Origin: Halomonas binhaiensis
GTDB lineage: Bacteria; Pseudomonadota; Gammaproteobacteria; Pseudomonadales; Halomonadaceae
Assembly (NCBI RefSeq): GCF_008329985.2
Contig: NZ_CP038437.2
Span: 2,418,001 to 2,482,000, forward strand
Length of the DNA: 64,000 nucleotides
Direction of reading: 5' to 3'
Shown: positions 1 through 64,000 of the stretch, in pieces
Layout of the letters: each line of letters begins with the position of its first letter
How positions within the stretch are numbered: position 1 is the stretch's first letter
Program-made: the position numbers and the translations under genes
Notes under the pieces: generated by a model
What the model was told of the DNA's origin: nothing
Databases searched by the model: none
What the model saw: the letters and a program-made list of their open reading frames with translations, nothing else

Positions 1-90
1 TGCGAGATTTTTATAAAAAATAGTTAGCTAGATAACATAGATACAATAAAAATGGAGCAATGAGAAAACTGAGACAAACTCACCACATTG

Positions 91-144
91 CAATGGATTA
101 GTATCTGAAACGGCAGGATCAACGGCTGGTGGTTTCCGCCATAA
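91..144 (+). pseudogene. Decayed transposase C-terminal tail (copy 1)
   Basis: Read on the plus strand, these bases encode QWISI-stop-NGRINGWWFPP-stop. This is nearly the same as the tail at 2535-2588 but carries a TGG-to-TGA nonsense change. The rest of the transposase is missing. It precedes a 207-bp repeat, as copy 2 does, so both are probably remnants of one insertion element. Bases 1-90 are AT-rich and show no recognisable gene. Confidence 0.5.
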
Positions 145-180
145 ACCAGCGCCAGAGGTATTCAAGAAGTGAAGGAAAAG

Positions 181-387
181 ACAGGTCGTCACTGTCCACG
201 GTTGGTATGCATGCAGGATATGAGACAGGAATGAAATTGCATAATTTGATCAAGGTTCAACCATACACATAGACAAACCTCCAGCGCTGCCCATGCAGCG
301 AAGGAGGTTTCAGCAAAGCTTCAACAGAAAATAAGACGGTTTTTATCAAAAAATCGTTAGCCCGCTAGCGTGGACACTGTGGACGGG
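181..387. repeat. 207-bp direct repeat, copy 1
   Basis: This segment matches 2635-2841 without indels (constant offset 2,454) and with only a few substitutions. It contains a 14-bp imperfect hairpin at 275-310, with outer arms AAACCTCC and GGAGGTTT, inner arms CGCTGC and GCAGCG, and loop CCAT. It ends at GTGGACACTGTGGACGGG. On the minus strand it lies directly after the orphan immunity-like gene, so the hairpin could also end transcription there. It may be the non-coding end of the decayed insertion element or a recombination scaffold for CDI cassettes. Confidence 0.85.
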
Positions 388-404
388 ACACACCAGTATA
401 ATAG

Positions 405-968
405 TCAAACACCTGAAGCATACTCTTCGCCAAGAGACACAGCTCGGTCAATGTAGTCCTTGGTGATGTAAGGCACGAATCCAAGCCGATCTCCCGCTTC
501 GAAACTGGACTGATAGGATTTCAGCTTTTCTACATTACCAAGCAGCGCCAAAGCAGCAAGGTGCCAAATAGGCTTGGCACCAGGCACATTAGTTGGCATA
601 GCAGCATGCTCTTGCAATGCCCTGTCCAAATCTTGTTCCTGCGCCCAAGCAATCGCCTCCTCCGATCCCTGCCGGACGTGTTCGTCAAGGATTTCTGGGG
701 CTTGAATGCGCAAGCCCTTCCACGACGTAAGAAGTGGAGTAGTTTCTCTGCGGCTGGAATCAACCACTGCACAAGCATTAGAGAAAGCATCCGTTGACGT
801 TGAACGCATTACCCATAGCTGCTGATCGTTCGTCAATCTTTTCATCCCGTAAATGATGTCTGCAGTTCGATCTGGTAATCCATAGGATGCCAGCCTGTCT
901 CCCACCTCATCTCTCGATATAGACCATCCTAGCAATTTCAAAATGTTTGTAATTTCAACAATATTCAT
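405..968 (-). CDS. Putative orphan CDI immunity protein (unrecognised family)
   Basis: This 187-residue protein belongs to no family I recognise. It has no signal peptide or membrane segment and looks like a soluble cytosolic protein with an acidic to neutral mix of helices. Its ATG overlaps the stop codon of the upstream CdiA C-terminal remnant by four bases (ATGA at 965-968). That is the layout expected for a cdiA-CT/cdiI pair, so I infer that it neutralises that toxin. GGGGCAGG upstream of the ATG can serve as the ribosome site. The 207-bp repeat begins 18 bases beyond its stop. The immunity role rests only on position; an unrelated small protein is possible. Confidence 0.6.
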   Translation of the reverse strand: MNIVEITNILKLLGWSISRDEVGDRLASYGLPDRTADIIYGMKRLTNDQQLWVMRSTSTDAFSNACAVVDSSRRETTPLLTSWKGLRIQAPEILDEHVRQGSEEAIAWAQEQDLDRALQEHAAMPTNVPGAKPIWHLAALALLGNVEKLKSYQSSFEAGDRLGFVPYITKDYIDRAVSLGEEYASGV

Positions 969-2182
969 TGGCCTGCCCCTGGAAACTCTTGTACTTCAAT
1001 AGGAATACCATTTGGATAGCCCTGCTCTCGCAATGGAACACCAGGTTGCAAACCAAACCTATCAGCAATCCTACCTCGTGGTATGGCATCCCCATTTTCG
1101 ATCTGCGGAAAAATTTCAGTCTGCCGGATACTTAGGTCAGCATTTCCGGTCTTGATCTCGACAATCCCCTTCTTTCCATCAGGTGTTTCGTAAATGATAT
1201 CAGGTCGACAACGCCCCGGACCGCAAGAACTGCCAAAAGACGCTTCACCGTCTGCAACCCGATAGCCTTGACTCTCCAACTGGTTGATCACATCGGTACG
1301 CATCGCATTGTGATGCTCATAATGATCACGAATGGTTAGGTTTGGCCCTGCACTTGAAGTGTCAGGTATTCCTTTTCCATCAGCGTGGCTCTTGCCACCT
1401 TTCTTCAAACCTCCAGCACCGATCACTACACTGGCAGCGAATTCCCCACCACCTAACAGGTAACGGTCTCTCTTATCGGTGCTACCGTCAAGCTCGTAGC
1501 CTTCAATGCCTTCAGCTACGTAACGCCCGACGATGGCGGGTATTTCCGCAATGATACCGCCAACCTGAGTCTCCGCCACGGCAGCATTGGCCAGATAGAT
1601 AAGCACTCCCTTTGGCCCCTGTGCAGCGACTAAGGCATATTCCACCGCGCTGGCCAACTCGGGGTTCTCTTCCAGATAGGCATTAATTTCGGATGCCCCT
1701 TCCAGTACCACTTGTGCAGGGGTCGGTGGTTTCTTAACCCCAGTCACAACCTCATCAGGCAGCTCTACCGCCGGAATGACAACAACCGGCTGTCCGTCAG
1801 CATTGAAGCTGGCACGGGGTTGTTTTTCTGGGGTATACGCTGTCCCTGCATCAACCCCACCGTCGGCAATACGTTTCGCATTAGCCAGAACGCTCTGCTG
1901 GAATTCAGGATCCGAGAGCGTCGCCTTCGCTTCCTCAGCGCTATAGCCTTCGCGGATCAGGCGATCAAACATGATCTCCGCCACTTCCTCACCGCCGATT
2001 GCTACCGCTCCTCCCGGTGCGGAGTGGGTCAGTGCAGTGACCTCGCGCCCCAACTGCACATAGTTGTCCTTCATCTGCTGTGGCAGTTCAGCGTATTGCT
2101 CAGGCAGGTCCTTGGCCTGCTGGCCCCAGCGATTGGCGGTGTCTACCGGGTTCGACACATCCTCAACCGAGCTTTCCGTCAC
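965..2182 (-). CDS. Orphan CdiA C-terminal fragment with PD-(D/E)XK-like nuclease motif
   Basis: This 405-residue product is the end of a CdiA/filamentous-haemagglutinin protein without its secretion half. The called start is a GTG (reading MTESSVEDVSNPVD), but the frame stays open upstream to about 2437. There it encodes text typical of CdiA pre-toxin regions, such as TWDIEGSYSSLDREQINRGT, so it is a displaced 3' end rather than a stand-alone gene. The last ~120 residues carry D328, E342-I-K344 and Q354 in the order RPDII, GIVEIKTG, IRQTE. This matches a PD-(D/E)XK nuclease core and suggests a DNase or RNase toxin. The upstream edge abuts a transposase tail on the other strand. It may be silent, or be expressed only after recombination with cdiA. 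Confidence 0.7.
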   Translation of the reverse strand: MTESSVEDVSNPVDTANRWGQQAKDLPEQYAELPQQMKDNYVQLGREVTALTHSAPGGAVAIGGEEVAEIMFDRLIREGYSAEEAKATLSDPEFQQSVLANAKRIADGGVDAGTAYTPEKQPRASFNADGQPVVVIPAVELPDEVVTGVKKPPTPAQVVLEGASEINAYLEENPELASAVEYALVAAQGPKGVLIYLANAAVAETQVGGIIAEIPAIVGRYVAEGIEGYELDGSTDKRDRYLLGGGEFAASVVIGAGGLKKGGKSHADGKGIPDTSSAGPNLTIRDHYEHHNAMRTDVINQLESQGYRVADGEASFGSSCGPGRCRPDIIYETPDGKKGIVEIKTGNADLSIRQTEIFPQIENGDAIPRGRIADRFGLQPGVPLREQGYPNGIPIEVQEFPGAGQ

Positions 2183-2426
2183 GTACAGGTCGGTCTGGCT
2201 CGATTCATCCTTGGTGACGACCTGGGCGCGGTCGATATCGCGGTTGATGTCGGCAAGTTCGGTATTGCGCGGGGAATCGGGACTACCGACTTCTATATCG
2301 CCCTGGCCGAGGGTGCCGCGGTTGATCTGCTCGCGGTCGAGGCTGCTGTAACTGCCTTCGATGTCCCAAGTGGTGCGGTCGTCCAGGCTGTCGCCGGTTT
2401 CGTTGTCGCGTGGCAGGCTGGTAATG

Positions 2427-2588
2427 ATGAGTGAATTTCGCTGCTGGTATAACCATGCCAGACCGCATCAGCACCTTGGCGGCTGTACCCCAGCAGAAGT
2501 GTGGGAAGACAGAGGAAAATCCACCCATGCACCGCAGTGGATCAGTATCTGGAATGGCAAGATCAACGGCTGGTGGTTTCCGCCATAG
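2427..2588 (+). pseudogene. Transposase C-terminal fragment (copy 2)
   Basis: On the plus strand this reads SEFRCWYNHARPHQHLGG followed by CTPAEVWEDRG and ends in NGKINGWWFPP-stop. WYN-x-x-RPHQ-x-LGG-x-TPAEVW is the familiar C-terminus of rve-type (IS3-like) transposases. The N-terminal and DDE core are absent. The fragment joins the CdiA remnant near 2430, which marks the insertion or recombination breakpoint. Confidence 0.65.
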
Positions 2589-2634
2589 GGCAGGCTGAAT
2601 AGCACGAAAAACCATCAGCGAAGAGAAAGAACAG

Positions 2635-2841
2635 ACAGGTCGTCACTGTCCACGGTTGGTATGCATTCAGGATATGAGACAGAAAAGAAATTGCATAATT
2701 TGATCAAGGTTCAACCATACACATAGACAAACCTCCAGCGCTGCCCATGCAGCGAAGGAGGTTTCAGCAAAGCTTCAACAGAAAATAAGACGGTTTTTAT
2801 CAAAAAATCGTTAGCCCGCTAGCGTGGACACTGTGGACGGG
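2635..2841. repeat. 207-bp direct repeat, copy 2
   Basis: Second copy of the segment at 181-387, with the hairpin at 2729-2764. The stretch 2589-2634 between the transposase tail and the repeat does not match copy 1. From 2842 to 2904 there is only a short gene-free spacer containing another GACGGGACACC string next to the stop of the following minus-strand gene. Similar GACGGGA-ACACC strings occur at 383, 2911 and 3182, each at the end of a cassette gene. Confidence 0.85.
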
Positions 2842-2904
2842 GCAGCTATTTTCTGGACTGCTCTGCCACCGATTAAGGCGAAATATTCGTGATCTCTAAC
2901 ATTC

Positions 2905-3108
2905 TCAGTGCAGACGGGACACCACCTTTTTCTCTAACCACTCTTGGCGAGCTTGATTCAAGCTCTGTTGATTCGCGCCACCAGCATAATCAGGATTAGC
3001 TGACTGAACGGGGTCATCTTCCCAATTGCAGACCGAGCATATTTCATACTCACCCAGTTCTGAAATAGTGAATGATCTGCAGCACGGACACTCAAAAAGT
3101 TCGCTCAT
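2905..3108 (-). CDS. CPCC-family cysteine-rich protein, orphan immunity-like
   Basis: This 67-residue protein begins MSELFECPCC and has a second cysteine pair in EICSVCNWEDDP, followed by DYAGGANQQSLNQARQEW. That is the signature of the CPCC family, small zinc-ribbon-like proteins often found as immunity partners in polymorphic toxin loci. I chose the internal ATG because the frame upstream of it (to 3192) does not look like this family. No toxin with which it would pair is adjacent, so it looks like an orphan immunity gene kept after its toxin was lost. It follows the cdiI gene in the same direction and could be co-transcribed with the CDI operon. Confidence 0.65.
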   Translation of the reverse strand: MSELFECPCCRSFTISELGEYEICSVCNWEDDPVQSANPDYAGGANQQSLNQARQEWLEKKVVSRLH

Positions 3109-3192
3109 AGTTGGTTCCAGCTTTCCGCCGTTGATGGCTTCCCGGATGGCCAGGCCTGCCTGACACAGCTGGATAGAGCGGACGGGATACAC

Positions 3193-3390
3193 CTATTTTT
3201 CGGCCAACTCTAGCTCATCTCCAGCAATTACCGCCAAGGCCCTAGTTGTCCCGCAGGGTTCCGAAAACTCTACCTCGTAATTCCCATCGCCGTAGTCTTC
3301 AATGATGTATCCAATGTCGCCCAGGTTGATCTGTTCTTTGGCGTTCATCGAACCGACATAACGAACACGGCTGTAGATTGAAAGTTTCAC
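3193..3390 (-). CDS. cdiI: CdiI immunity protein, DUF4926-like
   Basis: This 65-residue protein starts at a GTG that overlaps the cdiA stop (GTGA). It has the pattern of DUF4926: VKLSIYSRVRYVGS, then GDIGYIIEDYGDGNYEVEF, then a short tail. DUF4926 is a small SH3-like family found as an immunity partner. The AAGGAG Shine-Dalgarno lies inside the last codons of cdiA, so translation is coupled to the toxin and the producer always makes the antidote. It should bind and block the CdiA C-terminal toxin in the cytoplasm. The longer frame from an upstream ATG (to 3459) would overlap cdiA by 73 bases and lacks this ribosome site. Confidence 0.7.
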   Translation of the reverse strand: MKLSIYSRVRYVGSMNAKEQINLGDIGYIIEDYGDGNYEVEFSEPCGTTRALAVIAGDELELAEK

Positions 3391-6300
3391 TGACGACTCC
3401 TTGTAAAACCAGAGAATGGTGTATTGAGCTTCAGCGAGCCGTCGGGTTGAACCATCCAACCCGACTGAAGATAGCTGGTTTGGCCACTAGCCGCACCTTT
3501 GCCTGGCAACGCGATTTCGATGTTAATGCGCTGCCCATATTGGTCGGCCTTACCCAAGGTAAATTCGCCGCTCGCATATTTCTGCGCAGCTTGGACCTGC
3601 CAAATTCGCGATAGATTCGCAGAATCATCTGCTGTGTATCCTAGCGACTCGAACACCACATTCTTCCCGTGGTCTGCATCGGGCTTGAAGATATAGTCAG
3701 AGAACTTCCGCGTATCAACGACAGCACTCTCTTCATTGGCTGCCGTATTTGAAACATCCCCTTCACTATACACCGGCCCACCGATCAGGTCCGTCCCTTC
3801 TGGCTGATACCCACCTGGCGAGGTCGTATCCCCTGCCGGATTTTCCGCCGGGTTCTCAAACCGTCCCGGTCGATCGATGTCATAACCTGCGGGATATTCG
3901 GTGTTCGGGGTTTGGGTGTCTGTATCGGCGGGATAGCCGGGGATGCCGGGCAGTTGATTGGCATTGGCCGGGGTTTCGGTGCGGTTGTTTTCCTTGTTCC
4001 AGGCGTCGATCAGTAGGGTTGCCGCAACGAGCGCACCAATCGGGGTCTTGGCGCCTTCCCCAACCGCCAGCGCTGCGCAAGCTGGCCTGCGGGAGCAGAC
4101 CTGTGCAGCGAAACGTATAAAGCCTTGGTAGTTATTCTCGGCTTCGTTATATGCCGCTCCCGCCCCTTGGGCTCCACCGATGACACCACCGGCTCCCGCT
4201 GCCGCCAGTGCAGCAATCGCCGTTTGCACATCCTGCGGCAAGCCACTGTCTTTCAAGGCGTTGGCCACTGCAGGAGCCACCTGGGTGGAGGCCACGGCCC
4301 CTGCCGCCCCTTCTACACCGCCGGTGGCGCCGCCAATCAGCAGGTGGCCGACGGCACGACAGGCACCGTTGGCAGACCAACATTGGGCGCTTTCGCTATC
4401 GCCGCGCTCCAGGGCATCCAGCCACTGGCCGTTGGCCTGTTCGCCCCAGGCTTCGCTGGCTTCATGCCCGAACTGGCCGGTAATGGCCACCTGGGCATCC
4501 AGTTCCTTCTCCAACTCGTGCGGGTCGACGATGGGCTCGATGCCGCCGGCGTCGTCGCCCGTACGAATATCCTTGTGGCCGGCGATACCGCTGACCCCAG
4601 CCCGGGTGATGCCGCTGTCGCTGCCGCTTTCCTCGGCCACACCAATCTGGCTGCCGGTGAACTCGGGGTTATTATTGGTCTCACCGAAACCGGCACTGAT
4701 CCCGATGCCCTGGCCGTCATACTCGGCCTGATTGATGATGTCCTTCGTGGTGATGCTGGCCGTATCCAGCCGGTTACGGCCTTCCTCGACCGCCTTGTCG
4801 GTGCTGGCAATGGCCCCGCCGATCAAGTCGGTGTTGCCTTGCACGTCGATCTGGAAGCCACCATCCCCGGTGAAGATGCCGCTTTGCTCGGTGACGGAGG
4901 CGTATTCGGCATCCACTTGCTGACCACTGAAACTCAGGCTGCCGCCGCTGACCGGGCCAATGGTGATGCTGCCTCCGGCCTGGAAACTGCTCGACTCGTA
5001 GTCGCTGGTGTCCTGGCGACTGGCAATGGTCAGGTCGCCGCCGACATCTCCTTGCACCTGCGGCGCTTCGATACGCGCGCCTTCGAGGCGAGTATCACCA
5101 CCGCTGATGAAACGCACACCTTCGCCGCCCTTGACCAGACTGTTGGTGTGCACGAGGTCATCGCCTTCACCCTCGCCACGGCCAACGCTGGCCGCCACGG
5201 TGATACCGGTCTGCTGCCCAATGCTGATGCCAATGCTGCCACTGTGGTTGCGGCTGTCCTGTTCCAGGGTCGAGGTGTTTTCGGCGGACTCGATCAGCAG
5301 GTCGCCTTCGGCGGCAAGGTTGGCCTGCCCACCGGCGTTGATTTCGCTGCCACGAATGTGCAGGTCACTGTCAGCGCCTTCGCCACTGGCAATCAGGGTG
5401 ACATCCCCGCCGGCCAGTACCTGGCTGCCACGGGCGGTGCGCGTGTCGGTTTCGGTGACGTTCTTGCTGCTGCTGCCACCGATGCTGATGTACAGCGAGC
5501 CGGCATTGCTGACATCACCACTGGCCAGGGCCTGCCCGGCAGCCGCCAGGTCATCGGCATTGTTGTAGAGATGCAGCGCGCTACCGGCAGCGGCCAGCCC
5601 CTGCATGCGCTCGGAATCGGTGTTGCGCGACGCCTCGCGCATGTTGTCCACGGTATTGATGGCGGTGACCACCGCGCCGCTGACACCCAGCGACAGCCCA
5701 CCTTGCTTCATGCGCTCTTCGCTGCGTGTGCTCAGGCTGTCATGGCTTTCGACGATAGCGATACTCGATGCGGTAATGTTGATATCACCGCCAGGAGCCA
5801 GCACATCACTGCCGATCTGTTGATAGTCGCCACCGGCCAGGATGTTGACATCGCCATCGATGGCCCCGACCGTGCTGCCGCTGTGGTAAATGCCACGCTG
5901 TTCCTGGTCGAGACTCTGCGACTGGCTGCCTAGGGTGATGCTGGCCCCGCTGCTGAACACGCCGCTCTTGCTCGTCTTCTCGTAGTGGTCCTCGTTGGCG
6001 TAATGCTCGGAAGGCGTAATGCCAATATCACCACCCGCGCTGAGCGTGGTGCCATGGTCGCTGATCACTTCACTGCCGATCACGTCCAGATCACGCCCTG
6101 CATCAAGGAATACGGTGTCACCGCCAAACTGGCTGGCAATACCTTCGCTCTCTTCACGTCGGGTACGCCGCTTGGTCGTCTTGCTCGACAGGAAGCCGCT
6201 GTGTTTCTTGTTATATTCCTCCTTGTAACTTTGGCTGGCCTCTCCGGCGCCGATGCGAATATCGTTGCCGGCACGGGCGACCAGGGCGCCGCCAGCATCG

Positions 6301-9300
6301 GCCTGGGCGGCCCGAGCGATGACATCACGCCCGGCGTCCATGATCAGGGTGCCCTCGGCGCTGATCCGGCTGCCCACCTCGCTATCACGCTGTTCGGTGA
6401 TGTAGTTGCGCGAGTCGCGTTCGACATGGGAGTAACGGCTGAGATCGAGGGTGCCCAACTGAAGATCGCGCCCGGCGTCGATGCCGACACTGCCCGTCGA
6501 TATCACCTCGCTTCCTTTCAGGGTCACGTCACGCCCGGCCTCGGCCTTGAGCACGCCGTCTTTACCGCTGACATACAGCCCGGCAAGGCGGTCGATCATG
6601 GTGTGCGAGAAGTCCGACGCGCCGACTTGGTTTACCCCGCTGGAGGTGGTGCTTTCGATGTTGATGTCACGCCCGGCGGACACCTCCAGCAGGCGCTCGG
6701 CGTCGATGACGCCACCGATGTTATCGATATCAGTGCGTGCATGGGCGACCACGCTGTCACCGGTGATACGGCCATTGAGGTTGCGCAGGTTGTCGGTATT
6801 CAGTTCGACCGCGGTGCGCCCGGCGATGGTGCCGCTGTTGACCAGGTCGTCGCGGGTGGTGAAGTTCACGCTGTCCCCGGCCAGCAGGGTGCCATCGCCG
6901 TTCAGGTCGCCTTCGCGCACGCGCACATACACCTGGGGCACCAGCACCTTTTCCGTGCTGCCGTCGGCCAGGGTCACCTCGCGTTCCACCAGCCACACGA
7001 TATCGCTGGTCAGTTGCGCCATCTGCGCAGCAGTTAGCCCGATGCCGGGGCGCAGTTGGTGTTCCGCGGCAAAGGTCAGCCCGGCATTCATCAGGGCACG
7101 GAACTGGTCTTCGTCGCTGCGCTGGCCATCCAGATAGCGCAGCCCGGTCAGGCGCATGATCTGCTCGGCGATCAGGCGCTGTTCGTACAGGCCATCGCCC
7201 ATGCGTTTGTGGCTGGTGGTCGGGTCCTGCTGCACGGCCTTGAGCATGTAGTCGGAACTCAGCCATTCACGCCGGTCGGTAAAGCGTGGGTCGGTCTCGA
7301 TCAGCACGTCGGCATTGGTCGCCGGGGCGAGCTGGAACAGCGAACTGGTGGGTACGCTCAGTTCCGGCGACACGGTGCGCACCACTTCAGGGGTATCCGG
7401 GTTGGCCTCGGCCAGCGCTTGCCCGGCGGCACTATCAGGCCCGGCAATATCCGAGCCATTCGCATCGGGTGGTGCAACATCATTGCTATCGGGGAGTGCC
7501 AGGTCTGCGCCTTCGATGTTGCGACCACCGGTTTGCGTCTTGGTGGCCACGGCCACCACTTCGACGATCTGGCCGCTCTGTCCGCCATCGCTTGCGGTGA
7601 TATCCTTCAGCTCCCCACCTTGTGGGCCGGCTTGTGGGCCACGGGCCTCGTCGTCCACGCTGCCAGTGTGGCGGTCTTCCAGCCCATGGTCGCCGCCGCT
7701 GCCGTTCTGGTGGCTTTCCATGCGCGCCACGCTGAGGTCGATGGTGGTGGTTTCATCAGCAGGCACCCAGGGGCCCAGCAACTCCCAGTCGCGGGAACGA
7801 CAGTAGTTGCCACTGCAGCGCTTGCCATCGGTGAACCACCGCTCTCCACCGTCTTCGTAATGCACCCGACGGGTGCCTTCGGCATCGCGGTTTTCGATAC
7901 GCAGGAAGTCCGCCGTAAGCGCGCCACCGGCGATGATCTGGCTCTTGTCGTTGAGCAGTGTGCCACCTTGCAGCGTCATATCACCGCCGGAAAGAATCTT
8001 TCCTGGCGTGCTATCCAGCGTCTGGGTTTCATAGACGCTGCGCTCGCCTTCGAACTGGGTCCAGTCCTGAATATGCTGGTGCCACTCGGCGATGCGCTCG
8101 GCGGTACCGAAGGTGGTGTTATAGGCGGCAATTTCCTCATCCAGCGCGGCGTAGCGCTGCTGTGAATCAGCTTCCCAACTGGCGTGCTCGCTTTGCCATT
8201 GAGCGTGGGCGGCCTGATAGGCTTCCTGCGTGGTGAAGGCATCCGGGCGCGGTTCCTTGGGTTCTGGCGCGGGAGGCATCACACCAAAATAGGTCCAGGC
8301 TGGATTATTGATAGGATAATCGGCATCCGCCACACGCGGCGTTGGCGACCAGCCCAGTACGGCATCTTCCTTGGGCGGCGGCGTGCCATTCCAGGCAATG
8401 TACGTCGCCCCACCGGGCTTGTCAGTGAACCCAGAAACTGGGTCATTACGCTTCACATACTGGCCGCCTGCCTTGTCGTACCAGTCGAACAGCGAGACGT
8501 CATATTCAATACCCGGAGCGGGATAACGCTTCCCCCCAACGATGGTGATATAACCCGTCGGCCCTTCGACCTGCACTTCCTCGGTGGTGAAGTGGGGATT
8601 GAGGTTGTTCAGCTCACGAGCGTGAATCGTGAGCCCACCCAAGGATTCGATAGTGGCACCGATGTTGTCGACTTGATCGGCGATGCCGGTGGCATGGCGC
8701 TGGTCATCCAGGTGCCCAGCAATATTGAGGGCATCGGCGCCGCTACCGGCGCTGAAGATCAGGCTGTCCTTGCCACGATTGACCAGGGTGCCGACGCCAA
8801 TGTCGAGCCGTTCACGAGCAGCGATGGTGGCGGAGGCCGTCTCGCCATCGAGGGTTTCTTTACGGTTGGTGAGGGTATCCGCCTGAATGGCGAGATGGTC
8901 ACCGTAGATGCGCCCGCTGCCGATATTGTCGAGGGTGGTGGCGTTGATATAGGTGGTGTCGCCATCGATCAGGCCGCGGTTGGTCAGGCTGCCATCAGCA
9001 ATCACCTCGGTATTGCCAGCACTGATGACACCACCGAGGCGGTTATCCACCTCCGCGCCATGCACGCGCAGGTCATCCGCCTGCATGACGCCGTGGTTGG
9101 TCAGCTTGCCCTGGGTATCGAACACCACCTTGCCGTTGGCGGTGATTTCGGCGTCCTTGGCGTTGGTGAAGTCATCGCGAAGCGTGACGGTCAGGTCGCC
9201 CTGAGACAGCACACGGCCATCGCCACTGAGCGTATCGGCGGTCAGCGTCTGATTACCCGACGAGAACAACGTGCCAGCGGTGTTGGTGATGGCATCCCGC

Positions 9301-12300
9301 GTGATATCCAGCGACCCTTGGGAAGCAATCATGCCTTCGCTGTTATCAAGAGATCCGTTACCACCGCCTCTCGTTATGCTGATCTTGCTGTCGGCAGCGA
9401 TCAGGCCCTTGGCATTGTCAATCTGGCTGGCATGAAGCTCGACCGTATCGCCTTGCAGGCCGAGTACGCTATTCGGATCATCGGAAAGCGTTTCGCTGTT
9501 ATTCAGGGTATTGGCATTGACATACAAGGTACTGCCGGCAGAGATCAACCCTTCGGTGTTATCAAGTTGGCCGCCGGTCACTGTATCGAGGCTGGCACTG
9601 AAACGGTTGATGGCAGGGCCTTCGAGAATGACAGAGAGACCCTCGCCCGCTAGCAGTTGGCCACCCTGATTGCCCACTCCGCGGGCATTCAGGGTGACTT
9701 TGGCCGCACTGCCTATCACGCCCTGCTTGTTGCTCAATTTTCCAACATGGGCGATCAGGGCTTGCTTAGCAGAAACCAGGCCCGCGGCATTATCCAGGTC
9801 ACCTGTCGTCAGGTTCATGCCGCCGCCACTGATCAGGCCGCCTTTTTTTCCTGAGTTGGTGTTGGTCAGGGTATGACCGGCGGTCTCCACCACCATGTTG
9901 CCTTGCGACTGGATCAGGCCGCTATCGTTGTTCAGTGCCCCGCTATGGATCGTCACTAGGCCGGTTTCGGGGCCTTGGGATGCGCCATTGCCTGCTGGGG
10001 CTTCGCCCTCTTTATCAGAAATCGTGGCAATGGTGCCGCCGGCGCTGTTGTCAAGGGTCTGCTTTCGGGTGTTGATGTCGATCTCGGCGCCCAGGATCGA
10101 GCCGCCGATATTGCTGAGCCCAGTGCTGATGATGTCGGCGCGTCCCTGCGCCTGGATCACACCACTGTCATTACTTAGTTTGTCACCACCGGTCAGGCTG
10201 ACATCTCCCTGCCGAGAAACCAGCACCCCGTTCTCATTGTCGATCTGTTGGCCGATGGCAGCGGTCAACGCCCCATCCGACTGAATCGCACCGCTCTGGT
10301 TATCCAGCGACAGGGCATCCAGGGTGATGCTGTCCGCGCCGAGAATCACGCCGCCACCGGTATTACTCAGCGTGGAGGCATGGGCGATCAGGGCTTGCTG
10401 CGCTGAGATCACACCACCATCGTTGAGCACATCGCCGTACACGGTTTCGCCATTCTCGCGGTTGATCGTCAATGCCCCACGACTGATCAGACCGCTTTTC
10501 TCTCCTGAGTGCGTATTGGTCAGGGTCTGGCCGGCCGTATCCACCACCATGTCGCCCTGAGACTGAATGAGGCCGGTATCGTTATTGAGTTCACCACTAT
10601 GGATCGTGACGCTACCATCACCGGAAAGCGCTTTCCCCGTGTTGTCGTTGAGCGTGGCAATGATGCCATTCGCGCTGTTATCGAGGGTGTGCTTACGGGT
10701 GTTGATGTCGATTTCCGCACCAAGAATGGAGCCGCCGATATTACTGAGGCCTGCGCTGATGATGTCGGCGCGTCCCTGGGCTTGAATCGCTCCGCCATCG
10801 TTGAACAGTTTGCCGTCACTGGTCAGGTGGGTATCGCCTTCGCGGGACACCAGCACGCCACGCTGGTTCTCGATTTGCTGGTCGACGTTGGCGGTCAGGG
10901 CCCCATCCGCCTGTACCGTGCCATCCTGGTTGGCCAATGACGTGGCGTTCAGGGTGACGCTATCTGCACCGACGATCACGCCACCCTCGGTATTAATCAG
11001 CTTGGCGGCATGGAGGTTGAGGGCTTGTTGGGCGGCGATCCATCCGCCAGTGTTGTTGACATCGCCAGACACGCCTTCGCCATTATTGATCAAGTTCGAG
11101 TCCGGATTGATCGTCAGCGCCCCACCACTGATCAGGCCACGTTGCGCGTCATCTTCGCCCTGAGCCTGAGTGTCAGTATTGGTCAGGGTATGACCCGCGG
11201 TATCCACAACCATATCGCCCTGCGACTGAATCAGGCCGCTATCGTTATTCAGCTCACCGCTGTGGATGATCAAGCTGCCATTGCCTGAGGGCGCTTTACC
11301 CGCTTCACTGGGGAGCGTGGCAATCACGCCGTTCTGGCGGTTATCGAGAAGTTGCTGACGGGTATTAATGTCGATGTGTGTGCCGAGAATGGTGCCGCCG
11401 ACATTGCCGAGGCCACGGCTTGTACTATCGACCTTGCCCTGGGCTTGAATGATGCCCTTGTCATTGGTCAGCTTGCCACCACTGGTCAGGTCCACATCAC
11501 TTGTGGCAGAAGCCAACAGCCCAGCGCTGTTGTCGAGGGTCTTGTCGACACTGACCGCCAGCTGTTGTTCGGCCTGAACGGTGCCACCCTTGTTACTCAG
11601 TGAAGTGGCGGTCAAGGTGACATCCGCGGCGGCACCGATCACCCCTTCATCGTTGTTCAACTTACCCGCCGTCAGGGTCAGGCTGTCAGCACTGATCAGG
11701 CCACGTGGGGTATCATCATCGCCCTGGGTATGGGTATTGATCAGTGCCTTGCCAGCAGTATCAATGGACAGGTCGGCCAACGACTGAATCAGTCCGCTGT
11801 CGTTGTTCAACTCGCCACTATGAATGATCAGATAGCCATCTTCAGTTCCCTGATCGTTTGCACGGCCTTTTATCGTGGCAATGGTGCCGCCGGCACTGTT
11901 GTCGAGCGTCTGCTTGCGGGTGTTGATATCAAGTGCGGTGCCGAGGATGGCGCCACTGGCGTTATTCAGCCCGCGGCTCTTGATCACCACATCGCCGCCC
12001 GATTGCAGGGTACCGCCGTGGTTATCGAGCTGCCCACGAGTCGTCAGCGTGAGCGTGTCACCGCCGAGCGCGACAAGACGACCTCCAGCGGTGATCAGCC
12101 TCTGGCCATCGATCGTGATGCGTTGAGCCTGGGTGGTGCCATTGCTCAGATCGAGAATGCCGCCGTAAAGATCCAGGTGGCCGTTGCTGACGATGGTGCC
12201 GCCGTTGCCGCTCAACTGGGCGGTGTCGATGGTCAGCGTGCCATCCCCGGCATGTTCGACGCTTCCAGACACATTGCGGAAGGTCGCGGCCTGTATCGAC

Positions 12301-14900
12301 TGGTCACCGCCACTGGTGATGGTGCCTTGGGAGTTGTCGAGCGTTTCGGCGACATCGAAGTGGGCATCGCCAAACACGTTGAACGTGCCGCCCTGATGGT
12401 TAACTGCCTGATTATTGACAGACAGCGCCTCGAGCCACAGGTCGCCATTGGTGGCAATGCGGCCAGCGCGGTTATCGATGTGTCCGGTGGTTGTCAGTGT
12501 GAGCTGCCCATTGCCTAGCGCGGTAAGACTGCCGCCGGCAGTGATCAGCGCTTGGCCATCCACCGTGATGCGTTGGGCCTGGGTGGTGCCATCACTCAGA
12601 TCGAAGCTGCCATCGTACAGGCCCAGGTAGCCATTGCTGGTGATGGTGCCGCCATTGCCATTCAGGCGCTGAGTGTGGACGGTCAATTGGCCGTCACCGG
12701 CATGCAGAATCTGCCCACCGGCATTACCCAGGGTCGCGGCACGAATGTCCAGATCGCCATTGCTGGCCAGGGTGCCGCCGGCACCGTTATTCAGGGCATG
12801 GCGTACCGTCAGGGTGCTGGGCTGATCGCCGCCCAGGACAATGTGGCCACCGCGGCTATCGAAGCTGTCAGCGTCAAGTGTCAGTTGCTCGGCATTCAAG
12901 GTGGCGCCGCGATGATCCACCTCCGCTGCCGTCAACTGCATGGCGCCAGCGGTTGTAATAGTGCCATCGCGACCGTACAGATCAGCGCTGCTCAGCATGA
13001 GCCCAGCGCTGCCGGCATGCTCGATGGTACCGCCTTCGTTGTATAGCGTACCGGTCTTCAGGGTCAGTTGGCTGGCGTTGCTCGTCAGGGTGCCTTGGGT
13101 GTTGTCGAAAACACCGTGGCCATTATCAACAGCACCGTAAAGATTCAGGGTGGTTGCGGACGTATCGCTCAGCGCTAGAGTACCGCCTCGGTTATAGACA
13201 TCCTGGGCGGTGAAGGTCAGGGGCCCGGATATCTGCCAGACACCTGCATTGTTGTTGACTTGATTGACCTGAATATCAGCAGGGCCATCGATGATCAGCT
13301 CCCCGCCCTGGTTATTCAGGTTGCCGCCCTTCAGGGTCAGCTCGCCGAGACCAATATGACCGCCTGCGTTATTGAGCCCCGTGCTGCTGACCAGATCCAT
13401 ATGCGCGGCACTGATGGTGCCCGCGTCATTGTTGAGCGTGCTGGCAATATTCAGGCGACCATCGGCCAGTACCTCCGGCATATAGTCTGAGCCGTCGCCC
13501 GCCGAGCCACCCCCGTTATTGGCACCCCCACCATTGCCGCTGGAACCTCCCCCTGAGGTGCCGCTATCCGTTCCGCTATTGTTACCACCGCCTGAATCAG
13601 GCTCGGGCAGGCCGATACGTCCACCCTGGCGATTGGAGAGCGACCCAGCGTTCAGGGCCAGAGCTTGCGATCCGGTCTGTTCGATTTCGCCATACAGGTT
13701 GCTCAGAGAATCGGCCTGGAAGTCGAGGCGCGGGGCGCTGAGCGTGCCGTGGCTATTGTCGATGTCACGCGGGGTGGTGAGGGTCAGCTCGCGAGCGGCT
13801 GTCACATCACCACTATTGCGGATACCGCCTTTGGCGGAGAGCCAAGTATTTGACGTTGATGACTGTAACAGACCGGTGTTTTCCACCCGGCCATTGGCTG
13901 TGACGCGCAGTTCTCCCGCCCGGGCACCAATCTGACCGGCATTGTGGACCCCGACCCCGGCTTCCGTTGCCACAAGGCGGATTTCATTGGCGTACATTCC
14001 CCCTAGATGGGCCACGTCGATGGCCACTTGCGGGGCCGTGCCCTGGCCCTGAATCGCGGTGACGTCCTTGAGGTCGGCACTGATGCGATTGGCCCCGGCG
14101 ATCACGGTCAGGTCGTTGGCCTGCAGGCTTGCTTGAGCCTGCACTTCAACGGCGCGAGCTAGAAGAGCCGTGTAGTCACTGTCGCGGGTATCCAACCCGC
14201 CACCGGCAATCTCGATCTTGCCGCCGCCGACGTGGTAGCCGTTGATCATGCCATCGCGATACAGCGGGTTGCCCGTCGTCAGGGTGACATTGCTGGCGTT
14301 GATGAACTTGCCGCCGTTGATCTGCAAGCCCGCCGGGTTGGCGATGATCACGTCGGCCCGGCTGCCGGCCACTTCAATCGGCCCGCGCAGGCGGCTGGGG
14401 TCGCGAGAGTTGACTTCATTGAGGATGACCCGCGCCTCCCCTTTGGCCAGGTTGGGGTTGGCCTGCACCCAACCGCCGATCTGAGTCTGGGTGTTGTTGC
14501 GCGAGTTGTTGAGAATGGCGCCTTTGCCGTCAACATCGAACTGGCGGTAAGTGTTGTGTGACAGCCCCTTGCGGTTGGGGGTCTGGATATTGACTTGGGG
14601 CGTGCCGTTGGCCGTGTTGACGACATGAGGGCGCTGATTCGAAGGGGCGTTACGATCCGGCAGGATCTGTGCTTGTGCAATATCTGCTCCGACCAGGCCC
14701 ATACTGGCCAGCAACACCGCCATACGTAGTGGCCGAAGTGCAGAAACGTTATTACCGAGCGGAAGCGACAGGTCTGATGCTCCTGTCAGGGTCGCACCTT
14801 CTCCTCGGCTCCCTTTGCCCCTGCGCGATGCCTGCTCGGAGGTCACCACCCAACGGCCTTTCACGCGGCTGAAGATCAAGCGATAGCATTGCCGGTTCAT
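3387..14900 (-). CDS. cdiA: CdiA contact-dependent inhibition toxin / filamentous haemagglutinin
   Basis: This 3,837-residue exoprotein is exported through Sec and CdiB. It starts with an extended signal region (MNRQCYRLIFSRVKGRW) and a hydrophobic core at about 57-79. A TPS secretion domain follows (about 80-350), containing the conserved ANPAGLQINGG. A Gly/Asn/Ser linker lies near 450-475, and beta-helical FHA repeats fill about 480-2080. A Trp/Pro-rich non-repeat block at about 2100-2640 is the likely receptor-binding and arrest region. A second FHA repeat zone reaches about 3400. The pre-toxin domain ends near YNEAENNYQ (about 3590), a VENN-like boundary. The tip from about 3726 resembles DUF6883, paired with the DUF4926-like CdiI. 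AGGAGG sits nine bases before the ATG, overlapping the cdiB stop. Confidence 0.93.
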   Translation of the reverse strand: MNRQCYRLIFSRVKGRWVVTSEQASRRGKGSRGEGATLTGASDLSLPLGNNVSALRPLRMAVLLASMGLVGADIAQAQILPDRNAPSNQRPHVVNTANGTPQVNIQTPNRKGLSHNTYRQFDVDGKGAILNNSRNNTQTQIGGWVQANPNLAKGEARVILNEVNSRDPSRLRGPIEVAGSRADVIIANPAGLQINGGKFINASNVTLTTGNPLYRDGMINGYHVGGGKIEIAGGGLDTRDSDYTALLARAVEVQAQASLQANDLTVIAGANRISADLKDVTAIQGQGTAPQVAIDVAHLGGMYANEIRLVATEAGVGVHNAGQIGARAGELRVTANGRVENTGLLQSSTSNTWLSAKGGIRNSGDVTAARELTLTTPRDIDNSHGTLSAPRLDFQADSLSNLYGEIEQTGSQALALNAGSLSNRQGGRIGLPEPDSGGGNNSGTDSGTSGGGSSGNGGGANNGGGSAGDGSDYMPEVLADGRLNIASTLNNDAGTISAAHMDLVSSTGLNNAGGHIGLGELTLKGGNLNNQGGELIIDGPADIQVNQVNNNAGVWQISGPLTFTAQDVYNRGGTLALSDTSATTLNLYGAVDNGHGVFDNTQGTLTSNASQLTLKTGTLYNEGGTIEHAGSAGLMLSSADLYGRDGTITTAGAMQLTAAEVDHRGATLNAEQLTLDADSFDSRGGHIVLGGDQPSTLTVRHALNNGAGGTLASNGDLDIRAATLGNAGGQILHAGDGQLTVHTQRLNGNGGTITSNGYLGLYDGSFDLSDGTTQAQRITVDGQALITAGGSLTALGNGQLTLTTTGHIDNRAGRIATNGDLWLEALSVNNQAVNHQGGTFNVFGDAHFDVAETLDNSQGTITSGGDQSIQAATFRNVSGSVEHAGDGTLTIDTAQLSGNGGTIVSNGHLDLYGGILDLSNGTTQAQRITIDGQRLITAGGRLVALGGDTLTLTTRGQLDNHGGTLQSGGDVVIKSRGLNNASGAILGTALDINTRKQTLDNSAGGTIATIKGRANDQGTEDGYLIIHSGELNNDSGLIQSLADLSIDTAGKALINTHTQGDDDTPRGLISADSLTLTAGKLNNDEGVIGAAADVTLTATSLSNKGGTVQAEQQLAVSVDKTLDNSAGLLASATSDVDLTSGGKLTNDKGIIQAQGKVDSTSRGLGNVGGTILGTHIDINTRQQLLDNRQNGVIATLPSEAGKAPSGNGSLIIHSGELNNDSGLIQSQGDMVVDTAGHTLTNTDTQAQGEDDAQRGLISGGALTINPDSNLINNGEGVSGDVNNTGGWIAAQQALNLHAAKLINTEGGVIVGADSVTLNATSLANQDGTVQADGALTANVDQQIENQRGVLVSREGDTHLTSDGKLFNDGGAIQAQGRADIISAGLSNIGGSILGAEIDINTRKHTLDNSANGIIATLNDNTGKALSGDGSVTIHSGELNNDTGLIQSQGDMVVDTAGQTLTNTHSGEKSGLISRGALTINRENGETVYGDVLNDGGVISAQQALIAHASTLSNTGGGVILGADSITLDALSLDNQSGAIQSDGALTAAIGQQIDNENGVLVSRQGDVSLTGGDKLSNDSGVIQAQGRADIISTGLSNIGGSILGAEIDINTRKQTLDNSAGGTIATISDKEGEAPAGNGASQGPETGLVTIHSGALNNDSGLIQSQGNMVVETAGHTLTNTNSGKKGGLISGGGMNLTTGDLDNAAGLVSAKQALIAHVGKLSNKQGVIGSAAKVTLNARGVGNQGGQLLAGEGLSVILEGPAINRFSASLDTVTGGQLDNTEGLISAGSTLYVNANTLNNSETLSDDPNSVLGLQGDTVELHASQIDNAKGLIAADSKISITRGGGNGSLDNSEGMIASQGSLDITRDAITNTAGTLFSSGNQTLTADTLSGDGRVLSQGDLTVTLRDDFTNAKDAEITANGKVVFDTQGKLTNHGVMQADDLRVHGAEVDNRLGGVISAGNTEVIADGSLTNRGLIDGDTTYINATTLDNIGSGRIYGDHLAIQADTLTNRKETLDGETASATIAARERLDIGVGTLVNRGKDSLIFSAGSGADALNIAGHLDDQRHATGIADQVDNIGATIESLGGLTIHARELNNLNPHFTTEEVQVEGPTGYITIVGGKRYPAPGIEYDVSLFDWYDKAGGQYVKRNDPVSGFTDKPGGATYIAWNGTPPPKEDAVLGWSPTPRVADADYPINNPAWTYFGVMPPAPEPKEPRPDAFTTQEAYQAAHAQWQSEHASWEADSQQRYAALDEEIAAYNTTFGTAERIAEWHQHIQDWTQFEGERSVYETQTLDSTPGKILSGGDMTLQGGTLLNDKSQIIAGGALTADFLRIENRDAEGTRRVHYEDGGERWFTDGKRCSGNYCRSRDWELLGPWVPADETTTIDLSVARMESHQNGSGGDHGLEDRHTGSVDDEARGPQAGPQGGELKDITASDGGQSGQIVEVVAVATKTQTGGRNIEGADLALPDSNDVAPPDANGSDIAGPDSAAGQALAEANPDTPEVVRTVSPELSVPTSSLFQLAPATNADVLIETDPRFTDRREWLSSDYMLKAVQQDPTTSHKRMGDGLYEQRLIAEQIMRLTGLRYLDGQRSDEDQFRALMNAGLTFAAEHQLRPGIGLTAAQMAQLTSDIVWLVEREVTLADGSTEKVLVPQVYVRVREGDLNGDGTLLAGDSVNFTTRDDLVNSGTIAGRTAVELNTDNLRNLNGRITGDSVVAHARTDIDNIGGVIDAERLLEVSAGRDINIESTTSSGVNQVGASDFSHTMIDRLAGLYVSGKDGVLKAEAGRDVTLKGSEVISTGSVGIDAGRDLQLGTLDLSRYSHVERDSRNYITEQRDSEVGSRISAEGTLIMDAGRDVIARAAQADAGGALVARAGNDIRIGAGEASQSYKEEYNKKHSGFLSSKTTKRRTRREESEGIASQFGGDTVFLDAGRDLDVIGSEVISDHGTTLSAGGDIGITPSEHYANEDHYEKTSKSGVFSSGASITLGSQSQSLDQEQRGIYHSGSTVGAIDGDVNILAGGDYQQIGSDVLAPGGDINITASSIAIVESHDSLSTRSEERMKQGGLSLGVSGAVVTAINTVDNMREASRNTDSERMQGLAAAGSALHLYNNADDLAAAGQALASGDVSNAGSLYISIGGSSSKNVTETDTRTARGSQVLAGGDVTLIASGEGADSDLHIRGSEINAGGQANLAAEGDLLIESAENTSTLEQDSRNHSGSIGISIGQQTGITVAASVGRGEGEGDDLVHTNSLVKGGEGVRFISGGDTRLEGARIEAPQVQGDVGGDLTIASRQDTSDYESSSFQAGGSITIGPVSGGSLSFSGQQVDAEYASVTEQSGIFTGDGGFQIDVQGNTDLIGGAIASTDKAVEEGRNRLDTASITTKDIINQAEYDGQGIGISAGFGETNNNPEFTGSQIGVAEESGSDSGITRAGVSGIAGHKDIRTGDDAGGIEPIVDPHELEKELDAQVAITGQFGHEASEAWGEQANGQWLDALERGDSESAQCWSANGACRAVGHLLIGGATGGVEGAAGAVASTQVAPAVANALKDSGLPQDVQTAIAALAAAGAGGVIGGAQGAGAAYNEAENNYQGFIRFAAQVCSRRPACAALAVGEGAKTPIGALVAATLLIDAWNKENNRTETPANANQLPGIPGYPADTDTQTPNTEYPAGYDIDRPGRFENPAENPAGDTTSPGGYQPEGTDLIGGPVYSEGDVSNTAANEESAVVDTRKFSDYIFKPDADHGKNVVFESLGYTADDSANLSRIWQVQAAQKYASGEFTLGKADQYGQRINIEIALPGKGAASGQTSYLQSGWMVQPDGSLKLNTPFSGFTRSRQ
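10069..12000 (-). repeat. Long in-frame repeats inside cdiA
   Basis: Four copies of a block encoding INTRKxTLDNSAxGxIATI followed by GELNNDSGLIQSQ recur. Anchor points at 10069, 10699, 11362 and 11920 give periods of 630, 663 and 558 bp, all multiples of three. A further two-copy repeat (period about 450 bp, encoding GTTQAQRITIDGQ) follows at about 12.1 and 12.55 kb. These are duplicated FHA rod segments; copy number could vary between strains and change filament length. Confidence 0.8.
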
Positions 14901-14913
14901 GGGCCAGTTCCTC

Positions 14914-16698
14914 CTACAGGGTCACGTACAGGCTCAGGGCGAGGTCGTAGTCGTCGGTCTGAAAGCCATCTGGCTTCAGCAACGGTGCGGCAATCGAAGC
15001 GTCATACTGAAAGCGGCTGTTACCCAGGCTGCCGCGCACGCCCAGCGCGGTGCCTGCCAGGCGCTTGCCCAGCAGCCATTTGGTCGAGGGGCCATCGACC
15101 TGCCCGTAGTCGAGCCCGACGTAGAGGGACTGGCCACTACGCCCCACATCCGCCTCGAGTTCGTTGCGTACCAGCCAGCCACGCTCCGCGGTCAGGGTGT
15201 TATCGGTGAAGCCGCGCACGCTATAGCGACTACCGATGGAGAACTGCTCCAGGGGTGTCAGTGGTGTCAGGTTGTGCTGGAGGCGCAACTGGCCGAGGTA
15301 GCGTAGCGACTGCTCTCCCAGCAGGAACGGCACACTGAGATCCGTCGTGGAGGTGATCAGCTCGAAATGCGAGGTGCCTTTGATATCAGCATCTGCCCCG
15401 AAGTCCGTCTCCACTTCTTCAGGAGCGGGCAAGGAACCAAACGCCCCTGTGCCGCGCTGATAGTTCAGCTGGATATTCAAAAGGCTGTTGCCGATGAACT
15501 CGCGGTGGTCGATCCCGGCTTCCCAGCCGCCTACCACCCGGCGCTGCACCTCGATCTCACCGTCTTCGAAAAAATTGCGTGACTGACGCTGAAAGGCGCC
15601 CGCCGATACAGTGGTCTTGCGCGAGGCATCCCGGTAGACCGTCCGCGATAGCGTGGCACTGAGATCACGGCTGGTACCGCTGTATTCGTTTGTCTCAGAA
15701 GGCCCAGCGATGCTCTGGTGGTAGGCGTAATCACTGGCATCGAGCCTCAAGCGCCAGTAGCCCCAGGGAATGGAATAGTGCGCGAGCCGGCTCTTGTTGC
15801 CACGCGGGCCAGGATAGCCACCACCGGCATCCTTGCTCAGCGAGATATACGCCAGATCGTTGAGTCCCAGCGGGTTGTCATAGGACAGCGTGACACCGGC
15901 GAGGTAACGACCGGTGGCATCGGTGCCACTGTTATCCAGCGACGCGCTGGCACGCAGTGGTCGCTTCTGTTGGTAGGCGATGACCAAGTCGCTTTCGCCA
16001 GGCTCTCCACCCGGCGCAATCTGAATGTCCACATCCACGGATGGCAGATGCTGGAAGTTTTCCAGCGCCTGCTCGATATCTCTCAGATTGAGGATGTCAC
16101 CCGGGCGTGCCGGCAGTGCATTGCGCCAGCTCGCCCATTTGGGGTTGGGGTCTGCCCAACGCACATGGGCAATGCGACCGGGCACCAGGGTCAATATCAG
16201 GGTGCCATCATTGAGATCCTGCGGTTCTACCAGTACCCGGCTGGTGACAAAGCCTCGATCGATCAGGGCATTCTGGGTGCGCTTGAGCACCAGGTTGATG
16301 CCTTGGGTGCCCAGACAGCGCCCCAGCGGAGAATCTTCCTCGCTATCACCTAGCGCCGCATCCCGCAGCCAGCCAAAGCGTTCGATGGCCTCGCCCTGCA
16401 CGTGCAGTTCACGGATGACGAAACACGGGGATTCTTGATCCGGGAAGCGTTCCAAGGCTTCAAGTGGCACATTCAGACGGACATCAGGCCGTTCTTCGAG
16501 ACGCTCTCGCAGGGCTTCCTCACGCTGCTGCTGACGCAGCACTTCGTCGTTCTGTCGCAGGCGCAACAATTCATCATTCAAGCGCTCCTGTGCTGATACG
16601 CCTGGGCTGCTCAACAGCCCCGTGAGCAAAGATCCCAGCAAGAACCCGGCGAGCTTCCAGCGGCATGGCGATGGCTTGAAAGTGATTATTAGTGACAT
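14914..16698 (-). CDS. cdiB: CdiB/FhaC-type outer membrane two-partner secretion transporter
   Basis: This 594-residue Omp85/TpsB porin exports CdiA across the outer membrane. A signal peptide ends near GVSAQ (about residue 36), followed by a Gln/Arg/Glu-rich plug-linker helix. POTRA_2-type sequence covers about 90-165 and a second POTRA about 165-245. The 16-strand barrel follows, with PWGYWRLRLDASDYAYHQS and the conserved VRGFTDNTLTAERGW (the VRGY/F motif of the L6 loop). AAGGACAGGG precedes the ATG. Only 13 bases separate it from cdiA, so the two are co-transcribed. Length matches the ShlB/FhaC family. Confidence 0.93.
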   Translation of the reverse strand: MSLIITFKPSPCRWKLAGFLLGSLLTGLLSSPGVSAQERLNDELLRLRQNDEVLRQQQREEALRERLEERPDVRLNVPLEALERFPDQESPCFVIRELHVQGEAIERFGWLRDAALGDSEEDSPLGRCLGTQGINLVLKRTQNALIDRGFVTSRVLVEPQDLNDGTLILTLVPGRIAHVRWADPNPKWASWRNALPARPGDILNLRDIEQALENFQHLPSVDVDIQIAPGGEPGESDLVIAYQQKRPLRASASLDNSGTDATGRYLAGVTLSYDNPLGLNDLAYISLSKDAGGGYPGPRGNKSRLAHYSIPWGYWRLRLDASDYAYHQSIAGPSETNEYSGTSRDLSATLSRTVYRDASRKTTVSAGAFQRQSRNFFEDGEIEVQRRVVGGWEAGIDHREFIGNSLLNIQLNYQRGTGAFGSLPAPEEVETDFGADADIKGTSHFELITSTTDLSVPFLLGEQSLRYLGQLRLQHNLTPLTPLEQFSIGSRYSVRGFTDNTLTAERGWLVRNELEADVGRSGQSLYVGLDYGQVDGPSTKWLLGKRLAGTALGVRGSLGNSRFQYDASIAAPLLKPDGFQTDDYDLALSLYVTL

Positions 16699-16932
16699 GT
16701 TCCCTGTCCTTTTTTGTTATGCCCTGCTCCCTGGGCCCTGCTTTTTCATTGGCGGCATGCATTGGCTGCCGTCCAGTGACCCAACCGGTGTGTATCTCTA
16801 TGTCGCCAAAATGAAACAATATGTAATTAATGGCGTGCCCAACGCTCGACGGCAATAGACAATCTATGAAAAGCGTCTTCCATGCAGATTCGTGCACAAA
16901 AGCTGGCGAGTAGATTGATAAGCAGTGAGTGA

Positions 16933-16968
16933 GAAAGTAACGAGAGATAAGAAAGTAACGAGAGATAA
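16933..16968. repeat. 18-bp tandem duplication upstream of trhO
   Basis: Two perfect copies of GAAAGTAACGAGAGATAA. They lie in the 523-bp gene-free gap between divergent cdiB and trhO (16699-17221). That gap should also hold the cdi promoter, but I see no clear promoter hexamers. Confidence 0.9.
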
Positions 16969-17001
16969 AAGCGGTACTGGTGGAACATGAAAAGATGGCG
17001 G

Positions 17002-17070
17002 TTCTGGAAAGGTGCTTCTTTCTGGAAAGGTGCTTCTTTCTGGAAAGGTGCTTCTAGAAAAGGTGCTTCT
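17002..17070. repeat. 18-bp tandem repeat, three perfect copies and one partial
   Basis: TTCTGGAAAGGTGCTTCT occurs at 17002, 17020 and 17038, and a shortened copy at 17056. It would read as FWKGAS repeats in one plus-strand frame, but no ribosome site or conserved protein supports a gene. It lies about 150 bp upstream of trhO. Confidence 0.9.
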
Positions 17071-17221
17071 GGGAAGAGGAAAACGGTTCCAGGAAGAGAG
17101 TCAGAAGGAGAAACGACCAGGCATGCAGAAATTCACACATTTTTGACGTACAATTCGCGCCCTATTCTTTCAACCTGATCTTTCAACCTGCTCCGGATTT
17201 ACGCTCCGGCCCGCATAAGGA

Positions 17222-18235
17222 ATGACCATGACGGCAACATCCGAGGCACAGCCCGTGGTGGTATGTGCCCTGTACAAGTTCGTGACCCTCGACGATTTCG
17301 AGAGCCTGCGTGAACCTTTGCTCGCTACCATGCTGCAGCACCAGGTGCGTGGCACTCTGCTGCTGGCCCGTGAAGGCATCAACGGCACTGTCGCTGCCAA
17401 CCGTGAATCCATCGATGCATTGCTCGACTGGTTGCGTTCCGACCCGCGCCTGGCGGAGCTGGACACCAAGGAGTCCCTGACTCAGCACCCTCCGTTCATG
17501 CGCACCAAGGTCAAGCTCAAGCGTGAGATCGTGACCATGGGGGTGGAGGGGATCGACCCGCGCCAGACCGTGGGCACTTATGTGGATCCCGAGAACTGGA
17601 ATGCCCTGATTTCCGACCCGGATGTGTTGCTGATTGATACACGCAACGACTACGAGGTCGAAGTCGGCACCTTCAAGGGTGCAGTCAACCCTAATACGAC
17701 CACCTTCCGGGAGTTTCCTGACTACGTCAGGCAGACACTGGATTCATCACGTCACAAGAAAGTGGCCATGTTCTGTACTGGTGGCATCCGCTGCGAAAAA
17801 TCCACCGCCTATCTCAAGGAACAGGGCTTCGAAGAGGTCTACCACCTGAAAGGCGGCATCCTGAACTATCTGGAAAAAGTGCCTCAGGAAGAGACCATGT
17901 GGCAGGGCGAGTGTTTTGTCTTTGATGATCGTGTCACGGTGAACCACAGCCTTCAGCCCGGCAGCTATGACCAGTGCCATGCCTGCCGCATGCCTATTAC
18001 CGAAGAAGACAAGCACAGCGGTAAATATCAGAAAGGCGTATGCTGCCCGCGCTGCCACGACACACTGAGCGACGAGCAGAAAGCACGTTTTGCCGAGCGT
18101 GAACGCCAGATTCGCCTGGCACGCGAGCGTGGTGAAGAGCATCTGGGTATTGATGCTGTCGAAGACATGGAACAACGCCGTCAAACCAAGCGCCAGCAAC
18201 GCGAAGCCGCTCGCAAGGCTGCCGAGAAGGCCTGA
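17222..18235 (+). CDS. trhO: tRNA uridine(34) hydroxylase, rhodanese family
   Basis: This 337-residue YceA/TrhO protein catalyses oxygen-dependent formation of 5-hydroxyuridine at tRNA wobble position 34, the first step toward cmo5U/mo5U. The N-terminal domain (about 10-110) contains [13 protein letters not shown]. The rhodanese domain (about 125-225) contains [16 protein letters not shown] and the active-site loop [12 protein letters not shown] cysteine-rich segment ([15 protein letters not shown]) and a basic Arg/Gln-rich tail follow. TAAGGA precedes the ATG; a second in-frame ATG two codons later is also usable. It is monocistronic and convergent with the adenine deaminase gene. A TrhP homologue that makes the same base without oxygen is encoded at 36.2-37.5 kb. 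Confidence 0.95.
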
Positions 18236-18300
18236 CGCGAGCCACGAGCCACGAGCCACGAGCCACGAGCCACGAGCGCAATGCTCGGTTCGTGGCTCGC
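18236..18300. repeat. 7-bp tandem repeat with fold-back arm between convergent genes
   Basis: About five copies of GAGCCAC in a row (from 18239) are followed by GAGCGCAATGCTC and an inverted copy TTCGTGGCTCGC. The segment can form a hairpin between trhO and the convergent deaminase gene. No T-run follows on either strand, so a terminator role is uncertain. Confidence 0.75.
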
Positions 18301-18307
18301 TTGTCAA

Positions 18308-19303
18308 TCAAGCATTGGTAAGCCGTTCACGCAACATGGCGCGTCGGTCTTCATCCATGAAGGCGGCATCAATGGCATTGCCCGCCAGCCAGCGTAAGGT
18401 ATCCTCGGACCAGCCAAAGGCTCGCTGGCACTCCGCATAATTGTCACGCAACCCACCGCCAAAATAGGCCGGGTCATCAGAATTCAGAGTGACGACCAGA
18501 CCGGCATCTACCAGTTGCGGCAAGGTGTGATCCTCCAGCCGTTCAACGACCTTCAGGCGCACATTGGACAGCGGGCATACCGTCAGCACCGTGCCTCCAT
18601 CGGACAAGCGTTCGAGCAATTCCACATCTTCCACAGCACGCACACCGTGATCGATACGGCATACATCCAGCTCGTCCAAGGCTTCACGAATATAGCCAGG
18701 CGGGCCTTCTTCTCCTGCATGGGCGACCCGTGCCAGGCCAAGTGCCTTGGCGTGCAAAAAGACATCGCGAAACTTGCTCGGTGGATTACCCAGCTCTGCG
18801 CTGTCGAGGCCCACGGCGCTGAAATGCTCGTGCCAATGGCGGCTGCTTTCGAGCACTTCCATGGCTTCTGCTGCGGGTCTATCGCGTAGAAAAGCCAGAA
18901 TCATCGCGCTGGAAAGGTCCAGCTCGGCAAGTGCCCGTTGCCGCGCTCGTACAAGACCTTCCATCAGTGTGTCGAATGACACACCGCGCACAAGGTGCGC
19001 CTGGGGGTCTACATGCATCTCGACATGCACGACACCCTCCTTGGCAGCGCGCTGGAAATACGCCATGGCCAGGTCCTCGAAGTCCTGGGCCGTCAGCAGA
19101 ACACTCATTCCCTGGTAGTAAAGATCGAGAAAGGACTGCAGGTCGGTAAAGTCGTAGGCCGCACGTGCGGCCTCGATATCTGCGTAAGGAAGCGTCACAC
19201 CATTACGCTGGGCCAACTGGAACATCAGTTCCGGTTCCAGCGTGCCTTCGATATGCAAATGCAACTCGGCTTTGGGCAGGCGGGTAAGGAAATCATCGGA
19301 CAT
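18308..19303 (-). CDS. Adenine deaminase (adenosine/AMP deaminase family, type 2)
   Basis: This 331-residue cytosolic zinc hydrolase should convert adenine to hypoxanthine in purine salvage. It shows the metal motif AELHLHIEGTL, a proton-donor motif HAGEEGPPGYI, the metal or catalytic histidine in RIDHGVR, and the aspartate pair in LNSDDPAYF. The GEEGPP variant is what I associate with Pseudomonas-type adenine deaminases rather than adenosine deaminases, so adenine is the favoured substrate; adenosine cannot be excluded. I chose the ATG at 19303 because AAGGAG lies seven bases before it; the upstream ATG at 19324 has no such site. It stands alone between trhO and cydC. Confidence 0.88.
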   Translation of the reverse strand: MSDDFLTRLPKAELHLHIEGTLEPELMFQLAQRNGVTLPYADIEAARAAYDFTDLQSFLDLYYQGMSVLLTAQDFEDLAMAYFQRAAKEGVVHVEMHVDPQAHLVRGVSFDTLMEGLVRARQRALAELDLSSAMILAFLRDRPAAEAMEVLESSRHWHEHFSAVGLDSAELGNPPSKFRDVFLHAKALGLARVAHAGEEGPPGYIREALDELDVCRIDHGVRAVEDVELLERLSDGGTVLTVCPLSNVRLKVVERLEDHTLPQLVDAGLVVTLNSDDPAYFGGGLRDNYAECQRAFGWSEDTLRWLAGNAIDAAFMDEDRRAMLRERLTNA

Positions 19304-19373
19304 GGTCACTCCTTGGGGACACAAGGCAAAGGGGCACAGCGGTTTCCTTGACCGCTCGATAAGACATTATCCC

Positions 19374-21113
19374 TTATAGAGTGACGGATTCGGCTGGCGT
19401 GCGCCACGTTGACGCATGCCGAGGAGCCAACCCAATGCTGCGCGTCACCTTGCTCATGCCGGGCTTCGGTGTCGCGGGGTCATGCTCATGCACCAGATAA
19501 ACCACCGTGCGTTGCTTAAGCCATGGCTCGAGCCTCTCGGCGACTCGCTCGGCAGTGGCGGCATCAAGCCCCGCAAAGGGCTCATCGAGCAACACCAGCC
19601 CCGGTTGAGTCAGAGATAGCCGGGCCAAGGCAATGCGTCGCGCCTGTCCTCCAGATACCTGGCGGCCTCCCTCGCCCACTCGGGTCTCTAGCCCTGCTGG
19701 CAAGGACTGCGCCCAATCCTTCAAGTCCACGGCTTCAAGAGCCGCCCATAAGCAGGCGTCATCCGCCTCTGGTGTAGCCAGTCGCAGGTTCTCCGCCAGG
19801 CTGGCATCGAATAGGTCCGTCTTCTGGGTCAAGCACCCTACACCTGCCGCCAGTGCATCAGGCAGCAACATGCCGACAGGATGACCGTCTATCGATAACT
19901 GCCCCTGCTGCATGTTCAATTGCCCGCTCACCAGCGCCAACAGAGTGGACTTTCCTGCACCAGAAGGGCCACACAGTGCCACGCTTTCCCCTGCTGCCAC
20001 ATGCAAGTTCACATCATGCAGGGCATCAAACAAGGCCCCGGAATAACGAAAACTCAATGCCTGGCCACTCAATGACAACGGACCAGGAGGCAACACCGCA
20101 TCGCCTTCTGCCACTATCGCAGCAGCATCAATGACATTCAGACGCTCAGCAGCAGCAAGCGTGGCGCCAAGCTGAGTGAACGCGCCGGGCAGCGCGGCCA
20201 GCCCTTCACTCAGCGCCATTGCGGCCAAGGGCAACATCACCATCACCGGAGCGCTCAGGCCGTCGTTGGCAAATGCCGCTGCGCCCGCCATCAGCAACAG
20301 CAGCCAGACACCTCCGATCAACGCCGTGACCAGCGCATTGCCTATAGCGGTGACCAGTGCCAGACGCCATTGATCTTTGAACAGCCGAGTCTCGATTTCG
20401 TCCAACTGAGCACGACGCCGATCCAGCGCACCGTAGGCCTCCAGCTCAGCAAAGCCTCGCAGAGACTCCATGACGCCCGAGCGTAATTGCTCCAGCGTTT
20501 CGACCCGTCGCCGACTGGCCAACATCCCCAGCCGAGCCTGACCAAAGGTTAGCCAGCACCAGGCCAGCACCAGAAATCCCCCCAGCCACAGCACCACACC
20601 AGGCAACCAGATCGCCACCAGTGCAAGCAGCGCAGCACCCAGCAGCAATGCCACCAGCGGGGGCGCCAGTAAGCGTAGATACAGAGCATCCAGAGTGTCG
20701 ATATCAGCCGTCAGGCGATTGAGCCAGTCACTTGCGCGGCGCCCTGCCAACCGTGAGGCATCCATCCGCGCGAGACCGGCGAACATGCGCACCCGCAAGT
20801 CAGCCAGCAAGCGCAGAATCGTGTCGTGGTTGTACAGTCGCTCCAGATAGCGGGAAACTGTGCGGGACACGGCAAACAGTCGTATCCCGCCCCCCGGGGT
20901 ATACACATCCAGCGTCGCTGCAGCACCAGCAGCCAAGGCGACACCCGTCAGGGCAGAAGCCGTGATGAACCAGCCGGACACGGCCAGCAGGCCAAGTGCT
21001 GACAGTGCCGTTGCCAGCATCAATAGCGCCCCCACCACCAGGCGCCCACGATGCTGGTCATGCAGACGTAACCAAGGGCCAAGCGTAGCGAATATCCCTC
21101 TGCGCTCAGCCAT
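19374..21113 (-). CDS. cydC: CydC subunit of the heterodimeric ABC exporter CydDC
   Basis: This 579-residue type IV ABC exporter half has six membrane helices (about 20-310) and a nucleotide-binding domain. CydDC moves cysteine/glutathione or haem-related cargo and is needed to assemble bd-type oxidases. Visible motifs are Walker A GPSGAGKSTL, signature VSGGQARRIALAR, Walker B LVLLDEPFAGLD and a VHEHD switch. The ATG at 21113 overlaps the cydD stop by eight bases (ATGGCTGA) and has AAGGAGGT before it. The upstream ATG at 21146 lacks a site. It is the last gene of cydABDC. The C-terminal ~25 residues after the H-loop look non-conserved. Confidence 0.92.
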   Translation of the reverse strand: MAERRGIFATLGPWLRLHDQHRGRLVVGALLMLATALSALGLLAVSGWFITASALTGVALAAGAAATLDVYTPGGGIRLFAVSRTVSRYLERLYNHDTILRLLADLRVRMFAGLARMDASRLAGRRASDWLNRLTADIDTLDALYLRLLAPPLVALLLGAALLALVAIWLPGVVLWLGGFLVLAWCWLTFGQARLGMLASRRRVETLEQLRSGVMESLRGFAELEAYGALDRRRAQLDEIETRLFKDQWRLALVTAIGNALVTALIGGVWLLLLMAGAAAFANDGLSAPVMVMLPLAAMALSEGLAALPGAFTQLGATLAAAERLNVIDAAAIVAEGDAVLPPGPLSLSGQALSFRYSGALFDALHDVNLHVAAGESVALCGPSGAGKSTLLALVSGQLNMQQGQLSIDGHPVGMLLPDALAAGVGCLTQKTDLFDASLAENLRLATPEADDACLWAALEAVDLKDWAQSLPAGLETRVGEGGRQVSGGQARRIALARLSLTQPGLVLLDEPFAGLDAATAERVAERLEPWLKQRTVVYLVHEHDPATPKPGMSKVTRSIGLAPRHASTWRTPAESVTL

Positions 21114-22827
21114 GGCACACCTCCTTGCCTTGCGCGAGAACCACATGATGCTGCCCCATGGCCATCAACGCCGGATGGTGGGTCGCAATGACCAGAGAGC
21201 GACCTTCCGCCACCAGGGCTTCAAATCCTTGCACCAGCGCCCGCTCGGTCTCTGCGTCGACACTTGCTGTCGGCTCGTCCAGCAACACCAGCGGCGCATC
21301 ACTCAGGAAGATACGTGCCAATGCCAAGCGTTGTGCCTGACCGCCGGATAAGCCATACCCACCTTCGCCCAACGAGGTTTGCAGCCCTTGAGGCAAGGCA
21401 TCCAGCACCTCGGTAAGCCCTGCTCGCATCAATGCCTGGTGCAATTGTTCATCACTCGCCTGGGGCGCTATCAGGCGCAAGTTGTCAGCGATGCTGCCCT
21501 GGAGCAACAGAGGGCGCTGGTCCATCCATGCAGACATCAATCCGGGAATCGCCCGGCGTTCACCTTCACCAGCACCGACAAAGCCGGCCAGCAGTTGCAG
21601 CAGGCTGGACTTTCCAGAACCGGAAGGTCCGCTCAACACCCATACCTGACCACGTTCGACGCTCATGTTGACTGGCCCCAGTACCCGCCCTCTCCCCGCA
21701 TGATCCAGCGTCGCACCTTGCAGGCGTACCAGCGCCCCCATCTCTTGCAAGGTCGGTTCAGTCACAGAGTTCAGGCGCTGCGCGTCGACCGGCTCCTGCA
21801 ATAGCTCATGAAGCCCTTCTGCCGCAGCCAGGGCCGATGCACGGTCATGATAGAACTGTGACAGAGTACGTAACGGCTGAAAGAACTCAGGGGCCAGCAA
21901 CAGAATCATCAAGCCACTGAACAAGGTCAATTGCGAGGCAGGTCCGAAGGGGATGTCACCCAGCAGACCGAAACCGATGTAGATGGCCACCACCGCAATG
22001 GCCACGGAAGAAAAGAATTCGAGCACTGCCGAAGAAAGGAAAGCCAGTCGCAGTGTCCGCAGGCTGCGTCGGCGATAGTCATGAGCGACCGCAGACACTT
22101 CCTCGGTGGCTCGTGCAGTCGCCCCGAACAGGCGTAGCGTCGTGATCCCCCTCACGCGATCGATGAAGTGACCCGACAACCGCGCCACCGCTACGAACTG
22201 TTCCCGATTGAGTGACTCTGCTCCCATACCGACCAGCGCCATGAACAAGGGAATCAGGGGCGCGGTAAGTGCCAGCAGCACAGCCGCGAGCCAGTCCTGC
22301 CAGGCCACCAGGGCGAGGATCACCACTGGCACAAGGAGCACCAGGCGCGTCTGAACCCAAAAGCGAGCCACATAACCATCCAGGGCCTCGACCTGCTCGA
22401 CCCACTGGTGGGCCAGGCCCGCACTATGGTGATTAGCCACCCGCACCGGCCCCAGGCGTGCCCAGTGATCGAATACCTCAGCACGCACCTGGCGACGCAG
22501 ATTCTGACTGGCCTTCTGTGCCAGCAGTTCCTGGGCCGTGGTCAATCCACTACGCAAGGCCAGCAGCACTACAATGGCAACCGCCGAAGGCCACTGTGCC
22601 GCAAGAGCATCCCCTTGGACGACACTGGCGACGACTCGAGCGAGCAGTATCAGTTGGGCAATGACAGCGAAACCACCGAGACAACCGCAGAGCACCGCCA
22701 GATACAACCACAGGCGCTGCTCAGCGGCATGCTGCATCAGCCAACGGCGGGCTGGTGAGCCACGCCGTCGACGGGATGCGGAGGCATCTTCTTGAGGGTG
22801 AGATGGTTCAGTGGTAACCGTGGCCAC
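21106..22827 (-). CDS. cydD: CydD subunit of the heterodimeric ABC exporter CydDC
   Basis: This 573-residue ABC exporter half pairs with CydC. Membrane helices fill about 35-330; the ATPase domain has GPSGSGKSSLLQLL, LSGGQAQRLALARIFL, LVLLDEPTASVD and an ATHHPALM switch. The start is a GTG (VATVTTEPSHPQ) with GAGGAAAGG just upstream, overlapping the end of cydB by 20 bases. A longer frame reaches 23163 but translates to non-membrane, Cys/Trp-rich sequence antisense-like to cydB, so it was rejected. Overlaps with cydB and cydC show translational coupling in the operon. Confidence 0.92.
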   Translation of the reverse strand: MATVTTEPSHPQEDASASRRRRGSPARRWLMQHAAEQRLWLYLAVLCGCLGGFAVIAQLILLARVVASVVQGDALAAQWPSAVAIVVLLALRSGLTTAQELLAQKASQNLRRQVRAEVFDHWARLGPVRVANHHSAGLAHQWVEQVEALDGYVARFWVQTRLVLLVPVVILALVAWQDWLAAVLLALTAPLIPLFMALVGMGAESLNREQFVAVARLSGHFIDRVRGITTLRLFGATARATEEVSAVAHDYRRRSLRTLRLAFLSSAVLEFFSSVAIAVVAIYIGFGLLGDIPFGPASQLTLFSGLMILLLAPEFFQPLRTLSQFYHDRASALAAAEGLHELLQEPVDAQRLNSVTEPTLQEMGALVRLQGATLDHAGRGRVLGPVNMSVERGQVWVLSGPSGSGKSSLLQLLAGFVGAGEGERRAIPGLMSAWMDQRPLLLQGSIADNLRLIAPQASDEQLHQALMRAGLTEVLDALPQGLQTSLGEGGYGLSGGQAQRLALARIFLSDAPLVLLDEPTASVDAETERALVQGFEALVAEGRSLVIATHHPALMAMGQHHVVLAQGKEVCHG

Positions 22828-23806
22828 GCACCTTTCCTCTGAACACCCAATAGGACCAGGCGGTGTACCCCAGTACGACCGGGATGACAAACAGTACGCC
22901 AAGCAGCAGGAACAACTGCGATTCCGGTGCAGAGGCAGCATCCCAGATGGTGATGTCCGGCGGTACCAGGTAAGGCCATTTGCTTGCCACCAGCCCCAGG
23001 TAGCTGAACAGGAACAGGCCCAGCGTAGCAACGAAGGGTTGTCCTTCATTGCGCCGTCCCACCGCGCGCCAGATCCAGGCAGCACACAGAAGCCCCAGCA
23101 CAGGGAAGATCCAGAACAGGGACAGATGCCCGAACCAGCGTTCACGCACGTACTCGTCCACAAAAGGCGTATAGAGGCTGATCACGGCAAAGCCGACCAG
23201 CACCAGCACCAGCAGTTTAGGCGTGATGCGATAGGCCCAGTCCTGCACCTCTCCCTCGCTCTTCATGATGGTCCATGTCGCCCCGAGCAGCGCATAGCCC
23301 GCCACCAGAGACAATCCAGTGATCACCGTGAAAGGCGACAGCCAGTCGAACGCTCCTCCCACATAGACATTGTTTTCCACGGTAAAGCCCTGGATATAGG
23401 CCCCTACCACTACCCCCTGGCAGAAAGTGGCGAGCATCGATCCTCCACAGAAGGCGATGTTCCACCAGTGACGGTTACGCCGGGACTTGAAGCGAAACTC
23501 GAAGGCAATGCCGCGGAAGATCAAGCCCGCCAGCATCAGGAAGACCCCCAGATACAGCGCCGGCAACAGGATGGTGTAAACCAGGGGAAAAGCTGCCAGC
23601 AGCCCCGCCCCGCCCAGGATCAGCCAGGTTTCGTTGCCATCCCAGACAGGAGCCACCGAGTTCATCATCACATCCCTGGCCTCTTCATTGGGGGCAAAGG
23701 GATACAGGATGCCGACCCCCAGGTCGAAACCGTCCATGAGGATATACATCATGACGCCAAAACCGATGATCAGCGCCCAGATCATAGTGAGGTTGATCAG
23801 TTCCAT
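22808..23806 (-). CDS. cydB: Cytochrome bd-type ubiquinol oxidase subunit II
   Basis: This 332-residue integral membrane protein starts MELINLTMIWALIIGFGVMM, followed by the family motif YILMDGFDLGVGILYPF and WDGNETWLILGG. About eight to nine helices are visible. It forms the second subunit of a bd-type oxidase with the cydA product in the inner membrane. GGGAG lies eight bases before the ATG, and only four bases separate it from cydA. No cydX-like small gene follows; cydD begins inside its last codons. Confidence 0.94.
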   Translation of the reverse strand: MELINLTMIWALIIGFGVMMYILMDGFDLGVGILYPFAPNEEARDVMMNSVAPVWDGNETWLILGGAGLLAAFPLVYTILLPALYLGVFLMLAGLIFRGIAFEFRFKSRRNRHWWNIAFCGGSMLATFCQGVVVGAYIQGFTVENNVYVGGAFDWLSPFTVITGLSLVAGYALLGATWTIMKSEGEVQDWAYRITPKLLVLVLVGFAVISLYTPFVDEYVRERWFGHLSLFWIFPVLGLLCAAWIWRAVGRRNEGQPFVATLGLFLFSYLGLVASKWPYLVPPDITIWDAASAPESQLFLLLGVLFVIPVVLGYTAWSYWVFRGKVRGHGYH

Positions 23807-23810
23807 GAGA

Positions 23811-25217
23811 TCAGCTCCCGATAACGCGGCCGGAATCGGCTTCAAGCGAAGTATGTGCGGCAGACAACGGACGCATGGGTTGCTCCACCTCGTGATGAGG
23901 TTCTTCTGCCAGCATGCCCTGGCGCACAACGCGGGTCAGGTAATAGGCTCCCGTGAGGAATACCACCGCGTACACTGCGGCATATCCGATCAGCGTGGCC
24001 AGCACCATCCAGCCTGTCAGAGAGGGAGTGACTGCCTCGGCCTGGGTCATGATGCCGTATACCAGCCACGGAGAGCGCCCTGCTTCAGTCACGAACCAGC
24101 CGCCCAGCACGGCAATGAAGGGGGAGATGGTCATCAGCCTGAGTGTCTGCAGGAAAGGCTTGGAGTGATACACGCGCCCACCTCGACGCAGCCACAGACC
24201 AACAAAAGACACCAGGATCATCAACATGCCCATGGCAACCATGGCGCGGAAGGACCAGAACACAAATGCAACGGGGGGCTGCTCTTCTGGCGGCACTTCC
24301 TTGAGCCCAGGTACCACGCCATTGACGTCATGCGTCAGGATCAGGCTTGCCAGGCTGGGAATACCGATTTCAAAACGGTTCTCCTGGGCTTCCTTGTCTG
24401 GCCAGGCAAACAGCAGCAGCGGCACATTGGACTGCGTCTCCCAATTGGCCTCCATGGCCGCCACCTTGGTCGGCTGGTGCTCAAGAGTATTGAGACCGTG
24501 GGCATCACCGACGACAGCCTGCACAGGAGTCAACACCAACAACAGCCACAGGCACATGGAAAGCGCCTTGCGATTGGCTTCCACGTCGCGTCCAATCAGC
24601 AGATACCAGGCACTGACGCCCGCCACCACAAAGCCGCCAGTGAGGAACGAAGCCAACGCCATATGGACGAAGCGATAAGGAAACGATGCTGTGAACATCG
24701 CTTCAGACCAATCCGTGACATGGAAACGGCCATTGACCAATTCCACCCCCGCCGGTGTCTGCATCCAGCTATTGGTAGAGAGAATCCAGAATGCTGAAAT
24801 GAACGTACCCACAGCCACCATGATGGCAGCGAATAAGTGAACGCCTTCAGGCACCTTGCCCCGCCCAAACAGCAGCACACCGAGAAAGCCTGCTTCAAGG
24901 AAGAAAGCCGTCACGACTTCATAACTGAGCATCGGCCCCAGGAAGTTGGAACCTGCCAGACTGAAGTTGCTCCAGTTGGTACCGAACTGGAAAGCCATGA
25001 CGATACCGGAGACCACGCCCATGCCGAAGACCACGGCAAACACCTTGACCCAGAAAGCCGCCAGACGCTCCCAGGCATGGTTACCGGTTTTGTAGAACAG
25101 GCCATGAAGCAAGGCCACATAGGATGCCAGACCGATGGTGAACACCGGAAAGATGGCATGGAAGGATACGACAAAGGCGAACTGTATGCGTGACAAGATC
25201 ACGGGGTCCAGTTCCAT
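23811..25217 (-). CDS. cydA: Cytochrome bd-type ubiquinol oxidase subunit I, CIO-like (short Q-loop)
   Basis: This 468-residue subunit oxidises ubiquinol and reduces oxygen at the inner membrane. It begins MELDPVILSRIQFAFVVSFH, with the haem-ligand histidine in SFHAIFP. It also has WVKVFAVVFGMGVVSG, FQFGTNW, HGLNTLEHQPTKVAAMEANW and EAGRSPWLVYGIMTQAEAVTPS. It lacks the long Q-loop of E. coli CydA (522 residues) and resembles CioA-type cyanide-insensitive oxidases. GAGGAA precedes the ATG at 25217. First gene of cydABDC, with a palindromic candidate operator about 170 bp upstream. Confidence 0.93.
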   Translation of the reverse strand: MELDPVILSRIQFAFVVSFHAIFPVFTIGLASYVALLHGLFYKTGNHAWERLAAFWVKVFAVVFGMGVVSGIVMAFQFGTNWSNFSLAGSNFLGPMLSYEVVTAFFLEAGFLGVLLFGRGKVPEGVHLFAAIMVAVGTFISAFWILSTNSWMQTPAGVELVNGRFHVTDWSEAMFTASFPYRFVHMALASFLTGGFVVAGVSAWYLLIGRDVEANRKALSMCLWLLLVLTPVQAVVGDAHGLNTLEHQPTKVAAMEANWETQSNVPLLLFAWPDKEAQENRFEIGIPSLASLILTHDVNGVVPGLKEVPPEEQPPVAFVFWSFRAMVAMGMLMILVSFVGLWLRRGGRVYHSKPFLQTLRLMTISPFIAVLGGWFVTEAGRSPWLVYGIMTQAEAVTPSLTGWMVLATLIGYAAVYAVVFLTGAYYLTRVVRQGMLAEEPHHEVEQPMRPLSAAHTSLEADSGRVIGS

Positions 25218-25385
25218 GGCACGTTCCTCGCAACAGAAAAGAATCAAGCAGGAGGAGAATAGGCTGATGCAATCCTTGCCAGATTCTCCCCCGCAATGCG
25301 CGAGCCCGAATCATCCTGCTCGAGATGTGCCTGGTGGCGCCACAGTGATTTCGTACCACTGAATCAAGGCGTTCCCTCGCAAACT

Positions 25386-25410
25386 GTGCAAGTTCGATTC
25401 GAACTCGCAC
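25386..25410. promoter_or_regulatory. 25-bp near-perfect palindrome upstream of cydABDC
   Basis: Arms GTGCAAGTTCGA and TCGAACTCGCAC flank a central T, with one mismatch in 12 pairs. It lies in the 280-bp gap before cydA, the only gene group it can directly precede. With a one-base centre it is better suited as a dimer operator than as an RNA hairpin. I cannot assign a regulator; it does not match the FNR/Anr consensus. Confidence 0.55.
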
Positions 25411-25497
25411 TAAGCATAGAGCCTACTCCTACTTCTGTCGCATGAGGGAAATTGTCGCGCGGCACCATGCCACAGCGGCACTTGGCCGCAAGATGCC

Positions 25498-26481
25498 CTA
25501 GGACAAAACCAGGGATACCATGTAAGTGGTATAGGCGATGTACATGGCCAGAAAGACCATTCCATCGACTCGTGTGATACGTCCTGCTCTGCTCGGCCAA
25601 CCTAACGCAAACACAGCCATCAGCACCGTCATGACTGTCATGACGCTCCAATCCCTCAGTAGAACTTCTGTTCCTACCTCGACCGGCGCGATGACGGCAG
25701 CCAAGCCGACCACGCCCAAAGTATTGAACAGGTTGGAACCCACCACATTGCCAACCACCAGGTCATGTTCATTGCGGCGCAACGCGCTGAGAGAGGAAGC
25801 CAGTTCCGGCAGAGATGTTCCTACCGCGACCACGGTCAAACCAATGATCAAGTCTGAAACCCCGAGTCCCTGGGCAATTTCCACCGCTCCCCAGACCAGC
25901 AGGCGAGAGCTGGCGATCAGCAGGACCAGACCAATGAGCGTCCACATGACGGATACTTTCAGTGACATGGGATGGGATTCAATCTCGGTCATGGTATCCG
26001 TCGCCAGAGAATCCACTTCTCCAGCAGCCGTAGAACGCCGACTGTTGAAGATACTGAAACCAATGAAGCCCAGCAGCGCCGCCAGCAGCACGGCACCTTC
26101 CAGGCGACCGATCATTCCTCCCAACATCATCAACGCAGACACCAGCATGGCCACACCGAGCACCGGCAGCTCACGGCGAATCACCGAAGTGCTCACAGCC
26201 AGAGGTGAAACGATCGCCACCAGGCCAAGAATCAGACCGATATTGGCAATATTCGAGCCATAGGCATTACCCAGCGCCAGCCCTGGATTGCCTTGGGCCG
26301 CTGCCAGTGCAGATACCGTCAATTCAGGTGCCGAAGTGCCAAAACCGATGACCAGCATGCCAATCAGCAATGGCGATAGTCCCAACCTGGCAGATGTTGA
26401 TGCCGCACCATCCACAAAGCGATCAGCACTCCAGATAAGTACAACCAGTCCCGCAATGACCGCCACGGCCGCCAGTAACAT
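25498..26481 (-). CDS. Calcium/sodium:proton antiporter, CaCA family (YrbG-like)
   Basis: This 327-residue membrane protein has the two inverted alpha-repeats of the CaCA superfamily. The first contains GFGTSAPEL and GNAYGSNIANIG; the second contains AVGTSLPEL and GNVVGSNLFNTLG. About ten helices are split by an acidic cytosolic loop near residues 150-170 (AAGEVDSLATDTMTEIES). It probably exchanges Ca2+ or Na+ at the inner membrane. I used the ATG at 26481, where GAGGA has a six-base spacing; an ATG two codons earlier is too close to the site. Ion selectivity cannot be read from sequence. Confidence 0.88.
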   Translation of the reverse strand: MLLAAVAVIAGLVVLIWSADRFVDGAASTSARLGLSPLLIGMLVIGFGTSAPELTVSALAAAQGNPGLALGNAYGSNIANIGLILGLVAIVSPLAVSTSVIRRELPVLGVAMLVSALMMLGGMIGRLEGAVLLAALLGFIGFSIFNSRRSTAAGEVDSLATDTMTEIESHPMSLKVSVMWTLIGLVLLIASSRLLVWGAVEIAQGLGVSDLIIGLTVVAVGTSLPELASSLSALRRNEHDLVVGNVVGSNLFNTLGVVGLAAVIAPVEVGTEVLLRDWSVMTVMTVLMAVFALGWPSRAGRITRVDGMVFLAMYIAYTTYMVSLVLS

Positions 26482-26729
26482 GTCCATTCCTCGATAGAAA
26501 TTGAGGCTGCATGGTTGTCTATGGTGTCGCTCACGTCAACGTGTCAAACTCTTATTCAATGGAACAGACAATAGACTGCGGTCATGCGCGATGGACCGAT
26601 TTTCGACTATTGTCCAAGCTGCTTACAACTCAGCATGGCATGCAACGTTGCCTGGTGACGTCGCATGATAGAGCACAGTTGTTCGCCAAGCATTTTGGAT
26701 TCTGTCTTCTTGGGAGGAGACCCACCCCA

Positions 26730-28106
26730 GTGCCCAGCCCTATCCACGGCCCTCTCGTCAGACTTCGCAATACCCCGATTTCTGAACACCCGGCACCGGA
26801 ACATCATCCGACATCACGGAGGCGCTTGCGCGCTTGCCATGAATGCGACTGGGTGATGGCCTTGCCACCACTGCAACCCGGTCAGCAAGCATGCTGCATA
26901 CGTTGTGGTGGGGTTCTGGCCAAGCGTAATTCGCTTCCTGTCCAGCGTTGCCTGGCACTGGCCGTCAGCGCGTCCATCGCCTTGATAGCCGCTATTTCCT
27001 TTCCCTTTATTCGCTTCAGCGTGCGAGGCATCGGTAATCAGATCGAGGTCACCCAGACAGCCACGGAGATGCTCGCCCAACACCAGCCCATCGTGGCACT
27101 CATGGTGCTGATGGCCGTATTTGTACTACCGGCGCTATACCTGATGGCCGCCATATGGGTGCAAATCAGCTTGCTGCTGCCTCATCGCCTACCCTGGAGC
27201 CGCACCATTGCCCGTATGCTGGGACATATCACGCCGTGGATGATGGCTGATGTGTTCATCGTGGGTACCATGGTCAGTCTGATCAAGATTGCTGGCCTGG
27301 CTGAAGTTTCACTGGGTGTCTCGTTCTGGGCCTTCATTGCTTATGCCCTGCTGTTGCTGGCCACCACCCTGTCCCTCGATTCCGATTGGCTATGGTTTTC
27401 CCTTTCCGGTGGTGAGCCGTCAGCACCGGAAGGTATCCATACGGGTGCTACAGCTGCATCCCAGAATCTCGCGGGTTGTCATACCTGCGGCTTGATCGGA
27501 CGTCTTGATGAACATGGTCATGGCTCCTGCGAGCGATGTGGCGAGAAGCTTCACGCCCGCAAGCCACGCAGCCTGCAATACAGCTGGGCATTGTTGCTGA
27601 CCGCTGCAGTGCTCTATATTCCGGCCAATCTCTACCCCATCATGTACACCACCAGCCTGGGCAGCTCCGACCCCAACACCATCATTGGAGGGGTCATCTA
27701 TCTGGCCAGTCATGGTTCATGGCCTGTGGCTATCGTGATATTCGTTGCCAGTGTTCTGGTACCCATCGGCAAGATGCTGGCCCTGGCCTGGCTATGCCTG
27801 GTAGCCCCCAGAGCACCAGGCATGCGCTCCAGCACGCGCACACGCCTTTATCGGCTGACAGAGTTCATTGGGCGCTGGTCCATGGTCGACGTCTTCGTGG
27901 TAGCCATTCTCACTGCACTGATTCGTGCAGGCGCCCTGATGTCGGTTTCCCCCGGCCCCGCGGCCCTGGCCTTCGCTTGCGTCGTCATACTCACCATGGT
28001 CGCTGCCATGTGCTTTGATCCACGACTGCTGTGGGATGAAGTATCATCTGCCAAGATAAAGGGCTCTGACGCCAGCATTTACGACAATCAGGGAAGAACG
28101 CCATGA
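26730..28106 (+). CDS. pqiA: Paraquat-inducible protein A, inner membrane
   Basis: This ~458-residue protein has two tandem PqiA units, each a zinc ribbon followed by about four helices. The first ribbon is CHECDWVM with CCIRCGG; the second is CHTCGLIG with CERCGEKL. PqiA is the membrane part of the PqiABC lipid-transfer bridge. The frame is open back to 26511, but the first 73 codons look non-coding. I therefore prefer the GTG at 26730, preceded by GGGAGGAGA with a nine to ten base spacing. Its stop overlaps the pqiB start by four bases (ATGA). The 240-bp gap upstream shows nothing further. Confidence 0.88.
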   Translation: MPSPIHGPLVRLRNTPISEHPAPEHHPTSRRRLRACHECDWVMALPPLQPGQQACCIRCGGVLAKRNSLPVQRCLALAVSASIALIAAISFPFIRFSVRGIGNQIEVTQTATEMLAQHQPIVALMVLMAVFVLPALYLMAAIWVQISLLLPHRLPWSRTIARMLGHITPWMMADVFIVGTMVSLIKIAGLAEVSLGVSFWAFIAYALLLLATTLSLDSDWLWFSLSGGEPSAPEGIHTGATAASQNLAGCHTCGLIGRLDEHGHGSCERCGEKLHARKPRSLQYSWALLLTAAVLYIPANLYPIMYTTSLGSSDPNTIIGGVIYLASHGSWPVAIVIFVASVLVPIGKMLALAWLCLVAPRAPGMRSSTRTRLYRLTEFIGRWSMVDVFVVAILTALIRAGALMSVSPGPAALAFACVVILTMVAAMCFDPRLLWDEVSSAKIKGSDASIYDNQGRTP

Positions 28107-29785
28107 CCGACGGCGATACACGCACACCAGGATCCGAACAGGACGATCCCCATCGGGCTACACCGACACGTCAGTCTCGCTTGTCCCCCGTATGGATAGT
28201 GCCACTGGTCGCGCTATTCATCGGCGCCTGGCTGGTCTATGACAATTACTCCAGCCGTGGACCGCTGATTAGCCTTCATATGCCCACAGCGGAAGGTATC
28301 GAGGCAGGCAAGACACTGATCAAGACACGCAACGTAGAAGTCGGCCAGGTCGAAACCGTACGCTTGAGTGAAGACCTTTCCGGTGTCGAGATCACCGCTC
28401 GCATGACACCGGAAGCCGACCCCATGCTGGTCGAGGACAGCTATTTCTGGGTCGTCAAGCCGCGCATCGGGCGTGGTGGAATCAGCGGCCTGGGTACAGT
28501 GCTTTCCGGCGCCTATATCCAGCTTGAGCCAGGTGAGAGCGATGTCTCGGACAACAGCTTCGATGTCCATGACCAGCCACCTGTAGCATCGCCTGGCGCA
28601 GAGGGCATTCGTCTCACCCTGGTCAGCCAGACAGGCAGCTCGCTCAAGGTCGCTGATCCAGTGGTTTACCAGGGAATCAATGTCGGTCAGGTCGAAGAGG
28701 CCAAGTTCGATGTCAAGAGCCAGACGATGCAGCACCGGATTTTCATCGAAAGTCCCTATGACCAACTGGTCACTGAGAACACCCGCTTCTGGACCGCCAG
28801 TGGTCTCGACGTCAGCCTCGGGGCTGACGGCATCCAGGTCAAGGTAGGCTCTCTCGAGTCCTTGATTGGCGGTGGCCTCACCTTCGGCGTTCCCGAGGAC
28901 ATCCCTGCCGGAGCCCCTGTCGAAGCAGATACGACGTTCCAGCTGTATACCGACGAAGAGGAAGCTCGCCAGGGCTCCTTCAACCGACACCTCGACTATG
29001 TGCTGCTGGTCGAAGACACTGTGCGAGGCCTGAGCAAGGGTGCACCGGTGGAATTCCGCGGCGTACGCATTGGTACTGTAGCTGCCGTGCCGTGGAATTT
29101 CTCATCGATTCGCGATGAGCAGCGTGACACTCTGGCCATTCCAGTATTGATCCGTATCGAGCCCCAGCGCCTTGGCCTGGAGATGGATATTGATGAATGG
29201 AAGACCCGCTACGAGCGCTTGTTCAATGCTGGCCTGAGAGCCACGCTCAAGAGCGGCAGCCTGATCACTGGCGCGCTGTTCGTGGAACTGAAGTTCGACC
29301 CTGCTCTGCGCGGCCAGTACACAGCGGAAACCTTCGCCGGTCGTCCTGTCTTTCCGACTTCTCGCTCTGGTCTGGCTCAAATCCAGTCCCAGGTCACTGC
29401 GTTGCTCGACAAGCTCAACAAACTTGATGTGGAATCCGTCCTCAGCGGCCTGGATCGCAACCTGCAGGTGTCAGAGGCCACCCTCAATCAAGCCAAGGAA
29501 CTGGTGAGCCATATGAATCAGTTGCTCGGTAGTCCGGAAACTCAGAATCTGCTGGGCAACCTCAACTCGACGTTGCAAGAGCTCAAGCGCACCATCGGAG
29601 GGATATCTCCTAACTCCGATGCGTATCAGGACCTGACCAGAACGCTTGATGAAGTCGAGACACTGATGCGTGACCTGCAGCCTGCTGCACGCAAGATCAG
29701 TGATAAACCCAGTTCACTGATTTTCGACAGCCTCGATACCGAAGACCCCATTCCCCGAGCCCCGAACACCAGGAGCAGCCAATGA
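28103..29785 (+). CDS. pqiB: PqiB, MCE-domain intermembrane transport protein
   Basis: This 560-residue protein has one N-terminal membrane anchor (about 29-46, VWIVPLVALFIGAWLVY). Three MCE domains follow (about 48-140, 160-225, 290-395), and then a coiled-coil from about 420 (LLDKLNKLDVESVLSGLDRN) that forms the needle. PqiB spans the periplasm and channels phospholipids between membranes. It is the middle gene of pqiABC and overlaps both neighbours by four bases. Length and layout match E. coli PqiB (546 residues). Confidence 0.94.
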   Translation: MTDGDTRTPGSEQDDPHRATPTRQSRLSPVWIVPLVALFIGAWLVYDNYSSRGPLISLHMPTAEGIEAGKTLIKTRNVEVGQVETVRLSEDLSGVEITARMTPEADPMLVEDSYFWVVKPRIGRGGISGLGTVLSGAYIQLEPGESDVSDNSFDVHDQPPVASPGAEGIRLTLVSQTGSSLKVADPVVYQGINVGQVEEAKFDVKSQTMQHRIFIESPYDQLVTENTRFWTASGLDVSLGADGIQVKVGSLESLIGGGLTFGVPEDIPAGAPVEADTTFQLYTDEEEARQGSFNRHLDYVLLVEDTVRGLSKGAPVEFRGVRIGTVAAVPWNFSSIRDEQRDTLAIPVLIRIEPQRLGLEMDIDEWKTRYERLFNAGLRATLKSGSLITGALFVELKFDPALRGQYTAETFAGRPVFPTSRSGLAQIQSQVTALLDKLNKLDVESVLSGLDRNLQVSEATLNQAKELVSHMNQLLGSPETQNLLGNLNSTLQELKRTIGGISPNSDAYQDLTRTLDEVETLMRDLQPAARKISDKPSSLIFDSLDTEDPIPRAPNTRSSQ

Positions 29786-30372
29786 GGCCGATATGGAAAC
29801 TCAGCCTTCCCCTGCTGGCACTATGGCTGGGAGGCTGCGCTAGCAGCGCTCCGACCACCAACCGTTACCTGCTGCCGGCAGATGCTGGCAGCACGGACGC
29901 CAGAGTGCCGACGGCATCCACCACCACGTTGCTGATCTCGTCTCCACGCATGGCAGACTTCCTCAGCAACGATGGCATCGTGCTGCAGTTGGATGACCTC
30001 ACACTCAATGAAGCCAACAGCAATCTATGGGCTGCCCCGCTCAGCCAGCAGCTTGAGCGAGGCATGCGCGACCGCCTTGCACAGCGACTTCCTGGCCAAA
30101 AGGTGCTGCTGGCCCGTGGCAACTCTCCACAGGACGCCCTGACACTGGAAATTTCTGTTGATCGCTTCCAGGGACACTATGCCGGTTACGCGATTGCATC
30201 GGGCCAATGGCTATTGCGCGACGATCAGGGCACTGTTGTCAGCTATGCACCCTTCAATGCTCAGGTCGATCTTGGCAATGACGGTTACCCGGCTTTGGTG
30301 CGCGCACTAGGGCGCAGTTGGGACCAGGTGGCTGACGATATCGCCGCTGGCGTTCGTAGCACGAACTCCTGA
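29782..30372 (+). CDS. pqiC: PqiC outer membrane lipoprotein
   Basis: This 196-residue protein has a lipoprotein signal (LSLPLLALWLGGCASS) with LGGC as lipobox. A YmbA/PqiC-type domain follows: NRYLLPADA, LLISSPRMADFLSNDGIVLQ, then a DRFQGHYAGYAIASGQW beta segment. It should sit on the inner face of the outer membrane and hold the tip of the PqiB needle. The start overlaps the pqiB stop. Confidence 0.92.
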   Translation: MRPIWKLSLPLLALWLGGCASSAPTTNRYLLPADAGSTDARVPTASTTTLLISSPRMADFLSNDGIVLQLDDLTLNEANSNLWAAPLSQQLERGMRDRLAQRLPGQKVLLARGNSPQDALTLEISVDRFQGHYAGYAIASGQWLLRDDQGTVVSYAPFNAQVDLGNDGYPALVRALGRSWDQVADDIAAGVRSTNS

Positions 30373-30756
30373 AGTGAATTACCAAGCGAGGCGGCTGACA
30401 AAAGTCACGAGCGATGGTCAAGCAAGGCAAAATCCGCCGACAAATCGTCAGGGTTGACGATTTGGGCAGCTCTGCTGCTCACAGAGCGAGCGGCAGGGAC
30501 GCCGCGAGACAAGAAGCGCAGTTTACAAGGCGTAAATGAGCATTTTGAGACGGATTTTATCGCCGCATGGCCGAGCCCAGTAGTTTGTCAGCAGACTCAA
30601 GCTGCGCAGCAGCATGATTTCTGTCATCATGGCCGCTGCTTGTAAGGGAACTGCTTCACACAGTGTGTTGTATTTTCTCAAGAAAGCACTACATAGGTTG
30701 ATGATGCGATGAATGACACGCTGCACTGAGCGGTTCTCGCATCAATGCCCTGGTGC
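30373..30756. other. Gene-free, structured intergenic element (possible dispersed repeat)
   Basis: No credible gene lies here. A 10-bp hairpin sits at 30442-30465 (CAAATCGTCA / TGACGATTTG). The next ~150 bases contain the strings CAGAGCGAGCGGCAGGGA, GCGCAGTTTAC, TAAATGAGCATTTTGAGACG and TAGTTTGTCAGCAGACTC. They end in a fold-back around GCATGAT and ATCATGGC (30611-30643). This composition recalls repeated non-coding elements scattered in Halomonas and Pseudomonas genomes, but that is from memory only. Confidence 0.45.
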
Positions 30757-30784
30757 AGTGTTTTCCCAGAAAACACTCTTTATT
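30757..30784 (+). terminator. Terminator-like hairpin in the rhlE leader
   Basis: AGTGTTTT, loop CCCAG and AAAACACT form a perfect 8-bp stem followed by CTTTATT. It lies about 110 bases before the rhlE ATG. It could end readthrough from pqiABC or attenuate rhlE transcription. A larger fold CTGCAC/GTGCAG (30721-30757) sits just before it. Confidence 0.5.
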
Positions 30785-30893
30785 CCCTTGTTACTGTTTG
30801 GCGGTCATCCGATTTTTTCCCCACGCCTCGCGCAAGGACTGTACTGACGTCGTCTTGATGATGTCCTGCGAGTGCGTGCGAGCTGGAGCTTGC

Positions 30894-32264
30894 ATGAGTT
30901 TTTCCGACCTCGGCCTGCGTGCCGAACTGCTTCGAGCCATCGAAGCGCTGGGTTACGATACCCCTACTCCGATTCAACGTCAGGCCATCCCCGCCGTCAT
31001 CCAGGGAGGCGATCTTCTCGCCAGCGCCCAAACCGGTACAGGCAAGACGGCTGGCTTTACCCTTCCCATGCTTCAGCGCCTGGCCGACGGGCCACGTCCG
31101 CAACCCCGTCAGGTCCGGTCTCTGGTGCTTACCCCAACCCGCGAGCTGGCGGCTCAGGTTGGTGAAAGCGTCAGCGCCTATGGACGTTTCCTGAAACTGA
31201 CCAGCCACGTGATCTTTGGTGGCGTTGGCCAGCAACCGCAGATCGATGCCCTGCGCCCGGGTCTGGATATTCTCATTGCTACACCGGGTCGTCTGCTCGA
31301 CTTGCATCAGCAGGGCCATGTGGATCTATCCAAAGTAGAGATCCTGGTCCTGGACGAAGCCGACCGCATGCTTGACATGGGCTTCATCCATGACATTCGC
31401 CGCGTACTGAAACTATTGCCCCAGGCACGTCAGAACCTGCTGTTCTCGGCGACGTTCTCCAATGAGATCCAGGCACTGGCCGATCGCTTGCTGAACAACC
31501 CGCAGCTGATCGAAGTGGCTCGCCGCAACACCACGGCGGAAACCGTCGATCAAGCGATCTACCGAGTCGACCGTGAGCGCAAGCGTGAACTATTGTCCCA
31601 CCTGATCACGACACAGCAGTGGTACCAGGTACTGGTATTCACCCGCACCAAGCATGGTGCCAACCGTCTGGCAGAACACCTTGGCAAGCAGGACATTTCG
31701 GCCATGGCCATCCATGGCAACAAAAGCCAATCTGCCCGTACTCGCGCCCTGGGAGCCTTCAAGTCAGGCGAGCTGCAGGTGCTGGTGGCAACCGATATCG
31801 CCGCCCGTGGCCTGGATATCGACGAACTGCCCCACGTCGTCAACTTCGAGCTGCCTAACGTTGCCGAAGACTATGTGCATCGCATTGGCCGCACCGGACG
31901 TGCCGGCAATGAAGGCCAGGCGGTGTCGCTGGTCTGTGTGGATGAGCATGGCCTGTTGCGCAACATCGAGCGCCTGATCAAGCGAGACCTGGAAAAACGC
32001 ATTGAACCGGGTTTTGAGCCAGACCCCAATGCCAAACCGGAACCCATCGAAAATGGCCGCAACCGCGGGAATGGCGGTCAAAGACGAAGCCGTGACAATA
32101 CCAATGGGCAGAAACGCACTAGGAGCGACCAGGAGCGTCGAAGTGCCCAGGGCCGTAATGGCGGCCAACGTAATAACGGGAACACGTCCCGCACGACCGA
32201 GGGCACCGACCAGCCGACAGCACGTCGTCGGCGCAGTCGCTCCAGTCAGCGTCGTCAGGCTTAA
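30894..32264 (+). CDS. rhlE: DEAD-box ATP-dependent RNA helicase RhlE
   Basis: This 456-residue helicase unwinds structured RNA in ribosome assembly and mRNA decay. Motifs in order: Q-motif [18 protein letters not shown] (I), PTRELAAQ (Ia), ATPGRLLD (Ib), [12 protein letters not shown] (II), FSATFSN (III), [20 protein letters not shown] (IV-V) and [13 protein letters not shown] (VI). The tail after about 370 is Arg/Asn/Gln-rich and likely binds RNA. The start MSFSDLG at 30894 fits the family, with GGAG eight bases upstream. The longer frame to 30753 includes the leader hairpin and was rejected. Confidence 0.95.
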
Positions 32265-32374
32265 CGAACCCACTCTTCTGGACCGCCCTGTTTGACAGCA
32301 CAGGCCGATACACAGGCCAGTGAAAAGTATCGGTGAAAACAGCGCGGTCCTTGCCGAATTCCGAGGATGACAGG

Positions 32375-32875
32375 ATGGCCTCCAAAGAACTGATCAATGA
32401 ATATCTCCAGTGGCGAGCTTTCCGGCGCCAGTCTCAACTGGACAGCGAGTTTCGTGCAGCACGCAAGAAGCTCGACGATGCCCGGATCTCTGCGACCCGC
32501 ATGACCGAAGCCTACCGCAGCATGGCAGACAAGGGCGCAGAGCAGGGAGCCTGCTATCGCACCCTCTATCAGCGCGACCACGATGGCGTCACCGTCACTT
32601 GCGAAGGCTGGCTGTTTGTTCGCCGGGTCCTGGCTGAAGGAGGGACCACACGGGTTCGCGCCACACTGCTGGAAACCTTTCGCCTGGAGAATGGGCAACA
32701 GGAGCCCGGCAAGACAGCTGCGGAAAAAGTCACACTGGAAATCTACGACCAGTTGTTGACCAGTCAGAACATGGCCCTGGTCGTGCGTGTTGACCGTACC
32801 GATGGCGACCGTCAGACCAACTTCCTGACATTCGCCGATCAAGTCCGTGGTGATCTGCGCCCACATCTGGCGTAG
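32375..32875 (+). CDS. Hypothetical protein
   Basis: This 166-residue soluble protein is of unknown family. It starts MASKELINEYLQWRAFRRQ, with an Arg-rich helical N-terminus. A mixed alpha/beta body contains CYRTLYQRDHDGVTVTCEGW and ends DQVRGDLRPHLA. I see no signal peptide, membrane segment or catalytic motif. The ATG at 32375 has AGGATGACAGG before it; a start at 32333 is possible but adds poor-quality sequence. It sits alone between rhlE and an MFS gene, both on the same strand. Confidence 0.65.
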   Translation: MASKELINEYLQWRAFRRQSQLDSEFRAARKKLDDARISATRMTEAYRSMADKGAEQGACYRTLYQRDHDGVTVTCEGWLFVRRVLAEGGTTRVRATLLETFRLENGQQEPGKTAAEKVTLEIYDQLLTSQNMALVVRVDRTDGDRQTNFLTFADQVRGDLRPHLA

Positions 32876-32919
32876 CTCGTACTTTTCGACCCTGTCCGAT
32901 ACCTGCTCTGGGGCCTGAG

Positions 32920-34125
32920 ATGACAGCCAAGACCATTCCGTGGCGATTTTTGTTTCTGATGGTACTGGTTGGGCTGAACCTGCGCCCGGCCTTGTCATCC
33001 CTGGCCCCGGTGCTCAACCGGGTTCAGCAGGATACTGCGCTGACCCCGTTGTCCATCGGTGCACTGACAACACTGCCAGTACTATGTCTTGGCCTGTTTG
33101 CTCCGGCAGCACCACGCCTGTCGCGCCAGTTTGGTCCGGAGCGTGCTCTGGCGCTGTCCCTGGTCGTCATTGCCGCTGGCTTGCTGCTGCGCTGGCTTGC
33201 CAGCCCCTGGGCGCTGTTTACAGGTACTTTCCTGGTCGGTGCTGGCATCGGTGTGGGTGGCGCCCTGTTACCGGCACTGGTCAAACGCGAACTGCCTCGT
33301 GGTGCTGACCTCATGACAGGGGTATATACCATGGCCCTGTGCCTTGGTGGTGCCCTCGGTGCAGGCCTGTCCATTCCTCTCAGCGACTGGCTGGGGGGCT
33401 GGCCTCCCGGGCTTGCTGCCTGGTCGTTACTGGCCATCGTGGCACTTGTGGCCTGGGAACTGGGCATGCCTCGCACCCCCGCTACCCCACATGCGCCAGG
33501 TCAGACAGGAACTGGCGCCACCAGAGGCATTCTGCGCCAGCCGCTCACCTGGCAGATCATGGTATTCATGGGAGCTCAGTCTTCCCTGGCCTACATCGTC
33601 TTTGGCTGGCTACCCACCCTGCTCGTCAAGCGAGGTTATGACGAAGCCGAGGCCGGCTGGCTGATGGGCATGTCGGTGTTGGTTCAGTTGATCTCGGCAC
33701 TGGCCGCTCCCTGGCTTGCACGCCTGGGCCGAGACCAGCGCCCAGCACTGCTGCTGGGGCTCAGCTTCTCGACGATTGGCTTGTGCCTGTTACTGTTGGC
33801 AGGCCCATTCTGGAAACTGCCTGGCGTGGTGATGCTTGGCCTTGGCCAGGGTGGCAGTTTCAGCCTCGCACTGGCTCTGATCGTGCTGCGTAGTGCGGAT
33901 TCGCGCTTGGCTGGCCGCCTTTCTGGCCTTGCCCAGGGAGGCGGCTACGCTCTTGCCTCCTTGGGACCCTTTAGTGTCGGCATCATGCTCCAGCTCGATG
34001 TCGGCATCCCCTGGATTACTGCAGCACTGGTGGGCATCGCCACACTGGCCGCTGCATGCAGCTGGTTTGCCGGACGCAACCGTCAACTCGCCTTCGACGA
34101 GGAAGGTCGTCTCATTACCCGCTGA
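32920..34125 (+). CDS. MFS transporter, CynX/NimT family
   Basis: This 401-residue inner membrane protein has twelve predicted helices. The N-terminus reads RFLFLMVLVGLNLRPALSSLAP, which matches the CynX/NimT (cyanate, 2-nitroimidazole) branch, where GLNLRP-x-LS-x-GP is characteristic. The family exports or imports small organic anions and drugs; the substrate here is unknown. No cyanase or nitroimidazole gene is nearby. GGGGCCTGAG precedes the ATG. It is followed by a 15-bp tandem repeat rather than an obvious terminator. Confidence 0.85.
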   Translation: MTAKTIPWRFLFLMVLVGLNLRPALSSLAPVLNRVQQDTALTPLSIGALTTLPVLCLGLFAPAAPRLSRQFGPERALALSLVVIAAGLLLRWLASPWALFTGTFLVGAGIGVGGALLPALVKRELPRGADLMTGVYTMALCLGGALGAGLSIPLSDWLGGWPPGLAAWSLLAIVALVAWELGMPRTPATPHAPGQTGTGATRGILRQPLTWQIMVFMGAQSSLAYIVFGWLPTLLVKRGYDEAEAGWLMGMSVLVQLISALAAPWLARLGRDQRPALLLGLSFSTIGLCLLLLAGPFWKLPGVVMLGLGQGGSFSLALALIVLRSADSRLAGRLSGLAQGGGYALASLGPFSVGIMLQLDVGIPWITAALVGIATLAAACSWFAGRNRQLAFDEEGRLITR

Positions 34126-34138
34126 TCCACTCATTTCC

Positions 34139-34230
34139 GAGGCTCATGTTTCCGAAACTCACGTTTTCGAGATTCATGTTTTCGACATTCATGTGCTCGA
34201 TCCCATATTCTCGAACGTGACGTTTACGAG
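34139..34230. repeat. 15-bp degenerate tandem repeat, about six copies
   Basis: Units read GAGGCTCATGTTTCC, GAAACTCACGTTTTC, GAGATTCATGTTTTC, GACATTCATGTGCTC, then a 14-base and a diverged 15-base copy. It occupies most of the gap between the MFS gene and ansA. No gene or clear regulatory site is seen in it. Confidence 0.85.
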
Positions 34231-34300
34231 CCGAGTATGGGATTCTCATGAGTCCTGATGGCACCTGCATACTGCTTGCCGTACATGCTGCATCGACTTG

Positions 34301-34331
34301 CCCGTCATGCGAGAACCCGTATCATGACGGG
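34301..34331. other. Hairpin upstream of ansA
   Basis: CCCGTCATG and CATGACGGG form a 9-bp perfect stem with a 13-base loop, about 43 bases before the ansA ATG. No T-run follows, so it is more likely an operator or mRNA leader structure than a terminator. Confidence 0.5.
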
Positions 34332-34373
34332 CGACCTTGATGACAGCCGGCCACGAACCGAGGAACCAAGCCC

Positions 34374-35420
34374 ATGACTGTGATTTCCAATGCCCCTCTA
34401 CTGGTGCTCTACACCGGAGGCACTCTCGGCATGGTGGAAACCGATCAGGGCCTGGCCCCCGGAAAAGATGTCGAAGGCCGGGTACGTCAGGTGCTGGATG
34501 ACCTGCCACCAGAACGCCGTGCAGCACTGCCCGAGTTTGTCTGGCATGAAGTGGACCGCCCCATCGATTCCAGCAGCGCCAGTCCCGAAGACTGGGCAAA
34601 CCTGGCAGCAGATATCGCCAGCCGCTACAACGACTATGCAGGAGTCGTCGTACTTCACGGCACCGACACTCTGGCCTGGACAGCGTCGAGCCTGGCCTTC
34701 CAGCTTCAGGGCATCGATCGCCCCGTCATTGTCACCGGCGCCATGCTTCCCATGGAAACCCCGGGAAGCGACGCTCCGCGCAATATCGAAACGGCCCTGC
34801 GCTTTGCTGCCATGCCCCAGCTGCAGGAAGTAGCACTTTGCTTCAATGATCTGCTGCTGCGTGGCTGTCGGGCCCGCAAGTGGCAAACCCGTGATGCCAA
34901 TGCCTTCGTCAGCCCCAACTTGTCCGCGTTGGGTGAGCGACGTGGCGACGATTGGCTGCTGTTCGAAAGCCATGGCCTGGAGGCAACTCAACGTGGTGCT
35001 CCGCGCTTTGAGCTGGCCGATTACAGCCACATGGGCGACAAGGTCATCCGGCTATCCCTGTGGCCAGGCATTCAAGCCTGGCAATTGGCCGCATGGCTCG
35101 GCGACAAGCGCGTCGAAGGAGCACTGATCGAAGTCTGGGGTGGCGGCAACATACCCGAAGATCTGGAATTGGCTGCAGTGATGGCGGAAGCCACCGCTCA
35201 AGGCAAGATGATCGTCGCCATCAGCCAATGCCCCCATGGCACCATCGAAATCGGCCATTACGCGGCAGGCCAGTTGCTCAGCGAGGCCGGAGTGACCTCC
35301 GGTGACGACATGACTCCCGAAGCAGCTTACACCAAGCTTGTTCACCTTCTGGCCCAGCCGCTTCCGACAGAAGAGCGCCTGCGACGCTTTCGCACTCCCC
35401 TAGTAGGCGAGAGGGGGTGA
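34374..35420 (+). CDS. ansA: Type I (cytoplasmic) L-asparaginase
   Basis: This 348-residue enzyme hydrolyses asparagine to aspartate and ammonia. The nucleophile motif YTGGTLGMVE lies at the N-terminus and the second catalytic motif VVLHGTDTLAWTAS at about 96-108. TGAMLPMETPGSDAPRN and WGGGNIPED also fit. There is no signal peptide, which separates it from the periplasmic type II enzyme. GAGGA precedes the ATG. It runs into the SRPBCC gene four bases after its stop, so the two form a likely operon. Confidence 0.93.
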   Translation: MTVISNAPLLVLYTGGTLGMVETDQGLAPGKDVEGRVRQVLDDLPPERRAALPEFVWHEVDRPIDSSSASPEDWANLAADIASRYNDYAGVVVLHGTDTLAWTASSLAFQLQGIDRPVIVTGAMLPMETPGSDAPRNIETALRFAAMPQLQEVALCFNDLLLRGCRARKWQTRDANAFVSPNLSALGERRGDDWLLFESHGLEATQRGAPRFELADYSHMGDKVIRLSLWPGIQAWQLAAWLGDKRVEGALIEVWGGGNIPEDLELAAVMAEATAQGKMIVAISQCPHGTIEIGHYAAGQLLSEAGVTSGDDMTPEAAYTKLVHLLAQPLPTEERLRRFRTPLVGERG

Positions 35421-35424
35421 TTCC

Positions 35425-35835
35425 ATGAGGAGCATCACACACAGTGCCATCCTTCCGGCGCCACCCGACAAGGTCTTCGCACTGCTTGAGCGCGTCGAGG
35501 ATTTTACCGAGTATTCCGATCTGATCACGGCCATCGAGCCTTTGGGTGAGGAACGCTACCACTGGCATGTCCATGCAGTGGGTATGGATTGGACCTTTGC
35601 CGTCCAGGTCACGGAAAAGATCGCGCCTACCAAGCTGGCCTGGGAGTCAACAGAAGGTATACACAACCAGGGGCATTACGACCTGGAAGCCGTCGATGAA
35701 GGTACCCGGGTCACCCTGACACTGGAGTACCAGATTCGCAATCGCCTGTTGGCTAAGGCAGTGGATCGCGCTGCGCGCCCGCTGGTGGCCAAGGTCAGCA
35801 AACAGATTCTGGATCGTGTAGAAGCCCGTCTATAG
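35425..35835 (+). CDS. SRPBCC (START-like) family protein
   Basis: This 136-residue protein has a helix-grip fold pattern: SITHSAILPAPPDKVFALL at the start, FTEYSDLITAIEP, a WxFxVQVTEKI strand and a long amphipathic C-terminal helix. It resembles the COQ10/RatA-like polyketide-cyclase group that binds hydrophobic ligands. No catalytic residues can be assigned. The GAGAGGGGG site lies in the end of ansA, so translation is probably coupled to it. Actual ligand and role are unknown. Confidence 0.8.
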   Translation: MRSITHSAILPAPPDKVFALLERVEDFTEYSDLITAIEPLGEERYHWHVHAVGMDWTFAVQVTEKIAPTKLAWESTEGIHNQGHYDLEAVDEGTRVTLTLEYQIRNRLLAKAVDRAARPLVAKVSKQILDRVEARL

Positions 35836-35889
35836 CAGACTGATATTTCTTTCAACAAGCACCGGCAGGCCCGGTCATGCACGCTATCT

Positions 35890-36126
35890 CTATGGCTTGC
35901 GTAACGATGCATCCAACTGGTCTACCAGCTCGGCCCAGTCCGCATCATCCTCCTTTGCCTCACGCAGAAAATCAGCCTGGCCTTCATTCCAGCAAGGCGC
36001 ATCCGCAAGCTCCATGTCATCCGGCAATGGAGCATTGTTATCGATGAAGCGCTTGATGGCCGCAGCATCGGAAGCAAGCCCCAGCTGTTCGAAGAGTTCA
36101 CTAAATGCATGATCCGGGTGTTCCAT
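35890..36126 (-). CDS. DUF2789 family protein
   Basis: This 78-residue acidic cytosolic protein reads MEHPDHAFSELFEQLGLASD with APLPDDMELADAPCWNEGQ and DADWAELVDQLDASLR. This is the full-length DUF2789 pattern, a small helical family common in Halomonas and Pseudomonas. Function is unknown. AGGAG lies six bases before the ATG. It is convergent with the SRPBCC gene and followed on the same strand by trhP upstream. Confidence 0.9.
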   Translation of the reverse strand: MEHPDHAFSELFEQLGLASDAAAIKRFIDNNAPLPDDMELADAPCWNEGQADFLREAKEDDADWAELVDQLDASLRKP

Positions 36127-36189
36127 GGGAAGCTCCTGAATGAGTAGGCCACGGAACTAACCATAGACGATGCTCTCCAAATCGACGAT

Positions 36190-37500
36190 TCAACGTACCT
36201 CGATGGCTATCTCAGCGCCTGGGGCTGGCTCCAGGTCACGCATCAACAGGGCAAACGACAGTTGGCCTTCGTCACTCACCAAACCTGGGACAGCCAGCCG
36301 AACACGGTGTCCGGAGCCCGGCGCTACTGTTATCTTGCCTCGCGAGGCATTTTCCAATGCCTGCAAGGTGAAGCGCAGATTACCCGAAGGCAGCATCAGC
36401 TCCATGCGATCCCCGACGGAAAAACGGTTCTTGACCTCGACCTCCAGCATGCCAGCGCTCGGATCATGACCAATGACCTCACCAACAAACTGCTGATGCA
36501 CGCCAATCGAATGGCCACGTTCATAATTCTGATATTCATCATGTACATGGCGACGATAGAAGCCCTCTGTATAACCCCGGTTGGCCAGATTCTCAAGCTC
36601 ATCCATCAGCGTCATGTCGAATGGCCGGCCAGCCACTGCATCGTCAATGGCCCGACGATAGACCTGGGCAGTACGTGCGACATAGTAATGTGACTTGGTA
36701 CGTCCTTCGATCTTGAGCGAACGGACCCCCATCTCGGCAAGTCTGGCAACATGCTGGACGGCACGTAGATCCCTTGAATTCATGATGTAGGTGCCATGCT
36801 CATCCTCGAATACCGGCATCTTCTCACCTGGCCGGGTGGATTCTTCGACCAATGCAAACAGGTCGCCACTGCTATCCTCACCGGCAGGCAAGGTTCGATA
36901 CTGCCAACGGCATGCATTGGTGCAGGTGCCTTGATTGGGGTCCCGGCGGTTCAAGTATCCGGACAACAGGCAACGGCCAGAATAGGCAATGCACAGGGCA
37001 CCATGAACGAAGGTTTCGATTTCAAGGTCTGGACATGCACTGCGAATCTCAGCAATTTCATCCAGCGATAACTCCCGAGACAGAATGATGCGGCTGATCC
37101 CCTGCCGCTGCCAGAACCTGGCGGCCTGATAGTTGACCACATTGGCTTGCACCGACAGGTGGATCACCTGGTCCGGCCAGCGCTCTCGGACCAGCATGAT
37201 CAGACCAGGATCCGACATGATCAGCGCGTCCGGGCCCGCCTCGATCACCTGCGCCATGTCATCCAGGTAAGTCTTGAGCTTGCTATTGTGGGGAGCGATA
37301 TTTGAAGCAACATAGAATTGCTTGCCCCGCTCATGGGCATAGGCAATGCCTTCGTGCAGATGGGCAAGATGGAAATCGTTGTTGCGTACCCGCAGGGAAT
37401 AGCGAGGTTGACCGGCATAGACCGCATCTGCCCCATAGGCGAAGGCATAGGTCATGTTCTTGAAGGTACCTGCCGGCGACAGCAGTTCAGGAGCTTGCAT
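36190..37500 (-). CDS. trhP: tRNA 5-hydroxyuridine synthesis protein TrhP (U32 peptidase family)
   Basis: This 436-residue YegQ/TrhP protein forms 5-hydroxyuridine at tRNA position 34 using a prephenate-derived cofactor and an iron-sulfur cluster, without oxygen. The U32 domain begins APELLSPAGTFKNMTYAFAYGADAVYAG. The cysteine set is visible in ETFVHGALCIAYSGRCLLS and GTCTNACRW, with the U32 signature in the first. A beta-barrel C-terminal domain follows from about residue 330. The start at 37500 has a poor ribosome site but matches the family start MQAPELLSPAG. It is divergent from queC, with an FNR-like box between them. Confidence 0.93.
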   Translation of the reverse strand: MQAPELLSPAGTFKNMTYAFAYGADAVYAGQPRYSLRVRNNDFHLAHLHEGIAYAHERGKQFYVASNIAPHNSKLKTYLDDMAQVIEAGPDALIMSDPGLIMLVRERWPDQVIHLSVQANVVNYQAARFWQRQGISRIILSRELSLDEIAEIRSACPDLEIETFVHGALCIAYSGRCLLSGYLNRRDPNQGTCTNACRWQYRTLPAGEDSSGDLFALVEESTRPGEKMPVFEDEHGTYIMNSRDLRAVQHVARLAEMGVRSLKIEGRTKSHYYVARTAQVYRRAIDDAVAGRPFDMTLMDELENLANRGYTEGFYRRHVHDEYQNYERGHSIGVHQQFVGEVIGHDPSAGMLEVEVKNRFSVGDRMELMLPSGNLRFTLQALENASRGKITVAPGSGHRVRLAVPGLVSDEGQLSFALLMRDLEPAPGAEIAIEVR

Positions 37501-37561
37501 GGAGATTACCAGACATCATCAGGGCAACCGGGGAGGTTGCCATGTCGATCTCCTGGCATCA

Positions 37562-37575
37562 TTGATCAGGATCAA
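37562..37575. promoter_or_regulatory. Perfect FNR/Anr-type box
   Basis: TTGAT-CAGG-ATCAA matches the TTGAT-N4-ATCAA consensus exactly. It lies between divergent trhP (start 37500) and queC (start 37668). A TATAAG (37579-37584) just downstream could be a plus-strand -10; the box would then fill the promoter spacer and repress. For activation of trhP the box would be near -41.5 of a start at about 37527, but no clear -10 is seen there. Confidence 0.55.
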
Positions 37576-37667
37576 CTGTATAAGAGATGAATGTCTGGTC
37601 AGAGCACGGGGAATTGGTTACCCTTGCGGCGCCGGACCGGATCCCGGCTAGTCCAAATTCTCCGATC

Positions 37668-38390
37668 ATGAGTTTGAAAATGACCCAATCTTCCTCTGCC
37701 TCTGTAGTGATCTACTCCGGTGGCATGGACTCCTTTACCGTCCTTCATCGTGCCTTGCGGGAAAATCGCCAAGTTCACGCACTTTCTTTCAACTACGGCC
37801 AGCGCCATGTACGTGAGCTGGAAGTTGCACGACAAGTGTGCACGGAACTCGGCATTCCTCACCAGGTCGTCGATATCACCGCCATCCATGGCCTGATCGA
37901 TAATTCGGCGCTTACCGACGCCAGCCGCGAGATGCCGGATGGCGACTATGCCGAGGACAACCTCACCTCTACAGTAGTCCCCAATCGCAACATGGTGCTG
38001 CTTTCCCTGGCTATCGCCAAGGCTGTCAACATTGGCGCCTCGCGAGTCGACTATGGCGCCCATGGTGGTGACCATGTGCTCTATCCAGACTGCCGTCCGC
38101 AGTTTGTCGAAGCCATGAATGCCGTCGCCGCCATTGCCAACTTCTCGCCGGTGGAAATCCACGCGCCTTATCTCAAGCGCAGCAAGAGCGAGATTCTTGC
38201 CGATGGCCTGGCCATGGGTCTCGATTATGCCAAGACATGGACCTGCTACGAAGGTGGGCAACATGCCTGTGGCCGCTGTGGCAGCTGCCGTGAGCGCCTG
38301 GCAGCCTTCGCCGCCAATGGTGCCAGCGACCCATTGACCTATTCCTGTCAGCCCGACCTTCATCACCCTCACGACAATCACGAGGGGTAA
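37668..38390 (+). CDS. queC: 7-cyano-7-deazaguanine synthase
   Basis: This 240-residue enzyme converts 7-carboxy-7-deazaguanine to preQ0 in queuosine synthesis, using ATP and ammonia. It has the PP-loop [18 protein letters not shown] and FNYGQRH near the start. A C-terminal zinc site [19 protein letters not shown] is visible. SGGMDS replaces the usual SGGQDS, a mild variant. The start is uncertain: ATGs at 37668 and 37680 both lack a strong ribosome site, and the open frame extends to 37587. First gene of queC-queE-queD, five bases before queE. Confidence 0.93.
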
Positions 38391-38395
38391 CGGTC

Positions 38396-39097
38396 ATGTA
38401 CAGCGTCAAGGAAGCCTTTTATACCCTGCAGGGTGAAGGTGCTCAGAGCGGTCGCGCCAGCGTCTTCTGTCGTTTCAGCGGCTGCAACCTGTGGTCCGGC
38501 CGCGAACAGGACCGTGCCAAGGCCCAGTGCCAGTTCTGTGATACCGACTTTGTCGGCACGGATGGTCAGAACGGCGGCAAGTTTGCAGATGCTGGAGACT
38601 TGGCAGATCACCTGCTGTCTCTGTGGCAACCAGTGGAGAAAACCTCTCCTGCCGCTCCCTATGTTGTCTTTACCGGGGGCGAACCACTGCTGCAGCTCGA
38701 TGAAGCACTCATCGACGCCATGCACCAGCGCGGCTTCGACGTCGGGGTAGAAACCAATGGCACCCTGCCTGCCCCTCCTGGCATCGATTGGCTCTGCGTT
38801 AGCCCCAAGGGAAGCGCCACCATTGTCCAGACGCATGGCAACGAATTGAAGCTGGTGTTCCCCCAGGCAGATGCACCACCACAGCGCTTCGAGAACATGG
38901 CCTTCGAGCACTTTTTGCTGCAGCCCATGGACAAGAGCCATCAGCCTGTAGAAAAGAGCCATCAGCCTGACACCGCTTCCATGATAATCGGCAGTGGCTC
39001 CGAGCTCTCGCCCATGGCAGCCTGCGTGGCTCATTGCCTGGCCTATCCACAGTGGCGCCTGTCACTGCAAACACACAAAATTCTGGGGATTGACTGA
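38396..39097 (+). CDS. queE: 7-carboxy-7-deazaguanine synthase
   Basis: This 233-residue radical SAM enzyme rearranges carboxytetrahydropterin to 7-carboxy-7-deazaguanine. The iron-sulfur cysteines follow the CX14CX2C form (GCNLWSGREQDRAKAQCQFC) typical of the gammaproteobacterial type. TLQGEGAQSGRASVF and FTGGEPLLQLD are also present. Near residue 180 a 7-residue unit is duplicated (KSHQPVE/KSHQPDT) by a 21-bp in-frame repeat. Its stop overlaps the next ATG by one base (TGATG), so the operon is coupled. Confidence 0.93.
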   Translation: MYSVKEAFYTLQGEGAQSGRASVFCRFSGCNLWSGREQDRAKAQCQFCDTDFVGTDGQNGGKFADAGDLADHLLSLWQPVEKTSPAAPYVVFTGGEPLLQLDEALIDAMHQRGFDVGVETNGTLPAPPGIDWLCVSPKGSATIVQTHGNELKLVFPQADAPPQRFENMAFEHFLLQPMDKSHQPVEKSHQPDTASMIIGSGSELSPMAACVAHCLAYPQWRLSLQTHKILGID

Positions 39098-39930
39098 TGG
39101 CATTGTTCGTATACCACCTGACCCACGTGGACAGCTCTGTCTGGTGCCCCGAACGCGGCCTGATAGGTGCCAGCTGGAACGTACATGTCGAACTCGACGG
39201 ACAACTTGGCGAAGACGGCATGCTGTTCGATTTCGGCGAAGTCAAACCGTGGATCAAGTCTCGACTCGATGATGGCATTGATCACACCTTGATCGTGCCA
39301 ACAGAAGCGCCAGGTATCTCGATCAGTGACTGCCCTGAAGGTATTTGTATCCGCACCACAGAACCTTATGACATGGAAGTGCGTGGTCCCAGACAGGCTT
39401 TCACCTTGTTTCCATGGAAACGGATCACTCCCGAGGCACTGGCCATTCATTTGAGTACCGAGATGATGCGACGCCCTCCCGCTCGGGTAGACAGCATTAC
39501 GCTCACGCTCGAGGAAGAGCGCATCGATGGCGCCGCATACACCTATACCCATGGGCTCAAGCGCCACGCCGGCAACTGCCAGCGAATTGCTCACGGTCAT
39601 CGCTCACGCCTGCACGTCATCCAGCAAGGGCAGCGTCAGGCCGCACTGGAAACCAGGTATGCCGACTGGCTGTCCGACAGCTACCTGGTCGCTGCTGAGG
39701 ACATTGTTGCCGAAGGCGACCGTGGCGACTGGTTGCGTACCGCCTATCAGTCCGCTCAGGGCCAGTTCAGTCTGACCCTTCCGACAGATCGGTGCCGTAT
39801 TCTGCCAACCTCGACGACGGTGGAAAACATCGCTGCCTGGCTGGCAGGCGAAGTCGCCCAGGATACTGGTACACCAACCAGAATCCGGGCTTTCGAAGGC
39901 GTGCACAAGGGCGCAACGGCGGAAGTTTGA
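39097..39930 (+). CDS. queD: 6-carboxytetrahydropterin synthase-like protein (long, two-domain)
   Basis: This 277-residue member of the 6-pyruvoyltetrahydropterin synthase family is about twice the usual QueD length. The first half has WNVHVELDGQLGEDGMLFDFGEVK, a PTPS-type strand and helix without the zinc histidines. The second half has YTHGLKRHAGNCQRIAHGH, which supplies the catalytic cysteine and the zinc-binding histidines. Together with queC and queE it completes three steps from dihydroneopterin triphosphate to preQ0. Its long form could alter substrate range, so the exact reaction is inferred from context. Confidence 0.82.
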   Translation: MALFVYHLTHVDSSVWCPERGLIGASWNVHVELDGQLGEDGMLFDFGEVKPWIKSRLDDGIDHTLIVPTEAPGISISDCPEGICIRTTEPYDMEVRGPRQAFTLFPWKRITPEALAIHLSTEMMRRPPARVDSITLTLEEERIDGAAYTYTHGLKRHAGNCQRIAHGHRSRLHVIQQGQRQAALETRYADWLSDSYLVAAEDIVAEGDRGDWLRTAYQSAQGQFSLTLPTDRCRILPTSTTVENIAAWLAGEVAQDTGTPTRIRAFEGVHKGATAEV

Positions 39931-39946
39931 GAGGTTCAGTGAGAGC

Positions 39947-40237
39947 ATGGTCAGTAAACTGATCGCCCGACAATCTGCAGCCTCTCAGGAAGGCTGTCGA
40001 CCCGGCTGTGGTGCCTGCTGCATCGCACCCTCGATCAGTTCGCCCATCCCTGGCATGCCCGAGGGAAAACCCGCAGGAATGCGCTGCGTACAACTCGACA
40101 CGAACAATCTATGCCGCCTGTTCGGTGACCCCAGCCGGCCACAGGTGTGCCTGAGTTTCGATTTCGATGCCGAGCTATGCGGCAGTTCCAGCGCCGATGC
40201 CATGCACAATATCAGCGAGCTGGAACGCCTGACCTGA
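39947..40237 (+). CDS. YkgJ family cysteine cluster protein
   Basis: This 96-residue protein has CRPGCGACCIAPSISSPIPG, MRCVQL, CRLFG and CLSF, the cysteine arrangement of YkgJ proteins, thought to bind iron-sulfur or zinc. Function is unknown. It lies 16 bases after queD on the same strand and may be the last gene of the que transcript. It is convergent with the large regulator gene; the 59-bp gap shows no clear terminator. Confidence 0.88.
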   Translation: MVSKLIARQSAASQEGCRPGCGACCIAPSISSPIPGMPEGKPAGMRCVQLDTNNLCRLFGDPSRPQVCLSFDFDAELCGSSSADAMHNISELERLT

Positions 40238-40296
40238 AGGTAACGCTTTCCAGCTCGCCTCCCTACCCTGTCGCGGGCAAGATGCAGGAGGGGTTA

Positions 40297-43200
40297 TCAG
40301 AACCCCGAGGCCTGAGTGACACGCTTGTCCAGTAACGTTCGCCACCGCACCAGCACCGGGGCATCACTCAACGACACCTGAGCCAGCAGTTCGCGAAACT
40401 GTTCGCGCACTTTTATATCACCGGGCTTGATCAGAGTGAGCCATTGCTCCAGGGCACTGAGTTGCTGATGCAGATTGCCATCACGCTCCGCCTGTTGCGC
40501 TGCAAGCTCGATCAGGCTACGGACGACATCGGTGCCACGCCCAAGACGCTGACGCACTCGGGCCAACTGGATGGCAATCTCCGGAACGAACAAAGAGTGG
40601 CGCTCACGAGCCATCAACAGGCATTGATCGAGATAATCTTCGGCCTGGTCCAGCTCATCCAACGCTAGACACGCATCCACATACCACAGGTCAGGGCGTT
40701 TATAGAGATCTCGACCACTCAGCTCGGCCCATTCCTCATGGCAGGCCTCGATCTGTATCAACCCCTCCTTGTCCCCGGATAACGCCTGCTGCCATCCCAC
40801 CACTGCCCGAGATGCCAGTTGCCACAGGTGCAGGTCAGCCGAGCACGTCAGTTGACGGGCACGTTGAGCCCGGTGGGCGGCCTCATGAACATGACCAAGC
40901 TGGCGATACAACGACGACGCATACATCAGCGCCATGGCCAGGCTACCTGGATGATTGATCTGCTCGGCCAGCCGAATGGCCGACTCCACTTGGTGCTCAG
41001 CACGCTGGTAGTCGCCACGCGAGCACAACGCCCAGCCCTGAAAGCAGGCTGCTGCCACCTGTGGGTGATCGGCAAAGGGCAGCCACTCGATCATCATGGT
41101 GTTGTTGAGCGGATCCAGCTCTTCCAGGTGATCATAGGCCTCGCGAATGCGTCCTGCCCAATACTCGCAACTGGCGCCAGCATAATCCGCCAAACGGCGA
41201 TAACGTGGATCGTCCATGCGCGCCGCAAGGTCAGCGAGCCGCGAAGCCAGCAGGAAAGCATCAGCATGAGCATTGCGCTCACTGCAACCGATCCATAACC
41301 CCCATTGAACGAGGAAGGCCTGTTCCAGGTCATCCTCGTCATCGGGATTCTGTTCGAGTCGGGAAAGCAGCTCTCGGGCCTTGATAAAGCTGTCGTGAGC
41401 GATGATCGACCCTCTCCCCTCCAGCGCATATGCGGCCTGCCCACGAACCGTGAGTAAACTGATCTCGCGCTCCACCGGCTCATCAGCCAGGCGCAGGCTG
41501 GCCAGTCCTTCGTCGGCCATTTTCAGGGCCGTACGGTTGGCACTGACCTTGAGCGCTTCCCGGGCTGCCAGTTCAAAGTAGCGTGCTCCCCGGGCATAAT
41601 GCCCGCTGCGGCGCAGATGCAAGGCAAACTCACCAGGGTGACGGCTAATCCATACGGGATGATGTTCTTCAATCAGATGCACGACCTGACGATGGGTGTC
41701 GACCCGAACATCCCGCGGGCAGGAAAGATAGGCGGCTTCGTGCAGCAATTGGTGAGTGAATTGATATTCACGGATGTTGCCTTCGCCTTCGGCAGGCTCA
41801 ATGATTTCGAGGCGACGCATTTCCTCCAGCGCACGACCCAAGCGATCCGGCTCCCAGCCCGTGCACTCCTTCAGGAAATCGAAGCGGAAATAACGTCCCA
41901 GTACAGCGGCGATATGAGCTACTTCACGATCACCATCAAGCTGGTCGATACGACTGCTTAGTAGGCCGAGCAGGCCTCGCGGCAGCTCCTCGAACTGGAC
42001 ACTACGCCCTTCGCGACGGTCCATGTCCAGGCGGCGACAGATCTCCTGCAAGTACAACGGCACACCATCGCAGCGTTCAATGATCTGACTACGCAGACGT
42101 GGAGAGAAATGCAGCCCATAGCGCCTGGCCAGTTGCGACAGCAAGCGTGATGACTGCATGGCATCCAGACGACCAAGCGTGATCTGCTGATCCCAGTGCA
42201 AGCGGACTGGCAGGGTCTCTCGACCGTGCTGGCTGGCCACCAGAAGAAAGGGACAATTGATCGGCAGGCGCGCCTGTAGGCCAGCGAGCACCTTGAAGGA
42301 AGGCTCGTCGACCCATTGCAGGTCATCGATCATCAGCACCAGCGGGCGCTCTTCAGTGAGACGGTGAATCAGCCCGTAGAGCATGGCTACCACCAGCTCC
42401 ACCGCTTCGCTGCTCTGGGCCAGCAAGGTCACTTCCCGAGGCTCCCTGATCCCCATGGCCTCCGCCAGCCACTCCCAGGATGCCTCCGGCAGCGCCTCTC
42501 CGTGAACCTCCTCTACCAGCTTCGTCAGTGAATCAGCATCGATTCCACCATCGAGGTGCCAGCGTATCAGTTGGCGTGCAACGCCGTAGGCCTCCTGCCC
42601 CGACAAGCGCGTATTGGGTTGCCAGCATACTGCGGCCTCGCCGATTTGCTCTGAATGACGAAAACCTACCAGCAGAGCTGACTTGCCAAGCCCGGAAGGC
42701 CCTCGCACCAATACACTCTGGCGCAGTCCGAGTCCCGCTCGAGCAAGCGCATCGTGCAAGGTCCGAACAGCGCTCTCGCGTCCCACCAGGCTTGGAGGTA
42801 TGGCATCACGCCCGCCGAGATTATCGCCCAGCACCAGCGCTCGCAGCATCACCCGGCCATCGCGAGCTACCAGGCGCGAGGACAGCCGCGGCTGCAAATC
42901 CAGCGCAGGGGGCATATGCTGGCTGGCCTCCTGAGAGATCACCAGCTCACTGCCATCGGCAGCACTCATCAGTGCCAGAGCCCCCTGGCTCACCTGCCCC
43001 AGTGGATCGACCAAATGCCGCGCCGGAAGATAAACCACCTGCCCACTATTGAGACCGGCAGCCAGCTCAATGGCCGGCACATCCCCTTCCCCGCTCCAGT
43101 GCCGTCGTGACTCCTCGGCGATCTGGCCTCGACAATGCTCGTAGAGCGCCACCAGCTCAGCCAACTGGTGGGCAGGGCCATGGGTACCAAAGCACGCCAG

Positions 43201-44208
43201 CCCCATGCCGCCCGTGGCACCAGGCAGCCAGAAGCCTCCCAATTGATGACACTGTTTTTCCAGCCAACGCATCAGCTCGATCTGCAGGGCCAGGCAGGCA
43301 CGACTTTCAGCACGACTGGAAAGGTCCCCGGACAGGCGCAGGCGAATCGCCATCACCGACAACTGCCGGTGGTCCACTTCCTCCTCGCTGAGGGGAGCGC
43401 TGTCCATGGCCAGCGTGCGGGAAAAGGCACCTTTGGGAGACATGGTCTGTGGATCTGGCTGGCCATCGGACCAATGACTGGCCAGTTGCAGAAAGCTCGG
43501 CTCAGGTTGCTGTCCGGACAGTGCCAGCAACTGCAGGTAATCATTGTATTGTGCATGGGCAGCTGCGACCTGCCCCTTTTCTGCCAGTTGGCGAACCAAA
43601 CGCTCGTGGAAGGGACCATAACCAGAAAAGCGACTGACCAGCTCCTGCAGCAAGGAATCTGGAATCGATGCATCCTGGGCCAGGACATCTTCGGCAAAGC
43701 GAATGACCTTCTGACGCCATTCATTGCGAGCCTGGACAAGCATGCGCTGAAAATCAGGACAGGAAGGCAGTTGCAGCTCTTCAACCAACTCACCACGATA
43801 GCAGCGCAGTAGCTTGCCCAGGATTGCCACATCTCGCTCAGCTTCGAGCAGCCCCTGCAAATCATCGATATCAAAGCCCCAATGAGATGGCAGGTGAAAG
43901 GCAATGGTCTGCCGGGATACCGTCAGGACCTGGTCTGCGGAATCCCCAAGTGACTGGCGCAAGCAGTGCAAGGCATGACGCAGATTGGTACGGCCTGAGG
44001 ACAACCCCTGGTCCGGCCACAGCAATTCTGCCAAGGTTGCTCGATTGACGGGCTGATGATGCAACAGCAGATACACCAGCAGTGCCTTGACCTTGTCATA
44101 ACTGAACTGGATGAGGACATCATCTCCCAATGTCAGAGAAAAGTGCCCAAAAAGTGCCAGGTAATCCTGGTCTTTTATCTGGGAAGCTTCTTGTCCGGCG
44201 TCCCGCAT
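40297..44208 (-). CDS. Large SARP-type STAND regulator (BTAD, AAA ATPase, TPR)
   Basis: This ~1,303-residue regulator starts with a SARP-like winged helix (about 10-100; RATLAELLWPDQ, GRTNLRHALHCLRQSL) and a bacterial transcriptional activator domain to about 235. A middle region (about 270-460) resembles a degenerate nucleotide-cyclase-like domain. A STAND/AAA ATPase follows with Walker A RGPSGLGKSALL (about 502-513) and Walker B LVLMIDDLQWVDEP (about 618-632). TPR-like helices fill the C-terminal ~400 residues. Ligand and targets are unknown. The ATG at 44208 has AGGGGA upstream; 44223 is an alternative. It lies 30 bases after miaE on the same strand. Confidence 0.82.
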   Translation of the reverse strand: MRDAGQEASQIKDQDYLALFGHFSLTLGDDVLIQFSYDKVKALLVYLLLHHQPVNRATLAELLWPDQGLSSGRTNLRHALHCLRQSLGDSADQVLTVSRQTIAFHLPSHWGFDIDDLQGLLEAERDVAILGKLLRCYRGELVEELQLPSCPDFQRMLVQARNEWRQKVIRFAEDVLAQDASIPDSLLQELVSRFSGYGPFHERLVRQLAEKGQVAAAHAQYNDYLQLLALSGQQPEPSFLQLASHWSDGQPDPQTMSPKGAFSRTLAMDSAPLSEEEVDHRQLSVMAIRLRLSGDLSSRAESRACLALQIELMRWLEKQCHQLGGFWLPGATGGMGLACFGTHGPAHQLAELVALYEHCRGQIAEESRRHWSGEGDVPAIELAAGLNSGQVVYLPARHLVDPLGQVSQGALALMSAADGSELVISQEASQHMPPALDLQPRLSSRLVARDGRVMLRALVLGDNLGGRDAIPPSLVGRESAVRTLHDALARAGLGLRQSVLVRGPSGLGKSALLVGFRHSEQIGEAAVCWQPNTRLSGQEAYGVARQLIRWHLDGGIDADSLTKLVEEVHGEALPEASWEWLAEAMGIREPREVTLLAQSSEAVELVVAMLYGLIHRLTEERPLVLMIDDLQWVDEPSFKVLAGLQARLPINCPFLLVASQHGRETLPVRLHWDQQITLGRLDAMQSSRLLSQLARRYGLHFSPRLRSQIIERCDGVPLYLQEICRRLDMDRREGRSVQFEELPRGLLGLLSSRIDQLDGDREVAHIAAVLGRYFRFDFLKECTGWEPDRLGRALEEMRRLEIIEPAEGEGNIREYQFTHQLLHEAAYLSCPRDVRVDTHRQVVHLIEEHHPVWISRHPGEFALHLRRSGHYARGARYFELAAREALKVSANRTALKMADEGLASLRLADEPVEREISLLTVRGQAAYALEGRGSIIAHDSFIKARELLSRLEQNPDDEDDLEQAFLVQWGLWIGCSERNAHADAFLLASRLADLAARMDDPRYRRLADYAGASCEYWAGRIREAYDHLEELDPLNNTMMIEWLPFADHPQVAAACFQGWALCSRGDYQRAEHQVESAIRLAEQINHPGSLAMALMYASSLYRQLGHVHEAAHRAQRARQLTCSADLHLWQLASRAVVGWQQALSGDKEGLIQIEACHEEWAELSGRDLYKRPDLWYVDACLALDELDQAEDYLDQCLLMARERHSLFVPEIAIQLARVRQRLGRGTDVVRSLIELAAQQAERDGNLHQQLSALEQWLTLIKPGDIKVREQFRELLAQVSLSDAPVLVRWRTLLDKRVTQASGF

Positions 44209-44238
44209 GATGTTCCCCTGCATGGCGTCGCCCCGACT

Positions 44239-44871
44239 TCAGGCCGGTACGCCGCTGTGAAAACGAAAGACATCATCCGGGGTAGAAATCAGCTCGGCCT
44301 CGCGTGCACGAAATATCTCGACGCGCGGCTCAACCGGCGCATCGGACACTTGTTTCGCGAGCGTGATGTAATCCTCGAAGTGACGTCCCTCAGACTTAAC
44401 CAGACCACGGTAGAACTTGGCAAGCTCGGCGTCCAGGTGGGGTATCAGCTGTGCGAAGCGCTCGCAACTACGTGCTTCGATCAGAGCTCCCACGATAAGA
44501 AGGTCGACGAGGCGCCCCGGCTCATCGCCACGAACTAGTTTCCTCAGTCCTTCAGCATAGCGGGAAGCACTAATATGGCGATATGTAATGCCCCTGGAAA
44601 GCATGATTTTCACCACTTGTTCGAAATGCAGCAGTTCTTCTCTGGCCAATTGGGACATCTTGGTCAGCAGATCCGGCTGGTCCACATAGCGATACATCAG
44701 ACTCATCGCCGTGGAAGCTGCCTTTTTCTCGCACTGGGCATGGTCGATCAGCAACAGCTCTTCATTGTCGAGAGCCCAGTCGATCCAGCGCTGTGGTGTT
44801 TGGCAGGGAAGAAAGTCGATCAGCTCCTGAGGAATCAAGGAGTCATGAGCAACAGCAAGAGAAACGGTCAT
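44239..44871 (-). CDS. miaE: tRNA-(ms2io6A)-hydroxylase MiaE
   Basis: This 210-residue diiron monooxygenase hydroxylates ms2i6A37 in tRNA with oxygen. The ferritin-like iron ligands appear as DHAQCEKKAAS, REELLHFEQV, EARSCERF and SEGRHFEDY. Length and motif order fit the family. The ribosome site is weak. It precedes the SARP-type gene by 30 bases in the same direction, so they may be co-transcribed. Confidence 0.93.
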   Translation of the reverse strand: MTVSLAVAHDSLIPQELIDFLPCQTPQRWIDWALDNEELLLIDHAQCEKKAASTAMSLMYRYVDQPDLLTKMSQLAREELLHFEQVVKIMLSRGITYRHISASRYAEGLRKLVRGDEPGRLVDLLIVGALIEARSCERFAQLIPHLDAELAKFYRGLVKSEGRHFEDYITLAKQVSDAPVEPRVEIFRAREAELISTPDDVFRFHSGVPA

Positions 44872-44995
44872 GAAATGTTAGTCCTGATATACCGTGAATA
44901 AGGCTTTTCCCGGACACCCCTGGTCGCGCGCCTTCTCTAAGGGCAATGTCCACAGGTCCTGTCCACAAGGTCTTGTCGCCGAAGGCCATAATGCC

Positions 44996-45472
44996 CTAGG
45001 ACCTAGGCCGGCCGGAACACTCACTCAATGAGTGGCTCGACTCGATATCCCGACACCGGCGTGCCTCTCCGGCATCGAGCAATACTTGGTTGATCGCCGC
45101 ATAAAGCGCCTGAGGATCAGCTGGGCTGCCGGCAACGGGGCGAATGCCGTAACGGCCGACATCCTTGATCTGTTGACGACCCACTCGCAGCAGTTCCACC
45201 ACTCGTGATAACGCGGGTTGCTCCTGCCGAAAGCGAATCCGGTGCCTGAGCAACTGCTGCTCCAACTGCCCAGCATCCATCACCTCCACGAAACGAGAAG
45301 CAGCATCGCTACGCATCTGATCCAGTTCGCGCATGCGCTGTTCGCGTTGCTCAGTGGAAAAGCTGAGCCAGCGCAATATTTCATCATCGTGGCGTTGGCA
45401 GCCCCGGCAGACGTTATCTCCCACCGTGGTGGAACATAATCCAACACAAGGCGATACGATGCGTTGCGACAT
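44996..45472 (-). CDS. DUF1289 domain protein
   Basis: This 158-residue protein begins MSQRIVSPCVGLCSTTVGDN with CRGCQRHDDEILRWLSFS, the DUF1289 cysteine pattern (CxGxC, CxGC), at residues 8-50. The rest is an Arg/Gln-rich helical tail without a known family. DUF1289 proteins may bind iron-sulfur clusters; the role is unknown. GGAGAGG precedes the ATG at 45472; an upstream ATG at 45535 has no such site. Confidence 0.82.
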   Translation of the reverse strand: MSQRIVSPCVGLCSTTVGDNVCRGCQRHDDEILRWLSFSTEQREQRMRELDQMRSDAASRFVEVMDAGQLEQQLLRHRIRFRQEQPALSRVVELLRVGRQQIKDVGRYGIRPVAGSPADPQALYAAINQVLLDAGEARRCRDIESSHSLSECSGRPRS

Positions 45473-45634
45473 CAACCTCTCCCTACCATAGAATGTCGTT
45501 ATGGTAGCGCCTGTATCAGCACATGGCACCCTCATTATTTACATGGCGAAAAAGCCGCAACACTTAGTCGCGTCTTGCCGCATTGACCTATCACAACCTA
45601 TTGTTCGGCCCCCGGAATGACGGGCTCTCTTAAC

Positions 45635-45646
45635 ATTGTCTACAAT
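45635..45646. promoter_or_regulatory. Inverted repeat / -10 element upstream of acnB
   Basis: ATTGT-CT-ACAAT is a perfect 5-bp inverted repeat, and TACAAT inside it can also serve as a -10 hexamer. It lies about 110 bp before acnB. The form recalls FadR-subfamily GntR operators, but I cannot name a regulator. The 216-bp gap 45536-45751 holds nothing else clear. Confidence 0.4.
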
Positions 45647-45751
45647 CTAGTTTAGAATTCCGCCACCGTTGACACCGTTGTTCCATCACGTCGTCCCAAG
45701 ACCGACACCTCGGTCGAGATCGTGACCACCACAACCAATGAGGGCCCCCAC

Positions 45752-48355
45752 GTGCTTGAAGCCTATCGCCAACATGTCGAAGAGCGTGCCCAGGAAGGCG
45801 TACCACCCAAGCCCCTGAATGCTGAACAGGCCGCCGCCCTGATCGAACTGCTCAAGGCACCGCCCGCCGGCGAAGAAGAATTCATTCTTGATCTGCTGAC
45901 CAACCGCATACCTCCCGGTGTGGACGAAGCCGCTTATGTCAAAGCCGGTTTCCTTACTGCTATCGTCAAGGGTGAAGCGACTTCACCGCTGATAGACAAG
46001 GTCCACGCGGTCAAGCTGCTGGGTACCATGCAAGGCGGCTACAATATCGCCACTCTGGTCGAACTGCTGGATGACGAAAGCCTGGCCACTGAAGCCGGTG
46101 AGCAGCTCAAGCACACCCTGCTGATGTTCGATGCTTTCCATGATGTCGCTGAACGCGCCAAGGCTGGCAACGCAGTGGCCAAGGACGTGATGCAGTCCTG
46201 GGCCGATGCCGAGTGGTTCTTGTCCAAGCCGGCACTCGCCGACAAGATCACCCTGACCGTGTTCAAGGTCCCTGGTGAAACCAACACCGATGACCTGTCC
46301 CCGGCTCCCGACGCCTGGTCGCGCCCCGACATCCCCTTGCATGCCAATGCCATGCTCAAGAACGAGCGCGAAGGCATTGAGCCTGAAGTGCCCGGCACCA
46401 AGGGCCCGATGTCCCAGATTGAAGCGGTCAAGGCCAAGGGCTTTCCTGTTGCCTACGTCGGCGACGTGGTAGGTACCGGCTCTTCTCGCAAGTCCGCCAC
46501 CAACTCCGTACTGTGGTTCTTCGGCGACGATATTCCCAATGTCCCGAACAAGCGCGCCGGTGGCTTCTGCTTCGGCGGCAAGATTGCTCCGATCTTCTTC
46601 AACACCATGGAAGATGCCGGTGCCCTGCCCGTCGAAATGGACGTCTCGAAGATGGAGATGGGCGATGTCATCGACGTATATCCGTACGAAGGCAAGGTCT
46701 GCAAGCATGGCACCGATGAGGTCATCAGCACTTTCGAGCTGAAGACCCAGGTCATTCTCGACGAAGTTCGTGCTGGCGGTCGTATTCCGCTGATCATCGG
46801 CCGTGGTCTGACCACCAAGGCCCGTGAAGCTCTGGGTCTGGAAGCTTCAGACATCTTCCGTCTGCCCGAACAGCCCAAGGACACTGGCAAGGGCTTCACC
46901 CTGGCTCAGAAGATGGTGGGCAAGGCTTGTGGCATGGAAGGCGTGCGCCCTGGCATGTACTGCGAACCGAAAATGACCACTGTGGGCTCCCAGGACACCA
47001 CAGGCCCGATGACGCGCGACGAGCTCAAGGATCTCGCCTGCCTTGGCTTCCAGGCCGACCTGGTGATGCAGTCCTTCTGCCACACTGCGGCTTATCCGAA
47101 GCCGGTGGATGTGGAAACTCACCACACCCTGCCCGACTTCATCATGAACCGTGGCGGTGTCTCCCTGCGTCCGGGCGACGGTATCATCCACTCTTGGCTG
47201 AACCGCATGCTGCTGCCGGATACCGTGGGTACAGGCGGTGACTCCCACACCCGTTTCCCGATGGGCATCTCCTTCCCGGCAGGCTCGGGCCTGGTCGCCT
47301 TTGCTGCTGCCACCGGCGTCATGCCGCTGGATATGCCGGAGTCCATCCTGGTTCGCTTCAAGGGCAAGCGTCAGCCTGGCGTCACCCTGCGTGACCTGGT
47401 CCACGCGATTCCCTACTATGCCATTCAGCAGGGCCTGCTGACCGTCGAGAAGTCCGGCAAGAAGAACGCTTTCTCAGGCCGTGTCCTCGAAATCGAAGGT
47501 CTTGAAGACCTCACTGTCGAGCAGGCCTTCGAGCTGTCCGACGCTTCTGCCGAACGCTCCGCAGCTGGCTGCACCATCACGCTGTCTGAAGAGTCAGTAA
47601 CCGAGTACCTGAAGTCCAACATCACCCTGCTCAAGTGGATGATTGCCAACGGCTACGGTGACAAGCGCACCATTGAGCGCCGCATCCAGGGCATGGAGGA
47701 GTGGCTGGCCAACCCGAGCCTGATGCGTGCCGATGCTGACGCCGAGTACGCTGCCGTGATCGAAATCGATCTGGCTGACGTCGACCAGCCGGTACTGTGT
47801 GCTCCGAACGATCCGGACGATGCCCGCCTGCTGTCTGAAGTTGCTGGCGAAAAGATCGATGAAGTTTTCATCGGCTCGTGCATGACCAACATTGGCCATT
47901 TCCGTGCAGCCGGCAAGCTGCTCGAGAAACAGCCCGCTGGTAGCTTGCAGACCCGCTTGTGGCTCGCTCCGCCAACCAAGATGGATCAGCACCAGTTGAC
48001 CGAAGAAGGCTATTACGGCATCTACGGACGCGCCGGTGCTCGCATGGAAATGCCCGGTTGTTCCCTGTGCATGGGTAACCAGGCGCGCGTGGCTTCCAAG
48101 AGCACGGTGGTTTCCACTTCGACGCGCAACTTCCCCAATCGCCTCGGCGATGGCGCCAACGTCTACCTGGCCTCCGCAGAACTGGCGGCAGTGGCTGCGG
48201 TGGAAGGCAAGCTGCCCAGTGTTGACGAATACAAGCGTTACATGGGAGAGTTCGATGCCATGGCGGGGGAAATCTACCGCTACATGAACTTCCACGAGAT
48301 CGAGGAATACCAGAAGTTGGCCTCGACCGTGATCCCGGTGGTCCAGGAAGCCTGA
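45752..48355 (+). CDS. acnB: Bifunctional aconitate hydratase 2 / 2-methylisocitrate dehydratase
   Basis: This 867-residue TCA-cycle enzyme interconverts citrate and isocitrate through cis-aconitate. The N-terminal HEAT-like domain begins [16 protein letters not shown]. Also visible are [55 protein letters not shown] and [14 protein letters not shown]. The 4Fe-4S cysteines lie in SFCHTAAYP and [10 protein letters not shown] chose the GTG at 45752 (GAGGG with a seven-base spacing), which gives the length of E. coli AcnB (865); a GTG at 45722 adds ten unmatched residues. A strong terminator follows. Confidence 0.97.
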
Positions 48356-48452
48356 TGCCCCAAAAGGCCTAAGACTCCAACCACCTTGCTTCGACTCCGA
48401 TGCTCGCAACATCGAAAGGTCCGTCCACGGACAGACCCGAGCCGATGAACGA

Positions 48453-48476
48453 AGCGCCCTACGGGGCGCTTTTTTT
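48453..48476 (+). terminator. Rho-independent terminator of acnB
   Basis: AGCGCCC, loop TACG and GGGCGCT form a 7-bp G/C-rich stem followed directly by TTTTTTAATT. Confidence 0.93.
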
Positions 48477-48559
48477 AATTCTGACAGTTCAGTTCTAAAG
48501 GTTTGGTTCTGAAAGGTTTGATTTGAGAAGAGAGCGGGGAAGAATGCTGAAGAGGAAGT

Positions 48560-49225
48560 TCAGCGACGCGCAGCCGCAGCTCCGTGCCCTACTGACGTCG
48601 AACTGGTCATGTATCGCTGCCATGGGACTCGTGCCACAAGCAGCAGCACAATAATTGCCATGTACACTAGTGGCTCAGCTTCCCAGGTACGCACCAACCA
48701 CACATAGTGCAGGGCGCCCAGCAAGACCGCGACATAGGTCAGACGATGCAGCTTGAGCCAACGCTTGCCGCCAAGCCATCGGACAGCCTTGTCATTCGAG
48801 GTCAGCGCCAGGGGAATCATCAGGATGAGCGCCGCCATGCCGATGGTGATATAGGGACGCTTGAAGATATCTTCCACCGCCTGACTCCATAGCAATCCCA
48901 TATCCAGCACCAACCAGGCCGCCAGGTGCGCCACGATGTAGTAAAAACCCATCAGGGCAATGGCGCGCCGGAAGCGGGCCAGGATGATACCCGTCCAGAG
49001 TCTCAAGGGAGTTATCGCCAATACGACCACCAGCAACTGCAGGCCGGTTTCACCGAGACGATGCTCAATTTCCTTGACCGGATCAGCGCCAAGACCACCG
49101 CTGAAGGTCAACCATGTCAGCCATAGAAAGGGTAACAGGCACAGTAGATAACCTGTGCCTGCAGGAACCCGGCGTAGCGCCTTGTTGATTCGACGCGCCA
49201 TGCCATCAGGCAACAGTCTAGCCAT
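48560..49225 (-). CDS. msrQ: MsrQ, haem-binding membrane subunit of methionine sulfoxide reductase
   Basis: This 221-residue membrane protein has about six helices (LCLLPFLWLTWLTF, LVVVLAITPLRLWTGI, GFYYIVAHLAAWLVLD, LHRLTYVAVLLGALHYVWL). Two b-type haems bind via histidines in these helices. It passes electrons from quinol to MsrP in the periplasm. The ATG shares one base with the msrP stop (TGATG), so the pair is coupled. Confidence 0.94.
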   Translation of the reverse strand: MARLLPDGMARRINKALRRVPAGTGYLLCLLPFLWLTWLTFSGGLGADPVKEIEHRLGETGLQLLVVVLAITPLRLWTGIILARFRRAIALMGFYYIVAHLAAWLVLDMGLLWSQAVEDIFKRPYITIGMAALILMIPLALTSNDKAVRWLGGKRWLKLHRLTYVAVLLGALHYVWLVRTWEAEPLVYMAIIVLLLVARVPWQRYMTSSTSVGHGAAAARR

Positions 49226-50160
49226 CAGTAGAGTTTCCTCAGATCCATGCCGGAATAGAGATGGGCCACCTGGTCGGCATAGCCATTGAACATCTTAGTT
49301 GGCTGACGACCGCCGAACAGACCAGCCCCAATGCGACGTTCTGAAGCCTGACTCCAGCGCGGATGGTCTACCTCGGGATTGACGTTGGCATAAAAGCCAT
49401 ATTCGCTGCTCTGGAGTTGGTTCCAGGTCGCATATGGCATTTCTTCGGTCAAGGTGATCTTGACGATGCTCTTGATCGACTTGAAACCATATTTCCAGGG
49501 CACGACCAGACGCAGCGGAGCGCCGTTCTGATTGGGTAATGGATCCCCATACAGTCCGGTGGCCAGAATGGTCAGAGGATGCATGGCCTCATCCAGACGC
49601 AAGCCTTCACGATAGGGCCAGTTCAGTGCATTGCCACGCTGCCCGGGCATCTCTTCAGGTCGTAAGAGCGTTTCGAAGGCAACATATTTCGCGCCAGGGC
49701 GCACACCAACCCGGTTGAGCAGGTCTGCCAGCGGGAAACCAATCCAGGGAATGACCATGGACCAGGCTTCCACGCAGCGCAGGCGATAGATACGCTCCTC
49801 GAGAGAAACATTCTTGAGGATGTCCTCCAGCCCATATTGACCGGGCTTCTCCACCAGTCCGCCAATCTCCACCGACCACGGGTCCGTGGTCAGGGTATGG
49901 GCATTGCGTGCGGGATCTTCCTTACCAGTGCCGAACTCGTAGAAATTGTTGTAGTGAGTGATGTCTTCCAGATCGTTAGGCTTGTCACTCGTGGACAGGG
50001 GAGACTCTCGATAGTCCAGCATGCCAGCCATTGCTGGACCGGCAAAGGCAATGCCTGCCGCAGTGGCTACAGCAGACCTCAGCAACTGACGGCGGCTCAG
50101 ATAAACATTGTGTGGCGTGACATCATGCCACTTCAGGTCGGGGGTGCGCTTGATAATCAT
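49225..50160 (-). CDS. msrP: MsrP, periplasmic methionine-sulfoxide reductase catalytic subunit
   Basis: This 311-residue molybdopterin enzyme repairs oxidised methionine in periplasmic proteins. A twin-arginine signal is visible as [18 protein letters not shown] (about 23-40). The sulfite-oxidase fold has the molybdenum-ligand cysteine in [15 protein letters not shown] and the [16 protein letters not shown] segment. The ATG at 50160 has AAGGAACAGG just before it; the upstream GTG at 50175 does not. First gene of msrPQ. Confidence 0.95.
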
Positions 50161-50585
50161 CCTGTTCCTTTTCACCTTTCGTCATCCGTCGGTAACACCA
50201 TGACACCGATTGATAGAGGCACAGACCATGCTTCCCTCAAGTCAACTGAGAGTTGGTCACCCTCCTATACCACTTCCTTACATGCCCTTGGTACTGATCC
50301 GCTCATATCAGCAAAAGACCGGATATCGAATTGCTGAGACACCCCGTCCCTTCATTGGTTCGTCTCGACTTACCGACAGTTACGTCTCCAACACCCAACA
50401 GCAACGTACCGTACGTCACCAAACGTCTCTTTAGTGTTACAGGGCGCCATATTAAGGTGGTTCACGAAGGCAGGATGCCGAAGCGGCGTAGTACGCCCCA
50501 TTAGGAAACACTGTTTTATAACTAATGGAAATCACTACTCCTGAAACACCAAGCCTGACACACCAAGAAACAAGGAGATCTCCCC
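50161..50585. other. 425-bp gene-free divergent region
   Basis: It separates divergent msrP and the outer membrane protein gene and must hold both promoters. A palindrome ACGTA-CCG-TACGT (50404-50416) and AT-rich TTTTATAACTAATGG (50513-50527, a possible -10 for the barrel gene) are the only notable items. No small gene is credible. Confidence 0.6.
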
Positions 50586-51200
50586 ATGACTCAGCAACGT
50601 TACGTTCAGACCCTGTATCGTCTTGGAATCGCCGGCCTGGCTGCAGGCACCCTGGCTGCGGCCCCTACTGCCTTTGCCGCTGATGATGAATCTGGCCCTT
50701 ATATCGGTGCAGGTGTCGGTTTCAGCTCACAGCAAAATGATGATGACGACATCGATGAATTTATCGATGCCGGCACGAGTGACTTCGATGTCGACGATGA
50801 AGACAATGTCTGGAAGGTCTATGGCGGCTACAACTTCAACCGCTATCTCGGTGTTGAAGCTTTCTATACCGATCTCGGCACCGTGAAGATAAAGGAACAC
50901 GGCCGGGCCAATGCCAATCTGGACTCCACCGCCTATGGTGCCAATGTTGTCGGTAAGCTGCCGATCACCGACTGGTTCAGCCCATACGCCAAGGTTGGTG
51001 CCGCACATTGGGAGACGGATGTTCACGGCAACCTTGGCAATGACCGTACCGTCAACAAGGACGGCACCGGCATGGTCTATGGCGTAGGTGCCGAATTCCA
51101 GCTCGCACCGGTCATTCTGCGCACAGAATACGAGCGTTATGATCTGGACAAGCGTTTCACCGTGGATGCCTTCACGGCCTCCGTGGGTATGCGTTTCTGA
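50586..51200 (+). CDS. Outer membrane beta-barrel protein (OmpA-like porin fold)
   Basis: This 204-residue protein has a signal peptide ending PTAFA (about 31). An eight-strand barrel pattern follows: GPYIGAGVGFSS, VWKVYGGYNFNRYLGVEAFYTDLG, YGANVVGKLPITDW, FSPYAKVGAAHWE, MVYGVGAEFQLAPVILRTEYE. It ends in a C-terminal phenylalanine (ASVGMRF). An acidic loop (NDDDDIDEFIDAG, DVDDEDN) between strands 1 and 2 is probably surface exposed and fits a halophile. No peptidoglycan-binding domain is present. AAGGAG precedes the ATG. Its role may be structural. Confidence 0.85.
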   Translation: MTQQRYVQTLYRLGIAGLAAGTLAAAPTAFAADDESGPYIGAGVGFSSQQNDDDDIDEFIDAGTSDFDVDDEDNVWKVYGGYNFNRYLGVEAFYTDLGTVKIKEHGRANANLDSTAYGANVVGKLPITDWFSPYAKVGAAHWETDVHGNLGNDRTVNKDGTGMVYGVGAEFQLAPVILRTEYERYDLDKRFTVDAFTASVGMRF

Positions 51201-51225
51201 TGTCCCTCTCCCCCTGACGACCTCT

Positions 51226-51256
51226 CGAGGGCGGCTTCATGCCGCTCTCGCTTTAT
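51226..51256 (+). terminator. Terminator-like hairpin after the outer membrane protein gene
   Basis: CGAGGGCGGC, loop TTCAT and GCCGCTCTCG form a 10-bp stem with one weak pair, followed by CTTTAT. It can stop transcription of the barrel gene and possibly of the convergent araC-type gene. Confidence 0.65.
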
Positions 51257-51304
51257 CCAGGCCCACGATCCACTCCATATTCCGAGCGCCCCCAGGCCAT
51301 TCAG

Positions 51305-52255
51305 TCACCCCTGTGATGGGCTGACACCAAAATAGCGCTTGTACTCACGGCTGAACTGAGAAGTGCTGCGATAGCCAACTTCAAGTGCCGCACGAGCAAC
51401 ATTGAAGCGCTCCTGACTCAACAGCATCCGGGCCCTGAGCAGACGCAATCGTTTGAGATACTGCACCGGAGACATTTGTGTGGTCTGCCTGAAGTGATGA
51501 TGGAAGTGCGAGGCGCTCATGTTGACTCGATTGGCGAGTGTTTCGACAGTCAGTGGCGCAGCAAAGTGGCGATGCAGATAGGACAGGGATTCAGCGATAC
51601 GTGCATAGTGCCCATGGCTCTGTACCAATTGACGTAGCGACTGGCCTTGAGGTCCAGTCAGTGCAGCAAACAGGACTTCCCTGACCCTTCCGCTACCCAG
51701 CGCATCACAAGCAACCTTGTCATGCAGGCAGCTCGCCAAGCGTTGTACCGCTTCAGCCATGGAGGCATCGATGGCAACCGCCGCCATCGGTTCTGGACGA
51801 TACAAGTCCATACCACTCTGCTCCGAATGGTTTATCTCGGGCACATGTTGAACCAGTTCACTCAATGTGAGGGGATCCACGGCAATGTTGATCCCAAGCA
51901 AGGGCGCTTCCGGGCTCGTCAGTGTCTCGCACTCAAACGGCAGCGGCATCGCCTGTACCAGATAATTTCCGGGGCCATAGTGAATGACTCGCTCCCCCAG
52001 ATAACCGATCTTGTCGCCCTGCGCGATGACAAAGAGTCCTGGTTCATAAATCAAGGGGGTTCGCGGATGGCCACACTCAGAGGCAATCAGCCTGACCCCC
52101 TCGATGGGTGTATCGGAAAACCCTTCTTTTTCGATCAGTGGCTTCAGGGTTGCAGCCAACCCCTCAGCCCAACGGCCTGTCATGTCGCCAGTACCAGCCA
52201 CAGAGTTATCAGCCACAAGCTCGAGTGACGATGGCATTGAAAGATGATTGAGCAT
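51305..52255 (-). CDS. AraC-family transcriptional regulator
   Basis: This 316-residue regulator has an AraC_N-type sensor half (about 40-190; LIYEPGLFVIAQGDKIGYLG) and a C-terminal double helix-turn-helix (about 215-312; LSYLHRHFAAPLTVETLAN, MSASHFHHHF, RMLLSQERFNVARAALEVGY). The ATG at 52255 has AAGGGA nine bases before it; a longer frame to 52474 runs over the divergent gene's promoter region and was rejected. It is divergent from a zinc alcohol dehydrogenase, which it most likely controls in response to an aldehyde or alcohol signal. Confidence 0.92.
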   Translation of the reverse strand: MLNHLSMPSSLELVADNSVAGTGDMTGRWAEGLAATLKPLIEKEGFSDTPIEGVRLIASECGHPRTPLIYEPGLFVIAQGDKIGYLGERVIHYGPGNYLVQAMPLPFECETLTSPEAPLLGINIAVDPLTLSELVQHVPEINHSEQSGMDLYRPEPMAAVAIDASMAEAVQRLASCLHDKVACDALGSGRVREVLFAALTGPQGQSLRQLVQSHGHYARIAESLSYLHRHFAAPLTVETLANRVNMSASHFHHHFRQTTQMSPVQYLKRLRLLRARMLLSQERFNVARAALEVGYRSTSQFSREYKRYFGVSPSQG

Positions 52256-52445
52256 GCTGCTTTCCCTTCTCAGGCTAATCAGGCTGTCATCATGTTCAGC
52301 GTATTGTGCATGATTTTTGCGAGGAATAGGCATCACGCAACAAACCACCATAGGATCCGGCATCCATATCAGAGAAACGGGCATGGCCGCACAGGGAAAG
52401 ATCACCCACAATAGCGAGCACTGTTCACCCCACCGGGAGTCCCTC

Positions 52446-53519
52446 ATGACACAGAGCACCTCTGTGCCCGCCAAGGGTTATGCTGCACACTCATCCACGA
52501 CACCTCTGCAGCCGTGGAACTTCACAAGACGCACGCCGCGCCCAGACGATGTCTCGATCGAGATCCTCTACTGTGGTGTCTGCCACAGTGACCTGCACTT
52601 TGCCCGCGATGACTGGGGCATGGCCTCTTATCCGGTAATACCGGGCCATGAGATTGTCGGCCGTGTCACGGCGGTAGGTAATGACGTCACTCAGTACAAG
52701 GTCGGCGACCTGGTCGGTGTCGGCTGCATGGTGGACTCATGCCGCCACTGCCAAGCCTGCAATGATGGCCTGGAGCAGTTCTGCCTGGAAGGTTTCACCA
52801 TGACCTACGGCAGCCCGGACAAGCACGATGGCACCCTGACCCAGGGCGGTTATTCCGACAAGGTCGTGGTCAGCGAGCGCTTCGTGGTACGCATGCCCGA
52901 CGGCATAGACCTCAAGTCCGCCGCACCGCTCCTTTGCGCAGGCATCACCACTTATTCCCCCCTCAAGCACTATGGCGTCAAGGCTGGTCACAAGGTTGGC
53001 GTCATCGGCATGGGAGGACTTGGACATATCGGGGTCAAGCTGGCCAAGGCCATGGGAGCAGAGGTGACGATCTTCACTCGCTCTGCTTCCAAGGTTGCTG
53101 AAGCCAAGAGCCAGGGAGCCGATCATGTTGTCGTATCTACCGATGAAGCACAGATGGCTTCCGTCACGGGGCAGTTTGACTTCATGCTTGATACCGTTCC
53201 GGTAAAGCACGACATCAATCCTTATCTCAATGCCCTGAAATACGATGGCACGCATATTCTGGTAGGTCTGCTGGAGCCACTCGAACCTGCCGTCGAGGGT
53301 ATCAACCTCGTCTTCAAACGCCGCGTACTGGCAGGCTCGTTGATCGGGGGAATGCCGGAAACCCAGGAGGTCCTCGATTTCTGTGCCGAGCACGGCATCA
53401 GCTGTGATGTCGAGATGATCAATATCGACCAGATCAACGAAGCCTGGCAACGCATGGAAGAAGGTGATGTGAAGTACCGCTTTGTCATTGACATGGCAAC
53501 GCTGAAAGACACTGACTGA
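52446..53519 (+). CDS. NADP-dependent zinc alcohol dehydrogenase (YahK/Ahr-like)
   Basis: This 357-residue member of the cinnamyl-alcohol-dehydrogenase group reduces aldehydes with NADPH. Catalytic zinc ligands are C in YCGVCHSDLH and HE in IPGHEIVGRV. The structural zinc loop is CMVDSCRHCQACNDGLEQFC. The nucleotide fold has GMGGLGHIGVKLAKAMG. The ATG at 52446 has GGGAG eight bases upstream. The divergent AraC-type gene is 190 bp away and likely regulates it. Natural substrate unknown. Confidence 0.92.
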   Translation: MTQSTSVPAKGYAAHSSTTPLQPWNFTRRTPRPDDVSIEILYCGVCHSDLHFARDDWGMASYPVIPGHEIVGRVTAVGNDVTQYKVGDLVGVGCMVDSCRHCQACNDGLEQFCLEGFTMTYGSPDKHDGTLTQGGYSDKVVVSERFVVRMPDGIDLKSAAPLLCAGITTYSPLKHYGVKAGHKVGVIGMGGLGHIGVKLAKAMGAEVTIFTRSASKVAEAKSQGADHVVVSTDEAQMASVTGQFDFMLDTVPVKHDINPYLNALKYDGTHILVGLLEPLEPAVEGINLVFKRRVLAGSLIGGMPETQEVLDFCAEHGISCDVEMINIDQINEAWQRMEEGDVKYRFVIDMATLKDTD

Positions 53520-53654
53520 ACCACAGGAGTCTCGCGAACCACGTGCACCATGTTGCGCGTGGTTCATTTATCGAGATCTCACTGAGCTTTACCCCAGCAC
53601 AGCAGCAGCAGATACTGAATGGACCACATTTCATTCTGGCAAGGAGCTGCTGTG

Positions 53655-54140
53655 ATGCCCCCCATCGTTACTCCAGACATCTGTGACGCCTACCCTGACG
53701 TCGAGGTGCTTGAGCCTATCTTCGCCAATTTTGGTGCTATTGAGGCATTCTGCGGTCAGGCAAGAACCGTAAAGTGCTTCGAAGACAATTCTCTGGTCAA
53801 GCAGGCTGTGGCGGAGCCTGGCGATGGCGCCGTGCTGGTGGTTGATGCCGGTGGGTCCACGCGCTGTGCCATGCTTGGCGATATTCTGGCCGAACAGGCT
53901 GCCACCAATGGCTGGGCAGGTGTGGTGATGTACGGCTGCGTACGCGATGTCGATGCTCTCGCACAGACAGCGCTTGGCATCCAGGCATTGGGCGCTCATC
54001 CGCGCAGGAGCGAGAAACGCGGCGAAGGCACCCGCGACATCCCGGTGGTCATTGCCGGTGTCACCATCGCGCCTGGCCAGTGGTTGTACGCCGATAACAA
54101 CGGCATTCTGGTCGCCCAAGAACGCCTCAGCCTCGCCTGA
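53655..54140 (+). CDS. rraA: RraA, regulator of ribonuclease E activity
   Basis: This 161-residue protein begins [15 protein letters not shown] and has [43 protein letters not shown] and [13 protein letters not shown]. This is the full RraA pattern. It binds and inhibits RNase E, slowing mRNA decay. AAGGAG precedes the chosen ATG; an upstream ATG at 53619 is possible. It may be co-transcribed with the GDPD gene 63 bases downstream. Confidence 0.94.
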
Positions 54141-54203
54141 CCGACCTCCAGGCACCACAATAGAAATTGTGGTGCCTTCGGCTCGATTCATCGGCATGCT
54201 GTC

Positions 54204-56078
54204 ATGACTTCACTGGCCAAGGCTGTATTCATCAGTCTACGTGATCATCTCAGGCCACTGCTGGCCTACCACCTGCTGTTCACTGTGCTGGCCTCTGCCC
54301 TGCTGCTTCCGGCCATGGGCTGGGCGCTGTCATCCTGGCTGCGTAACGTGGGACGTCCTCTGGTGACCACCGTGGACGCCATCAACCTGCTGCTCACCCC
54401 GGCAGGGTTGGCCTGGATCTATGCCAGCGTGGTCGCCGTACTGACGCTGCTGTACCTGCAACAAGCAGGGATGATGCTCATGGCCTTCGACCGCCGAGGT
54501 TCACATGCGCATCAGGCGATGGTTGCCTTCTGGCAGACATTGCATCGCCTGCCTGCCTTGCTCTCGCTGGCCATGATCCAGGTGGCGTGTCATCTGGCCA
54601 TGATCGTCGTTGTCTTGCTATGCCTGGACTGGCTGTATCAAGGCATGCTCGGGCATCTGGACGCCTACTATGTACGCCGAGTCAGGCCCATGGAGTTCTG
54701 GCTCTTCATCGCCTCCTGCCTGCCGGTCATCGGCACCTGGGCAGCACTGGCCGGTCGTCAACTGCTGCACTGGTGGCTGGCTCTTCCCTGTCTGATTCTG
54801 GAAAAGCTCAGTGCCCCGGCTGCGCTGAAACGCAGCCATGCCCTCACCCATGACAATCTGTCCGGCATGGCTGCGGCAGTCATCTCGATGCTGGCCATCA
54901 TCCTGGGGTTGCCCTGGGCAATATCCTTCGCCTTCGGCAGCATGCTGTCTCCACTGTTGGCGCAGTTGCCGGACAACCATAGCCTAGTCGTCAGCGTGAT
55001 GCTGATAGTGGTGACGCTCGTCACTCTGATCACCCTTGCGGTAGCCTTCGCCGCCATCGCCCTCAATGCCTTGCTGGCAACCTGCCTTTACCTTGATCGG
55101 GCTCATAGCCTGCCTCACCTGCAACCACCGCCTCGGAGTGCCCATCCAGGGCGTTTAGCCTGGGCCGTGGAGGCAGCGGCTGTCATCTTTGCTCTTTCCC
55201 AGGCCTGGCTGATGCTGGAAAGCCATGAGATCAATGATGACGTCAGCGTCATCGCCCATCGCGGCAGCTCCTGGACAGCTCCGGAAAACAGCCTGTCTGC
55301 AGTGCGTCTGGCCACTGACGAAGGTGCTGATCAGGTAGAAGTCGATGTACGCCTGAGTGCTGACGGTGTGGCCGTACTCAGTCATGATTCCAGTCTACGT
55401 CGCCTGACGGGTGATGAACGGCGTATCGCCGACCTCGATTGGCAGACTCTGGCAAAGATGGATATCGGTTCCAGCTTCAACCATACCTTCATGGGAGAAG
55501 CGTTGGCACGCCTGGATCAAGCCCTGGCTGAAGTGAGAGGCAAGGCAGGGTTGATCATCGAGCTCAAACCCAGCGGTGGCAATGAACGCCAGTTGATCGA
55601 TGCCGTAATGAAGACACTGCATGCCGAGCGTGATTGGCGGATACGCTGTCGTAACCGAGGAGAGGACTTCCTGGCCCGACATATCTGTGGCAACCCTGCT
55701 ATCTTCGAAGATGTCTGGCTCGCCACGCTTTCCTACCATCAGCTCATCCAGATCAACCACCAGGCTCCAGAGGCCCGAACCCTGCTTCTGGCCGAATGGG
55801 CCCTGCCAGGCGGGCTACCCCGCCACCGCTTCCAGGCACTAGGCCTGAATCATGCGCGCATCGACACTGACGAGATCGAACGCGCCCACTTTGCCGGCAA
55901 CAAGCTATATGCCTGGACAGTCAATGATCAAAGCCGCATGGCCCGGCTGATCGACATGGGTGTCGATGGTATCATCACCGATCGTCCAGACCTGCTCCAC
56001 AGCCTGCTCGTAGAACGACAGAGGATGGGCGATGGGGAGCTATTGATGTTGAAATTGCGCCACTGGTTGTCCCGTTGA
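54204..56078 (+). CDS. Membrane-anchored glycerophosphodiester phosphodiesterase
   Basis: This 624-residue protein couples an N-terminal membrane domain of about seven to eight helices (about 15-350, GPDPase-membrane type) to a C-terminal GDPD domain. The GDPD part has VIAHRGSSWTAPENSLSAV (catalytic His and Glu), GADQVEVDVRLSADGVAVLSHD and IIELKPSG, and ends GVDGIITDRPDLL. It hydrolyses glycerophosphodiesters from membrane lipid turnover to glycerol-3-phosphate and alcohol. It shares strand and spacing with rraA. A bidirectional terminator separates it from convergent ggt. Confidence 0.9.
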   Translation: MTSLAKAVFISLRDHLRPLLAYHLLFTVLASALLLPAMGWALSSWLRNVGRPLVTTVDAINLLLTPAGLAWIYASVVAVLTLLYLQQAGMMLMAFDRRGSHAHQAMVAFWQTLHRLPALLSLAMIQVACHLAMIVVVLLCLDWLYQGMLGHLDAYYVRRVRPMEFWLFIASCLPVIGTWAALAGRQLLHWWLALPCLILEKLSAPAALKRSHALTHDNLSGMAAAVISMLAIILGLPWAISFAFGSMLSPLLAQLPDNHSLVVSVMLIVVTLVTLITLAVAFAAIALNALLATCLYLDRAHSLPHLQPPPRSAHPGRLAWAVEAAAVIFALSQAWLMLESHEINDDVSVIAHRGSSWTAPENSLSAVRLATDEGADQVEVDVRLSADGVAVLSHDSSLRRLTGDERRIADLDWQTLAKMDIGSSFNHTFMGEALARLDQALAEVRGKAGLIIELKPSGGNERQLIDAVMKTLHAERDWRIRCRNRGEDFLARHICGNPAIFEDVWLATLSYHQLIQINHQAPEARTLLLAEWALPGGLPRHRFQALGLNHARIDTDEIERAHFAGNKLYAWTVNDQSRMARLIDMGVDGIITDRPDLLHSLLVERQRMGDGELLMLKLRHWLSR

Positions 56079-56130
56079 CCAGGCCAACAATCTGATGCGT
56101 CGACATCTTGCTTGTCGAAACCTTCCATCG

Positions 56131-56168
56131 AAAAAGCGCCATCCCGTGACAAGAGATGGCGCTTTTCC
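56131..56168. terminator. Bidirectional terminator between GDPD gene and ggt
   Basis: AGCGCCATC and GATGGCGCT form a 9-bp stem with an 11-base loop. AAAAA precedes it and TTTT follows, so it can stop both converging transcripts. Confidence 0.9.
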
Positions 56169-56197
56169 ATTCAACACGAACGCTCTCGCCGACGATA

Positions 56198-58036
56198 TCA
56201 GTCCCCCATCACGATACCCTCACGACGAGGATCGGCACCACCCTGGATACCTTCCTCCGTGACCCGCAATGCCTGCAGACCACTCACCAGCTCCTGGGTC
56301 TCGACGTCATGCCCCAAACCCTCGAGGTCATTGATGGTGGATTGCGGGAAGCGCCCTTCCTCCAGATACACTTTATCTCCAAGAGTCACCGCATGCGGCA
56401 GATTCAAGGCCTCCTGTGGCGACAGCCCCCAATGCAGCATGGCGTCCATGGCCTCGCCAGTGTAGTGGATAATGGCGGCTCCACCGGGAGAGCCCAGACT
56501 AGCGACCAGGTCACCGCTGGCGTTATCAAACACCAGAGTTGGACTCATGCTTGAGCGGGGTCGCTTGCCAGGCTCCACACGATTGGCAATGGGGTTGCCT
56601 TGCTCATCCTGCGCGGTGAAGGAAAAGTCCGTCATCTCATTGTTGAGCAGATAGCCTCCCGCCAGTTCACTGCCGCCATTGGCCATGATGCGCGACCCAA
56701 AGGCCTGCTCGATGGTCGTTGTCATGGCGATGGCCTGACCATCTGCATCGATGATGCTGATATGGCTGGTACCATGTTCTGGCTGATTCGGCTGGGATGC
56801 CCAGGCCGTCTGCACTTCTCCAGGATTACCTGGTTTGGCTCCTCCACTGCCCATGCTCTGTTCCGAGACAAGAGCGGCACGACTGGCCAGGTAATCTGGC
56901 GCCAGCATGGTATTCCAGTCGCCACCAGGAGCCTCGACGAAATCCGGATCACCGATGTATCGACCACGATCGGCAAAGGCCAGACGAGACGCTTCCAGGA
57001 AAGGATGCAGCCAATCCACAGTAGGCACCCCATCATGCACCGGCACTTCGACTTCAGGCAGTGCAGCCATGATGCCCAGCGTCTGCATCATAGTCAGGTG
57101 GCCAGAGGAAGGTGGAGGAAAACCGCACACTTTGTACTCGCGCCATGGCGTGCACAACGCATCTCGCTCTACTGCCTCGTAGGAAGACAGGTCATCCAGG
57201 GTCATGCTACCGGGGGATTCATGCCCTTGAACCCTGGCAACCAGGTCTTCGGCGATGTCTCCCTGGTAAAAAGCGGCACTGCCTTCTTCACTGATGCGTG
57301 TCAGTATCTCGGCCAGAGCGGGGTTCTTCAGGACAGTGCCCGCTGCCAGCGGGTTACCGGCATCATCGAAATAGTAATGCCGGGCAATGGCATCTTCGGC
57401 CAACGATGGAGTCGATACCAGGCTCTGATATAACCGGGGGCTAACCGGGAAACCTTCGGTTGCCAGCGTGATCGCAGGTTCAAACAGATCCTTCCAGGCG
57501 AGCTTGCCATAAGCCTGATGGGCAGCCTCCAGCATCTTGATGGTACCCGGCACTCCCACTGCGCGACCACTTTCCACTGCCGCCGTGAAATCCAGCGGAT
57601 TACCTTCCTGATCGAGGAACAGGTCTTCCCCGGCGCCCATGGGCGCCTTTTCACGACCATCGTAGGCATGCACCTGGTCGCCATCGAACAGCATCAGGAA
57701 AGCACCGCCCCCGATGCCACTGGATTGAGGTTCCACCAGGGTAAGCACCATTTGCACTGCAATGGCAGCATCGATCGCCGAACCACCCGCCTTCAGCACC
57801 TGATAACCGGCATCAGTCGCCAATGGGTTCGCCGCAGCCACGGCAAAGGTCGATGTTGTCCACCCCGGCTTTTCTTCATAACCAGAGCCAGACTCAGGGG
57901 CTACAGCCGGAGCGCTGTAGTGGAACCCATCCTGGGCCACAGCCACACCGCTCAGCCAGAGCGTCATGCCCGCACAAGTACTGAATGCAATGGCTCGTGC
58001 GAGCCGTTGGCGCGAAAAGATATTGTCAGGGGTCAT
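56198..58036 (-). CDS. ggt: Gamma-glutamyltranspeptidase
   Basis: This 612-residue periplasmic Ntn-hydrolase cleaves gamma-glutamyl bonds of glutathione. A signal peptide ends near SGVAVAQD (about 35). Self-cleavage leaves the catalytic threonine of EHGTSHISIIDADGQAIAMT. Other motifs are EPQSSGIGGGAFLM, YDGREKAP, FPPPSSGH and SMSPTLVF. The ATG at 58036 has AAGGAA before it and overlaps the stop of the upstream membrane-protein gene by one base, so the two are coupled. It may recycle glutathione exported by CydDC, but this link is speculative. Confidence 0.94.
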   Translation of the reverse strand: MTPDNIFSRQRLARAIAFSTCAGMTLWLSGVAVAQDGFHYSAPAVAPESGSGYEEKPGWTTSTFAVAAANPLATDAGYQVLKAGGSAIDAAIAVQMVLTLVEPQSSGIGGGAFLMLFDGDQVHAYDGREKAPMGAGEDLFLDQEGNPLDFTAAVESGRAVGVPGTIKMLEAAHQAYGKLAWKDLFEPAITLATEGFPVSPRLYQSLVSTPSLAEDAIARHYYFDDAGNPLAAGTVLKNPALAEILTRISEEGSAAFYQGDIAEDLVARVQGHESPGSMTLDDLSSYEAVERDALCTPWREYKVCGFPPPSSGHLTMMQTLGIMAALPEVEVPVHDGVPTVDWLHPFLEASRLAFADRGRYIGDPDFVEAPGGDWNTMLAPDYLASRAALVSEQSMGSGGAKPGNPGEVQTAWASQPNQPEHGTSHISIIDADGQAIAMTTTIEQAFGSRIMANGGSELAGGYLLNNEMTDFSFTAQDEQGNPIANRVEPGKRPRSSMSPTLVFDNASGDLVASLGSPGGAAIIHYTGEAMDAMLHWGLSPQEALNLPHAVTLGDKVYLEEGRFPQSTINDLEGLGHDVETQELVSGLQALRVTEEGIQGGADPRREGIVMGD

Positions 58037-58563
58037 CACAGTTCCTTTTGTTCGTATCGTGAAACCCGCCATAGAGCGAGAAAGGACAGCGCTGCCAGCA
58101 CCAGCAATATGACAGCAGCCCATCCCACTACTGTCACCAGTTGATGATAACCCGCCGGCACATCCTCAGAGCGGGCTTGCATGCCTATCTGTGCCAGCTT
58201 GATAACTCCGAAGAGAAACAGGGCAAATAGCCCCAGTGGTAATGTCGAACGACATTTGGCCAGAAAACGAGTCAACAGATTGGGCGGTGCAAGTGGGGCT
58301 TTCTCAACCTTGATCGGCTTGGCCTTGTCGGAAGACTTGGCTGATCCCCGCACAGGCTTGGCCGTTGAAGAAGTGCGCTTTGCAGCCGACGCCCTTGGCT
58401 TGGGCGTGACCTTTTTTGGTGGTGACACTCGAGATTTTGCCGTCCTGGGAGTGTGAGCCGGCGTCAGCCGCTGAATGCACCAGCGACCTAATGCCCATGC
58501 GGCCCACCCCAGACAAACGACAATGGACAGCATGACGCTGCCCATTACCAGCAAATATGCCAT
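58036..58563 (-). CDS. Hypothetical membrane protein coupled to ggt
   Basis: This 175-residue protein has an N-terminal helix (about 5-27), a Lys/Ala/Pro-rich disordered linker (about 38-90; SAAKRTSSTAKPVRGSAK) and two C-terminal helices (about 106-126 and 142-166). It has no known family. Its stop shares a base with the ggt start, which suggests a joint transcript. The ribosome site is poor; the true start could be a few codons later. Confidence 0.65.
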   Translation of the reverse strand: MAYLLVMGSVMLSIVVCLGWAAWALGRWCIQRLTPAHTPRTAKSRVSPPKKVTPKPRASAAKRTSSTAKPVRGSAKSSDKAKPIKVEKAPLAPPNLLTRFLAKCRSTLPLGLFALFLFGVIKLAQIGMQARSEDVPAGYHQLVTVVGWAAVILLVLAALSFLALWRVSRYEQKEL

Positions 58564-58605
58564 TTATACCAACAATGCTGAACAGGATAGCAGCACGAGA
58601 AGCTG

Positions 58606-58857
58606 TTACCCCTTGACTTTGCGATAGATGAAAAGCAACACCAAAGCGCCAATCACCGCCGTAATGATGCTACCAATGCTGATTTCGCTGACGGGACCAC
58701 CAATACCAACGAGAGAGCCCAGAAAGCCACCCACGAACGCACCGGCAATACCAATCAATGTCGTGACAATAAAGCCACCAGGGTCCTTACCCGGCATGAT
58801 CCATTTCGCCAGTATGCCGGCAATTAGCCCCAATATGATCCACGAAAAAATTCCCAT
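58606..58857 (-). CDS. GlsB/YeaQ/YmgE family membrane protein
   Basis: This 83-residue protein reads MGIFSWIILGLIAGILAKWI, followed by MPGKDPGGFIVTTLIGIAGA and GGFLGSLVGIG. It is the three-helix transglycosylase-associated (Transgly_assoc) family, linked to stress response in the inner membrane. AGGAGGGTGTT precedes the ATG at 58857. It is likely a single-gene unit. Confidence 0.93.
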   Translation of the reverse strand: MGIFSWIILGLIAGILAKWIMPGKDPGGFIVTTLIGIAGAFVGGFLGSLVGIGGPVSEISIGSIITAVIGALVLLFIYRKVKG

Positions 58858-59025
58858 AACACCCTCCTGAGTTTTTAACATCCTGTTGAACCCATACCAC
58901 TGCCAGTCATCCATATGACAGGTTGAAATGGTAGATCTTGGGCATGTCGCTTTTATGTCGCTGCCGGGACCTCCATTGAAGCGGCTGAGACAGACATTGG
59001 CAACATCAATGAGCATAGATGCACA

Positions 59026-59065
59026 AAACAACGCCCTCAAGTGCACTTGAACACTTGAGGGCGTT
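59026..59065 (-). terminator. Terminator of the CigR/RcnB-like gene
   Basis: AACGCCCTCAAGTG and CACTTGAGGGCGTT form a perfect 14-bp stem with an 8-base loop. On the minus strand it is followed by GTTTTGTG, and it lies 58 bases after the stop of the minus-strand gene at 59124. Confidence 0.82.
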
Positions 59066-59123
59066 ATCTTGACGCTGACCTGAAGCAGTCAGAAACAGGC
59101 CAAATGGATACACATGACCAGAA

Positions 59124-59747
59124 TCAGTCGAAGATATCCCAGATAATATGCTCTACCACGTCATTGGCAGCATTGATCAGTACCGCTGCCGTACCGATCT
59201 GGAGCCACTCATATCCATCGTAACGAGGCAACACGTCATAGAAACGGTTATCAAAACGCTGCTTGGCAATTCCTGGAGGCAGCGGCTTGCCACGCTGAAG
59301 GTTCTGGCGAATGCCAGGTGGAAGTGCCTGATAGTTGCCAGCATGCCAGTCGCTGTGATCATGGAAGATACTGCGAATATGACTATCATCGAAATCGAAG
59401 TCACGGTCATGGCTGTAGTTTCGATCATGGCTATAGTCACGATCATGATCGAAATCACGATGATCGCGATCGAAGTCTGAATCAGGCCGGTTGCTGTCAT
59501 GGCGATAGGATGAGTCAACACTATGCCCCTTGTCCTGAAACTTTTCTGGACCATGATTACCCTGGCCACCACCATGACCTTGTTGCTGGACCTTGTCAGG
59601 GCCATGGCCCTGATTATTACCATGGCCCTGACCATTATTACCGGCAACAGCCGTGGCACTGAACGTCGCCAGTGCAAGTACCAGAAGCGCCGGCTTCCAG
59701 ACACCTGAAACCCTGTTGTTCAGCGGCATATCATTGTCTCGGCACAT
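59124..59747 (-). CDS. RcnB/CigR-like periplasmic protein with His/Asp-rich repeats
   Basis: This 207-residue exported protein has a signal peptide ending near ATAVAGN (about 35). A Gly/His/Gln-rich stretch (NNGQGHGNNQGHGPDK) leads into a His/Asp/Arg repeat (about 85-135; HDRDYSHDRNYSHDRD), which may bind metal or polyanions. The C-terminal domain (LPPGIRQNLQRGKPLPPGI, NRFYDVLPRYDGYEWLQIG) matches the RcnB/CigR type. Metal binding is inferred from composition. GAGAGGA precedes the ATG. Confidence 0.82.
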   Translation of the reverse strand: MCRDNDMPLNNRVSGVWKPALLVLALATFSATAVAGNNGQGHGNNQGHGPDKVQQQGHGGGQGNHGPEKFQDKGHSVDSSYRHDSNRPDSDFDRDHRDFDHDRDYSHDRNYSHDRDFDFDDSHIRSIFHDHSDWHAGNYQALPPGIRQNLQRGKPLPPGIAKQRFDNRFYDVLPRYDGYEWLQIGTAAVLINAANDVVEHIIWDIFD

Positions 59748-59829
59748 GGTATTTTCCTCTCGCTACAGGGCTTGCATATAGGCCCCGGATAATCGGTGCC
59801 CACTGCTTCTTCTGCTAATGTCGAGGACA

Positions 59830-60234
59830 TCAGTTGAGCAGTTGGCGAGCGACCTCATTGATCACCTGATTGGCAATATTATCTATTTCACGACTATTGT
59901 AGCCCAGCCCTTCACGGTCAAAATCATCATAGCGATCCCGGTCGTAACGTTCATGATACTCGTACCTATCATCACCACGACGTTCTTCGAGATACTCTTC
60001 GCGGGCCTCCTGGTACTCTTCGCGAGCTTCCAGATAGTCTTCTCGGGCTTCCCAATAGTCATCATCACGATCTTCGTCATGGTGATCGTAGTAACGGTCG
60101 TATCTAGACTCATCCTTCCAGGAATCTGCCCACACCATGCCAGTGGGAAATATCAGCATAGTAGCCAGCACAGTTGCCAGGATTCTGCTGTGATGCTTCT
60201 TGCCCTGGCACGTGGCAACTTGCAGCTTATTCAT
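59830..60234 (-). CDS. Small exported Glu/Tyr/Arg/Asp-rich protein
   Basis: This 134-residue protein has a signal peptide (ILATVLATMLIFPTGMVWAD). A highly charged repeat follows (DRYYDHHDEDRDDDYWE, then EAREDYLEAREEYQEAREEY), predicted to form a charged single helix. The tail ends NQVINEVARQLLN. I know no family. GGAGGACC precedes the ATG at 60234. It lies just upstream of the CigR-like gene on the same strand and may share its envelope role. Confidence 0.7.
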   Translation of the reverse strand: MNKLQVATCQGKKHHSRILATVLATMLIFPTGMVWADSWKDESRYDRYYDHHDEDRDDDYWEAREDYLEAREEYQEAREEYLEERRGDDRYEYHERYDRDRYDDFDREGLGYNSREIDNIANQVINEVARQLLN

Positions 60235-60367
60235 TACAAGGTCCTCCATGGGCTTGCTAAATAGCACCAGTTTACCCATTGGATGCAATTAAGCAGCCTG
60301 TCTGCACCAGACTCCCTGACATTTGCACCACTGTAGTCGATCAGCGACAGTTGCGTATCAGGCAGCC

Positions 60368-60412
60368 AAAAACATCTAGCCAGTCAAAAACATCTAGTCC
60401 GTCAAAAACATC
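60368..60412. repeat. 18-bp tandem repeat downstream of ppsA
   Basis: AAAAACATCTAGCCAGTC, AAAAACATCTAGTCCGTC and a half copy AAAAACATC occur in tandem. On the minus strand the repeats supply T-runs just after the ppsA hairpin. Confidence 0.88.
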
Positions 60413-60437
60413 AACGCCGCAGCGTTGCTGCGGCGTT
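60404..60437 (-). terminator. Terminator of ppsA
   Basis: AACGCCGCAGC and GCTGCGGCGTT form a perfect 11-bp stem with a 3-base loop. On the minus strand it is followed by GATGTTTTTG. It lies about 40 bases past the ppsA stop. Confidence 0.85.
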
Positions 60438-60477
60438 GGGCTTGAAGAGTAATGGTGTAGCAGAGAAACCCTCAGGC

Positions 60478-62850
60478 TCAGGACAGGCTCTCGCCTGCCA
60501 GCATGAACCAGGTTTCCAATACGGCGTCCGGATTCAGAGAGACCGAGTCGATTCCCTGCTCCATCAGCCATTTGGCCAGCTCAGGGTGATCTGACGGCCC
60601 TTGGCCACAGATACCCACGTACTTGCCCTTGGCCTTGCAGGCCTGGATGGCCATGGCCAGCAGTTTCTTGACAGCTGGATTACGCTCGTCAAACAGGTGG
60701 GCAACAATGCCTGAATCACGATCAAGTCCCAGAGTCAGCTGAGTCAGGTCGTTGGAGCCGATAGAGAAACCATCGAAATACTCGAGGAACTCATCCGCCA
60801 GCAGAGCGTTGGCCGGCAACTCGCACATCATGATGACCTTGAGGCCATTCTCGCCACGCTTGAGACCATTGGCAGCCAGCAGCTCGACAACTTCCCGGGC
60901 CTCATCGGTAGTACGAACGAAGGGTACCATCAGTTCGACATTGTCCAGACCCATTTCGTCACGCACACGCTTCATGGCCTGACATTCGAGCTCGAAGCAA
61001 GGCCGGAAGCTCTCGGAGATGTAGCGGGAGGCACCGCGGAAGCCCAGCATAGGGTTCTCTTCGCCCGGCTCATAGAGCTTGCCGCCAATCAAGTTCTCGT
61101 ACTCGTTGGACTTGAAGTCCGACATACGCACGATGACACGCTGCGGATAGAAGGCAGCTGCCAATGTGGAAATACCCTCGACCAGCTTGTCGACATAAAA
61201 GCTGACTGGGTCGGCATAACCAGCTACGCGAAGATCAATGGTCTGCTGCAGTTCAGCAGGCAAGGTCGCATAGTCGAGCAGCGCCTTGGGGTGAACGCCG
61301 ATCATCCGGTTGATGATGAACTCCAGGCGCGCCAGACCAACGCCGGAATTAGGCAGCGATGCAAAACTGAAGGCCCGATCGGGGTTACCCACGTTCATCA
61401 TGATCTTGAACGGAATGTCAGGCATCGCATTGACACTGGTCACATTGCGATCGAACGCCAGCAGGCCGTCGTAGACATGGCCTGTATCGCCTTCAGCACA
61501 GGAAACCGTGACATCACGACCATCGGAGAGAACGTCAGTCGCATCACCACATCCCACGACAGCGGGAATACCCAGCTCCCGGGCGATGATGGCAGCGTGG
61601 CAGGTACGTCCACCACGATTGGTGACGATGGCGGAAGCCCGCTTCATGATCGGCTCCCAGTCCGGATCGGTCATGTCGGTGACCAGCACATCCCCAGCCT
61701 GCACTTTATCCATCTCGTCGGGGGACATGATCACCTTGACCGTCCCTTGGCCGATACGCTGGCCGATGGCACGACCATTGACCAAAGTGCGACCCTTTTC
61801 CTTGAGCTGGAAACGCTCCAGAGAGCCACCTTCCTGCTGGGAAACCACGGTCTCAGGGCGAGCCTGAACGATGTACAGCTCGTTATCATCGCCGTCCAGC
61901 GCCCACTCGATATCCATCGGGCGACCATAGTGCTGCTCGATGATGACGGCCTGGCGCGCCAATGCCATGACCTGCTCATCATTGATCGAGAACACACCTC
62001 GATCAGCGAGAGGAACATCCACCGTGGCAACGGATTTTCCCGCACTGGCGTCCTCGGTATAGATCATCTTGATCAGCTTGGAACCAAGGTTGCGGCGCAG
62101 AACTGCTGGGCGTCCTGCAGCCAGCGTCGGCTTATGCACGTAAAACTCATCGGGGTTGACCGCCCCCTGAACCACTGTCTCACCCAGTCCCCAGGAAGCA
62201 GTGACGAAAACAGCCTCGCGGAAACCTGATTCAGTATCCAGGGTGAACATGACGCCACTGGCGCCCGTCTCGGAACGCACCATCTTCTGTACACCGGCGG
62301 ACAGCGCTACGTTCTCATGCGCGTAACCGCGGTGGACACGGTAGGAAATGGCACGATCATTGAACAGGGAAGCAAACACCTCGTGCACGGCACGCTTGAT
62401 GTTGTCGTAGCCTTCAATGTTGAGGAAGGTCTCCTGCTGACCCGCAAAGGAAGCATCCGGAAGGTCTTCTGCGGTAGCAGAGCTGCGCACAGCGACCTTG
62501 AGGTTCGGGTGCTTGCTGAGCATGAGCTCATAGGCTTCACCCAGCGCAGACTCGAAAGCCGGGGGGAGTGGCGTATCGATGATCCATTGACGGATCTTGG
62601 CACCTGCTTCTGCCAGAGCGGCGACATCGTCGACATCCAGGCGAGCCAGTTCAGCATTGATACGATCGTTGAGCCCTTCATGAGCAAGAAACTCACGATA
62701 GGCATCAGCCGTAGTGGCAAAACCACCGGGGACTGTCACACCTGCGCCTGACAGATGGGAGATCATTTCACCCAGTGATGCATTCTTGCCGCCTACGCGC
62801 TCGACGTCATTCATACCCAACTGATCGAACCACAGAATGTACTTTTCCAC
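60478..62850 (-). CDS. ppsA: Phosphoenolpyruvate synthase
   Basis: This 790-residue enzyme makes PEP from pyruvate and ATP for gluconeogenesis. The ATP-grasp domain (about 1-340) has [14 protein letters not shown] and [20 protein letters not shown]. The swivelling domain has the phospho-histidine motif [18 protein letters not shown], with the regulatory threonine two residues before the histidine. The C-terminal PEP/pyruvate barrel has [13 protein letters not shown] and [19 protein letters not shown]. Divergent ppsR controls it. Length matches E. coli (792). Confidence 0.97.
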
Positions 62851-63098
62851 CTTAGCCCCCTTTCTTGGCTATTCAGTGCCTCGGATCCATCCCGTTCAGG
62901 TTCATCTCGAGGCATCATGAATTGGATGCAGGCGACTCTAACAGCGCTGTCCACCAAGCGCTATCAGTATAGGGGCGTAGTCACTGGAGGATTTTTACAA
63001 CACTCGGGGCATTTATCGGGATTTATGTAGTTTCACGTATTTTGCCTGACATGCCGTCACTTGCCGCAGCCGGCTCTGGCGGTGACAATGCGGGCATA

Positions 63099-63118
63099 TG
63101 GCCTGTCTGGGCAGGCCA
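63099..63118. other. Hairpin between ppsA and ppsR
   Basis: TGGCCTG, loop TCTGGG and CAGGCCA form a 7-bp stem, 28 bases before the ppsR ATG. No T-run follows. It could be a leader structure or operator. The divergent 295-bp gap must also carry both promoters; none is clear. Confidence 0.5.
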
Positions 63119-63145
63119 CTACAAAAATGAGCAAAGAGCACCCTC

Positions 63146-63979
63146 ATGACACGTACTGCTTTCTTCATTTCCGATGGTACTGGCATCACTGCCGAAAGCC
63201 TCGGCCGTAGTCTGCTGGCTCAGTTCGAGAATGTTGAGATTCGCAAACTGACCAAACCCTACATCGACACCATTGAAAAAGCGCACTCTCTGGTCGGCAT
63301 CATTGAGGCCACAGCCGTGCGTGATGGTGTCCAACCCATCATCATCGATACCATCGTCGACCAGAAGATTCGTGAAGTGATTCGGGCTGCACCAGGCTTC
63401 AAGGTCGATATCTTCTCGACCTTCCTCGAGCCCCTGGAGAGAGAGCTGGAAACTCACTCCTCTTACAGTGTCGGACGCACCCATGCCATTGCCAGTGATG
63501 CCGCCTACATGGATCGCATCCACTCAGTGCATTTCGCTCTCGACAACGATGACGGGGCCCGAACCCATCAGTACGACCAGGCCGATGTCATCCTTGTTGG
63601 TGTATCCCGCTGCGGCAAGACACCGACATCGTTGTACCTGGCCTTGCAGTTCGGTATTCGAGCCGCCAACTACCCCCTGACCGAAGATGACCAGGATGAA
63701 GATGGCACCCTGAAACTGCCTCCCGTATTGGCCAAACATCGCCACAAGCTGTTCGGACTGACCATCGACCCACGCCGCTTGGCTGCCATCCGCCATGAAC
63801 GCCGCCCCAACAGCCGTTACAGCTCCATGGACCAGTGCATGCAGGAAGTTTCGCAGGCTGAAGCGTTATATCGTCAGCTGCATATTCCGTTCATCGATAC
63901 GACACGCTTCTCGGTGGAAGAAATCTCCACCCGGATGATCGCAGAGACAGGCATCAATCGCCGAGTCTCGCCTCGCTGA
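63146..63979 (+). CDS. ppsR: PEP synthase regulatory kinase/pyrophosphorylase
   Basis: This 277-residue DUF299 protein phosphorylates the threonine next to the catalytic histidine of PpsA with ADP to switch it off, and removes it with phosphate to switch it on. It begins [17 protein letters not shown] and has the P-loop [16 protein letters not shown] (about 151-166). [12 protein letters not shown] lies near the end. It is divergent from ppsA, the usual pairing. Complete within the window. Confidence 0.96.
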
Positions 63980-64000
63980 AACCATTGATGATCCGCCGGG

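Follow-up and report, generated by a model that had tools for sequence, protein, structure and literature searches.

Orphan CDI modules are well known (PMC3150448, PMC4725963, PMC9086364), and the arrangement found in Halomonas binhaiensis is therefore of a known kind. In the orphan cdiA-CT/cdiI modules described by Poole et al. 2011 (PMC3150448), a CdiA fragment with a pre-toxin motif and a small downstream gene are likewise located behind cdiBAI, with mobile-element remnants nearby, as is the case here. Unlike these orphans, the H. binhaiensis module is flanked on both sides by directly repeated copies of one IS end and has a stalk unrelated to the resident cdiA genes, although one Yersinia orphan of the same report shares this last feature. 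In class III Pseudomonas CdiA (Mercy et al. 2016, PMC4725963), the LYVT motif likewise opens the variable region, but the three class III rows in Table 1 of that paper (Tox-REase-7, AHH, and one lacking a named domain) mention neither the same toxin nor DUF6990, the family of the partner protein.

Toxins with the active-site pattern of the tip have also been described. Among the PD-(D/E)XK CDI toxins, TA271 and YPIII are DNases, while Bp1026b and E479 are tRNases (PMC9086364), and like the tip they exhibit a D and ExK pattern at the CdiA C-terminus. However, the four are absent from the sequence matches of the tip, and the passages of PMC9086364 on these toxins do not name DUF6990. The VRR-Nuc effector TseV and its DUF3396 immunity protein (PMC9635880) likewise represent an antibacterial PD-(D/E)XK nuclease with cognate immunity, but TseV is delivered by the T6SS, DUF3396 takes the place of DUF6990, and the tip misses the VRR_NUC cut-off. 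The Tox-REase-1 and -6 toxins (Zhang et al. 2012, PMC3482391) resemble the tip by their conserved E, D, ExK, and Q residues (plus Y for Tox-REase-6), whereas the partners given for them are Imm-PA2201 and Imm49 instead of DUF6990, their first E is not invariant in the tips, and the tip returns no Pfam match to either. In the literature searched, neither this toxin family nor a role for DUF6990 appears to have been described; Allen and Hauser 2019 might list the P. aeruginosa gene. The initial suggestion that the pair may be new stands, as no mention of DUF6990 was found in that literature and no named toxin or nuclease family reaches its cut-off for the tip. We favor, with good confidence, the view that the locus is a foreign orphan CDI toxin/immunity module with a PD-(D/E)XK-type tip blocked by DUF6990, in which the toxin would be silent and the immunity gene protective.

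Anatomy of the orphan module

The window, i.e. the whole 64,000-nucleotide stretch of H. binhaiensis DNA analyzed, contains the following features in cdi gene order:

14914..16698 (-), cdiB, 594 aa: ShlB with POTRA_2 and POTRA_3 (domain match)
3387..14900 (-), main cdiA, 3837 aa: TPS, hemagglutinin repeats, C-terminal DUF6883 (domain match)
3193..3390 (-), DUF4926 gene (PF16277, E=1.4e-9), which probably confers immunity to the main CdiA; start inferred from the overlap with the cdiA stop, the ORF being listed from 3459
2905..3192 (-), CPCC-family gene, possibly a further orphan immunity gene (PF14206, E=3.7e-19)
2424..2844 (+), 3' end of a presumably IS3-type element, coding for the transposase C-terminus and directly adjoining the CdiA fragment; 79% identical to the element copy beside cdi locus C
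2189..2422 (-), 5'-truncated CdiA stalk fragment, 67-70% identical to a stretch of a hemagglutinin-repeat frame in G043, a genome of the same genus
2177..2188 (-), pre-toxin motif LYVT, read from the sequence (class III, Mercy et al. 2016, PMC4725963)
1346..2176 (-), pre-toxin region on the N-terminal side of the CdiA-CT, possibly serving entry into the cytoplasm; resembles a CdiA end with a Tox-HNH-HHH tip
965..1345 (-), C-terminal nuclease-type toxin tip, residues 280-405, with four invariant residues (D328, E342, K344, Q354)
405..968 (-), 187-aa DUF6990 protein (PF22499, E=1.1e-61), probably the immunity protein (cdiI) for the tip
90..390 (+), second, directly repeated copy of the IS end (repeat families D4, 97%, 225 nt, and D6, 91%, 54 nt)

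The segment 965-2422 (-), together with the partner gene, is an orphan CDI module: a 5'-truncated CdiA fragment, with the LYVT pre-toxin motif and stalk homology, located behind a complete cdiB-cdiA pair and in the same direction. Recomputation returns the coordinates first given for both ORFs, 965-2182 (-) for the called toxin (405 aa, GTG start) and 405-968 (-) for the partner (187 aa), as well as their four-base overlap, in which the partner ATG and the toxin TGA share ATGA. The second IS-end copy begins 14 bases past the partner's stop. The CPCC gene separates the main immunity gene from the IS remnant. The 4.9-Mb genome has three cdi loci, the other two also comprising ShlB and TPS genes. 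At locus C, the cdiA gene (L027 4339-14940; genome 4184339-4194940) possesses DUF637 and ends in an LHH nuclease domain, while domain matching of the long cdiA frame at locus B (L025 4263-14069) did not return a named tip.

The open frame of the toxin extends upstream to 2467, for a total of 500 aa. CdiA-like reading does continue past the called start, as originally predicted, but the proposed limit of about 2437 is ~15 bases too far, since CdiA homology begins at ~2422 and IS homology at 2424. The called GTG at 2182 is probably not a real start, because only 3 of 6 bases of the Shine-Dalgarno consensus precede it and it encodes the V of the LYVT motif (2177-2188). As the ATG at 1972 (residue 71) is preceded by 5 of 6 consensus bases at a distance of 11 bases, a shorter product that still contains the tip may be made from it.

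The tip as a putative PD-(D/E)XK nuclease

The residues D328, E342, K344, and Q354 correspond to tip residues D49, E63, K65, and Q75, and are invariant in all eight complete tips (49-90% pairwise identity), the conservation expected of a PD-(D/E)XK enzyme. Three further relatives have interrupted frames; L044 and L051 retain the four residues in their pieces, and the L005 pieces lack the D stretch. On its own, the D..(D/E)xK..Q motif is no evidence for a nuclease: the loose pattern occurs in 10 of the 200 window frames of at least 100 aa, against a mean of 12.0 in shuffled frames, and requiring PD leaves 1 frame against 0.74. A strict form (PD + two aliphatics ... aliphatic-(D/E)-aliphatic-K ... 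Q), written after the tip had been seen, is present in a single one of the 200 frames; it did not arise when the frames were shuffled 50 times or the tip 2000 times.

Sequence searches with the tip report VRR_NUC, MmcB-like, PDDEXK_1, and Cas4-like nuclease matches, all below threshold. The best sub-threshold Pfam lead is VRR_NUC (PF08774), matched by 2 of 4 tip members (best E 0.012); its curated cut-off is not reached, and the window tip itself returns no match. The six Pfam families reported for the four members at E values of up to 10 include no Tox-REase model, in a scan where HMMER filters drop most matches above E 0.1. Profile alignment with VRR_NUC places D, ExK, and Q in register (HHalign probability 11.8%), its score of 23.3 being lower than the best of 50 column shuffles (24.7), while MmcB (HHalign probability 14.7%) scores 24.4, above the best of its column shuffles (16.2). 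The structure model of the tip is weak (mean pLDDT 51; best Foldseek E-value 0.65), and the top rows of its structural list are mostly what we take to be PD-(D/E)XK proteins. The sub-threshold fold and profile leads include VRR-NUC, MmcB, Hjc, and I-Ssp6803I. Placement of the tip in a non-nuclease family or of the partner in an unrelated enzyme family had been named in advance as contrary outcomes; our searches found no significant match of either kind, sub-threshold matches of both kinds being present.

The four invariant residues and the sub-threshold leads are thus in line with the nuclease-type tip first proposed, and the tip is more likely a PD-(D/E)XK-type nuclease acting on DNA than one acting on RNA. 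An RNase of the same fold, such as a tRNase, is somewhat unlikely: the four PD-(D/E)XK CDI toxins with structures are evenly divided, two DNases and two tRNases (PMC9086364), but the nearest leads of the tip, VRR-NUC, Hjc, and I-Ssp6803I, are DNA enzymes, all of them below significance.

DUF6990 and its association with the tip

The partner, initially thought to belong to no recognized family, matches Pfam DUF6990 (PF22499) with 208.3 bits, well past the gathering cut-off of 27, though this family is itself devoid of an assigned function. Searches starting from the toxin identify DUF6990 as the next gene in 4/4 genome loci and 2/2 plasmid loci. Searches starting from the partner, with the window left out, return 19 places: five on plasmids, two from 398 sampled genomes of the phylum (where the third match is the H. 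binhaiensis genome itself), and 12 spread over 11 of 328 genomes from the genus to which the P. petrae genome belongs. The toxin domain lies directly upstream in 7 of the 19 (L019, L022, L039, L044, L045, L050, and L051, the frames of L044 and L051 being broken). Only its C-terminal tail is present in 8 (L020, L021, L023, L043, L046, L047, L048, and L052), recognized by HMM in L021 and L048 and by eye in the other six, L043 and L020 being the least alike. The remaining 4 (L015, L016, L049, and L053) show no trace of the toxin. Without L039 and L043, from the P. petrae genome first reached via the toxin, these numbers become 6, 7, and 4 of 17. The partner frame is open in six of the eight tail-only places (all but L023 and L052). 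Within its own family of bacteria, DUF6990 is found in 1 of 275 genomes, that of H. binhaiensis. In L015, DUF6990 forms the C-terminal part of a 403-aa frame. L016 carries a weak member (1399-1944; 29.5 bits, cut-off 27) with no toxin match found nearby, adjoining a gene that by eye resembles an autoinducer synthase.

A complete CdiA with the tip is found on pSymB of S. meliloti USDA1021, where a 535-aa ShlB/POTRA frame of the cdiB type is followed by a 3041-aa CdiA and DUF6990. This CdiA possesses a TPS domain and has the same tip as its C-terminus. Its tip is the only one of the eight complete tips seen on a TPS-bearing CdiA (L022, whole as L065); L002 comes from a contig of 4 kb, and the others are orphans or sit on shortened backbones. 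In S. meliloti Ak57, the same backbone end bears different tip and partner alleles, with a 3' piece of the USDA1021-type partner downstream. We interpret this leftover and the allele difference as the trace of a tip/partner swap. The Ak57 CdiA frame starts without an N-terminus, and a TPS domain was not detected in the protein as annotated. In the P. petrae group, the wider surroundings were viewed in three genomes (L062, L063, L064), where the module or the partner follows a long frame that is CdiA-like by eye; since this frame has another C-terminus, the module is by this comparison an orphan there too. In total, the toxin family includes records from alpha-, beta-, and gammaproteobacteria.

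Over eight pairs, divergence is faster in the partner, with a mean pairwise identity of 42%, than in the tip, with 66%. Immunity proteins often diverge faster than their toxins. NG86 analysis gave dS in 2 of 6 pairs tried, with dN/dS of 0.231/2.131 for the tip and 0.334/1.607 for the partner between the window and L019, and of 0.057/1.127 and 0.217/1.749 between L003 and L045; the values are rough because dS exceeds 1, and suggest purifying selection. DUF6990 is best read as the immunity protein of a nuclease-type toxin, since the toxin or its tail lies upstream in 15 of 19 places and the order TPS-bearing CdiA-tip-DUF6990 is found in USDA1021. A chaperone or regulator merely travelling with cdi loci is very unlikely, as DUF6990 is tightly coupled to one toxin and often outlives it, and its faster divergence is of the kind often seen in immunity proteins. 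A Pfam family devoid of an assigned function thereby gains a likely one, and the association points to a toxin family covered by no library model tried. The S. meliloti swap and the tail-plus-partner loci show that immunity is retained where the toxin is lost. The pair is small and open to direct testing.

Origin, present role, and mobility

No other relative of the 364-residue stalk was found in the H. binhaiensis genome, and blastn and tblastn comparison with the stretches holding its three cdi loci did not return any similarity. Stalk matches occur in 3 of 275 family genomes: its own, G043, and G132. The G043 match covers stalk residues 6-147 (70% identity) within a 1083-aa hemagglutinin-repeat frame, and similar IS remnants, recognized by eye, flank this CdiA fragment (L033) on both sides. 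The G132 match (L034) covers residues 126-359 (46% identity; 44% over 234 aligned positions in L034), and the common stretch then continues into a Tox-HNH-HHH tip. Since a stalk-like stretch bears a different tip in G132, the tip is, on this comparison, the exchangeable part. The GC content of the main cdiA, stalk, tip, and partner is 60.8%, 57.5%, 48.6%, and 48.4%, respectively, with third-position values of 70.4%, 60.7%, 39.7%, and 45.7% in the same order. The fragment was first described as cut from a full cdiA. It is indeed a CdiA fragment, but not one cut from a cdiA of its own genome, because the stalk has no relative there and has one in a congeneric genome. From these comparisons we consider the module to be of foreign origin.

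As the end of a complete CdiA, the tip would be delivered into a contacted neighbor and would cut its nucleic acid, DNA (or RNA), while DUF6990 in the cytoplasm of sister cells would bind and block it. Here, the toxin part is probably neither made nor exported, since the secretion region and a good front start signal have been lost, and the intact immunity gene probably protects against neighbors whose CdiA bears the same tip. In the E. coli EC93 orphan module, the immunity protein is made and the toxin was not detected (PMC3150448). By analogy with this module, the present benefit is probably protection.

It is unlikely that the locus is plain debris, a short-lived leftover from a cdiA that was displaced or imported, in which toxin and partner are both unused now. 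The lost 5' end, the lack of a good start signal at the toxin front, the IS debris on both sides, and the frequent reduction of the toxin to a tail or a broken frame elsewhere would fit such a remnant, but the 500-codon frame and the partner frame are both intact, and the open partner frames in six of eight tail-only places are expected if the partner alone is kept. Highly improbable is a reloadable archive, in which recombination swaps the tip onto the upstream cdiA. Two S. meliloti strains do differ by a swap of the same tip and partner, and Poole et al. 2011 (PMC3150448) describe, in another species, an orphan fused to cdiA by deletion. However, no similarity of the stalk to the three cdi loci of the genome was detected at the DNA or protein level, and only IS ends are common to them, so that homologous recombination would have no upstream anchor. 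The initial label "archived" is thus unsupported if it means that homologous recombination could reload the tip; a deletion may still fuse the tip onto the upstream cdiA. A foreign orphan with a probably protective immunity gene hence stays the preferred reading.

The IS ends around the module, which we take to be IS3-type, are direct repeats located 2,454 bp apart and 97% identical over 225 bp, and the copy beside cdi locus C holds a 196-aa frame with rve_3. All eight IS-end repeat copies and all four transposase remnants found in the 4.9-Mb genome are located at its three cdi loci. A circular 1,794-bp P. aeruginosa "plasmid" record (L021; NZ_CP137494.1, 1-1794), annotated with only cdiI and a DUF6990 gene, also contains the tail of the same toxin and, from another element, a 105-nt spacer present as direct repeats of 75% identity; the record is either an excised cassette or an assembly artefact. 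The location of the copies and remnants and this record led us to consider that a cdi-dedicated IS3-type element moves the orphan CDI cassettes of the genus, a cassette flanked by two directly repeated IS ends looping out as a small, non-replicating circle and reinserting at another cdi locus. This is quite unlikely, and would be a variant of a known theme, since IS-framed CDI circles are reported from Burkholderia thailandensis (PMC9086364, PMC6350997).

The IS-end string TGTGTCCCGTC shows no enrichment in the 64 kb with two mismatches allowed (7 against 20.3 expected). With 0-1 mismatch, it occurs only at 382-392, 2913-2923, and 3181-3191 (-), and these three matches are located at the ends of the three immunity-type genes.
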